Part shown: positions 1 through 32,700 of the stretch, piece after piece
Position numbering within the stretch: position 1 is the stretch's first letter
Layout: every line of letters begins with the position of its first letter
Program-made: the position numbers and the translations under genes
IMG/VR virus record: IMGVR_UViG_3300036846_000821
Location: 1 to 32,700 of that record
DNA length: 32,700 nucleotides
Source: a virus
Reading direction: 5' to 3' (one strand)
The notes under the pieces: generated by a model
The model's input: the letters and a program-made list of their open reading frames with translations, nothing else
Databases searched by the model: none
What the model was told of the DNA's origin: nothing

Positions 1-204
1 CGCGGTGCCGAGGAACGCGGGCAACTTGTCGGTGGGTGGTTCGGGGATTCCGGCCAGCATCCGGCGGACCTTCTCGCTGCAGTAGCCGAGGTCGGAGATC
101 CCGATTCGGAAGTCGGCGGACTGTTGGCTGCGTTCGGAGTAGGTGGAGGTCTGTTGGATCGCGTCGTAGACGGCGGAGGCTAGAGCCTGTTCCTCGTCGT
201 TCAT
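1..204 (-). CDS. Cas4/RecB-like exonuclease, N-terminal part (cut by window edge)
   Basis: Only the first 68 codons are in the window; the gene continues past base 1. After a polar lead come ISDLGYCSEKVRRMLAG and TDKLPAFLGTA, the N-terminal pattern of Cas4/RecB-type PD-(D/E)XK exonucleases of actinophages. Such enzymes resect DNA ends for single-strand annealing, which fits the Rad52-like gene at 533-1165 in the same leftward run. The catalytic motifs are outside the window. The ATG at 204 lies 7 nt after an OIR repeat, and the AGGA in the repeat's arm is the only Shine-Dalgarno-like sequence at a workable distance. The function call rests on the N-terminal pattern alone. Confidence 0.65.
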   Translation of the reverse strand, partial: MNDEEQALASAVYDAIQQTSTYSERSQQSADFRIGISDLGYCSEKVRRMLAGIPEPPTDKLPAFLGTA

Positions 205-208
205 CAGG

Positions 209-412
209 TCAGGTCCTGTGGACAGGACGTTGTGGGTCATCCAGTTCCCTCCATCCGTGGGCTCGCGCAGCGTCGGTGCGGTCCTGATGGATCTCGTACT
301 TGCGGGACCCGTGGTCGGTGCGGCACGGCGACCCCGGCGGGGCACCGCATCTGGTGCACCCGTACTGCAGCGCCACCTTGCGCCACGTGATCATCGGCTT
401 ACCCGTCGGCAT
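209..412 (-). CDS. Small Cys/His (zinc-binding type) phage protein, 67 aa
   Basis: CTRCGAPPGSPC followed by an H/R-rich stretch (YEIHQDRTDAARAHGW) looks like the small single zinc-finger proteins common in actinophages; the exact role is unknown. The last residues, RPVHRT, are encoded by the OIR repeat at 212-229, and the TGA stop directly follows it. The ATG at 412 overlaps the previous gene by 14 nt; a second ATG at 394 (MITW) just after that gene's TAA is an alternative start. Confidence 0.7.
   Translation of the reverse strand: MPTGKPMITWRKVALQYGCTRCGAPPGSPCRTDHGSRKYEIHQDRTDAARAHGWRELDDPQRPVHRT
212..229 (-). repeat. OIR copy 1
   Basis: GGTCCTGT-GG-ACAGGAC with one mismatch in the last base; read leftward the spacer is CC. 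It encodes the C-terminus of the 209-412 gene and may supply the AGGA ribosome binding site for the 1-204 gene. Confidence 0.9.
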
Positions 413-536
413 AGTGCTGCTCGTCGGTGCATTCGCAGCGGGTGGGGGTGTCGGTGTCGAAGTCCCAGGCTTGCCCGGTGCAGTTCTGGTGTTTGCCTTG
501 GATGCATTCGGGACACCAGATCGGTGCCCCGTTCAC
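399..536 (-). CDS. Small zinc-ribbon-like protein, 45 aa
   Basis: GTG start overlaps the TGA of the Rad52-like gene (GTGA). The product has a CPEC knuckle, then C at residue 19 and a CEC near the end (WCPECIQGKHQNC, RCECTDEQH), spacing typical of small metal-binding actinophage proteins. No function can be assigned. It is translationally coupled to the genes on both sides. Confidence 0.65.
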   Translation of the reverse strand: MNGAPIWCPECIQGKHQNCTGQAWDFDTDTPTRCECTDEQHYADG

Positions 537-1165
537 GCCCCGACCTCCTGCTGGCTCGGCATCCCGGCCTGCTCCTCGGTGACGGACTGCGTGTCGGTGA
601 CCTCGGTGGCGCCGAGGGAGTGTTCCAGATTCGCTTTCTGCTCGTCGGTCAACCCCTCGTCTGGTCCTGTGGACAGGACCTTGGGTCGGGGGACGACACC
701 CCGGATCACGTCGCGGGTGGAGCCCTGGTCATACAGGGACAGGCCGAACTGGTTACCGAGGTTGATGCAGCACCGCTTCAAGGCGTCGGAGGCGGCGGTC
801 TTCATCGCGTTGTCGTGGGCCTCGGCGAGTAGGTACTCCGGTGAGGCGTTGGACCCGACGGCGGCGTCGGAGTAGACGGCCAGCGTGGTCCCCTCGGTGT
901 CGCGGATGGTGACCTGGACCTTGGCGAACCACATAGGTTCGACCATCGGCTTGTCGTCCTGGGTGTTGTACTGGCGGACGCCGACGAGGTACTGGTCGAG
1001 GAGTTCGATATCGAAGTTGCAGAGGTCGAACATCCGGATCAGGTGGGCGCGGACGTCGAAAGATTCCAGGTACGACAACTGCTTGCCGCCCTGGTTTCGC
1101 TTGGCGACCCGCGAGGCGTGGATGGGCTTGTCCAGTACGACGATCTGTTGTGGTGTGAGTGGCAC
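533..1165 (-). CDS. Rad52-like single-strand annealing protein
   Basis: 210 aa. The segment AMKTAASDALKRCCINLG followed by NQFGLSLYDQG is the signature of the Rad52/Rad22 family of phage annealing proteins. Upstream YLESFDVRAHLIRMF and the strand pattern around VTIRDTEGTTLAVY fit the conserved core. These proteins pair complementary single strands during recombination, here probably with the exonuclease at 1-204. The GTG at 1165 is chosen because it follows the shared leader AAGGGGAGCAACC; upstream in-frame codons run through an OIR. A second OIR (663-680) lies in frame in the variable C-terminal tail, encoding KVLSTGP, beyond the conserved fold. Confidence 0.88.
   Translation of the reverse strand: MPLTPQQIVVLDKPIHASRVAKRNQGGKQLSYLESFDVRAHLIRMFDLCNFDIELLDQYLVGVRQYNTQDDKPMVEPMWFAKVQVTIRDTEGTTLAVYSDAAVGSNASPEYLLAEAHDNAMKTAASDALKRCCINLGNQFGLSLYDQGSTRDVIRGVVPRPKVLSTGPDEGLTDEQKANLEHSLGATEVTDTQSVTEEQAGMPSQQEVGA
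663..680 (-). repeat. OIR copy 2 (inside the Rad52-like gene)
   Basis: Perfect arms, spacer GG on + (CC as transcribed). It is read in frame as VLSTG in the C-terminal tail. Confidence 0.95.
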
Positions 1166-1182
1166 GGTTGCTCCCCTTGGTA

Positions 1183-1200
1183 GGTCCTGTGGACAGGACC
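1183..1200 (-). repeat. OIR copy 3
   Basis: Perfect arms, spacer CC as transcribed. It fills the gap between the TAG of the HNH gene (1201-1203) and the leader of the Rad52-like gene. Confidence 0.95.
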
Positions 1201-1548
1201 CTAGACCCGACCACCGACACAACTCAGGCGGTCTTGGATTGTCCAGAGCAGATCCAGGTCAACTGGCCCACTCGTGAGGTGCCCTCGGTTTCGTCGAGCG
1301 TTCTCAGCCCGAGTACACGGGTCAAGATGAGCAGGGTTCACACACCGCTTCACCCGGCACAGGTGGTCGAGGTCGAAACCGTTGGGGATCGGACCCACCA
1401 GTTCCTCGTAGGCGATCCGGTGTGCGTACCGAGTTCCTGGGGTACTCCGCCAGAAGGTCCCGTAGCCGATGGACGGGAGCCACAACCAGCAGCCGCTGGT
1501 CTTCTCTACCTTTGACCAGAATCTGACCTGTTCGAGTTCCGAAAGCAC
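1201..1548 (-). CDS. HNH endonuclease
   Basis: 115 aa from GTG 1548 (an in-frame TTG at 1584 would give 127 aa). RFWSKVEKTSGCWLWLPS, then YAHRIAYEELVG, then FDLDHLCRVKRCVNPAHLDP is the canonical layout of free-standing phage HNH nucleases: the D-H pair in LDHLC, two Cys, and the N-P-A-H-L end. It probably acts as a homing or packaging-linked DNA nickase. No good Shine-Dalgarno is present. A TTGGAC/AAGAAT pair (1579-1584, 1555-1560, 18 bp apart) ends 6 nt before GTG 1548, so a leaderless transcript is possible. It sits back to back with the lone rightward gene at 1587. Confidence 0.85.
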   Translation of the reverse strand: MLSELEQVRFWSKVEKTSGCWLWLPSIGYGTFWRSTPGTRYAHRIAYEELVGPIPNGFDLDHLCRVKRCVNPAHLDPCTRAENARRNRGHLTSGPVDLDLLWTIQDRLSCVGGRV

Positions 1549-1572
1549 CCCTCTATTCTTGCCTAGATAGGG

Positions 1573-1578
1573 TACTAT
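1573..1578 (+). promoter_or_regulatory. Candidate -10 box for a leaderless rightward gene
   Basis: TACTAT ends 8 nt before the GTG at 1587, and no Shine-Dalgarno is visible. This spacing is usual for leaderless mRNAs in actinobacteria. No clear -35 is seen. Confidence 0.35.
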
Positions 1579-1586
1579 GTCCAACC

Positions 1587-1844
1587 GTGTTGACGCTTGA
1601 CTTTTCAGACGCGCCGAAGGACCCGATCGAACGCCTGGTGTGGCTGTCCGGGGTGCAGGCAGCCGTAGACCGGGACCTGAACGCCGAGTACCAGCGGACC
1701 TACTACGACGCGCGGCAGACCGGGCGGTTCGACACGGCCTTGCGGCTCCGGTTCCACAGCCGAAAAAAGGCCCTGGCTTTCACCAGGGCCGAAAACGAAC
1801 GTCGGGGTCGGGGGTGGAAGTGGGGGGACGGGCTCTCCACCTGA
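1587..1844 (+). CDS. Conserved hypothetical protein, 85 aa, lone rightward gene
   Basis: A basic-acidic helical protein: DPIERLVWLSGVQAAVDRDL, then EYQRTYYDARQTGRF, LHSRKKALAFTRAENE-like arginine-rich end and WKWGDGL. Its even codon composition and mixed helical pattern look like a real gene, not a shadow. It is the only gene on the + strand in the left 23 kb and lies between the HNH gene and a strong terminator hairpin. An independent accessory unit is plausible; its function is unknown. Confidence 0.6.
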   Translation: MLTLDFSDAPKDPIERLVWLSGVQAAVDRDLNAEYQRTYYDARQTGRFDTALRLRFHSRKKALAFTRAENERRGRGWKWGDGLST

Positions 1845-1860
1845 GTTGCCGTCCCCCCAC
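1820..1860 (+). terminator. Terminator hairpin after the rightward gene
   Basis: Perfect 12-bp arms (1820-1831, GTGGGGGGACGG; 1849-1860) with a 17-nt loop that holds the TGA stop of the 1587 gene. No U-tract follows, so it may be bidirectional. Confidence 0.55.
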
Positions 1861-1870
1861 TCCGCTAGTC

Positions 1871-1897
1871 CGTCACCGTTCCCCCGATGCGGTGACG
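1871..1897. terminator. Second hairpin between convergent genes
   Basis: CGTCACCG (1871-1878) and CGGTGACG (1890-1897) with an 11-nt loop, between the ends of the 1587 and 1941 genes. It could stop transcription from either side. Confidence 0.35.
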
Positions 1898-1940
1898 ACG
1901 CCCCACCGTCGCACTGCGTGAGTAGCGCGGCGGGGACACT

Positions 1941-2354
1941 CTATGCGTTGCACATCGCCTTGACCTTCTTGACCTCGTCGATGACGTGGACGTCGAGGAC
2001 AGGCTTCGGCTTCGCCACCACCAGGTCCGGGTGGTAATCGATCGTGACCTCACGGCCCTGGGCGATCTCGATGGCTTTGTCGAACGCAGCGAGAACCTCT
2101 TCTTTGGTGCGTCCGGGTGCGTCGTTCCAGTGCGGAACCTCGGGGTACAGATTGTTGTTCGTGCCGAGGATGCCCGCCGCGCTGAGCAGCAGGACGCAGG
2201 CGTCGTAGGTGATGGAGTCTGCTCCGCCACTGGATTCGAGGATCGCCTGTGCGGCGCAGACGTTCCCGTAGGCGTCTCTGCCCTGGTGCTGGGTCCAGCC
2301 GTGTGCCACCTTGGTGCGGGCCAGGGTCAGGACGATTGCTGTGCTGGTGCTCAC
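1941..2354 (-). CDS. DUF6197-like protein
   Basis: 137 aa. ARTKVAHGWTQHQGRDAYGN, then a middle helix with ITYDACVLLLSAAGIL, then HWNDAPGRTKEEVLAAFDKA match the layout of the DUF6197 family (GWTQG-type start, WND-PGRT-EEV end). The role of that family is unknown. GTG 2354 is chosen because the shared leader AAAGGGAGCAACC lies just upstream, itself preceded by an OIR. The C-terminal LVVAKPKPVLDVHVIDEVKK is an extension beyond the usual core. Confidence 0.65.
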   Translation of the reverse strand: MSTSTAIVLTLARTKVAHGWTQHQGRDAYGNVCAAQAILESSGGADSITYDACVLLLSAAGILGTNNNLYPEVPHWNDAPGRTKEEVLAAFDKAIEIAQGREVTIDYHPDLVVAKPKPVLDVHVIDEVKKVKAMCNA

Positions 2355-2381
2355 TTTCGGTTGCTCCCTTTCATGGATGGT

Positions 2382-2399
2382 GGTCCTGTGCACAGGACC
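2382..2399. repeat. OIR copy 4
   Basis: Perfect 18-bp palindrome, spacer GC. Between the stop of the 2403-2642 gene and the leader of the 1941-2354 gene. Confidence 0.95.
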
Positions 2400-2402
2400 T
2401 GT

Positions 2403-2642
2403 TCAGGTGTCGTCGCTCCTCTCCCACATGTCGTGTAGTTGTCGGATCTCTCTGTATCTGCGTCGGGTCCGGCCTATCCGTAGATGCCAGTAGGCCAGGC
2501 CGACCATGACCGGGGTCAGCAGTTTCAGGAACCACGAGTCGTGGTCCACGGTCAGCATGATGACCAGGTTTCCGGCGGCGTTGGCGAGCAGGAACGTGGC
2601 GATCAGACGCCCGAGGAGGTCCGAGGATCGCCACAGGTTCAC
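2403..2642 (-). CDS. Small membrane protein, 79 aa
   Basis: Two predicted membrane segments (LLGRLIATFLLANAAGNLVI and FLKLLTPVMVGLAYWHL) followed by an Arg-rich cytoplasmic tail (RIGRTRRRYREI). GTG start overlaps the TGA of the upstream gene (GTGA). Function unknown; it belongs with the neighbouring small membrane gene at 2639. Confidence 0.65.
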   Translation of the reverse strand: MNLWRSSDLLGRLIATFLLANAAGNLVIMLTVDHDSWFLKLLTPVMVGLAYWHLRIGRTRRRYREIRQLHDMWERSDDT

Positions 2643-2896
2643 AGCGGCGGACCTACGTACTGCTGGCAGCCGCACCTGCGGGTCGGGGAATCCGCGTGGT
2701 GGCATTCTCCTTCTCCGTCCTCGTGGAATGAGACGTGGTGTCTGCACCCGCACACCGGGTCTTCCCTCCTCCGTCTCTCGATCGTCCGCTGTTTGCGTTC
2801 CTGGTGGATGAGGACCAGGTAGGTGCCGTAGACGGCGACGAGGACGGTGGAGCAGGTGATGATGGATCCGATCAGGATCCCGGACCACACGTTCAC
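2639..2896 (-). CDS. Small membrane protein with Cys/His tail, 85 aa
   Basis: An N-terminal hydrophobic helix (ILIGSIITCSTVLVAVYGTY) is followed by a basic stretch and a Cys/His-rich end (VCGCRHHVSFHEDGEGECHH, RRCGCQQ). GTG 2896 makes a GTGA overlap with the upstream stop and has GAGGAG seven nt upstream; GTG 2902 is a poorer alternative. Possibly a membrane-anchored metal-binding protein; function unknown. Confidence 0.6.
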   Translation of the reverse strand: MNVWSGILIGSIITCSTVLVAVYGTYLVLIHQERKQRTIERRRREDPVCGCRHHVSFHEDGEGECHHADSPTRRCGCQQYVGPPL

Positions 2897-3108
2897 AGCC
2901 ACTCTCCTCTCGACGGCATGTAGACCTCACCGGGTTGCCGGTGGGCGTAGTGGGTGGAGTCCTCCACCGCCCGGACCGCGATCTTTCCGTCACCGTCGAT
3001 CAGGGTCCGGGCGCTGAGCGGGTCGTCCAGTTTCTCCAACAGGACCATGAGGTTTCGCCGGGTCAGTTCCACAATCGGGATTCCTGGCTCGTCGTCGAGG
3101 TACCTCAT
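2893..3108 (-). CDS. Hypothetical protein, 71 aa
   Basis: ATG overlaps the upstream TGA (ATGA). Soluble mixed alpha/beta product with IVELTRRNLMVLLEKLDDP and RTLIDGDGKIAVRAVED, then HYAHRQPGEVYMPSRGEW. Similar short proteins occur next to DUF4314-type genes in actinophages, but no function is known. Confidence 0.65.
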   Translation of the reverse strand: MRYLDDEPGIPIVELTRRNLMVLLEKLDDPLSARTLIDGDGKIAVRAVEDSTHYAHRQPGEVYMPSRGEWL

Positions 3109-3326
3109 CTGATCACCGTGAACGGGTCGGAGGACAGCAGGATCAGGCTCCTCCCGTTGTCCCAGTCCACGAAGATCTGGGTCGGCGCCGCGATGAGCAG
3201 GTCGTTTCCGAGGTACGCGACGTCTCCGATCCCGATGACGGTGCCGGTGGTGCCGACCTCGATCGGGCACGGGTCGTTGGGCATGATGCCGGTCATCTGA
3301 ACCCGGTCTCCTACGTTCGGGACCAT
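3105..3326 (-). CDS. DUF4314-like small beta protein
   Basis: 73 aa starting MVPNVGDRVQMTG, with PIEVGTTGTVIG and a closing FVDWDNGRSLILLSSDPFTV. This is the pattern of DUF4314 phage proteins (GDRV.L...., G..GTV, W.DNG..L.LL.G.D.....). They form a small SH3-like barrel of unknown role. ATG 3326 shares one base with the upstream TGA (TGATG); an earlier ATG at 3341 is less likely. Confidence 0.75.
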   Translation of the reverse strand: MVPNVGDRVQMTGIMPNDPCPIEVGTTGTVIGIGDVAYLGNDLLIAAPTQIFVDWDNGRSLILLSSDPFTVIR

Positions 3327-3838
3327 CAGTAGTGCTCGCATCCCGCGTGGACACAGTCACCTTCGCTGTACCCGTGTGAACAGTGGGACGGTTTTGGTCG
3401 CGGCTCCGGCTTCGGCGGGAGTTGTTTCGTCCAGTCCGTCTGTGGCTGGAACTGGGTCTGGTGCGGTGGCCTGGACGGGTCGCCTGCTTCGAGTTCCAGG
3501 TTGTGGATGACGTTGGCCCGCTCATGCTCAATGTCGATCATCGCCTTCTCCATCACCACCTCCCCGCGTGCCTGGCGGAGTGCCTTGCGTTGCTTCATGG
3601 ACAGCACCTCCCGTTCGGCGGCGTTGTTGAACACGATCGGGTCGACCCGGTTGCTGAACCAGGACGTGGACCAGCCAGCGCCAACACTGACCGGGACCAG
3701 CAGGATCGCGCAGGTCAGCGCAGCCCACGAGAACTGCATGGCGGTGGTGATGAGGAGCCCTACCGCTCCGAGTCCAGCGATGATCGTGACCGCCAGAGAG
3801 GCGAGCATCATCACTCGGGTCATCTGGTCTTCGTTCAT
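3326..3838 (-). CDS. Membrane protein with two helices and a long cytoplasmic tail, 170 aa
   Basis: Two hydrophobic segments near the N-terminus (MLASLAVTIIAGLGAVGLLI and WAALTCAILLVPVSVGAGW), then a charged helix rich in K/R/E (MKQRKALRQARGEVVMEKAM), then Pro-rich sequence and a Cys/His end (HCSHGYSEGDCVHAGCEHY). Coupled to its neighbours by ATGA and TGATG overlaps. Function unknown. Confidence 0.65.
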   Translation of the reverse strand: MNEDQMTRVMMLASLAVTIIAGLGAVGLLITTAMQFSWAALTCAILLVPVSVGAGWSTSWFSNRVDPIVFNNAAEREVLSMKQRKALRQARGEVVMEKAMIDIEHERANVIHNLELEAGDPSRPPHQTQFQPQTDWTKQLPPKPEPRPKPSHCSHGYSEGDCVHAGCEHY

Positions 3839-4104
3839 GCCAGCGTCCCCCGCTCGTACCGGTCGACCGTCTCGATGGTGAGGGACTGCCACTCGGCGAC
3901 GTCGGCGGCGTCCGGGCCGAAGATCGCGTCGTAGGACAGGCCGACGGTGACGGTGTGGACCAGGTGGTCGTCGGACTGCTGGTAGACGCTCAGCACCCCC
4001 GTGTGGGGGCCTGTGCGGCTCACCACGGCCAGGTACTTGTTGTTGTCTACGGTGCCGCCCCACACATAGTCGGGCCTTTCTTCGAGGTCGTGCAGTTGTT
4101 TCAT
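3835..4104 (-). CDS. Hypothetical protein, 89 aa
   Basis: Starts MKQLHDLEERPDYVWGG directly after the shared leader GGAAGGGAGCAACC. Predicted mostly beta (KYLAVVSRTG, GVLSVYQQ, HLVHTVTVGLSYDAIFGPD) ending in a helix with AEWQSLTIETVDRYE. It is the first gene after OIR copy 5. No family recognised. Confidence 0.65.
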   Translation of the reverse strand: MKQLHDLEERPDYVWGGTVDNNKYLAVVSRTGPHTGVLSVYQQSDDHLVHTVTVGLSYDAIFGPDAADVAEWQSLTIETVDRYERGTLA

Positions 4105-4128
4105 GGTTGCTCCCTTCCTTGCCTTTCT

Positions 4129-4146
4129 GGTCCTGTGGACAGGACC
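4129..4146 (-). repeat. OIR copy 5
   Basis: Perfect arms, spacer CC as transcribed. Its first transcribed G is the last base of the TAG stop of the VRR-NUC gene. Confidence 0.95.
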
Positions 4147-4451
4147 TATCTGAGAACCTCCGGGATGATCTGGAGCAGATCTGCTGGACGCCACACGTGC
4201 ACGTCGGGTAGTTCCTCGATCCACTTCTTCTGTTCGGCCTGGACGGTGCCCTTCGTGGTCTTCAACTCCGCGAACACCACCTGGCCTCGGCGGGCCAGGA
4301 CCAGGTCGGGGAATCCTTTGTTCCCCTGGACCGGGGTGCGCCACCCCTTCACGGTGCGGGCGGGTCGGAAGTGGGCGACCCGCCACCCTCGGTACTGGGC
4401 CAGTTCGATCACGGCGTCGGTGAACTGGCTTTCGTTCATCGGAAGGTTCAT
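4146..4451 (-). CDS. VRR-NUC domain nuclease
   Basis: 101 aa, full domain length. GFPDLVLARRGQVVFAELKT gives the PD-(D/E)XK site: D49, E62 and K64, followed by Q71 in TVQAEQKKWIEEL. VRR-NUC proteins in phages are small nucleases thought to cut branched or damaged DNA. ATG overlaps the upstream TGA (ATGA). The stop TAG runs into OIR copy 5. It lies within the recombination/replication block. Confidence 0.88.
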   Translation of the reverse strand: MNLPMNESQFTDAVIELAQYRGWRVAHFRPARTVKGWRTPVQGNKGFPDLVLARRGQVVFAELKTTKGTVQAEQKKWIEELPDVHVWRPADLLQIIPEVLR

Positions 4452-5734
4452 GCCTCTAGAGCCTCCCGTAGCAGCGACAACTTGGCTTCGGCGTCCGTGG
4501 CCTGCCGGTCGGCGGCAGCCAGCCTGGTTTTCAGGTCGGCGTTCTCAGCCTCCAACGCGGTCTTCTCGGCCTCCAACGCAGCGACGTGGGCGTGGTCGGG
4601 GGGCTTGGTCCCGACCACGTCCTGCAGGAGTTCGATCACGGCCTCCACCTGCTCCCGGAGCAGCCGGTTAGTCCTGCCGGACTCGGTCGCTTTCTCTCTG
4701 GCCTCCGGTCCCCACAGGTCCTCTGCCGCATTGTCGGTGTGGTAGATCCGGATGTGTCCGCCGATGCCCCGGTTGTGTTCGGCGACGTATTCGTGGCTGG
4801 TGCCCAGGCAGGCTTTGCACCGGAACAGGGTGCCGTTGGTCTCGAACAGGTCGTCTGCCTTGCCGGTGGTGCCCTTGCCGCTGGCGTACGGCGTCCACTC
4901 AGCCTCGGTCCTGTCCACAGGACTTGTCTCCTGCGGGGGCAGGTAGTCGGCAGGTTCGGCGGGCGTGTCCTGGTAGGTCACCGCCGCCACCGTGGTGTCG
5001 GTCTCAGGGGGGACGGGATGCTCGGGGGAGTTCAGTGCCTCCGCCAACTCTCGGGCCTTCCGTTCCACGAGACGCCGGTCGGCGTCGTCGAGCAGCAGTT
5101 TCGGGTCTCGGACCACCGGGTTGGTGGACACCAGGCTGTTGTCCTTCTCGTCGGTGCTGGGCTTCCCAGACACCTGGACACAGTGCCGGACGAACCACAG
5201 CCGCGCCGACCTGGTCTGCCGGTCGGTGTTCCGGGCATAGATCTGGAATGGTTCGGACCCGTCCGGCGGGTACAGCATGATGCTGTTCTGCCGCAGCCGG
5301 TAGCGGGCTCCGTAGGAGTTCACCGCCTCTAGAATTACTTCCTGTAGATCATCGTGATAGGCGCGAAGTTGACGGCGTTCAATCCGTTCCCGCGATCGGG
5401 TGTCTGTTGCCACTTTCTTTTCTACCTTTCTGGGGTGTCGTCGCCCCTGTGCTTTGCCGGGCCAGTCATGGTCGAGAGGCTCGCCGCACCAGCACAGGTC
5501 GAGTGACCCGTGCACGTCGGAGGGGGTGACCGACTGTGCCCCGCCGCGAGGGGCGGCGCGGGTGCCACGGAACGATCCCTCGAAGTTGTCGGGACCGGCT
5601 TCCTTGGCTTGTTCTTCGGCTTCCTTGGCGCGTTGATCGGCCCACCATGCGTTGGGTCGGCCAGCACCTTTCGTCTTGTCCTCGTCCTCGTCCAAGTTTT
5701 CTACCCGTGCGTTGCGAATACTGTCTTCGGTCAT
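4448..5734 (-). CDS. Large hypothetical protein with zinc-finger-like segment and coiled coil, 428 aa
   Basis: Order: acidic N-terminus; a CWCGEPLDHDWPGKAQG segment; a basic region; a central domain with RLRQNSIMLYPPDGSEPFQI and RLWFVRHC; a Pro-rich linker with an in-frame OIR (SPVDRT); a CKACLGTSHEYVAEH...H finger-like segment; and a C-terminal heptad-rich coiled coil (AALEAEKTALEAENADLKTR). No known family recognised. The ATG at 5734 has TAGGAG upstream. Its OIR is the only copy whose spacer points against transcription. Confidence 0.75.
   Translation of the reverse strand: MTEDSIRNARVENLDEDEDKTKGAGRPNAWWADQRAKEAEEQAKEAGPDNFEGSFRGTRAAPRGGAQSVTPSDVHGSLDLCWCGEPLDHDWPGKAQGRRHPRKVEKKVATDTRSRERIERRQLRAYHDDLQEVILEAVNSYGARYRLRQNSIMLYPPDGSEPFQIYARNTDRQTRSARLWFVRHCVQVSGKPSTDEKDNSLVSTNPVVRDPKLLLDDADRRLVERKARELAEALNSPEHPVPPETDTTVAAVTYQDTPAEPADYLPPQETSPVDRTEAEWTPYASGKGTTGKADDLFETNGTLFRCKACLGTSHEYVAEHNRGIGGHIRIYHTDNAAEDLWGPEAREKATESGRTNRLLREQVEAVIELLQDVVGTKPPDHAHVAALEAEKTALEAENADLKTRLAAADRQATDAEAKLSLLREALEA
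4908..4925 (+). repeat. OIR copy 6 (polarity exception)
   Basis: GGTCCTGT-CC-ACAGGACt on the + strand, inside a leftward gene, so as transcribed the spacer is GG. It encodes SPVDRT in a Pro-rich linker. Confidence 0.9.
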
Positions 5735-5744
5735 TGCCTTTCTC

Positions 5745-6068
5745 CTACGTGAAGAACACCACCTTCCCCCGACAGTCCTGCCGGTAGTTCCCGAGCGGAC
5801 TAGTGAGTGGAACCGTGCCTGGTTCCGTCTCGAACCTGCTGACGATGAACCCCGACTGCTGGGCCTGCTCCGGGGCGTGGTGCACCTGCTGGTGGCAGGT
5901 GGCGCACAGCCACACTCCGTTGCAGGTGCAGTGGGTGTGCTCGTCGTGCACGGATCGGGACCGGCGGTGGTGCCACTGCCCTTGGGGGGCGGGCGCGAGG
6001 CACCGTTGGCACCGGAAGTGCGCCCGGACCTTTACCGCAGTCCGAGTTGTGCTGGGTATCTGACTCAT
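5745..6068 (-). CDS. HNH endonuclease-like protein
   Basis: 107 aa: RTAVKVRAHFRCQRC, then QWHHRRSRSVHDEHTHCTCN, then GVWLCATCHQQVHHAPEQA. The two CxxC pairs (CQRC, CATC) with HH and the final H of CHQQVHH match the HNH zinc-bound fold found in phage genomes. ATG overlaps the upstream TGA. A second HNH beside the one at 1201; the two are of different subtypes. Confidence 0.8.
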   Translation of the reverse strand: MSQIPSTTRTAVKVRAHFRCQRCLAPAPQGQWHHRRSRSVHDEHTHCTCNGVWLCATCHQQVHHAPEQAQQSGFIVSRFETEPGTVPLTSPLGNYRQDCRGKVVFFT

Positions 6069-6490
6069 CCGAGATCGGCGATCTCTTCCAGTAAGTCCTC
6101 GATATCTTCGATCTGGCGTTGATGCATTCGCTCTACTCGGCGCATCCAACGCGACAACCCAGGCTCGGGGTCGACCACACCGAGCACGTTGGCCGCATGT
6201 TCTGCTGACCGCAGCCTGGTCAGCATGTGCCGGTACTGGTTGATAATCCCGTCCAGCGCCTGTCGCGTGGATTGGGTCGGCACAATCTCCCAGGATGTGG
6301 AGAAAGTGCCGACCGTCCACACCACGTCGGTGGCGTTGCGGCGCAGATAGTAGATGACCTGCTGCGCCTCGATCCTGGTGCAGCCCAGGACTTCTCCGAT
6401 GGTCACCCAGTTCCACATTCGGCCCGCGAACCTGGGGTCTTCGATCAGTCGGGACAGGGTGGCGGCGAGCCGTTCAACCCGCGAACTCAT
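6065..6490 (-). CDS. Hypothetical DNA-binding (winged-helix type) protein, 141 aa
   Basis: MWNWVTIGEVLGCTRIEAQQ followed by VIYYLRRN resembles a helix-turn-helix with a following strand. The C-terminal half is helical and charged (RQIEDIEDLLEEIADLG), possibly for oligomerisation. ATG overlaps the upstream TGA. The DNA-binding call is inference from the local pattern. Confidence 0.6.
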   Translation of the reverse strand: MSSRVERLAATLSRLIEDPRFAGRMWNWVTIGEVLGCTRIEAQQVIYYLRRNATDVVWTVGTFSTSWEIVPTQSTRQALDGIINQYRHMLTRLRSAEHAANVLGVVDPEPGLSRWMRRVERMHQRQIEDIEDLLEEIADLG

Positions 6491-7266
6491 CGGTCGTTCC
6501 CGATGATGGACTCGGGTGTGATGGAGTCGATCTCGGGCAGGGTCCGCAGCCAGTCGAGGATCGCCTGCGCCTTGTCGACCTCGGTGTTGAGCAACGCGAT
6601 CGACTCGTCGTTCCAGCGGTTCGCTGCCGGGTCACCACGCATGAGCCGTCGGGCGCGTTCCCCGGCCCGCTCCATCTGGATCGCGACGTCGAGGATCTCA
6701 CCCAGCCAGACCGGACGGGCAGCGTCGGCAGCCTCGTTGGCCTTGGCGGACCGACGCAGACCTCGGGCGTACTCGGCGTCGTCGGCACTGACCGCGACCC
6801 GCATCGAGTCCCGAGCCTGGGGGGTGGACCGTTCCACCACCCGGTTCGCGAACGCCGGGTCCTCCATCGCCTTCGCGACGGCAGATGCGTTGGACTTGAC
6901 GTCGCGGATCTTCTGAGCACCTGGCGCAGTGTCGGCGGTCTTGGAGTTCGGGGGCCAGTCCGGCAGCCCGTCCAGGTCGACCCGTTCTCCGAGGGTCGGG
7001 GTGGGGCGGACGGTGTGCCAGGCGTCGCGGTACCGCTCGACCGTGTTGTGAGTGGAGAGACCAACTATCCCCTTCGCGGTCAGATCGTCCACGGTCAAGA
7101 GGTCAGAACTAACCTCTTGGCTTCGGTATCCCTTGCCGCGAGCGGGACCCACCAGAGCGGCGACGATCGCGGCCCTCGACCATTCCTTCGCGGTGATCAG
7201 TGCACCGGCCTCGGCCAGCGCGTCCACGCAACGCTCGGCGGTGCGCGGAATCATGAGGTACGACAT
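6487..7266 (-). CDS. Hypothetical helical protein, 259 aa
   Basis: Starts MSYLMIPRTAERCVDALAEA after AGAAAGGAACTCGC, downstream of OIR copy 7. The N-terminal part (AKEWSRAAIVAALVGP, LLTVDDLTAKGIVGLSTH, NTVERYRDAW) reads like a DNA-binding module followed by a long helical region (PAFANRVVERSTPQ, DAEYARGLRRSAKANEAADA). Placed directly downstream of the primase-helicase, it may be a replication accessory or regulator; no family recognised. Confidence 0.65.
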   Translation of the reverse strand: MSYLMIPRTAERCVDALAEAGALITAKEWSRAAIVAALVGPARGKGYRSQEVSSDLLTVDDLTAKGIVGLSTHNTVERYRDAWHTVRPTPTLGERVDLDGLPDWPPNSKTADTAPGAQKIRDVKSNASAVAKAMEDPAFANRVVERSTPQARDSMRVAVSADDAEYARGLRRSAKANEAADAARPVWLGEILDVAIQMERAGERARRLMRGDPAANRWNDESIALLNTEVDKAQAILDWLRTLPEIDSITPESIIGNDR

Positions 7267-7293
7267 GCGAGTTCCTTTCTGTTTTTGCTCCCA

Positions 7294-7311
7294 GGTCCTG
7301 TGCACAGGACT
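7294..7311. repeat. OIR copy 7
   Basis: GGTCCTGT-GC-ACAGGACt, one end mismatch. Between the TAG of the primase-helicase (7313) and the next gene's start at 7266. Confidence 0.92.
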
Positions 7312-7312
7312 A

Positions 7313-8896
7313 CTACACGATGGACAGCACCGGCCTCCCGGCCCGAGCCATCTCGTTCCGCTCCCGCTCCGACTCCCACTCGGCACCTGCCGCGTCGGTG
7401 AACCGCCACCACGGACCCGACCGTTCCAACTCGTAGTCGGCAGACCCTACGTCCCGGCCTGCGACCCGCAGCAGCGCCGTGGACTGTCCCCGTTTCCCGT
7501 CGATGAACATGATCGTCTGGGCGGCGGCGGTGATCCCCCGGCTGCCCATCAACCGGTTCATCCAGTCGTCCTCGTCGCCGGTCTTCCGGTCGTGGTGGAC
7601 CCCGAGGACCACCACGTCGTTGTCGGTGGCGAACCGGGACCACGCAGACAGGGCGTTGTTGGACGCCAGGTAGGCAGACTGTCGTCCGTCTCCCTCGTAT
7701 GCTGGTTCGACGCGGGCGAGGGTGTCGGCAACCACCAGCAGCGGCTTCCGCCCCTCGTCCCGCTCGTCCTCGCACCACTCCTGACAGGCCCCGATCGCGG
7801 CGATCCCGGTGGGCCAGTCGGTGTGGAACTCGATCGGGACCATCGCGTACATGGAGCCGGTGAGGATCTGCTTGACCCGCCACTGCAGCCTGCGTTCGGA
7901 GTCGTTGTCCAACGACAGGTACAGCACCGAGCCTTGTTCGCATTCCAGATGGTGCAGGGCGTGGTCGCCGACGGCGCACCCGACGGCCAGGTCCAGGGCC
8001 AGGAACGACTTGTGGGCCTTGGGTGGTCCCCCGAGGATCGCGAGCCCGGCTGGGAGTAGCCCCCGTACCGCCCACTTCACCGGCGGGTAGGTCCTGTGCA
8101 ACAGGACCTCGGTGGTGGTTCCTTCGGGTCGGAGCCGGTTCACCTTGAACGGGATCAACTGCTCCACCCCGAACCCGGCGAGAACATGGTCGTACAGGTC
8201 GGCCTTGTCGGCGGTGACCGCGACCCGCATGGTGCGGACCGGGATGTTCCGTGCCCGCAGCGACACTGTGACGGTTGCGGCGTACTCCTGCCCGGCGTCG
8301 TCGTTGTCGCAGACCACCGTCACCCGCGCACAGCCGACGAACCAGGCGGCGTAGTAGTCCCGCCACCCCTTCGACCCGTTCGGCGAGGTGGTCGCGACCA
8401 GACCCAACGACTCTGCTGCGTGCACACACTTCTCACCTTCGACCACGAACACCTCACCACCTTTCTTCGCCTCGGCCAGCACCTGCGGCAGCCGGTAGAT
8501 GCTGGGCTTGAACCCGGTCGGATACCCCGGACGGTCGTGGCCCGGCACCCGTTGCACGAACCGTTTTCCGTCGCCGGTCTGCTGCCGTTCGACGGTGAAG
8601 TAGATCGACCCGTCGGGTTTGCAGTACGTCCAGGTCGCGACCGTGAACGGGCGTTCCAGCGGCGACGCGAACAGGTCGGGCCAGTCCAGTCCCGCCGCCA
8701 GCATCACGTCCTGGGTGTGACACCCGGACATGCAGTTCAGGAGCACCTTGTCGCCGTCGAACTTGATCGACAGCGACGGGTTCGCGTCGCCGCGTCCTCG
8801 TCCGTGGGAGCCGACCGGACACGACGCGATCCAGGAGTCTGGGCCGTTCTGCTTCACCCGATCGAGTCTGTCTAGGACCTGCTCGATCGGGGTCAT
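7313..8896 (-). CDS. Bifunctional Toprim primase / RecA-type helicase
   Basis: 527 aa. N-terminal zinc site with C26 and CMSGCH (55-60); Toprim motifs VVEGEKC (151-157) and DNDDAG (197-202); then a RecA/AAA_25 helicase with Walker A GGPPKAHKSF (289-298), Walker B LLVVAD (386-391) and LGVHHDRK (431-438). It should prime and unwind DNA at the phage fork, with SSB at 10553. ATG 8896 follows AGGGAGCCGCG. An OIR with a 3-nt spacer lies in frame in the linker between primase and helicase (VLLHRT, residues 264-269). Confidence 0.9.
   Translation of the reverse strand: MTPIEQVLDRLDRVKQNGPDSWIASCPVGSHGRGRGDANPSLSIKFDGDKVLLNCMSGCHTQDVMLAAGLDWPDLFASPLERPFTVATWTYCKPDGSIYFTVERQQTGDGKRFVQRVPGHDRPGYPTGFKPSIYRLPQVLAEAKKGGEVFVVEGEKCVHAAESLGLVATTSPNGSKGWRDYYAAWFVGCARVTVVCDNDDAGQEYAATVTVSLRARNIPVRTMRVAVTADKADLYDHVLAGFGVEQLIPFKVNRLRPEGTTTEVLLHRTYPPVKWAVRGLLPAGLAILGGPPKAHKSFLALDLAVGCAVGDHALHHLECEQGSVLYLSLDNDSERRLQWRVKQILTGSMYAMVPIEFHTDWPTGIAAIGACQEWCEDERDEGRKPLLVVADTLARVEPAYEGDGRQSAYLASNNALSAWSRFATDNDVVVLGVHHDRKTGDEDDWMNRLMGSRGITAAAQTIMFIDGKRGQSTALLRVAGRDVGSADYELERSGPWWRFTDAAGAEWESERERNEMARAGRPVLSIV
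8090..8108 (-). repeat. OIR copy 8 (3-nt spacer)
   Basis: Arms perfect but the spacer is GCA on + (TGC as transcribed), so the element is 19 bp. It lies in the domain linker of the primase-helicase and keeps the frame open. Confidence 0.9.
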
Positions 8897-8957
8897 CGCG
8901 GCTCCCTCTGTGCGGTGGAATCCGTCGACCGTAGACCCGTTGGTTCGCGACCCGCCA

Positions 8958-8975
8958 GGTCCTGTTCACAGGACT
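8958..8975 (-). repeat. OIR copy 9
   Basis: GGTCCTGT-TC-ACAGGACt; spacer GA as transcribed. It immediately follows the TGA (8976-8978) of the upstream gene and precedes the primase-helicase start. Confidence 0.92.
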
Positions 8976-9419
8976 TCACTCGCAGTCGCATGGCCCCACC
9001 AACCAACACGTCGGGCACGGTTCCGGCAGACTCTCCGAGCGGTCATGCCGGTGGTGCACGATCCCCACGTCGGGCCGGTAATGACACCGTTCGCCTGGCT
9101 CGATCGGTCGGTTGCAGTCGTGGCAGGTGTCCCGCCGCTCCGCGATGAACGTGGTCGGCGACGGTCTCCTCGGCTTGTCGATCCGAGCAAGGTTCTCGGC
9201 TGCAACCTGTGCTGCCGTGTGGACCGGACCACGCATCAGCGCGTGTTCACGTCTCCGCTGCTTCCGTCCTCGTGCTCGTCCTCGCGATCGTTGTGCTCGG
9301 CTCCCCTTCTGCATCCCGGCCTCCGTCGTCGGGGGAAAAGGGCGCACGTTTCCCAGGGAGAGCGGTTCCGTCCCGGCAATTTCCTCTGCAAACGCGAGCA
9401 GGGAGCGCACCCCGGGCAT
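8976..9419 (-). CDS. Basic Cys/His (zinc-binding type) protein, up to 147 aa
   Basis: The C-terminal half carries CHDCNRPIEPGERCHYRPD, then HHRHD and CPTCWLVGPCDCE, a metal-binding layout. Before it is a very basic segment (RSRGRARGRKQRRREH) that could bind nucleic acid. ATG 9419 follows the TAG of a tiny ORF by 5 nt; ATG 9314 (MQKGSRAQ), with GGAGG five nt upstream, is a good alternative giving 112 aa. Directly upstream of the primase-helicase. Confidence 0.65.
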   Translation of the reverse strand: MPGVRSLLAFAEEIAGTEPLSLGNVRPFPPTTEAGMQKGSRAQRSRGRARGRKQRRREHALMRGPVHTAAQVAAENLARIDKPRRPSPTTFIAERRDTCHDCNRPIEPGERCHYRPDVGIVHHRHDRSESLPEPCPTCWLVGPCDCE

Positions 9420-9424
9420 ACCGC

Positions 9425-9502
9425 CTACCTGGGAAGGGCACCACCCGTTTCCACCGGATCACCGATACCCGTATACTCGACCTGTTGCCGAGTTGTTCTC
9501 AC
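9425..9502 (-). CDS. Tiny ORF, 25 aa
   Basis: GTG overlaps the TGA of the 9499-9624 gene (GTGA) and the TAG lies 5 nt before ATG 9419. Product begins VRTTRQQVEYTGIGDPVE. It may be a real coupled peptide or only a translational bridge to the next gene. Confidence 0.3.
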   Translation of the reverse strand: MRTTRQQVEYTGIGDPVETGGALPR

Positions 9503-9624
9503 AGGTATCTCCTCGGCACCACGCCCCGGGCCGCTATCAACGGTGCCGGGGCATTACTCTGCCGAGTACCTCCATCCAACCACTCCTGGCACGCCAGCGC
9601 CATCGCGTCTATCGTGTGATTCAC
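9499..9624 (-). CDS. Small hypothetical protein, 41 aa
   Basis: GTG 9624 lies ten nt after the shared leader TTGGGAGCAACC, which is the reason to accept this short gene. Product: VNHTIDAMALACQEWLDGG then APLIAARGVVPRRYL. No family known. Confidence 0.5.
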   Translation of the reverse strand: MNHTIDAMALACQEWLDGGTRQSNAPAPLIAARGVVPRRYL

Positions 9625-9666
9625 GAGTTGCTGTGGTTGCTCCCAAGTTCTCCACTCCACTCGATG

Positions 9667-9696
9667 GCCCCCCGGCGACCCGAGACGCCGGGGGGC
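9667..9696 (-). terminator. GC-rich hairpin in a leftward gap
   Basis: 11-bp perfect arms (9667-9677, 9686-9696; GCCCCCCGGCG) with an 8-nt loop, between OIR copy 10 and the leader of the 9624 gene. No U-tract in the leftward direction, so it may attenuate rather than end transcription. Confidence 0.5.
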
Positions 9697-9702
9697 TTCC
9701 AA

Positions 9703-9720
9703 CGTCCTGTGCACAGGACC
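9703..9720. repeat. OIR copy 10
   Basis: cGTCCTGT-GC-ACAGGACC, first base mismatched. It directly follows the stop of the 9721 gene. Confidence 0.92.
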
Positions 9721-9891
9721 TCAGCCCTGCTCCTCGTCGGCCTCCTCGATCACGTCATCCCGGATCGGCAGATCCAGCCCACGCATCGCCACCTCCTCCA
9801 CCAGAAACGTCAACCGATCCAGGGTGTCCGAGATCTTCACAATCGCAGCGATCAGATCCCGGAGCCCCGGCTCATCACCCTTCTTCGCCAC
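9721..9891 (-). CDS. Small acidic helical protein, 56 aa
   Basis: Helical product with LRDLIAAIVKISDTLDRLTF and an acidic end (DDVIEEADEEQG), likely a small oligomer. GTG 9891 overlaps the upstream gene by 17 nt; GTG 9909 (VTGCRVV) is an alternative. Stop TGA abuts OIR copy 10. Confidence 0.55.
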   Translation of the reverse strand: MAKKGDEPGLRDLIAAIVKISDTLDRLTFLVEEVAMRGLDLPIRDDVIEEADEEQG

Positions 9892-10135
9892 TACCCGGCA
9901 GCCGGTCACGCAGGAACGGGAACTCCTCCAACAGCCGGTCGAACTCCTGCGACGCCTGCTGCTCAGGGGTCCGACGCGGATGCCACTCCTGCCCCAACTT
10001 CTCTGCCTCCTCGCTGTAGAAGGTGTTGAAGTCGTCCCGGTGCGCCTCCCGCAGCCGAGCCGTAGCCGTCGCGTACGCCGCCCGCAGCGCTGCCTTCCGG
10101 GTCTCCTCCGGGCTCTGCTCCGGTGTCGCCGTCAT
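9875..10135 (-). CDS. Hypothetical helical protein, 86 aa
   Basis: ATG overlaps the upstream TGA (ATGA). Charged, helical: SPEETRKAALRAAYATATAR, then DFNTFYSEEAEKLGQEWHPR and EFDRLLEEFPFLRDRL. Phage-specific type; no known function. Confidence 0.65.
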   Translation of the reverse strand: MTATPEQSPEETRKAALRAAYATATARLREAHRDDFNTFYSEEAEKLGQEWHPRRTPEQQASQEFDRLLEEFPFLRDRLPGSGEEG

Positions 10136-10491
10136 CGCCGCACCTGCTGGGTGTAGGACTCGGTGTTCGCGGCGAACGACGCCCGCCAACCCCACTTGTT
10201 CTCCACGTACTCGGTGAACTCGTACTGCGACAACGTGACCGTGTCACCCTGATGCCACTCCAACATCCGGACCGCCGTGTCGAAGTCGTCGGTGTGGTCC
10301 TCCGGCACCGGCATCGAGAACAACCGGCGGATCTTGCCGCCCTCCCGAGCCTCCGCCAGCGCCCGGTCCAGTTCGTGGATCATCTGTTCCCGGTACACCT
10401 GCTGGGCTTCCAGGAACAGGCCGTGATGTTCGGCCCGGTTCTCCTGCAGCCTCTTGATGAGATCCGTCTTGTTGACGGTGATGCTGTCCAT
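10132..10491 (-). CDS. Conserved phage protein, 119 aa
   Basis: Starts MDSITVNKTDLIKRLQENR after GGAACAGCAG, 17 nt below OIR copy 11. The C-terminal block LSQYEFTEYVENKWGW then FAANTESY is a motif seen in widespread phage proteins of unknown function. The N-terminal half is a long helix. Located next to SSB, so a DNA-metabolism role is possible. Confidence 0.7.
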   Translation of the reverse strand: MDSITVNKTDLIKRLQENRAEHHGLFLEAQQVYREQMIHELDRALAEAREGGKIRRLFSMPVPEDHTDDFDTAVRMLEWHQGDTVTLSQYEFTEYVENKWGWRASFAANTESYTQQVRR

Positions 10492-10508
10492 CTGCTGTTC
10501 CTTCCTCC

Positions 10509-10526
10509 GGTCCTGTGCACAGGACC
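10509..10526. repeat. OIR copy 11
   Basis: Perfect palindrome, spacer GC. Between the SSB gene's stop and the 10132-10491 gene. Confidence 0.95.
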
Positions 10527-10552
10527 TAGTTGTTGACCGTTCAACTTCCGCC

Positions 10553-11008
10553 CTAGAACGGCGGCTCCTCTGACTGCGACGGCGGCGGGGTAGCCCACCG
10601 GTCGTCCTGCGGTGGCCCATCCTCAGCACGACGGCGGGTCGGCCTCTCCGAACCATGCGGCGTCGTCCGGAACTGCAGCGACACCGCCACCGAGTTCGCC
10701 AGCAACTCGACCGCCGACCGTTTCTCACCGGTCGTCGAGTCCTCCCACTCCTCGGTGCTGATCTTCCCGACCACGATCGCCAGGTCACCCTTGACCAACG
10801 ACTCGATGGTGTTCTCCGCCAACTGCCGGAAACACACACACCGCATGAACAAGACCTTGTCGTCGACCCACTCGTTCTTGTCCTTGTCGAACCTCCGCCC
10901 GTTCGCCGCCAACCGGAACGAGCACACCGCTACCCCCGACGGGGAGAAGCGCAGTTCCGGGTCCGCGACGAGCGTGCCCTCCATCGTCACCAGTGGTAGG
11001 TCTCTCAT
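10553..11008 (-). CDS. ssb: Single-stranded DNA-binding protein
   Basis: 151 aa. OB-fold pattern: MEGTLVADPELRFSPSGVAV, FRLAANGRRFD, VLFMRCVCFRQLAEN, LVKGDLAIVVGKI, and KRSAVELLANSVAVSLQF. A Pro-rich tail ends SQSEEPPF, the acidic, hydrophobic tip that in SSBs recruits partner proteins. It coats single strands during replication and recombination. The ATG shares one base with the upstream TGA (TGATG). Confidence 0.92.
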   Translation of the reverse strand: MRDLPLVTMEGTLVADPELRFSPSGVAVCSFRLAANGRRFDKDKNEWVDDKVLFMRCVCFRQLAENTIESLVKGDLAIVVGKISTEEWEDSTTGEKRSAVELLANSVAVSLQFRTTPHGSERPTRRRAEDGPPQDDRWATPPPSQSEEPPF

Positions 11009-11292
11009 CACACCCTCTTTCGTCGGGGGGTTGTCTGAGCGGGTGGCACGTACCGCATATACAACGTGCACGTCCCCGCCTCTACGTTGTTGTTCCTGGT
11101 GGTGACCTCAAACCCCGGCTCCTGGAACACCAGGACGTGGCCCTGCCGAACCCCGTTCGCGGTGCCCCGTGGCCCGTTCTCGAAGATCAGCAGCCACTCA
11201 CCCGGTTTGGCCCGGAGTCGCTGGGCTATCTCATTCCAGTCGAACGACCCACGGTTGCCTGGCTTCGGCGGCTCCGCCCACACTTCGCCCAT
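11008..11292 (-). CDS. Hypothetical protein, 94 aa
   Basis: Beta-rich: IAQRLRAKPGEWLLIFENG, then HVLVFQEPGFEVTTRNNN and TCTLYMRYVPP. Such short proteins next to SSB in actinophages have no known role; the GEWLLI...FE.TTR pattern resembles other phage small proteins of this kind. ATG preceded by GGGAGTAG. Confidence 0.65.
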   Translation of the reverse strand: MGEVWAEPPKPGNRGSFDWNEIAQRLRAKPGEWLLIFENGPRGTANGVRQGHVLVFQEPGFEVTTRNNNVEAGTCTLYMRYVPPAQTTPRRKRV

Positions 11293-11299
11293 CTACTCC

Positions 11300-11578
11300 C
11301 TACTCTCGGTTCAGTACCTCACCTAGTTCTTCCTGGTGGTCGGTAAGCCAGATCCTGGCTTCGGTCACCACCGTGTTGATGGCTATGACGTCGTTCTTGG
11401 TGACCTTCTCGCCGCCCGGCCAGCGGCGGCACAGCATCACCAGTTCATGAGACAGGCGCTGCCCCCAATATGGGGACGCGATCCCCGGCATCGCCGTCTC
11501 GGCGGCAGCCAGATGACCGACCGCCGAGTCCCACTCCGCGATCCCGAATGCCAGGACCGTCTGTCGTCTTTCGTCCAC
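11300..11578 (-). CDS. Hypothetical helical protein, 92 aa
   Basis: GTG 11578 follows GGGAGGCGAC. Helical product: VLAFGIAEWDSAVGHLAAAE, LSHELVMLCRRWPGGEKV and VVTEARIWLTDHQEEL. No family recognised. Its upstream gap holds OIR copy 12 inside a larger inverted repeat. Confidence 0.6.
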   Translation of the reverse strand: MDERRQTVLAFGIAEWDSAVGHLAAAETAMPGIASPYWGQRLSHELVMLCRRWPGGEKVTKNDVIAINTVVTEARIWLTDHQEELGEVLNRE

Positions 11579-11600
11579 GTCGCCTCCCACAACGACTGGT

Positions 11601-11679
11601 GCCCCGATGGGGCGTGAGTCTTGTCTGCGAACAGGGCCTCGATCCTGTGCACAGGACTTCCTCACGCCCCACCGGGGGC
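11601..11679. repeat. Large inverted repeat enclosing OIR copy 12
   Basis: GGGGCGTGAG (11609-11618) pairs perfectly with CTCACGCCCC (11661-11670). Outer flanks extend the match with small differences (GCCCCGAT versus ACCGGGGGC). The OIR lies in the loop. Confidence 0.6.
11641..11658. repeat. OIR copy 12
   Basis: GaTCCTGT-GC-ACAGGACt, two mismatches. In the gap between the 11688 and 11300 genes. Confidence 0.85.
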
Positions 11680-11687
11680 TCATGGAT

Positions 11688-12041
11688 CTAGCCGGTGTAG
11701 CCGTTGTCCCGCGCGAACGAGGTCAACGAACTCAACTGGCTGTCGATCCGCTGCAGCAACGCCAGGAAGTCAGGGCTGTCCTGACTGGCCTGGTTCGCAG
11801 CGTCAGCAGACGCGACCGACCCCACTGGGACTAGTGCCGGTGGGGTCATCCCGACGTTGGTGAGCATGGTGCGGGTGGCGTCCCGACTCATGCCCTGAGC
11901 GACGGCGGCGTCGATGATCCGCTCACAGATCAGACGCTCCCGATCTTCCAACGCCTGGACCACGGGACGTGCGTGCGACTGGTACTGCCCCAGATGCTGG
12001 GCGATCAGCGCGTCACGCACGGTCTCGGAGATGGTTGGCAT
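11688..12041 (-). CDS. Hypothetical protein, 117 aa
   Basis: ATG directly follows the shared leader AAAAGGGAGCAACC. N-terminal helix MPTISETVRDALIAQHLGQY, then ERLICERIIDAAVAQGMSRD and a C-terminal helix ALLQRIDSQLSSLTSFARDN. Possibly an oligomeric helical protein; no known function. Confidence 0.65.
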   Translation of the reverse strand: MPTISETVRDALIAQHLGQYQSHARPVVQALEDRERLICERIIDAAVAQGMSRDATRTMLTNVGMTPPALVPVGSVASADAANQASQDSPDFLALLQRIDSQLSSLTSFARDNGYTG

Positions 12042-12101
12042 GGTTGCTCCCTTTTCTCTCTCTCCCCAACCCCGCTGGTCGAGGAAGTTCTGTGGGTGAT
12101 T

Positions 12102-12443
12102 CTAGTTCGCTGAGGGTGTCCAGTCATAGTCTCGCAGCAGTTTCTGGTGATGCGACTTGACGTGTGCACCCAACGCTGAACGGGTAGGTGAATCCTGACC
12201 GCAGTCCGGGCACACCGTCGGCAAGTTACGGGGCCGACGGGTCCGCCGCACCGGAGACAACGCCTGCCTGGCCTCGGCGCCCCGCTCCCGCAGTTGCTGC
12301 AACAGGTCGGCGCAGTCCTCGCAGAAGTCGAACACCACCTCGGTGTTCTCGATCGTCAGCGTCCGCTCTATCGCCGCCTGAGTCTGATGCTCGTGTGGTC
12401 TGACGAACCCGTCACACCATGACTCGACCCGGATCTGCTTCAC
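12102..12443 (-). CDS. C2H2-type zinc-finger protein with Lsr2-like N-terminus, 113 aa
   Basis: N-terminal part TEVVFDFCEDCADLLQQLRE resembles the dimerisation strand-helix region of Lsr2-like proteins. The C-terminus VCPDCGQDSPTRSALGAHVK then SHHQ is a C2H2 finger. Likely nucleic-acid binding. GTG overlaps the upstream TGA (GTGA). The Lsr2 resemblance is weak and is inference. Confidence 0.6.
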   Translation of the reverse strand: MKQIRVESWCDGFVRPHEHQTQAAIERTLTIENTEVVFDFCEDCADLLQQLRERGAEARQALSPVRRTRRPRNLPTVCPDCGQDSPTRSALGAHVKSHHQKLLRDYDWTPSAN

Positions 12444-12775
12444 GTCACCGGCTCCTCGATCACGTGCGCCGCTCGCAGCGTCGTCAACCTCAACACCGCT
12501 CGACCATCTGTCCCGAGCCGACCCACCCCACGCAGCAGATAGCCGGGGATGTACGCCGGACGCCACGATCCGAGCGGGTAGCCTCTCTCATCTACTTCCT
12601 GCTGCCGCTCGTTACGGCAGCGGTCGCACCGCTGTACTTCCGTCCACACGCCGGGCCTGTGGTACACCGTCAGCGCTTGCCACGCATGGCTGCCGTAGGC
12701 CCGGCACCTGATCTGTCCTTCGTTCCATTGAGTTGCCGCATCTTCGACGGCCTGCGGCGTAGCCCAATCCGTCAT
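12440..12775 (-). CDS. Conserved Cys-containing phage protein, 111 aa
   Basis: IRCRAYGSHAW, then VQRCDRCRNERQQEVDERG, then LGSWRPAYIPGYLLRGVGR. The C...HxW...CxxC...W..Y..GYLL layout is common in actinophage proteins of unknown role, likely with one zinc. ATG 12775 follows GAGAGGAAACGAGGC and lies 24 nt below OIR copy 13. Confidence 0.7.
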   Translation of the reverse strand: MTDWATPQAVEDAATQWNEGQIRCRAYGSHAWQALTVYHRPGVWTEVQRCDRCRNERQQEVDERGYPLGSWRPAYIPGYLLRGVGRLGTDGRAVLRLTTLRAAHVIEEPVT

Positions 12776-12799
12776 GCCTCGTTTCCTCTCACGGGGGGA

Positions 12800-12817
12800 G
12801 GTCCTGTTCACAGGACC
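12800..12817 (-). repeat. OIR copy 13
   Basis: Perfect arms; spacer GA as transcribed. Between a terminator-like hairpin and the 12775 start. Confidence 0.95.
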
Positions 12818-12824
12818 TAGTGTG

Positions 12825-12871
12825 GTGAGGCGGGAGTGCTGGAAGGGAAACGAACGTCACTCCCGCCTCAC
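12825..12871 (-). terminator. 14-bp hairpin after the 12874 gene
   Basis: Perfect arms 12825-12838 (GTGAGGCGGGAGTG) and 12858-12871, 19-nt loop, beginning 2 nt after the TAG of the 12874-13761 gene. No U-tract. Confidence 0.5.
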
Positions 12872-12873
12872 GT

Positions 12874-13761
12874 CTAGTGGTTGGTGCAACGCGCCGTCGT
12901 CGACACCGAATGCGGGTTCGCCGGGAAGTACGCCGCCACCTTCTCCCGGTAGTTGCGCCCGCACAGACACTCGTTCCCGTCGGTGATCGGCACCTCGATC
13001 CGCACCGTCCGGGAGAACCGGACCAACGTCCGCGACACCGTGAACCCGGTCTCTCCGTCACCGCCCAACCCGGGCGTTGACAGCAGCGAAGCCATCGACC
13101 CGCCGTCGACATAGCAGGTGCCCGCGATCGTCACGTTCACCGGCAGGTTCCGGGGCCGACCCCAACCCACCGACGCCAATACCGAGTCCAGGTCCGGCGA
13201 CGACTGCTGTGCGGCAACCTGAGTGAGCCGCTCCCGGAACGTCGCGTTCGACACCCGGGTCGCCTCATTCACCTTCTCCGCCTGCGCCTCGATATCCCGA
13301 CGGGAGGCGTGGTACTGGTTCAGCAGGTTTACGAACAGCGGATGCCGCAGTGTCTCCGGCACCGCCGACTCGTCTGCCTTGGTCCGGGTCTGCCGGGCGA
13401 TGAAGTCACCCACCGGTACCGAGGCGTACCAGTTGTTCACCTGGAACGTGTTGTTGGATTGCGTCTCGATCGTGGTGTGCCAGATCTGTTCGCCGTTCCG
13501 GCGGGCGATGTAGAACCACCATCTGCCGTTGTTCCACCACTCACCGGCCTGCGGCTCCCGGTGCGTGTTGTCCCGCACCAGACCCTGCTTCACCGAACCA
13601 GTGAACAGCGACCACGGAACGGTGACCCCGTTCTGGGCCAGACCGGTGGCGGCCTTGGTGAACTCCGCGAACCTGCCGCTGGTGTCGAACACCGCGACCG
13701 GTGTCCCATCTGCTGCCGCCTGCAACGCTTCGAGCGAATCGAACGTCTGCTGTTCTGTCAT
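12874..13761 (-). CDS. Hypothetical protein, 295 aa
   Basis: ATG 13761 follows the shared leader AAAGGGAGCAACC. N-terminal part contains VAVFDTSGRFAEFTKAAT and a Trp-rich stretch (GEWWNNGRWWFYIARRNGEQ). The middle is helical (LFVNLLNQYHASRRDIEAQA, ATFRERLTQVAAQQ). The end has RTLVRFSRTVRIEVPITDGN and C-C pairs. No family recognised. It shares size, start context and Trp-rich style with the 14067 gene; common origin is possible but not shown. Confidence 0.7.
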   Translation of the reverse strand: MTEQQTFDSLEALQAAADGTPVAVFDTSGRFAEFTKAATGLAQNGVTVPWSLFTGSVKQGLVRDNTHREPQAGEWWNNGRWWFYIARRNGEQIWHTTIETQSNNTFQVNNWYASVPVGDFIARQTRTKADESAVPETLRHPLFVNLLNQYHASRRDIEAQAEKVNEATRVSNATFRERLTQVAAQQSSPDLDSVLASVGWGRPRNLPVNVTIAGTCYVDGGSMASLLSTPGLGGDGETGFTVSRTLVRFSRTVRIEVPITDGNECLCGRNYREKVAAYFPANPHSVSTTARCTNH

Positions 13762-13780
13762 CTGAGGTTGCTCCCTTTCC

Positions 13781-13798
13781 GGTCCTGTGCACAGGACC
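13781..13798. repeat. OIR copy 14
   Basis: Perfect palindrome, spacer GC. The last base of the TAG stop of the 13798 gene is its first G. Confidence 0.95.
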
Positions 13799-14070
13799 TA
13801 GTGCTGGCCGTGTTGACGTTGCAGTTCCTCCATCAGCGCCACGAACTGGGCGTGGATCAGGTCCCGCTGCGGGGACTCCATCGGCGCCCCCATCTCCACC
13901 GACGCGAGCACCTCCGACACGATCTGCGGGTACAGCCCGAACTGGATCCCCGCCATGCGGAGCATGTCCGCCAACCCCTCCTCACGTTCGACCAGGTCGT
14001 TGATCAGAGGTCGGGCGTCCTGCCCGACCAGGTGACGGTTCACTACGTCGGCGATGCTGACAGCACTCAT
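13798..14070 (-). CDS. Hypothetical helical protein, 90 aa
   Basis: ATG overlaps the upstream TGA. Helical throughout: SIADVVNRHLVGQDARPLIN, EGLADMLRMAGIQFGLYPQI and LIHAQFVALMEELQRQHGQ. Stop codon merges with OIR copy 14. Function unknown. Confidence 0.65.
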   Translation of the reverse strand: MSAVSIADVVNRHLVGQDARPLINDLVEREEGLADMLRMAGIQFGLYPQIVSEVLASVEMGAPMESPQRDLIHAQFVALMEELQRQHGQH

Positions 14071-15014
14071 GAGGCGTCTCCGAATCCGTTGATGATGATG
14101 GGCAGGTTGACGAACTGCTGGATCTGGGTCTGTGCGGTAGACCCGTCTGCGACGGCGTGAGTGTCAGAGACCTTGCGGTAGGCCCTGCTGCCGTAGGTGA
14201 ACCTGGTGTCCTGTGGACAGGACTCTAGGAACACCAGGGTGTGGGCACCGTGGATCTGCCAGTCCCAGTCGGTGTTGTCGCTGAACTCGGGCATCCAGAT
14301 CACCCGGCACCCGGCCCGCCAGTTGTTCAACGGGCTGCCCTCCAACCGGTTCCCGTGGACCCGCTGGGTCCGGGTCGTGTTCTGCGCCGTGCCCACCCGC
14401 TGGTACACCGCCCACCGGGCCGGGTTCTCCGGGTCGAGCCACGCCAACATGGTGCCTTCCGGCATCGCCGCCGTGTCCGACTGGTTCGGGGTGTCACCGA
14501 CGATCCCGCCGGACACGCCCTGAACCTCCTGGGCGGTCACCCCGATCCGGCGCATCACGTCGTCGTACGCACCGCACCACGACGCTTGTGCCCGGGTCCG
14601 CTGACCCACCTGGAAGGCCCTCGCCTTGAACCGTTTGATCAGCAGGTCCTCGTGCTTGCTGGCCTTCGCCGTCACCCAGTCAGGAGGGTGGTCGACCCCC
14701 GGCAGCACCGCGACCGTCACCGTGGGCTCCGGATAGTTGATGACCCCGAACACCCACATCCAGCCCCTGCCCTGCCTGCGGAACACCCCCAAGTGGCCGG
14801 GCTTGTCCGGGTCCCCGACGTACACGACCGTGCCTTCGGGCACGTCGTCGGCCAGGTTGATCGGAACATCCGGCCCCAACGGAAAGAAGTCGGGGGTCAG
14901 GTTCAGACGCTCCAAAGCGTGGTTCACCGGAGACAGGCCGATCGAATGGTCCTGCGCCCCGGCGAGCGCATGGTTGCGGAACCTCCACTGATACTGCGCC
15001 AGCGTTTCGTTCAT
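14067..15014 (-). CDS. Hypothetical protein, 315 aa
   Basis: ATG directly follows the shared leader CAGGGAGCAACC. N-terminal part MNETLAQYQWRFRNHALAGA; a middle beta region (GTVVYVGDPDKPGHLGVFRR, GWMWVFGVINYPEPTVTVAV); then two similar-looking modules with MLAWLDPENPARWAVYQRVG. An in-frame OIR (14207-14224) encodes ESCPQDT near the C-terminus. The repeated pattern G-T-x-x-x-x-x-D-P-(D/E)-x-P-x-x-x-x-V(F/Y) in the two halves suggests internal duplication. No known family. Confidence 0.7.
   Translation of the reverse strand: MNETLAQYQWRFRNHALAGAQDHSIGLSPVNHALERLNLTPDFFPLGPDVPINLADDVPEGTVVYVGDPDKPGHLGVFRRQGRGWMWVFGVINYPEPTVTVAVLPGVDHPPDWVTAKASKHEDLLIKRFKARAFQVGQRTRAQASWCGAYDDVMRRIGVTAQEVQGVSGGIVGDTPNQSDTAAMPEGTMLAWLDPENPARWAVYQRVGTAQNTTRTQRVHGNRLEGSPLNNWRAGCRVIWMPEFSDNTDWDWQIHGAHTLVFLESCPQDTRFTYGSRAYRKVSDTHAVADGSTAQTQIQQFVNLPIIINGFGDAS
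14207..14224 (-). repeat. OIR copy 15 (inside the 14067 gene)
   Basis: tGTCCTGT-GG-ACAGGACt, end bases mismatched; spacer CC as transcribed. Read in frame as SCPQD. Confidence 0.88.
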
Positions 15015-15202
15015 GGTTGCTCCCTGGTGGTCCTGTGCACAGGACCCTGGTTCCTCTTCGTTTCTGCGTCCGCCATGTACAACGTCCGCTTGCAGGCCAG
15101 GCAGGTCACACGATCCAGCCTGGTCGTGGTCAGCGCAGGGTGCGGCAGGCCGCATGCAGACCTGCCGCCCCCTGTCACCAGATGCCGCTTGCCCCTAGCC
15201 AT
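15011..15202 (-). CDS. Small Cys-containing protein, 63 aa, ending in the repeat and leader
   Basis: RSACGLPHPALTTTRLDRVT then CLACKRTLYMADAETKR, a C...CxxC arrangement of a small zinc protein. The last residues GPVHRTTREQP are encoded by OIR copy 16 plus the GGGAGCAACC leader, and the TGA overlaps the ATG of the 14067 gene. This gene appears to have read through the usual boundary elements. Confidence 0.65.
   Translation of the reverse strand: MARGKRHLVTGGGRSACGLPHPALTTTRLDRVTCLACKRTLYMADAETKRNQGPVHRTTREQP
15029..15046. repeat. OIR copy 16
   Basis: Perfect palindrome, spacer GC. It is both the C-terminal coding end of the 15011 gene and the upstream boundary of the 14067 gene. Confidence 0.95.
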
Positions 15203-15410
15203 CGGGCCAGGACGTCACCAGATTCCGGATCACACGGATCACCTGGAACGTCTCGGCTGTGCTCGTCGCTTGGTCGAGGCGTTGGGCGTAGTAGAGGAAC
15301 TCCGAGATCTGTTCCCCACTGAGCGGGTCGGTGTCCGGGTCCACCGGATCTGGTGCTGGTAGGTGGGGGAGAGAGATGAGATGCCCCATCGGATTCTCTT
15401 TCCTACTCAT
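15195..15410 (-). CDS. Hypothetical protein, 71 aa
   Basis: ATG 15410 with AAGGAAG seven nt upstream (ATG 15389, MGHLISL, is an alternative). Pro-rich N-terminal half, then helices GEQISEFLYYAQRLDQ and ETFQVIRVIRNLVTSWPDG. Overlaps the 15011 gene start by 8 nt. Function unknown. Confidence 0.6.
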   Translation of the reverse strand: MSRKENPMGHLISLPHLPAPDPVDPDTDPLSGEQISEFLYYAQRLDQATSTAETFQVIRVIRNLVTSWPDG

Positions 15411-15468
15411 TCCGACACTTCCTTGTGGTCAGAAGACCGACGGCCACCGTGCCGTCGATCGTGTGAAG

Positions 15469-15681
15469 TCACCGAACGATCACCACCTTCCCGTCGGTCT
15501 TGGTGAGAGACCCCCCCGAGAAGTCTTCGATGAACTCCTTGCTCGGCAGGCGGTTCGCGGCGTACAGCGCGTACCTGGCGGCGGTCACCGGGTCGAGGCC
15601 GCGAGCCTCGAAGGTGTCCTTGTAGCCGACTACTTTCTTCTCAGGCTCGCTGTAGACCTTGACGTCGCCTTCGATCTTCAT
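15469..15681 (-). CDS. Small hypothetical protein, 70 aa, first gene after promoter P1
   Basis: MKIEGDVKVYSEPEKKVVGY, then LDPVTAARYALYAANRLPSK and FIEDFSGGSLTKTDGKVVIV. ATG 15681 preceded by GAGAGGAAACACC and by OIR copy 17, about 100 nt below the predicted P1 start. Role unknown. Confidence 0.65.
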   Translation of the reverse strand: MKIEGDVKVYSEPEKKVVGYKDTFEARGLDPVTAARYALYAANRLPSKEFIEDFSGGSLTKTDGKVVIVR

Positions 15682-15695
15682 GGTGTTTCCTCTCT

Positions 15696-15713
15696 GGTCC
15701 TGTGGACAGGACC
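15696..15713 (-). repeat. OIR copy 17
   Basis: Perfect arms, spacer CC as transcribed; in the untranslated leader of P1, 15 nt before the ATG. Confidence 0.95.
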
Positions 15714-15777
15714 TGGTGTTGTCCCACCGGATGGTGGAACAGAACAAGCCCAGCCGATTCCCCCGGGGAGAACCGTG

Positions 15778-15792
15778 CTGGACTACGTCCAG
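15778..15792. promoter_or_regulatory. Dyad at the P1 start point
   Basis: CTGGAC-GTA-GTCCAG (leftward reading), perfect 6-bp arms, overlapping the end of the -10 box and the predicted start. Matching sites lie at P2 and P3. Candidate operator. Confidence 0.55.
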
Positions 15793-15819
15793 TATACCAC
15801 AATATGCACCCTAAGTACA
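15791..15819 (-). promoter_or_regulatory. Leftward promoter P1
   Basis: Read leftward: TGTACT (15814-15819), 17-bp spacer starting TAGGGTG, TATACT (15791-15796). The same layout recurs at P2 and P3. Predicted start near 15784, driving the 15681 gene and onward. An imperfect inverted repeat (15787-15800 and 15822-15837) flanks it. The 370-base gap from 15682 to 16051 holds this promoter, OIR copy 17, the dyad and the 15906-15927 palindrome but no clear gene. Confidence 0.7.
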
Positions 15820-15905
15820 CCGTGGTACACCCTGGACGGGAGCGATCCGTCGCTCTCCACCGCTGCCCCTCCCCGGAGAGAAGGTCACAGGGACGGGCAG
15901 GGCAG

Positions 15906-15927
15906 GCTACGACGGATCCGTCGTAGC
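15906..15927. repeat. Perfect 22-bp palindrome upstream of P1
   Basis: Arms GCTACGACG around GATC, perfectly symmetric over 22 bp, 87 bp upstream of the P1 -35 and past the end of the 16052 gene. Operator or end-of-operon hairpin; no U-tract. Confidence 0.6.
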
Positions 15928-16051
15928 AGAGGGATGATCGCCCGGAGTCGTGCCCCCCCGGACGTACTCGACAGGCTCCATCATCCCTGGCCTCGACGGT
16001 CGACCGGCATCCACCCTTCACGACCATCGAGACGATCTTCATTCACCTGAC

Positions 16052-16372
16052 TCATATCAACACCCGACACTCGGGGCAGACTCCGAACGCAATCAGAATC
16101 TGGACGTCCTCCACGATCCGGCTGGCATGCCCGGTGTAGAACTCCTCCTCATCCGAGAAGTACCTGCCGCAGTGGTCACAGGTCCGCTCCCACCGTTCCC
16201 GCTCCTCATCGGACGCCTCCTCGTCCGGCTCAGTCAGCGTGGTCATCACAAACCCGAACTCCCGGAACGGCCCGACCCCACCAGCCACCGCGAGGATCGC
16301 GGCCAACCGAATGTCGAGCGCCAGCCGCAGCCACGCCGGTTCCGGGAACGACCCCTGCATCACGCCGGTCAT
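16052..16372 (-). CDS. Hypothetical protein with CxxC pairs, 106 aa
   Basis: N-terminal helical part (AWLRLALDIRLAAILAVAGG), acidic middle (LTEPDEEASDEERERWER), then CDHCGRYFSDEEEFYTGHAS and VCPECRVL, a zinc-ribbon-like pair. ATG overlaps the upstream TGA (ATGA), with GAGGAGAGGAGGG just upstream. Last gene before P1. Function unknown. Confidence 0.65.
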   Translation of the reverse strand: MTGVMQGSFPEPAWLRLALDIRLAAILAVAGGVGPFREFGFVMTTLTEPDEEASDEERERWERTCDHCGRYFSDEEEFYTGHASRIVEDVQILIAFGVCPECRVLI

Positions 16373-16626
16373 CCCTCCTCCTCTCCGGTCCTGTTCACAG
16401 GACCCTTGCCGTGGACCCGTAACCACGCATCTTCGACCTTCGCCCGGACCGCCGGGTCCTTCACCTGTCGGCGATCATGGTGCTCGTCGTGTTCGCAGCC
16501 GGTACACCACGGCTGGTCGGCCACCTTGACGCTGGTGAAGCAGGCGTCCTGCAGGGAACCGTCCTCACGCGCGAGGATGCACACACACCGGTGTTCATGC
16601 TGCCCTTCCCGCACTGGGTCGATCAC
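16369..16626 (-). CDS. Small Cys/His protein, 85 aa, ending in the repeat
   Basis: HRCVCILAREDGSLQDACF, then PWCTGCEHDEHHDRRQVKDP: several Cys/His, likely metal-bound. The C-terminus GPVNRTGEEEG is encoded by OIR copy 18 and the ribosome binding site of the next gene; its TGA overlaps the next ATG. GTG start overlaps the upstream TGA. Confidence 0.65.
   Translation of the reverse strand: MIDPVREGQHEHRCVCILAREDGSLQDACFTSVKVADQPWCTGCEHDEHHDRRQVKDPAVRAKVEDAWLRVHGKGPVNRTGEEEG
16387..16404 (-). repeat. OIR copy 18
   Basis: Perfect arms, spacer GA as transcribed; coding GPVNRT at the end of the 16369 gene, just before the Shine-Dalgarno of the 16052 gene. Confidence 0.95.
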
Positions 16627-16841
16627 CGGGTCCCCACCTTCGCCCGCGACACCCTCGGCGGCGGCACCGCCACGTCGCCGAGCATCTGCAACTCCATGAC
16701 GAAGTGGTTGCCGAACGTCACGTTCGTGTCCTGCACATCCAGCCACGCCGCCAGATGCTGGTTCGACTGGAACGGGCCGTAATGTTCGACCACCGGGGTT
16801 CCCTCGGTGTTGCGGAACTCGACCTTCACCATCCGTTTCAT
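16623..16841 (-). CDS. Hypothetical protein, 72 aa
   Basis: MKRMVKVEFRNTEGTPVVEH, then LAAWLDVQDTNVTFGNHFV and ELQMLGDVAVPPPRVSRAK: a small beta protein. ATG 16841 follows GAAGGAGAAGC, below OIR copy 19. Function unknown. Confidence 0.65.
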   Translation of the reverse strand: MKRMVKVEFRNTEGTPVVEHYGPFQSNQHLAAWLDVQDTNVTFGNHFVMELQMLGDVAVPPPRVSRAKVGTR

Positions 16842-16859
16842 GCTTCTCCTTCCCTCTCT

Positions 16860-16877
16860 GGTCCTGTGCACAGGACC
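16860..16877. repeat. OIR copy 19
   Basis: Perfect palindrome, spacer GC; between tandem hairpins and the 16841 start. Confidence 0.95.
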
Positions 16878-16911
16878 GATGCATGATGAGAGCGCGCGTT
16901 TGCCACACCGC

Positions 16912-16952
16912 CGAACCCACCCGCCCCGGCTCTCTGAGGGCGGGTGGGTTCG
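16912..16952. terminator. Terminator-like hairpin A
   Basis: 15-bp perfect arms (16912-16926, CGAACCCACCCGCCC; 16938-16952), 11-nt loop, with TTT just after the right arm on +. Lies after the 17003 gene in the leftward direction. Confidence 0.6.
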
Positions 16953-16957
16953 TTTCA

Positions 16958-16989
16958 CCACCCGACCCGACCCCTCTCGGGTCGGGTGG
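16958..16989. terminator. Terminator-like hairpin B
   Basis: 13-bp arms (16958-16970, CCACCCGACCCGA; 16977-16989), 6-nt loop, 5 bp from hairpin A. The pair forms a tandem block 13 nt past the TGA of the 17003 gene. Confidence 0.6.
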
Positions 16990-17002
16990 AATCAGGGGCG
17001 GG

Positions 17003-17296
17003 TCAGATGAAGATCTTCGACTGGACCCGACCGGACCAGAACCCGATCGACCCCGACCCGTACGGGTTCGAGCACGACTTCCAGTGCCGGACCACCAGCG
17101 GCGGCGACGACAAGGACACCGCACCCCGCGACCCGACGATCCGGGCCACCGTCGCCAGCGACTGGCCCTGGTGGATCTGACGGAACTCGGCCCGAGACAT
17201 GCACGGCGGGTTCGCCGCGTTCGCTGGGGCGGTGGTCGCCAGCACCGGGGCGGCGACAGCGGCTGCCGCGACGGCAGCGATGATGATGCGTCTCAT
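17003..17296 (-). CDS. Exported BLIP/SmpA-like small protein
   Basis: 97 aa. Signal peptide MRRIIIAAVAAAAVAAPVLA through ANA (about residue 28). Mature part: MSRAEFRQIHQGQSLATVAR, IVGSRGAVS, VRHWKSC, IGFWSGRVQSK. This helix-helix-strand pattern with EF..I..G.....V..I.G is that of the BLIP/SmpA fold. Such domains bind other proteins, so a cell-surface or periplasm-like role (inhibition or exclusion) is possible but unproven. Tandem terminators follow it. Confidence 0.65.
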   Translation of the reverse strand: MRRIIIAAVAAAAVAAPVLATTAPANAANPPCMSRAEFRQIHQGQSLATVARIVGSRGAVSLSSPPLVVRHWKSCSNPYGSGSIGFWSGRVQSKIFI

Positions 17297-17311
17297 GGTT
17301 CTCTGCTTCCT

Positions 17312-17329
17312 GGTCCTGTAGACAGGACC
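17312..17329 (-). repeat. OIR copy 20
   Basis: Perfect arms, spacer CT as transcribed (unique). It lies just upstream of the exported protein gene start at 17296. Confidence 0.95.
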
Positions 17330-17421
17330 TGTGTTGTGGGTGTGAGCCGTACGGCTCGCCGAGTGGCCCCGCCCCGCCTCCCCATATCCAGCGGGGTGGG
17401 GCCACCGACGTTGGGTACGGT

Positions 17422-17832
17422 TCAGCCGTCCGACGGGTCAGTCGGACAGCGGTAGCGCCATGCCCCACGCAGGCGCCTGACCCAACACACACCGGTCACC
17501 CCCAACCGGTGCCGCTCCGTAGCCGTCGCCCAATGGGCGAAGCCGGAGACGATCACGCGGGGACGTTGCCCCCACAGGTAGTGCTTGTGCTTACCCAGGC
17601 CGACCCAGTAGCCGACCCCCTGCCGACCGAACCCGACCGCACACGGCAGCGGACGGCGGCTGGTGTAGGAACACGGCGGCATGGTCGACGACTTCAGCAC
17701 GTCGTGGTTGGTGAGGTTCACGGTCCTGTGCACAGGACTCGCGTGGGCGGTCCCGGCCAGCATGATCACCGCTGCTGCACCAGCCACCACTGCTGCCCAG
17801 AACCAGCACCACAGCCACTCCCGCGTGCTCAC
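17422..17832 (-). CDS. Exported Cys-containing protein, paralogue of the 20047 gene
   Basis: 136 aa. Signal peptide with WCWFWAAVVAGAAAVIMLAG and predicted cut after AHA. The next residues SPVHRT come from OIR copy 21. Mature part: PPCSYTSRRPLPCAVGFG, VGYWVGLGKHKHYLWGQRP, GVCWVRRLRGAWRYRCP. The C.Y...YW....HY.W..P..CW...RCP pattern also occurs in the 20047 product. Role unknown; the Cys suggest disulfides outside the membrane. GTG overlaps the upstream TGA. Confidence 0.7.
   Translation of the reverse strand: MSTREWLWCWFWAAVVAGAAAVIMLAGTAHASPVHRTVNLTNHDVLKSSTMPPCSYTSRRPLPCAVGFGRQGVGYWVGLGKHKHYLWGQRPRVIVSGFAHWATATERHRLGVTGVCWVRRLRGAWRYRCPTDPSDG
17722..17739. repeat. OIR copy 21 (at a signal-peptide junction)
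   Basis: GGTCCTGT-GC-ACAGGACt, encodes PVHRT directly after the predicted signal peptidase site of the 17422 gene. Confidence 0.92.
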
Positions 17833-18056
17833 GTCAGACCACCCACCCCGAACGTGGGCAACTCGACGATCAGGAACTCGTCGACGTTCATCGACGACGC
17901 CGTCTCGTGGGCCGCCTCCGGGCCGTGGTCGGCGCACACCGGGAACGCCAGCACCACCTCGCCGCCGGACGGGTCCTCGGCGCCGGACAGGATCAGCGCC
18001 TGCGCGATCTTGCCGCACTTCTCGATCCGGCAGCGCAGCATCACCACCGTGCTCAT
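17829..18056 (-). CDS. Hypothetical protein, 75 aa
   Basis: MSTVVMLRCRIEKCGKIAQA, then EVVLAFPVCADHGPEAAHET and NVDEFLIVELPTFGVG. C..C and C..H residues suggest a zinc site. ATG overlaps the upstream TGA. Function unknown. Confidence 0.65.
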   Translation of the reverse strand: MSTVVMLRCRIEKCGKIAQALILSGAEDPSGGEVVLAFPVCADHGPEAAHETASSMNVDEFLIVELPTFGVGGLT

Positions 18057-18310
18057 GATACGAACGACGGGCGGGCACGCCTGGCCTGCCGCCACGCCTC
18101 CGCGTGGGTGGGGCAACGGCAGACCAACTGTCCCAGCGGACGGTTCTTCCACGGATGCTTGACCACGATCAGGTCGTCCCGGACCTGGCTCATCGTGACC
18201 CCGTGGGAACACTGGGTGCACACCGCCGGGTTGCCGAGCGGGTACTCCACGTCGAACACCATCGACGGACGGGGGTCGTCCCCGTCGTCGGTACGGACCA
18301 CGACACTCAT
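18053..18310 (-). CDS. Hypothetical Cys-containing protein, 85 aa
   Basis: VVVRTDDGDDPRPSMVFDVE, AVCTQCSHGVTMSQVRDDL, LVCRCPTHAEAWRQARR: CxxC and CxC..H of a zinc-ribbon-like fold. ATG overlaps the upstream TGA (ATGA). Role unknown. Confidence 0.65.
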   Translation of the reverse strand: MSVVVRTDDGDDPRPSMVFDVEYPLGNPAVCTQCSHGVTMSQVRDDLIVVKHPWKNRPLGQLVCRCPTHAEAWRQARRARPSFVS

Positions 18311-18720
18311 GACCCAATCTCCGGGTCAGCGTCCTCGATCGTGACCGTGATGGTCCGGCCACTGTCGCCGGTCACCGCCTGGATCACACCGAACAGGGCG
18401 AGCCCGACCAGCCCGCCGATGAATGCGCCGACCGGACCTGCGGCCATGCCGATACCGGCACCACCACCGACCATCCCGGCAGCGACCATCCCGCTGACCG
18501 CGATCACCACCCGCCCGAGCACCGCCCCACCGGCAGTCATCAGCACAGCGGCGACCGCGTCACCCCCATCAGGGACGTGCATCTGGTAGACACCAGGCTC
18601 CATCGCGCCGTGCACGATGAAGGTGTTACCTCCGGCTTCGATCTGGTGCTCCTGATCCTTCGGGATCCGGTACGTCTGGTCACCGATGGTGACCTTCCAA
18701 TGCATCTTCTTGTCGCTCAT
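18307..18720 (-). CDS. Gly-rich membrane protein, 137 aa
   Basis: Hydrophilic N-terminus (MSDKKMHWKVTIGDQTYRI, a beta domain up to about residue 50), then two hydrophobic Gly/Ala-rich segments (AVAAVLMTAGGAVLGRVVIA and GPVGAFIGGLVGLALFGVIQ). The end TITVTIEDADPE is acidic. Likely membrane-inserted; a holin-like or pore role cannot be claimed from sequence alone. Confidence 0.65.
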   Translation of the reverse strand: MSDKKMHWKVTIGDQTYRIPKDQEHQIEAGGNTFIVHGAMEPGVYQMHVPDGGDAVAAVLMTAGGAVLGRVVIAVSGMVAAGMVGGGAGIGMAAGPVGAFIGGLVGLALFGVIQAVTGDSGRTITVTIEDADPEIGS

Positions 18721-18734
18721 TGCTGTACCTCTCT

Positions 18735-18752
18735 GGTCCTGTGGACAGGACC
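18735..18752 (-). repeat. OIR copy 22
   Basis: Perfect arms, spacer CC as transcribed; 2 nt after the TGA of the 18755 gene and 14 nt before the 18720 ATG. Confidence 0.95.
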
Positions 18753-18754
18753 GG

Positions 18755-18895
18755 TCAGTGGCGGTGCTCCGACTCCGGGGCGGAGTCGAACACACCAGCC
18801 TCGTTCTGCGCCTTCCGCTGGAAGTACGCCTCCATGAACACACAGGTCACGACGCTGGACCCGACAGCGGCGAGGACCGTGGACAGCCACATCAT
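18755..18895 (-). CDS. Tiny single-span membrane protein, 46 aa
   Basis: MMWLSTVLAAVGSSVVTCVF followed by MEAYFQRKAQNEAGVFDSA. One membrane segment and a short charged tail. Preceded by AGAAGGGAGCCGCAG. It is too short for most gene callers but has a strong binding site and stops just before an OIR, like its neighbours. Confidence 0.65.
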   Translation of the reverse strand: MMWLSTVLAAVGSSVVTCVFMEAYFQRKAQNEAGVFDSAPESEHRH

Positions 18896-18983
18896 CTGCG
18901 GCTCCCTTCTCTCTCGGGGCCGGACAGCCCCAGGGTCCGCGCCCGGTGGATGACGGCACCGGACGCGGACGAGTGGAGTCCGG

Positions 18984-19160
18984 CTACTCGACGACGTCGA
19001 CGGTGAACCCGGCGTGTTCCATCCGGGTCACCCACTCGGCGAACGTGTCGAGGTCGAGGGCGGTTTCGTCAGCCGCCGGTTCCTCGACGGCGAACACTTC
19101 TTCCGGCACCGTGACCACGTTGGCTCCGGTCTCAGGGTCGATGACGTGGGCTTCTCTCAT
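18984..19160 (-). CDS. Small acidic protein, 58 aa
   Basis: MREAHVIDPETGANVVTVPE, then TALDLDTFAEWVTRMEHAGF and TVDVVE. ATG overlaps the upstream TGA (ATGA). Function unknown. Confidence 0.6.
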   Translation of the reverse strand: MREAHVIDPETGANVVTVPEEVFAVEEPAADETALDLDTFAEWVTRMEHAGFTVDVVE

Positions 19161-19468
19161 CGGATGATCACTGTCTCCTTGTCGATGATCTGCGGTCTGG
19201 TGTACGTGCCCTGGGCGATGACCCGACGGACCGCCATCATCACCCTCGGGTCGACCTTGACCTCGGTGTGCAGCGGCTCGGTCTTCGCTCTCACCCTCGG
19301 CTTGGCCTTCTTGGTGGCGGTCTTCCGGATCAGCCTCGTCGGCTCCGGCACCGGCTCGGTCGCCTCCTTCGTCAGAGACGGACCGCCACGCGGTTCGTCG
19401 CCGGTCTTCGTGGTGTAGACCACCGTGGCTTCCTCGACCGGTCCTGTGGACAGGACCTGCTCGGTCAC
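19157..19468 (-). CDS. Basic hypothetical protein, 103 aa
   Basis: Middle is Lys/Arg/Pro-rich (RLIRKTATKKAKPRVRAKTE), followed by VDPRVMMAVRRVIAQGTYTR and PQIIDKETVIIR. GTG 19468 overlaps the upstream TGA and puts OIR copy 23 at codons 5-10. GTG 19423, 17 nt past the OIR and behind GAGGAAG, would make the OIR untranslated and give 88 aa; both starts are plausible. A nucleic-acid role is possible. Confidence 0.6.
   Translation of the reverse strand: MTEQVLSTGPVEEATVVYTTKTGDEPRGGPSLTKEATEPVPEPTRLIRKTATKKAKPRVRAKTEPLHTEVKVDPRVMMAVRRVIAQGTYTRPQIIDKETVIIR
19440..19457 (-). repeat. OIR copy 23
   Basis: Perfect arms, spacer CC as transcribed; encodes VLSTGP if the long start at 19468 is used. Confidence 0.95.
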
Positions 19469-19740
19469 CGGATCACCACCTGACCGGACGGATGCGACAC
19501 GATGATCGCCAGGTCCCGGTCGGAGTTGAACCGGACCTCGATCTGGTCGAACCCCGAAGCCTCAGCAACCGAGACCACCTTCCCGCCGGGGACCCCGAGG
19601 ATCGGGTTGGCGATGGTGTGGAACTCGGTGCCCGGCAGATCCTTCAACGACTGCCGCAGGGTGGTTTTGTTCACCCTCCCGTAGTCGCGGATGATCCGCT
19701 TCTCGGCCCACGGGGTGAGCCGCACCTGCATGATCTTCAC
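19465..19740 (-). CDS. Hypothetical protein, 91 aa
   Basis: MQVRLTPWAEKRIIRDYGRV, then TTLRQSLKDLPGTEFHTIAN and VRFNSDRDLAIIVSHPSG. Basic helix then beta strands. GTG overlaps the upstream TGA (GTGA). Function unknown. Confidence 0.65.
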   Translation of the reverse strand: MKIMQVRLTPWAEKRIIRDYGRVNKTTLRQSLKDLPGTEFHTIANPILGVPGGKVVSVAEASGFDQIEVRFNSDRDLAIIVSHPSGQVVIR

Positions 19741-19877
19741 TGGTTTCCCTTCTCTCTGGCAGCCAGCATCTGCGCTGACCACCGGTCGTACCGGCCACCG
19801 GTTCGGTAGCCGGTGAAGTGGTACACCCCCAGCGCCAGGACGCTGGGGGCTCCCACGATCAGCCCGGCAAGCACCAT
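19737..19877 (-). CDS. Tiny membrane protein, 46 aa
   Basis: MVLAGLIVGAPSVLALGVYH is one membrane segment; the tail GRYDRWSAQMLAAREKGNQ is charged. Its coding sequence holds a 9-bp hairpin (19826-19834 with 19841-19849). Overlaps the upstream gene by 19 nt. Confidence 0.55.
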   Translation of the reverse strand: MVLAGLIVGAPSVLALGVYHFTGYRTGGRYDRWSAQMLAAREKGNQ

Positions 19878-20047
19878 GCCGACCCTGCCGAGTCGGTCAG
19901 GTGCTGGTCGCACTTGTACACGGCGGGCTGCAGGTTCACCGCCCGGGTCTGGCCGTCCCACGGGGTGACCAGCGGGTCGACCTCCTGCAGATGGGTGGCC
20001 GGTTGGCCGCACCAGCAGGTCCTGTGCACAGGACGTTCGGTCGCCAT
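19859..20047 (-). CDS. Small Cys/His protein, 62 aa, with OIR near the N-terminus
   Basis: MATERPVHRTCWCGQPATHL, then CDQHLTDSAGSAWCLPG. CWCG and CDQH make a likely zinc site. Residues RPVHRT come from OIR copy 24. ATG shares a base with the TGA of the exported protein gene (TGATG). Confidence 0.6.
   Translation of the reverse strand: MATERPVHRTCWCGQPATHLQEVDPLVTPWDGQTRAVNLQPAVYKCDQHLTDSAGSAWCLPG
20018..20035. repeat. OIR copy 24
   Basis: GGTCCTGT-GC-ACAGGACg, one mismatch; encodes PVHRT near the start of the 19859-20047 gene. Confidence 0.92.
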
Positions 20048-20589
20048 CACTGTCCGTACACCCGGATCTCGAACCCGTCGGGGCAGCGGACGTGGGTGTG
20101 GTTCTCGTCGAGCCAGCACCGTTCCCACCGCTCCTGCTTCTCACCTTCGGCGAGCGCGTCGCCCAGCGCCTGCCACACCGGATGCCCGAGCGGCTGCGCA
20201 GGCCACACGTAGTGGGTGTGGTGGTGCCGGTCGATCCAGTAGGACAGGCCGAGCCCGTTCCCGTCGGGGCGTTCGTTGCCGCGCAGGATGTTGTAGGTGC
20301 AGGGCAGCGACTGCGGACCGGACCCGTCCTCCTCCCGGCAGTGGGGTAGCCGGTCGTAGCGGACCACGGCGTGCGGGCCGACGATCAGCCGGGGCAGGAT
20401 CGTCCAGCCGTGGGCGCGGCACCAGTCGGTGTCGGTGGACCACGGCATGGTGCAGGCGTGCGGCCCGACCCGGGTGGCCCGGATCGTGCCGTGGTGGTCG
20501 GCCCGGGCAGGTCCTGTGGACAGGACCGCCGACGTGGCAGCGATGGTGGTCACCGCTGCGGTGGCGAGCAGGGTGCGGAGGTTCATCAT
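20047..20589 (-). CDS. Exported Cys-containing protein, paralogue of the 17422 gene
   Basis: 180 aa. Signal peptide MMNLRTLLATAAVTTIAATS to about ARA; OIR copy 25 encodes VLSTGP inside its end. Mature part has TDWCRAHGWTILPRL, LPCTYNILRG, GLSYWIDRHHHTHYVWPAQP and CWLDENHTHVRCPDGFEI. The C.Y..YW...HYVW.P..CW...RCP string matches the 17422 product. Unknown exported phage protein. Its stop shares a base with the next gene's ATG. Confidence 0.7.
   Translation of the reverse strand: MMNLRTLLATAAVTTIAATSAVLSTGPARADHHGTIRATRVGPHACTMPWSTDTDWCRAHGWTILPRLIVGPHAVVRYDRLPHCREEDGSGPQSLPCTYNILRGNERPDGNGLGLSYWIDRHHHTHYVWPAQPLGHPVWQALGDALAEGEKQERWERCWLDENHTHVRCPDGFEIRVYGQ
20510..20527 (-). repeat. OIR copy 25 (inside a signal peptide)
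   Basis: Perfect arms, spacer CC as transcribed; read as VLSTGP before the predicted cleavage site of the 20047-20589 product. Confidence 0.95.
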
Positions 20590-20903
20590 GACTGGACCTC
20601 CGCCGCGTCGAGGATCCCGTCCTTGACCCGGACCTTCGTCCACAGCCGCAGCCCGTCCATCGTGGACCAGCCGCCCTTGTCGAGCCGGATCTTGAACCAG
20701 ACCACGGTCGGCTCCGGGTCGGAGGAGTGGGCGAACGAGACGTGGTCGATGAACGCGACCGCACCGGCGTCCATGTTGTAGTCGATCACCCGCAGCCCCG
20801 GTGTGACCGGGACCCCGTCGATCGTTCTCGCACGGGACGGACACGCGGGGGTGTGCCGTCCGTTCGGCAGGTCGCAGCAGTCGACCCACTGGGTGGTTGT
20901 CAT
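20586..20903 (-). CDS. Hypothetical protein, 105 aa, first gene after promoter P2
   Basis: N-terminal Cys (VDCCDLPNGRHTPACP), then GLRVIDYNMDAGAVAFIDHV and VVWFKIRLDKGGWSTMDGLR, KVRVKDGILDAAEV: beta-rich. ATG 20903 preceded by GAAGGAAG and OIR copy 26. Function unknown. Confidence 0.65.
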   Translation of the reverse strand: MTTTQWVDCCDLPNGRHTPACPSRARTIDGVPVTPGLRVIDYNMDAGAVAFIDHVSFAHSSDPEPTVVWFKIRLDKGGWSTMDGLRLWTKVRVKDGILDAAEVQS

Positions 20904-20920
20904 CTTCCTTCTCTCTCTCT

Positions 20921-20938
20921 GGTCCTGTGGACAGGACC
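20921..20938 (-). repeat. OIR copy 26
   Basis: Perfect arms, spacer CC as transcribed; 17 nt before ATG 20903. Confidence 0.95.
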
Positions 20939-21098
20939 TTCGTGGCGCGTGGTTCGTTCCACGCATCAGGGTTCCCGAAGGGTCGGGCACCCTGAAACGT
21001 GCCGAACCTCCAGAGCGGTCGCATCACTCCGGAGGTTCGGTTCGATCGACCCGCAGGGGGCAGCGGCGACGGGGGGCACCGCCGGATCGACGTCAGAT

Positions 21099-21116
21099 GG
21101 TCCTGTGGACAGGACC
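21099..21116 (-). repeat. OIR copy 27
   Basis: Perfect arms, spacer CC as transcribed; about 40 nt below the predicted P2 start point. Confidence 0.95.
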
Positions 21117-21147
21117 CGGGGTCGGGCATGGCTGTGCAACAGCCCGA

Positions 21148-21162
21148 CCGGACTCCGTCCAG
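21148..21162. promoter_or_regulatory. Dyad at the P2 start point
   Basis: CTGGAC-GGA-GTCCGG (leftward reading), one base short of symmetry, at the same place as in P1 and P3. Confidence 0.55.
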
Positions 21163-21189
21163 TCTATCACGGATTGCACCCTAAGTCAA
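21161..21189 (-). promoter_or_regulatory. Leftward promoter P2
   Basis: TTGACT (21184-21189), 17-bp spacer beginning TAGGGTG, TAGACT (21161-21166): near-consensus sigma70-type. Predicted start near 21154. Drives the 20903 gene and the run to its left. Confidence 0.78.
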
Positions 21190-21205
21190 CCGGGAGCACC
21201 CGCAG

Positions 21206-21256
21206 CGTCTTCGTTCCAGCGGCGGCGCATCTTCGTTCAACCGGCCATCTTCATTC
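21206..21256. repeat. Three short direct repeats upstream of P2
   Basis: CGTCTTCGTTC (21206-21216), CATCTTCGTTC (21228-21238), CATCTTCATTC (21246-21256), 18-22 bp apart, starting 17 bp upstream of the -35. A similar GATCTTCATTC lies at 16034-16044, upstream of P1. Candidate activator sites. Confidence 0.4.
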
Positions 21257-21275
21257 GCCCGGCCACGTGGCGCCC

Positions 21276-21293
21276 GGTCCTGTCGACAGGACC
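21276..21293. repeat. OIR copy 28
   Basis: Perfect palindrome with spacer CG (unique), upstream of P2, outside any gene. Confidence 0.95.
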
Positions 21294-21324
21294 ACCCTGA
21301 CCCCGGAACGTCCCTGCGTCAGCC

Positions 21325-21342
21325 GGTCCTGTGCACAGGACC
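21325..21342. repeat. OIR copy 29
   Basis: Perfect palindrome, spacer GC; between the terminator at 21373 and P2. Confidence 0.95.
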
Positions 21343-21372
21343 CCCGTGAAAAAGCTGAGTCCGGAACGCACA

Positions 21373-21400
21373 AAACCCCCGGTCACTGGACCGGGGGTTT
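21373..21400 (-). terminator. Intrinsic terminator of the P3 operon
   Basis: 12-bp perfect arms (21373-21384, 21389-21400; AAACCCCCGGTC) with a 4-nt loop; read leftward the hairpin ends in TTTTGTG. The TGA of the 21383 gene lies at the loop. This is the clearest terminator of the window and separates the P3 unit from P2. Confidence 0.85.
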
Positions 21401-21535
21401 CTCGGTGCGCCCACCTTCCGGGCGGGCACGGGTCAGGCCACGCGCCAACGCAGACCACAGACCCTCACGCTGGTCCGGTGGGCTGGCGTCGATCAGGTCC
21501 GCGATAGCGCGGAGCGTGTCGGTGTCACGGATCAC
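21383..21535 (-). CDS. Small hypothetical protein, 50 aa
   Basis: VIRDTDTLRAIADLIDASPP, then LWSALARGLTRARPEGG. Helical. GTG overlaps the upstream TGA; its own TGA sits in the loop of the terminator hairpin. Last gene of the P3 unit. Confidence 0.6.
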   Translation of the reverse strand: MIRDTDTLRAIADLIDASPPDQREGLWSALARGLTRARPEGGRTEKPPVQ

Positions 21536-21696
21536 TGGTTCCTCCTCTCGTTGCAGGTGGCGCAGTACATCCCTTCCCAGACGACGGTGCCGTCTGGTTG
21601 CTGGGTGCCCCACTCGAACATGCCGTCGGCCTCGACGATGCGGTGACCGCAGGCGCGGCACACGTAGCCGCGCCACAGGTAACGGTCGTCGCTCAT
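21532..21696 (-). CDS. Zinc-ribbon protein, 54 aa
   Basis: YVCRACGHRIVEADGMFEWG and MYCATCNERR: two CxxC knuckles of a classic zinc ribbon. ATG overlaps the upstream TGA. Small phage zinc ribbons often bind nucleic acid or host proteins; no target is known here. Confidence 0.7.
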   Translation of the reverse strand: MSDDRYLWRGYVCRACGHRIVEADGMFEWGTQQPDGTVVWEGMYCATCNERRNQ

Positions 21697-21863
21697 GCGG
21701 GCACCCCTTCGGTGTCGAAGGTGGTCTGCGTGTATCCGGCGTGCATGGTCCGGTGGTACCGGAACCACTCGGCGCGGTGGTCGGCGTCTTCGCGGAGAAT
21801 CTCCTCGATCGCCGACACGGCGGCAGCCAGGTCCTGTGGACAGGACCTGGCTCCGCCGGTCAC
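21693..21863 (-). CDS. Small hypothetical protein, 56 aa, with OIR near the N-terminus
   Basis: VTGGARSCPQDLAAAVSAIE, then EDADHRAEWFRYHRTMHAGY and FDTEGVPA. SCPQD is encoded by OIR copy 30. GTG 21863 makes a GTGA overlap; GTG 21818 (VSAIEE) after the repeat is the alternative. Confidence 0.55.
   Translation of the reverse strand: MTGGARSCPQDLAAAVSAIEEILREDADHRAEWFRYHRTMHAGYTQTTFDTEGVPA
21830..21847 (-). repeat. OIR copy 30 (arms extended to 13 bp)
   Basis: Core perfect, spacer CC as transcribed. Flanks AGCCA (21825-21829) and TGGCT (21848-21852) pair, giving a 28-bp inverted repeat. Confidence 0.95.
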
Positions 21864-22003
21864 CGGGTCACCGCGTGACACGCCGCATGGCGCGGCGGCT
21901 CGACGTCGGTGTCTGGCAGCAACTCCTCGGGGTCGGCCATGCCGAGGCAGTGTCTGCCCCGGCACAGCCACCCGCTGTCACGGTGGGATCGGTGCGCGGT
22001 CAC
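21860..22003 (-). CDS. Small Cys/His protein, 47 aa
   Basis: VTAHRSHRDSGWLCRGRHCL then EELLPDTDVEPPRHAACHAV. GTG overlaps the upstream TGA, TGA overlaps the next GTG. Short with C and H pairs; function unknown. Confidence 0.5.
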   Translation of the reverse strand: MTAHRSHRDSGWLCRGRHCLGMADPEELLPDTDVEPPRHAACHAVTR

Positions 22004-22221
22004 TGCCACACCCGGATGCAGGCGCGGCACAGACAGTCGAGCCCATGCTCGGGTTCGGTGTGCCGTGGCGTGACCGGACCGTACGCGCACCGGTCACACA
22101 CCGGGGCGTACCCGTTGGCCGAGTCGCCGCCGATCCGCACCATCGTGGTCTCGGGACTGATTGGAACAGGTTCCCCGCACCCGTCACACGGACGGGCCAA
22201 GGGGAGGATGTTGCTGGTCAT
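22000..22221 (-). CDS. Zinc-binding type protein, 73 aa
   Basis: LARPCDGCGEPVPISPETTM, then PVCDRCAYGPVTPRHTEPEH and DCLCRACIRVW: three CxxC pairs, likely two zinc sites. ATG 22221 with GAGAGG upstream. Function unknown. Confidence 0.7.
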   Translation of the reverse strand: MTSNILPLARPCDGCGEPVPISPETTMVRIGGDSANGYAPVCDRCAYGPVTPRHTEPEHGLDCLCRACIRVWQ

Positions 22222-22234
22222 TGTGGACCTCTCT

Positions 22235-22307
22235 GGTCAGCTTTTCTGCTGACCGTGGCAGGGTGTGACGGTCACACCCACCGGTCACCCAAGTCCCGAG
22301 GACTTGG
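22235..22307 (-). repeat. Three consecutive hairpins in the 22222-22358 gap
   Basis: Arms GGTCAGC (22235-22241/22248-22254), GGGTGTGAC (22261-22269/22271-22279) and CCAAGTCC (22289-22296/22300-22307). They lie between OIR copy 31 and the next ribosome binding site. Structured RNA or attenuator. Confidence 0.5.
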
Positions 22308-22327
22308 ATGCCGGAAGGTGGAGGGCA

Positions 22328-22345
22328 GGTCCTGTGGACAGGACC
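22328..22345 (-). repeat. OIR copy 31 (arms extended to 13 bp)
   Basis: Core perfect, spacer CC as transcribed; flanks GGGCA (22323-22327) and TGCCC (22346-22350) pair, giving a 28-bp inverted repeat that starts 9 nt after the TGA of the 22359 gene. Confidence 0.95.
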
Positions 22346-22358
22346 TGCCCTCACCGGG

Positions 22359-23156
22359 TCACGCGGACTGCTTGACGCCTGCGGCTTCCTGCGCCAGCGT
22401 CGTGTTCCGCTTGTCGAGCCACTCCCGAGCGGCGGGCTCGAACTCGGCCCACTGGTCGAGGGTCATCTCGACCGCGTGGGCCTTCAGGAACGCCCACGCC
22501 GCCTTGACCTTGTCCTCGGCGGTGGTCGCATCGGTGATCGCGGTGACCTGCTCGGTCTCCTCGGCGGACGACGGGGTCGCCATACCCGGACGGGCGGCGC
22601 GGGTCCCCTTCTTGCGGGTCACCTTGCCGTCCTCGGCGACCTCGATGTACTCGGACAGGACCTCGGTCAGCGACTCGACCGTGGCCTCCCCGGACAGGAC
22701 GTGGGCGCGGACCTTGCCCTGACCCATCTGGTTGGTGTTCCTCATGTTGAGATACACCTCCGACTCGCGGGTCAGACCCTCGATCCGGGCCAACGCGAAC
22801 CCGAGGACCAGCCAGTTCGTCGCCAGCGACTTGCTGGCAGCCCCGAACTTCTCGGCCCACTGCGCGTTCGTCAGGTGGTTGTCCTTCGTCTTCTCCTGAA
22901 GGATCAGCCCCATGTCCCACGCGAGGTAGGTCGCGTTGGCAGCCCGGTCGGTCGCGTTGTCCTTCTCGACCTTCGTCCGACGCTCCGTCTCCGAGTAGAC
23001 GTACGCCACGTTCTCGATGAACGCCTCCCGAGCGACCTTGTCCATTCCGGCGATATCCGCCGGGGTCAGGAACTCCGGACCGTCCCAGGTCGGGACCTCG
23101 GGCACCTCGACCTCGGCCGGGGTGTTGCTGCTGGTGTTGCGGGTGTTGCGAGCCAT
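22359..23156 (-). CDS. Hypothetical protein, 265 aa, first gene after promoter P3
   Basis: Pro-rich lead, then a helical domain (ADIAGMDKVAREAFIENVAY, AANATYLAWDMGLILQE), NAQWAEKFGAASKSLATNWL then VLGFALARIEGL which looks like a helix-turn-helix, and a C-terminal helical part (KVKAAWAFLKAHAVEMTLDQ). ATG 23156 preceded by AGAGAGGAGCCGATC. As the first leftward gene after the control region it may be an early regulator, but no family is recognised. Confidence 0.7.
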   Translation of the reverse strand: MARNTRNTSSNTPAEVEVPEVPTWDGPEFLTPADIAGMDKVAREAFIENVAYVYSETERRTKVEKDNATDRAANATYLAWDMGLILQEKTKDNHLTNAQWAEKFGAASKSLATNWLVLGFALARIEGLTRESEVYLNMRNTNQMGQGKVRAHVLSGEATVESLTEVLSEYIEVAEDGKVTRKKGTRAARPGMATPSSAEETEQVTAITDATTAEDKVKAAWAFLKAHAVEMTLDQWAEFEPAAREWLDKRNTTLAQEAAGVKQSA

Positions 23157-23526
23157 GATCGGCTCCTCTCTGAGCGTCCCCACGGGGGACCTCCTAGGTG
23201 CCAGGGGAAGGTGTTTCCCCTGGTCACGGCCCATCCAGGTCCTGTGGACAGGACCTAGATGACCGTCATGCGCCTAGTTGAGAGCGTGCACACCGCGTCA
23301 CCTGATGCTGTGTTCCGTGGCGCCCTTGAACGGCTCCCTGCCTGTGACCATGCCGGGCACCGTGAGGCACGCGACACGTCTGGAGACAGGGCTCCGCCCA
23401 TCATCACCACCGCTATTGAATTACCAGCCGTCGGCTATGGCTAAGCCGCAAGCCTGCGTGCGGGGATACCCTCCCCTGACCGCCAGGCTCCGGAGTCTGG
23501 TGTCAGGCCCCGTGTGGCTGCCTGAC
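23157..23526 (-). promoter_or_regulatory. 5' leader of the P3 transcript
   Basis: About 370 nt. It has a bulged hairpin at its 5' end (23502-23508 with 23520-23526), a 9-bp hairpin CCAGGGGAA (23201-23209/23215-23223) and OIR copy 32. A 48-codon ORF (23255-23401, stop fused to the OIR) exists but lacks a good binding site and coding look. Confidence 0.45.
23238..23255 (-). repeat. OIR copy 32
   Basis: Perfect arms, spacer CC as transcribed; in the P3 leader. Confidence 0.95.
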
Positions 23527-23534
23527 TCCGTCAG
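23522..23534. promoter_or_regulatory. Dyad at the P3 start point
   Basis: CTGAC-GGA-GTCAG, perfect symmetric arms, one base pair shorter per arm than at P1 and P2, at the same position relative to the -10. Confidence 0.5.
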
Positions 23535-23561
23535 TCTACACCCTGGCACACCCTAGGGCAA
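23533..23561 (-). promoter_or_regulatory. Leftward promoter P3
   Basis: TTGCCC (23556-23561), 17-bp spacer beginning TAGGGTG, TAGACT (23533-23538). Predicted start near 23526. A perfect OIR (copy 33) lies 8 bp upstream of the -35. Confidence 0.7.
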
Positions 23562-23569
23562 CCTGTCCT

Positions 23570-23587
23570 AGTCCTGTGCACAGGACC
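23570..23587. repeat. OIR copy 33
   Basis: aGTCCTGT-GC-ACAGGACC, one mismatch; just upstream of P3. The last copy before a 3.5-kb stretch with none. Confidence 0.92.
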
Positions 23588-23595
23588 TGCCGATA

Positions 23596-23633
23596 CCTAG
23601 GAAAAGCTGATGCCATGCCCAGGAAAACCTAGG
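23596..23633. repeat. CCTAGG/AGGAAAA repeats upstream of P3
   Basis: CCTAGGAAAA (23596-23605) and CCAGGAAAACCTAGG (23619-23633): a direct repeat of AGGAAAA about 21 bp apart, bounded by CCTAGG palindromes. Candidate regulator site. Confidence 0.45.
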
Positions 23634-23716
23634 CACGGCCCGAGGTTAGCCGGCTGACCCCCCCCTAAGGGTGAGCTGTCCCACCCCTACCCGTACCCAA
23701 CGGTTGGCGGGTTTGT

Positions 23717-23734
23717 GGGTGGGTGTGGGTGGGG
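23717..23734 (+). other. G-quadruplex motif
   Basis: GGGTGGGTGTGGGTGGGG: four runs of three or more G with loops of 1, 3 and 1 nt, in the divergent control region. Confidence 0.65.
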
Positions 23735-23752
23735 TGTTGTTTGGGTGTACCT

Positions 23753-23766
23753 GGTATTGGTATACC
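23753..23766. promoter_or_regulatory. Operator-like site upstream of the first RHH gene
   Basis: GGTATTGGTATACC; its GGTATACC half-palindrome recurs upstream of the second RHH gene (24304-24318). Likely RHH binding site. Confidence 0.45.
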
Positions 23767-23800
23767 GGATAGGGGTGTACTACGCGGGTGTAGGCGCGCA

Positions 23801-23811
23801 TACGGTAGTGT
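23801..23811 (+). promoter_or_regulatory. Candidate -10 for the first RHH gene
   Basis: TACGGT (23801-23806) overlapping TAGTGT (23806-23811), 12 or 7 nt before ATG 23819, with no Shine-Dalgarno. A leaderless or near-leaderless start is likely. Confidence 0.35.
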
Positions 23812-23818
23812 GTATCGC

Positions 23819-23995
23819 ATGAAGACACAGATCACGCTCCGCATCGACCCCCAACTCCTCGCCCAGATCGACACCCGAGCCACCCACATCAACAAGACCA
23901 GATCCGAATGGATCACCACCGCCTGCGCTATCCAACTCGCCAAGAAAGACGCAGCGGTGCGGACCACCACCACCACCGAGGAGATCCACCTGTGA
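23819..23995 (+). CDS. Ribbon-helix-helix transcription factor, 58 aa
   Basis: MKTQITLRIDPQLLAQIDTR, then ATHINKTRSEWITTACAIQL. The strand (ITLRI), helix (LLAQIDTRA) and second helix (TRSEWITTA) fit the CopG/Arc ribbon-helix-helix fold, which binds DNA as a dimer with its N-terminal strand. First gene of the rightward block; probably controls it through the GGTATACC sites. The C-terminal Thr-rich tail is variable. Confidence 0.82.
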   Translation: MKTQITLRIDPQLLAQIDTRATHINKTRSEWITTACAIQLAKKDAAVRTTTTTEEIHL

Positions 23996-24282
23996 AAACC
24001 CCAGAGCAGCGCGCTGCAGACCAAGCCGCCCTCACCCGGTACGCCGAACGGCAGGTAGCCGAAACCAAACGACTCTTCCGGGCCAACCGGGCAGCAAACC
24101 TCCGACGGAAGATCGCCCACCTCCACGCCCACGGCTGGCACACCGAAGCCAGATCCCTCACCGACGAACTCGCCGAATGGACCGAAGCCCTCGCCCACGA
24201 CGCCGAACCCGAACAGACCGTCACCCCTCAGATCGAGTCCGGTCTCCTCACCATCGAGATCCCCGACGACGACGGCACCTGA
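23992..24282 (+). CDS. Hypothetical helical protein, 96 aa
   Basis: GTG overlaps the RHH stop (GTGA), with GAGGAG upstream. KTPEQRAADQAALTRYAERQ, then LFRANRAANLRRKIAHLHAH and ARSLTDELAEWTEALAHDAE: a long charged helix pair, probably dimeric. Translated with the RHH protein, so it may be its partner. Function unknown. Confidence 0.6.
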   Translation: MKTPEQRAADQAALTRYAERQVAETKRLFRANRAANLRRKIAHLHAHGWHTEARSLTDELAEWTEALAHDAEPEQTVTPQIESGLLTIEIPDDDGT

Positions 24283-24303
24283 GGAGGCGCTGAGTTTCGT
24301 AGC

Positions 24304-24318
24304 GGTATACGGTATACC
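24304..24318. promoter_or_regulatory. Operator/-10 region of the second RHH gene
   Basis: GGTATACGGTATACC: overlapping GGTATAC halves; it contains TACGGT (24308-24313) 7 nt before ATG 24321. The same hexamer stands upstream of the first RHH gene. Confidence 0.5.
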
Positions 24319-24320
24319 TC

Positions 24321-24497
24321 ATGCCACGCACCCCCAGCCACACCTCACACACCATCACCCTCCCCATCAAACTCAACCAAACCACCCTCCGAAACCTCGA
24401 CCGAGCACGCGGCACCACCCCCCGCTCCACCTACATCCGGCACCTCATCACCCGCGCGCTCAACACCAACACCTCCCCAACCCACCCCACCCAATGA
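24321..24497 (+). CDS. Second ribbon-helix-helix-like protein, 58 aa
   Basis: HTITLPIKLNQTTLRNLDRA then RGTTPRSTYIRHLITRAL: strand, helix, turn and helix of an RHH fold (TITLPIKL strand, TPRSTYIRHLITRAL second helix). Leaderless-type start behind a GGTATACC dyad. It differs in sequence from the first RHH product, so the two may compete for the same operators. Confidence 0.68.
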   Translation: MPRTPSHTSHTITLPIKLNQTTLRNLDRARGTTPRSTYIRHLITRALNTNTSPTHPTQ

Positions 24498-24520
24498 GAC
24501 CCTGACCACAGGAGGAGACC

Positions 24521-24703
24521 ATGCCCGCCTGCTGCTCACCCGCCCGAGCCCGCGCCAAACGCATCGCCACCCGCAAAGCCAAAGCCCTCGCCGCCAAAGG
24601 CATCACCCCCAAAAAAACCTCCGCCAAAAAAGCCCACGCCAAAAAAGTCCCCGCCAAAAAAGCCAAACCCTGCAAACTCTGCGGCAAAGGCAGAGGCGGA
24701 TGA
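24521..24703 (+). CDS. Histone-like Lys/Ala-rich protein, 60 aa
   Basis: CSPARARAKRIATRKAKALA, then repeats of K-K-x-x-A-K-K (TPKKTSAKKAHAKKVPAKKA) and a CKLCGKG knuckle. Such tails bind DNA non-specifically, like bacterial H1-type proteins. Strong GGAGGAGA site. May help compact DNA or affect host chromatin. Confidence 0.7.
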   Translation: MPACCSPARARAKRIATRKAKALAAKGITPKKTSAKKAHAKKVPAKKAKPCKLCGKGRGG

Positions 24704-24885
24704 CCGACCAACCACCAGACCCCGAGAACCCCGACAACATCCACATCGCCGCCCACCCCCTCCCCCACGGAGTCGTCATCCTCGAATGCACCCGCTGCGG
24801 CATCCTCGGGCTCTACCCCGTCGGCACCGCCAGCCACCAAGCCCTCAACCACCTCGCCGAAGAACACGGAGTCCCCATCCCATGA
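24700..24885 (+). CDS. Small C2H2-like zinc-finger protein, 61 aa
   Basis: VILECTRCGILGLYPVGTAS then HQALNHLAEEHGVP: C-x2-C and H-x4-H of a finger. ATG overlaps the upstream TGA (ATGA). Common small actinophage type; target unknown. Confidence 0.7.
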   Translation: MTDQPPDPENPDNIHIAAHPLPHGVVILECTRCGILGLYPVGTASHQALNHLAEEHGVPIP

Positions 24886-25466
24886 CCACCAGCGGACTCG
24901 TCCGGTTCCACCCCGACCTCGCCGACCTCCTCGTCAACATCGACGACGTCCACCAACACCCCGACAACCCCAACAACGGCGACGTCGAAGCCATCACCAC
25001 CTCCATCGAGATCAACGGCATGTACCGGCCCATCTACGTCCAAAAAACCTCCGGCGCGATCATCGCCGGAAACCACACCTGGGAAGCCTGCAAAACATTG
25101 GGCGCCGAACAGATCCCCGTCATCGAGATCGACTGCGACGACACCACCGCCCAGCGGATCCTGCTCGCCGACAACAAGATCGCCGCCCTCGCCCAACCAG
25201 ACGACGCACTCCTGCTGAACCTCCTCGAAAACCTCGCCGCCACCGACTCCCTCCTCGGCACCGGCTACCGGCCCTACGACATGGAAGTCCTCCGCCAGTT
25301 AGCCCAGATCGCGCCCGACTACGAAGGCGACCACGCCACCTGGCCCCTCATCCAGATCCGGATCCCCCCCCACATCCGCGACGCCTACTACTCCATGACC
25401 GAGTCCGCCGTCGGAGAACGCGAACGGTTCGAACTACTCATGCGGCTCGCCGGATGGGAAGGCTGA
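24882..25466 (+). CDS. ParB-like nuclease domain protein
   Basis: 194 aa. VNIDDVHQHPDNPNNGDVEA, then INGMYRPIYVQKTSGAIIAG, NHTWEACKTLG (residues 64-74, the ParB GHRR-type box) and LADNKIAALAQPDDALL. Phage proteins of this type have the ParB N-terminal CTPase/nuclease fold but no partition DNA-binding half. Role in phages is unclear. ATG overlaps the upstream TGA. Next to the methylase, as in other actinophages. Confidence 0.82.
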   Translation: MTTSGLVRFHPDLADLLVNIDDVHQHPDNPNNGDVEAITTSIEINGMYRPIYVQKTSGAIIAGNHTWEACKTLGAEQIPVIEIDCDDTTAQRILLADNKIAALAQPDDALLLNLLENLAATDSLLGTGYRPYDMEVLRQLAQIAPDYEGDHATWPLIQIRIPPHIRDAYYSMTESAVGERERFELLMRLAGWEG

Positions 25467-25496
25467 GAACCCAGGAGAGGCAGAACAGGGGCACTG

Positions 25497-26189
25497 GTGA
25501 AACTCTTGGATCTTTTCTGCGGCGAAGGCGGAGCCGCCACCGGCTACTTCACCGCAGGCTGGGACGTCCACGGCGTCGACTACGACAACGCCCGACTCCG
25601 GCACTACCCCTACGACTGCGACCGGGCCGACGCCCTCGACTACCTCTACGCCCACGGCCACCGCTACGACCTGATCCACGCCTCCCCACCCTGCACCGGC
25701 TACACCCGAGGCACCGTCGGCATCAAAGACCGCGACACCCGGTACACCCGCCTCATCGCCGCCACCCGCGCCGCCCTGATCGACGTCGGGAAACCCTGGA
25801 TCATCGAGAACGTCGCCGGAGCCGCCCCCGAGATGAACACCCCGCTCCTACTCTGCGGACGCATGTTCGGCCTCTACACCCACGACGCCGACGGACGACT
25901 CCTGGTCCTCGACCGGCACCGACTCTTCGAATCCCCACTCATCTTCCGGCAACCCGTCCACCCCGACCACCATCGCGGCAAGATCACCGTCGGCGGCGCC
26001 TACGGCGGAGCCCGCAACGACCCCCACGAAGCCCGCTACCAGCGCGGCGGCGGCTACGTCCCCCACCCCAACATCCAACGACGGCTCCTCGGCGTGAACT
26101 GGATGAGCCCCCAAGGCACCGCCCTCGCCATCCCCCCCGCCTACACCCGCTACCTCGGGAAACAAGCCAAACTCCTGCTCACCCATTGA
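25497..26189 (+). CDS. Cytosine-C5 methyltransferase-like protein
   Basis: 230 aa from GTG. Motif I LLDLFCGEGGAATGYF (3-18), DYDNARLRHYPY acidic SAM contact, motif IV HASPPCTGYTRG (61-72) with the catalytic PC, and ENV (104-106). Compared with full Dcm enzymes it is short and lacks an obvious target-recognition domain, a form frequent in actinophages. May protect phage DNA from restriction. Preceded by AGGAGAGG. Confidence 0.82.
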   Translation: MKLLDLFCGEGGAATGYFTAGWDVHGVDYDNARLRHYPYDCDRADALDYLYAHGHRYDLIHASPPCTGYTRGTVGIKDRDTRYTRLIAATRAALIDVGKPWIIENVAGAAPEMNTPLLLCGRMFGLYTHDADGRLLVLDRHRLFESPLIFRQPVHPDHHRGKITVGGAYGGARNDPHEARYQRGGGYVPHPNIQRRLLGVNWMSPQGTALAIPPAYTRYLGKQAKLLLTH

Positions 26190-26230
26190 CCCGCCCGTTG
26201 CGTAGGCAGATCATCGGCACAGGAGGAGAC

Positions 26231-26773
26231 ATGCAGCAGGACTCGAACGACCCCACCGGCGTGTCCGGCGAATCCGGCAAGTCCAAAGGCAAGAACCTCG
26301 CCAACGCCCGCTCCCGGAAAGCCGACGCCGCCGTCCAGATGCGGCTCGCCGGAGCCACCTGGGCCGAGATCGCCCAAGCCCTCGGCTACCCCACCCCCCG
26401 CCAGGCCCTGGTCTCCACCGAACGCGCCCTGGTCAAACAACTCGACTCCTACGAAGACCGGGAGAAGATGCGGAAGATCGCCGGAGCCCGACTCGAACGG
26501 CTGCTCCGCTCGGTGTGGCCCAAGGCGATCAACCCCGACGACCCCGACCACCTGGTCGCCGTCTCCAAAGCCCGCGAGGTCATCGACCGGCACGCCAAAC
26601 TGTTCGGCCTCGACGCCCCCGTCGAAGTGGTCGTCCACAAACCCACCGCCACCGAACTGGAAGCCTGGGTCGCCCGGGTCGTCGCGTTCAACGGACCCCA
26701 GGTGGTCGAGTACGACATCCTCGACGGCGAAGTCATCGAAGACACCGCAGACACAGACGAGGAGGCGTCATGA
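26231..26773 (+). CDS. Terminase small subunit-like HTH protein
   Basis: 180 aa. MRLAGATWAEIAQALGYPTP then RQALVSTERALVKQ is a helix-turn-helix; REKMRKIAGARLERLLRSVW and SKAREVIDRHAKLFGLDAPV form the helical centre; the acidic C-terminus is usual for TerS. Position three genes before the large terminase supports a role in recognising packaging DNA. GGAGGAGAC before ATG 26231. Confidence 0.75.
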   Translation: MQQDSNDPTGVSGESGKSKGKNLANARSRKADAAVQMRLAGATWAEIAQALGYPTPRQALVSTERALVKQLDSYEDREKMRKIAGARLERLLRSVWPKAINPDDPDHLVAVSKAREVIDRHAKLFGLDAPVEVVVHKPTATELEAWVARVVAFNGPQVVEYDILDGEVIEDTADTDEEAS

Positions 26774-26841
26774 TCGCCCGGTTCCTGGGCTACCTGTTCG
26801 GCTGGCTCACCGGTCGGCTGGTCCGCCTGGTGTTCGGCTGA
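26770..26841 (+). CDS. Tiny hydrophobic peptide, 23 aa
   Basis: MIARFLGYLFGWLTGRLVRL plus VFG. ATG overlaps the TerS stop (ATGA) and its TGA overlaps the next ATG (TGATG), so it is translated only by coupling. Amphipathic, Arg- and Trp-containing: a membrane-active or packing peptide is possible. Confidence 0.5.
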   Translation: MIARFLGYLFGWLTGRLVRLVFG

Positions 26842-27194
26842 TGGGGTTCCGGGTCGAACCGTGGCTGTACCCCGGACGAGCCAAGATCCAGTTCACCACC
26901 TCCGCCGAGATGCCGAACCTGATCTACCAGGCATGCCTGACCACCGGGGTGCTGTCCAACACCGTGTACTGCCAGTTGGCGCTGGTCGACGCCCTCGCCC
27001 GCGACCTCGGGGTGGACCGGCAGACCCTGCTCGCGAAACTCCCCACCCCACGGGGACCGTCGGCCCACCTGTACGACCCGACCGGCGGACACAGCATGGA
27101 CCGATACCCCCACAAGACCCGCCCGGTCAGCGAAGAACAGTCCGGCGGAGTCCTGTCCACAGGACCCGCCAACACCAACGAAGAGGTTCACTGA
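26841..27194 (+). CDS. Hypothetical protein, 117 aa
   Basis: FRVEPWLYPGRAKIQFTTSA, then NLIYQACLTTGVLSNTVYCQ and LVDALARDLGVDRQTLLAKL. The region from about residue 30 is helical. OIR copy 34 encodes VLSTGP near the C-terminus. Between the small and large terminase; role unknown. Confidence 0.65.
   Translation: MGFRVEPWLYPGRAKIQFTTSAEMPNLIYQACLTTGVLSNTVYCQLALVDALARDLGVDRQTLLAKLPTPRGPSAHLYDPTGGHSMDRYPHKTRPVSEEQSGGVLSTGPANTNEEVH
27149..27166 (+). repeat. OIR copy 34 (rightward)
   Basis: aGTCCTGT-CC-ACAGGACC on the + strand inside a + gene: same spacer polarity relative to transcription as the leftward copies. Confidence 0.92.
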
Positions 27195-27219
27195 TGGGTG
27201 CTCTGGGTATCCTGGGTGC

Positions 27220-27411
27220 ATGGCGAAGGTCAGGTGGACCACGGTCTGCGCCGGAGGCTGCGGCACGGTGCTGCCCTCCGGCACCGTCGCCACCCGTCTC
27301 CACCGGGGTTGGTGGTGCGGACCATGCCTGAACAAGCACCGGGCGACCTGCCACCACCTGACCTGGACGCCTGGCGGAACTGGGACCCGGCCTACCAGCA
27401 GCAGGCGATAG
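27220..27411 (+). CDS. Small zinc-binding type protein, 63 aa, overlapping the terminase start
   Basis: TVCAGGCGTVLPSGTVATRL then HRGWWCGPCLNKHRATC: a C...C and C..C pattern like small zinc ribbons. It overlaps the terminase start at 27324 by 88 nt in another frame. No strong binding site upstream, so confidence is limited; a 45-codon alternative from ATG 27194 looks like a shadow. Confidence 0.5.
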   Translation: MAKVRWTTVCAGGCGTVLPSGTVATRLHRGWWCGPCLNKHRATCHHLTWTPGGTGTRPTSSRR

Positions 27412-28736
27412 ACCTCCTCAACGAACGGCTCCGCTCCACCTGGCGACCCTTCTTCTGCCCGGTCCGCGACTGCGACGGCTCCCCCCACGCGAACTGGGAA
27501 TGGAACCACGCCCGCGCCGACCAACGCCCCCCCGCCTGGAACGACCCCTGGCTCACCCTGCTCCTGTCCGGCGGACGCGGCTCCGGGAAAACCCGCACCG
27601 GCTCCGAAGTCACCCACAAGGTCGCCGACAAGGTCCCCCGGATCATCCTGGTCGGCGCCACCGGACCCGACCTGAGAGACACGATGGTCGAAGGAGTCTC
27701 CGGGATCCTGGTCACCTCACCCCCCGGCAAACGTCCCCTCTGGGAGCCGTCGAAAAAGAAACTGACCTGGCCCAACGGCTGCATCGGGCTCGGCTTCTCC
27801 GCCGAAGAACCCGACCGGCTGCGTGGACCCCAAGGCGGCTTCGCCTGGTGCGACGAACCCGCCCACTACCCCCTCGCCCAGCAGGTCTGGGACAACCTGC
27901 TGTTCGGGCTGAGGATGAAAGACGGCGTCAAAGCCCACGTCGTCGCCACCTCCACCCCCCGGCCCACCAAGTTCGTCAAAACCCTCACCGCCGACCCGTC
28001 CACCGTCGTCCACCGGGTGTCCACCTACGCCAACCTCGACAACCTCGCCGACACGTTCAAACAAACCATCCTCGACCGCTACGAAGGCACCCGGCTCGGC
28101 AGACAAGAACTCCACGGCGAGATCCTCGACGACGTCGAAGGCGCCCTGTGGACCTGGGACATGTTCGACTGGGTCGACACCCCCCCAGCCCTGACCCGGA
28201 TCGTGGTCGGGGTGGACCCCGCCGGAACCGCCAACCAACGCTCCGACGAAACCGGGATCATCGTCGCCGGGATCGCCGCCGACCAGCACCTGTACATCCT
28301 CGACGACTCCTCCGGGAAGTACAGTCCCGCCGCCTGGGGCGGCAAAGCCAACGGCTGCTACGAAACCTTCGCCGCCGACGCGATCGTCCCGGAGAAGAAC
28401 TACGGAGCCGACATGGTCCGGTTCACGTTGGAGAACTCCGGGTACACCGGAGCCCGGATCCAGATGGTCGAGTCCCGACGCGGCAAGGCGATCCGCGCCG
28501 AACCCATCGTCGCCCTCTACGAGAAGCACCGGGTCCACCACGTCGGCAGACAGGGCGACCTGTCCGAACTGGAAGACGAACTCACCACCTGGGTGCCCGG
28601 CCAAGGCGACTCCCCGAACCGGCTCGACGCCCTCGTCCACGCCCTAACCAACCTGGCCCGCCGGACCATGCCCGCCCAGGTCTCCGACCCCACCCGACTT
28701 CCGATGCGGGCACCCCGGCTCCGGGTCGTGTCATAG
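27324..28736 (+). CDS. terL: Terminase large subunit
   Basis: 470 aa. Walker A SGGRGSGKT (82-90), Walker B GFAWCDE (172-178), coupling motif VVATSTP (206-212), and nuclease-domain residues in VGVDPAG (D298), the SDETG turn (D308) and NRLDALVHAL (D435). It packages DNA into the head by ATP hydrolysis and cuts it with its RNase H-like domain. ATG 27324 lies after a small overlapping gene. Confidence 0.93.
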   Translation: MPEQAPGDLPPPDLDAWRNWDPAYQQQAIDLLNERLRSTWRPFFCPVRDCDGSPHANWEWNHARADQRPPAWNDPWLTLLLSGGRGSGKTRTGSEVTHKVADKVPRIILVGATGPDLRDTMVEGVSGILVTSPPGKRPLWEPSKKKLTWPNGCIGLGFSAEEPDRLRGPQGGFAWCDEPAHYPLAQQVWDNLLFGLRMKDGVKAHVVATSTPRPTKFVKTLTADPSTVVHRVSTYANLDNLADTFKQTILDRYEGTRLGRQELHGEILDDVEGALWTWDMFDWVDTPPALTRIVVGVDPAGTANQRSDETGIIVAGIAADQHLYILDDSSGKYSPAAWGGKANGCYETFAADAIVPEKNYGADMVRFTLENSGYTGARIQMVESRRGKAIRAEPIVALYEKHRVHHVGRQGDLSELEDELTTWVPGQGDSPNRLDALVHALTNLARRTMPAQVSDPTRLPMRAPRLRVVS

Positions 28737-28743
28737 TCACGCC

Positions 28744-28986
28744 ATGACCACCACGCTGGCTCCAAGTCCCGGAACAGTCGTTCCGAACATCTCACCCGGC
28801 ACCTACTCCGGCGGCTGGGCTGTCATCCTCCGGCCACCGCAGTCCCTGACCGCGCTGCAGTCTTCAAAGCCACCGATCACCGGCCTCCCGGCCACCGCCT
28901 GGGCCACGGGTTCCCAGGTGACCTTCGCGGACGCCTCCACTGCGTACTGGAACGGCACCGCCTGGGTCACTGGCACCGCTCCCTGA
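28744..28986 (+). CDS. Small hypothetical protein, 80 aa
   Basis: MTTTLAPSPGTVVPNISPGT, then GGWAVILRPPQSL, PITGLPATAWATGSQVTFAD and YWNGTAWVTGTAP. The YWNGTAW ending is common in phage structural appendage proteins. No binding site visible; translated 7 nt after the terminase stop. Confidence 0.6.
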   Translation: MTTTLAPSPGTVVPNISPGTYSGGWAVILRPPQSLTALQSSKPPITGLPATAWATGSQVTFADASTAYWNGTAWVTGTAP

Positions 28987-28996
28987 CTGTCACCTA

Positions 28997-29014
28997 GGTC
29001 CTGTGCACAGGACC
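28997..29014. repeat. OIR copy 35
   Basis: Perfect palindrome, spacer GC; marks the left edge of the membrane/collagen cassette, just before the ribosome binding site of the 29028 gene. Confidence 0.95.
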
Positions 29015-29027
29015 GGAACAGAGGACC

Positions 29028-29342
29028 ATGCACCACTCCACGTTCGTGTGGATCGCCGCCAGCGTGGTCGCGGTGCTGTCCATCGCCCGCACCGCCCGGT
29101 TCATCTGCTGGGACGACTTCCCGCCGATGGAGGCGCTGCGGCTGCGGCTAGTCACCGGGTTCGGGGAGAACTGGGGCAAGGTGTGGACCTGCCAGTTCTG
29201 CCTCGCCCCCTACCTGACCGCCGGGATGGGGGTCTGGGTGTGGCTCTCGGATCTGAACGCCTGGTGGTGGATCATCAACGGATGGTGGGCTGCGTCGTAT
29301 CTCGCCGCGATCGTGGTCGCCTACGACCAGCCGGAGGACTGA
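29028..29342 (+). CDS. Membrane protein, DUF1360-like, 104 aa
   Basis: STFVWIAASVVAVLSIARTA, then RFICWDDFPPMEALRLRL, GKVWTCQFCLAPYLTAGMG, VWVWLSDLNAWWWIINGWW and AASYLAAIVVAYD. The R-T-x(4)-C-W-D...R...C..C..P pattern fits DUF1360 phage membrane proteins. About three membrane segments. Function unknown. Confidence 0.72.
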   Translation: MHHSTFVWIAASVVAVLSIARTARFICWDDFPPMEALRLRLVTGFGENWGKVWTCQFCLAPYLTAGMGVWVWLSDLNAWWWIINGWWAASYLAAIVVAYDQPED

Positions 29343-29356
29343 CCAGGGGGTGAACC

Positions 29357-29587
29357 GTGAAACGGTCCACCACCGACCTGCTGGTCCTGATGATCGCCGG
29401 GACCGTGTGCGCCGCGATCCTGGTCACCATCGTCGCGCTCTCGGTCAGCGAGTTCTACCACCCCAACACCGACACTTCGAAGGTCGCCGGTGCCATCGTC
29501 AACGTCATCAACACCATGATCGGGCTGCTCGCCGGGTTCCTCGCCGGGCGCACCAGGACCAGGAAGAAGAACGGTGATCCTGAGTAG
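29357..29587 (+). CDS. Small membrane protein, 76 aa
   Basis: [20 protein letters not shown] and [20 protein letters not shown] form two membrane segments separated by [15 protein letters not shown]; the Arg/Lys tail [12 protein letters not shown] is cytoplasmic. GTG after AGGGGG. A holin-like layout but not enough to call. Confidence 0.65.
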
Positions 29588-30125
29588 GCCGGTCGTCTCG
29601 TTCACGTTGGCTGGGGCGCTGGGCCTGACCGCACTGGCCTCCTCGGTCGTCAACGCCGCCGTCCACCCCGAGTCGGTCCCCGGTACCACCACCCAGGTCC
29701 TGTCCACAGGACCCACCGGACCACCCGGACCGCAGGGTACGCAGGGGCCACCGGGCAGACGAGGACCGCCGGGCAAGCAAGGGCAGCCCGGAACCCAGGG
29801 TCAGCAGGGAACCAACGGGACTGCCGGGACCAACGGCAGCAACGGCGGGCCAGGACCCCCAGGACCTCCCGGCACCCGGGGACTGCCAGGTCCGCGCGGA
29901 CTGCCGGGACGCCCAGGCCCCCCCGGAAAGGACGGGACCCAGGGGCAACCCGGACCTCGCGGACCACGCGGCTCGCGAGGGTTCCGTGGAGTGTCCGGCA
30001 CCCCGGGTCCCGCAGGACCACCGTGCCCCACCGGGTACACCGGCATGCGGCTCGGCCTCCACGAACGTGACCCTGCCGATGTGACCATCTTCGTCTGGGT
30101 GTGTGTCGCCCATACCCAGGGGTGA
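29574..30125 (+). CDS. Collagen-like protein with N-terminal membrane/signal segment
   Basis: 183 aa. Hydrophobic lead [20 protein letters not shown], then VLSTGP from OIR copy 36, then about 34 Gly-X-Y triplets (residues 46-148, for example [19 protein letters not shown]) and a C-terminal cap with [20 protein letters not shown]. Collagen-like trimers occur in phage fibres and decoration proteins; here the membrane-type lead and the place between terminase and portal are unusual. GTG overlaps the upstream gene. Confidence 0.85.
29696..29713 (+). repeat. OIR copy 36 (rightward)
   Basis: Perfect arms, spacer CC on +, in the same polarity relative to the gene; at the junction of lead and collagen domain. 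Confidence 0.95.
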
Positions 30126-30177
30126 GACGGCTGTGCCACACTCCCCTTCAAGACACTCTCTTGCAGCGGAGTAGAAC

Positions 30178-31932
30178 ATGCCGCGTCGCCGCCCGCCGGA
30201 ACCGGCGGTGCCAGTTTCCACCGCACTCGTCGCAGCAGTGACCCGATATCCCGGAAAAGCCGCCCGGATCTACCGGCCCAACCAGGACTGGCAGGTCGAG
30301 TGCTACCGGCAGTACGGCATCTGCGGCGAAGCCAGGTTCGCCGCCAGGTTCTTCGGCAACGCCGTCTCCCGGGCCACCCTGAACGTGCAGAAGATGAACG
30401 GCCCCCACCCCGAAGCCGTCACCACCGGCCCCGCGTTCGCCGCCCAGCAAGACCTGTGGGGCGGACCGCAGAACCAGTCCCAGATGCTGCAGGCGATCGG
30501 GACACACCTCACCATCGCCGGAGAGTGCTACCTGGTCGGACGCACCGGCGACGACGGCACCGACCGCTGGGAAGTGGTGTCCTGCATCGAGATGCGGGTC
30601 AACGGCGACACCTGGACCATCAACTACGGCAACGGGCTCCCCGCCGTCGAACTCACAGACTCCGACGTGGTGCTCAGGATCTGGCTCCCCTCCCCGGTCC
30701 GACAGATCGAAGCCGACTCCCCCTACCGCAGCCTGCTACCCATCCTCTCCGAGATCGAGTGGCTCACCCGCCACGTGTTCGCGCAGATCACGTCCCGCCT
30801 CGCAGGCTCCGGCATCCTGATGATGCCGCAGTCGATGACGTTCCCACCGCCCCCCGCCCCCGACGGCCAAGAGATCGCCGCCTCCAACGACGCCGACACG
30901 TTCATGGCGACCCTCGCCGACGCGATGATGCGGCCTATCGAAGACCCCGGCAACCCGTCCGCCGTGGTCCCGATCGTGGTCACCGCCCCCGACGACGCGA
31001 TCGACAAGGCGAAACTGCTGACCTTCTGGTCCGAGTTGGACGCCCAGTCCATGCAACTGCGGAGCGAGGCGATCCGCCGGTTCGCGCTCGGCATGGACCT
31101 GCCCCCCGAACAGGTCCTCGGCATCTCGTCCCGCAGCGGCGGCGGCTCCGGCTCCGGCTCCGGCGCCGTCTCCCACTGGGGCGCCTGGCAGATCGAGGAA
31201 GCCACCATCAAACTTCACGTCGAGCCGATGCTCGACGTGATCGTCCAAGCCCTCACCACCGGCTACCTGGACCCGCTGGTCGACGACGGCTCCTACTTCA
31301 CCTACGACACGTCCTCGCTGAAACTGCGGCCCGACCGCTCCAAAGAAGCCTTCGAGTTGTACGACCGGGGACTGATCTCCGCCGAAGCCCTCCGCCGGGA
31401 GAACGGGTTCCCCGAAGACGACGCACCCAGCCACAACGAAACCGTCCAGTGGCTGCTGCTGAAAGTAGCGTCCGGGTCGTCCACCCCCGACCAGGTAGGC
31501 GCCGCACTGAAAGCCCTCGGCGTCGCCCTCGACGTACCCGCCCTGGGCCTGCCGTCGCGGGAAGCCCAGCCGCCGCCCTCTCTCGAAGAGCATCCCACCC
31601 GACCCCGCACCCCCGACGAGTCGGCTCTGGTAGCCGCCTCCGAAGCGCTGGTGTTCCGGGCACTGGAACGGGCCGGGAACCGGCTCCGCGCCCAAGGCAC
31701 CCGGCCCCCGGGGGTGCCGTCGTACGAAACCCACCTGTACGCCAAAGGCGACGAACGGTGCCTCGAAGACGCCTGGTCGTGTGCCGACCTGATCCTCGAC
31801 GGGATCGCCGACCCGGTCCAGGTGGTCCCCGTCCTCGACTCCTACTGCCAGTCGCTGCTCGCCGAACGGTCCCCCCACAAACGGGAACGGCTCGTCAACT
31901 GGCTCCGGCTGGCGAACCAGGTGAGCGCATGA
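30178..31932 (+). CDS. Portal protein
   Basis: 584 aa. WQVECYRQYGICGEARFAAR, LTIAGECYLVGRTGDDGTDR, SEIEWLTRHVFAQITSRLAG, AKLLTFWSELDAQSMQLRSE, AIRRFALGMDLPPEQVLGIS and the C-terminal EAFELYDRGLISAEALRREN pattern are those of the HK97/SPP1-type portal of actinophages. It forms the dodecameric entry for DNA and joins head to tail. The Ser/Gly-rich loop after residue 315 (SSRSGGGSGSGSGAV) is unusually flexible. Stop overlaps the MuF start (ATGA). Confidence 0.9.
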   Translation: MPRRRPPEPAVPVSTALVAAVTRYPGKAARIYRPNQDWQVECYRQYGICGEARFAARFFGNAVSRATLNVQKMNGPHPEAVTTGPAFAAQQDLWGGPQNQSQMLQAIGTHLTIAGECYLVGRTGDDGTDRWEVVSCIEMRVNGDTWTINYGNGLPAVELTDSDVVLRIWLPSPVRQIEADSPYRSLLPILSEIEWLTRHVFAQITSRLAGSGILMMPQSMTFPPPPAPDGQEIAASNDADTFMATLADAMMRPIEDPGNPSAVVPIVVTAPDDAIDKAKLLTFWSELDAQSMQLRSEAIRRFALGMDLPPEQVLGISSRSGGGSGSGSGAVSHWGAWQIEEATIKLHVEPMLDVIVQALTTGYLDPLVDDGSYFTYDTSSLKLRPDRSKEAFELYDRGLISAEALRRENGFPEDDAPSHNETVQWLLLKVASGSSTPDQVGAALKALGVALDVPALGLPSREAQPPPSLEEHPTRPRTPDESALVAASEALVFRALERAGNRLRAQGTRPPGVPSYETHLYAKGDERCLEDAWSCADLILDGIADPVQVVPVLDSYCQSLLAERSPHKRERLVNWLRLANQVSA

Positions 31933-32700
31933 AGACCTTCGACGTGGTCGAGTTCGCCGCCCAACGCCGCCGCTACCAAGACCTCGCAATCGACGCGATC
32001 GAGATGCTGGCGTCCAAGTGGCTGGTCGACCCGTCCGAGGAGAACCGGGACCGGCTGCTCGGCGAAGTCCGCTCCGTCTACCAGCGGACCTACCGCACCG
32101 ACAACGGCGAAGGCGAACCCCACGCCGCCACCGTCGCCGACACCATCGCCAGCATCCTGTCCCATTCCAGCCCAGACACCGACTCCTACACCCTGGCGAC
32201 CCTGCTCGCGATCAACGCCATGAACGCCGCCGCCCAACAGGCCGCCGACGACAACAGCGAACCGATCCTGTTGGAGTGGGTGACCATGCACGACGCCGAC
32301 GTGCGGCCCACCCACCGCGACGTCGACGGGGAACGCCGCCCACCCGGAGAAACCTGGGACGTGGGCGGCTCGGCGCTGCACTATCCCGGCCAACCCGTCG
32401 GGGACCCTTCCGTCTGGATCAACTGTCGGTGCACGCTGGCACCGGTGACCGCCGACACGGCACGACTCGGAGGTCCTGTGAACAGGACCACCTCAGGAGG
32501 AACCATGACCATCACGTCGACCAACACCAACGGCCTGCAGTCCTTCACCACCCAGGTCGACGCACCCGCAGCGGAACCCACCGAGACGACCGCCCCGATC
32601 GTGGTGCCCTGGCACGGGGTCCTCGCCCCCGAAGGGAAGTGGTCCGGCGACGGACGCCGGTTCGCCGAGAACTCCCTGTCCACCCGGGACCTGCCGCTGC
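31929..32700 (+). CDS. MuF-like minor head protein fused to a capsid protease (5' part)
   Basis: Open from ATG 31929 to the window end (257 codons). The first 180 residues hold a helical part and the MuF C-terminal motif (WVTMHDADVRPTHRDVDGER, WDVGGSALHYPGQPVGD, WINCRCTLAPVT). OIR copy 37 encodes GPVNRT. Then SGGTM is followed by a linker and VPWHGVLAPEGKWSGDGRRF, which looks like the start of a prohead protease. AGGAGGAACC precedes the in-frame ATG at 32505, so a separate shorter protease product is possible. Confidence 0.8.
   Translation, partial: MKTFDVVEFAAQRRRYQDLAIDAIEMLASKWLVDPSEENRDRLLGEVRSVYQRTYRTDNGEGEPHAATVADTIASILSHSSPDTDSYTLATLLAINAMNAAAQQAADDNSEPILLEWVTMHDADVRPTHRDVDGERRPPGETWDVGGSALHYPGQPVGDPSVWINCRCTLAPVTADTARLGGPVNRTTSGGTMTITSTNTNGLQSFTTQVDAPAAEPTETTAPIVVPWHGVLAPEGKWSGDGRRFAENSLSTRDLPL
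32472..32489 (+). repeat. OIR copy 37 (rightward, within the MuF-protease gene)
   Basis: Perfect arms, spacer GA on +, again in transcription polarity; in frame, followed by AGGAGG and an in-frame ATG. Confidence 0.95.

Follow-up and report, generated by a model that had tools for sequence, protein, structure and literature searches.

A conserved in-frame internal start suggests that phage MuF–protease fusion genes encode a second product, a free capsid maturation protease

Phage genes that encode a MuF domain and a capsid maturation protease in a single frame very probably specify two products, the long MuF–protease and a free protease translated from an internal start. This reading comes from the comparison of one such gene, at the end of a 32,700-base virus record in IMG/VR (hereafter the window, i.e., the whole stretch of DNA analysed), with its relatives in other phages. 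The original prediction, made from the window, held that two genes had fused and/or that one gene makes a long and a short product by internal initiation, and named conservation of the internal AGGAGG/ATG as a check. Across many divergent phages these signals proved to keep their position and frame, their choice among synonymous codons and their low mRNA structure, and the comparison across relatives supports the prediction.

The MuF and protease domains share one open frame

In the window, the portal gene (30178–31932, plus strand; Pfam Phage_portal, E=3e-6, 27.1 bits, under the curated cut-off of 39.1) lies directly upstream of the MuF–protease gene, whose ATG at 31929 was read directly from the sequence as overlapping the portal stop codon (ATGA). 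Translational coupling of the two genes is likely. From 31929 to the record end at 32700 (plus strand, codons 1–257) the frame contains no stop codon, and it remains open past the end of the record. Its N-terminal part encodes a MuF (SPP1 gp7/Mu gpF-like) domain (32205–32438, plus strand; residues 93–170), which matches Pfam PF04233 (Phage_Mu_F) with 31.9 bits against a gathering cut-off of 29.6; PHROG head-morphogenesis families match the same region. Relatives (contigs L005–L013 and many more) likewise read from MuF into the protease with no stop, the full-length proteins being 780–950 amino acids long, and contig L017, near-identical to the window at residues 216–257, carries the protease frame on to a normal stop codon. 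The same frame therefore runs into a capsid maturation protease, as judged from the relatives and from L017, and sequence comparison indicates that the fusion is real and not an error. A search of genome contigs yielded no relatives. Contig L096, in which the MuF frame stops soon past the motif, with AAGGAG and a GTG behind it, was left out of the analysis.

MuF and protease also occupy one ORF in several cultured phages, namely the Cluster EG phage Hyperion, the Arthrobacter phages Beagle and SilentRX and the Mycobacterium phage Acadian, and in cultured relatives a major capsid gene is seen downstream, a gene that next to the window's fusion would fall past the end of the record. Actinobacteriophage genes of this kind, named 'Capsid maturation protease and MuF-like fusion protein', stand after the portal gene and before the major capsid gene (PMC7302621). 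They are annotated as single-product genes, unlike the dual-product reading proposed here. In other phages MuF and protease are separate genes, as in FuzzBuster (26/27) and Shotgun (22/24). In the Actinoplanes phage phiAsp2, 20 nt separate the TAG that ends MuF (pas6) from the start of the protease (pas7), where the sequence reads GAGGAGGAGCC-ATG; this start, GAGGAGGAGCC-ATG-ACG, resembles AGGAGGAACC-ATG-ACC of the window. These three phages differ from the window in that a stop codon or a further gene separates MuF from protease, but their proteases are collinear with the predicted internal product and begin at the homologous place. The sequences thus support an evolutionary relation of the fusion to the separate genes, in keeping with the original suggestion that formerly separate genes were joined.

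A palindrome precedes the internal start

Within the fused gene, a palindrome, an AGGAGG and an in-frame ATG at 32505 with no stop codon had been pointed out, and all were confirmed by direct reading. The Shine-Dalgarno (SD) sequence (32495–32500, plus strand), kept in homologues against the synonymous-codon expectation, and the ATG (32505–32507, plus strand; codon 193), itself conserved in relatives and the predicted start of the free protease, form the junction AGGAGG-AACC-ATG, which is exactly in frame in a frame open throughout. The 16-nt palindrome core GTCCTGTNNACAGGAC (32473–32488, unstranded, where the sequence is GTCCTGTGAACAGGAC) ends 16 nt before this ATG; its 18-nt form, GGTCCTGTGAACAGGACC, spans 32472–32489. 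The core occurs at 36 places in the window, giving 72 strand matches with at most 2 mismatches against 1.8 expected from shuffles. The 18-nt form GGTCCTGTNNACAGGACC recurs exactly in only one other viral contig, L017, according to a search that may omit records very near the window.

Other relatives carry palindromes of their own: 10 copies of GTTCTGTNNACAGAAC in L006 (genome G001), 38 of GTTCACTNAGTGAAC in L008 (G003), 5 of GTCAGTNACTGAC in L029 (G004) and 3 of GGTTAGGNNCCTAACC in L068 (G005). None of these four motifs was present in the other records searched, and each of the four genomes has a copy in the MuF–protease linker, roughly 15–25 nt before the internal ATG. A window copy in an ordinary gene-start arrangement (28998–29013, unstranded) precedes the ATG of the following gene by 14 nt, and the homologous sites of L006 and L008 hold their own palindromes; several further sites are syntenic among window/L017, L006 and L008 despite their different sequence. 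Several palindrome positions are thus shared while the sequences are swapped from phage to phage, which looks like wholesale replacement of the recognition sequence of a regulator. One window copy (29697–29712) is located inside a collagen-like ORF with no start nearby, and L006 and L008 also have a collagen-stretch copy elsewhere.

Palindromes stand 10–30 nt before an ORF with SD and ATG at 13 of the 36 window sites and 15 of the 38 G003 sites, compared to 5–6% at random, mostly at 13–21 nt, a range which the distances to the internal start in the window and G003 (16 and 17 nt) fit. This stricter test replaced a looser one that was uninformative, 30% of random positions satisfying it. The palindromes are therefore of the dispersed, start-associated kind described for Clusters O and EG, with many identical copies enriched 13–22 nt upstream of starts. 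Cluster O phages have a 17-bp palindrome, with 34 copies in Corndog, about a third of them inside ORFs and often just upstream of starts (PMC4351075), and Cluster EG phages, which carry the same fusion, have 8–10 copies of 18-bp inverted repeats 14–22 bp before start codons (PMC7302621). Both are precedents for multiple inverted repeats per genome, as in the window; the sequences differ, and here the same positions hold phage-specific palindromes, one of them inside the MuF–protease gene. The Cluster K ESAS are imperfect 17-bp repeats with 4–13 bp spacers beside a 13-bp SAS (PMC3203893). They too are tied to translation starts, and at a given gene family their inverted-repeat sequence varies from one subcluster to another (PMC3203893), whereas the window type is a compact, perfect palindrome of 13–16 bp with no SAS. 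Cluster A stoperators, which are asymmetric and oriented with transcription, were ruled out, the window sites being perfect palindromes.

The original prediction had grouped the repeat and the start in one arrangement, and this link held in part: a copy does precede the internal ATG, but the repeat is independent, lineage-specific, spread genome-wide and missing at this place in several relatives. Many phages with the internal SD and ATG show no recognised palindrome, and in L033/L035, L052, L060/L063 and L077/L078 palindrome families are present with no copy in the MuF–protease linker. As these palindrome-less linkers keep the SD and ATG, a requirement of the palindrome for the internal start was rejected: it is the start that is conserved, and the palindrome is optional and forms a separate layer. 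RNA folding of the palindrome region gave a 7-bp hairpin with an overall energy equal to that of shuffles. Because the arm sequence is near-invariant over the 36 copies, sequence-specific binding is favoured over RNA pairing alone. In the most likely reading, a dimeric regulator particular to each phage binds the palindrome, which is positioned here as it is at other gene starts. A protein with a ParB N-terminal domain, encoded upstream of the terminase gene (24882–25466, plus strand), is a candidate palindrome-binding protein. In two other contigs (L018:2486-3118 and L019:4715-5347), three copies of GTTTCACGTGAAAC, the canonical bacterial parS core, occur in and around the MuF–protease gene, two of them in the linker.

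The palindrome might instead be an internal promoter or operator that places the protease and the downstream head genes on a separate mRNA, where internal initiation would mainly occur. In favour of this, the palindrome is a perfect dyad resembling an operator, recurs at gene starts throughout the genome and has a lineage-specific sequence. The many relatives with SD and ATG but no linker palindrome, some of which (L033, L052, L077) have a palindrome family elsewhere, speak against it, as does the observation that most Cluster O sites do not adjoin a recognised promoter (PMC4351075), and we consider a promoter at this place unlikely.

Conservation of the internal start

With one mismatch allowed, AGGAGG-N4-ATG has 5 matches in the window against 6.3 expected, which is not significant. 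As single-genome statistics are insufficient, the internal start was established by conservation, using 50 distinct MuF–protease genes from viral metagenomes, made non-redundant at 75% shared 4-mers. In 43 of the 50 genes the 70 codons that precede the protease block include an in-frame ATG or GTG preceded by an SD match of at least 5 nt, the codon being ATG in 37 of these genes, and the distance from the internal ATG to the protease anchor has a median of 22 codons (interquartile range 19–25). The junctions read GGAGGAGTCACC-ATG, GAAGGAGTCACC-ATG, GGAGGGATCACC-ATG, GAAGGAGGGACCACC-ATG and others alike, the remainder of the linker aligning poorly. An SD match of at least 5 nt precedes 39 of 81 linker ATGs compared to 39 of 604 ATGs outside the linkers of these genes (Fisher p=6e-20, odds ratio 13.5, with all ATGs counted and no best one picked); homologous sequences share ancestry, so the p-values given here are indicative and overstate certainty, the effect sizes not being subtle. 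Synonymous codon resampling predicts 11.4 SD-bearing ATGs in the linkers, where 39 are seen, and 32.7 elsewhere, where 39 are seen, hence only the linker is enriched.

Messenger structure gives a similar picture. In 37 of 37 genes the mRNA at the internal start has less structure than the average of the gene (mean +5.3 kcal/mol), the difference averaging +5.9 against other positions of the same linkers and +3.2 against synonymous recodings. The SD match at the internal start, taken as the best of several linker ATGs, is on average 5.3 nt long compared to 4.4 nt at the MuF start (41 genes, p=0.007). When a domain is inserted between MuF and protease (L052, L058, L064, L065, L039, L088), the SD and ATG stay just before the protease; the internal start goes with the protease and not with the MuF end. 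The linkers of many relatives (L052, L058, L059, L064, L065, L067, L076, L077, L083) contain a 2'-5' RNA ligase/2H-phosphoesterase-like domain, the L052 insert matching Pfam PF13563 and the others being assigned by similar sequence; the inserted enzyme is possibly delivered with the virion.

The conservation has exceptions. A strong internal SD is absent from L016 and from the cultured Beagle and Hyperion, which likewise lack a strong internal start, so the internal SD is not essential in all of these phages. In L036, L049, L058, L087 and Acadian the SD match falls in Glu-Glu codons and is expected from coding alone. Among cultured fusions, candidate internal starts are found in the Arthrobacter phage Wilde (a GTG), the Mycobacterium phage Jeon and Tonitrus, and a weaker one in Acadian. 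Taken over the gene set, a conserved in-frame SD and start codon are under synonymous constraint, as in an in-frame nested gene.

These start signals could be a fossil of the fusion, left over from the protease gene in phages that now make only the long protein. Separate-gene arrangements do exist, as described above. Fossil signals, however, would be expected to drift until their codon usage matched that of the remaining gene, and the signals observed are kept against synonymous drift in widely diverged genes and after domain insertions; a fossil thus appears quite improbable. The residues themselves, GG-x-T-M, might be kept for a protein reason, as a flexible linker or a protease self-cleavage site, with the SD as a by-product, and GG/EG-x-T-M does recur ahead of the protease domain. 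Against this, codon choice is constrained beyond the amino acids: the Gly codons 2–5 before the ATG are GGA in 43 of 49 cases compared to 9% in the rest of the genes, and Glu before the ATG is encoded by GAA in 18 of 34 cases compared to 21%. Moreover, the residues vary by lineage (EGVT, GGIT, QGVT, GGD, VGDA) while the nucleotide SD persists, and we give this explanation very little weight. That AGGAGG and ATG met by chance in a GC-rich gene, a combination about as frequent as expected in a single genome, is contradicted by all the comparative results and is hardly credible.

The predicted free protease

From ATG 32505 onward the window contains 65 codons. The first part (32505–32606, plus strand), poorly conserved in alignment A1, would be a variable and probably disordered stretch, the N-terminal tail of the free protease or an interdomain linker, and is followed by the start of the prohead-protease domain (PWHGVLAPEGKWSGDGRRF...; 32607–32700, plus strand), a highly conserved block cut by the record end after its first ~31 residues. 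The fold was tested on a relative, L028, instead of on the truncated window protein. The AF2 model of its internal product (621 of 810 residues; mean pLDDT 82) has pLDDT below 50 at residues 1–8. A beta-rich domain predicted with confidence follows from about residue 15 to 150, then a middle part made of helices and, at 404–560, a second beta domain; in this model the new N-terminus lies in a disordered tail a few residues ahead of the fold.

The protease region matched nothing in Pfam even at E=10, a Pfam match not being defining for this fold, and a PDB sequence search with the protease gave no match, so a fold search was used instead. PDB fold matches to the L028 model comprised herpesvirus assemblins (HCMV protease, E=8e-4) and T4 gp21 (E=3.5e-3), and BFVD matches comprised phage capsid maturation or prohead proteases, including the stand-alone protease of FuzzBuster and Pas7 of phiAsp2. 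The modelled internal product of L028 thus has a prohead-protease-like fold (herpes assemblin/HK97/T4 gp21), and it is this fold, together with the capsid maturation protease annotation of homologues, that supports the protease assignment. Counted from the internal Met, H61 and S108 do not vary among 36 homologues, as would be expected for a Ser-His prohead protease, and they would be catalytic. The second, C-terminal beta-rich domain (L028:7777-8247; residues 404–560), with conserved His and SGDWR motifs, is common to the stand-alone proteases and might be a second protease-like or a capsid-binding domain.

Discussion

In the mechanism that we propose, the fusion would have kept the ribosome-binding site and start codon of the protease in frame. 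Ribosomes entering at the MuF start, ATGA-coupled to the portal gene, would synthesize the long MuF–protease, able to dock on the portal, and those entering at AGGAGG/ATG 32505 would synthesize a free protease with the same C-terminus and roughly three quarters of the full length. A single gene would in this way yield a small number of copies linked to the portal and, apart from these, a probably larger pool of free protease available to the prohead, the fusion being kept at a low, portal-linked level and free protease being added by internal initiation. Prohead assembly generally involves few portal-associated copies and more protease, and a low fusion level with added free protease fits these needs. 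We infer from the sequences that both proteins are made, as well as their ratio and their roles.

Nested head genes of the lambda C/Nu3 type also yield two products in one frame with a common C-terminus, the short one being made by internal initiation. As in the genes studied here, the lambda pair acts in head assembly; in lambda, however, the short product is the scaffold and the upstream part is the protease, whereas in the MuF–protease genes it would be the protease that is short and MuF that lies upstream. Nested in-frame initiation in phage head genes is therefore already known, and what appears to be new is its occurrence in a gene class so far annotated as single-product. We found no description of an internal start in MuF–protease genes in the open-access literature.

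A further reading, which we offer as a rather doubtful speculation, is that this group of phages sets the ratio of portal-bound to free protease by dual initiation and that in some lineages the ratio is set by a phage-specific DNA- or RNA-binding protein that recognises the palindrome of its own phage. In this view the palindromes would form a regulatory code in which related phages exchange all the letters and retain the positions, one of them inside a structural gene.

MuF–protease fusions are recorded as one protein in many actinobacteriophage annotations, and if the dual-product reading is true, a product has been missed. It would also explain simply how a single gene can encode both a portal-associated protein present in few copies and a protease present in many. 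Synonymous constraint may serve as a way to find dual-product head genes, and palindromes swapped at fixed positions may be a natural experiment for identifying the regulator behind repeats of the Cluster O/EG type.
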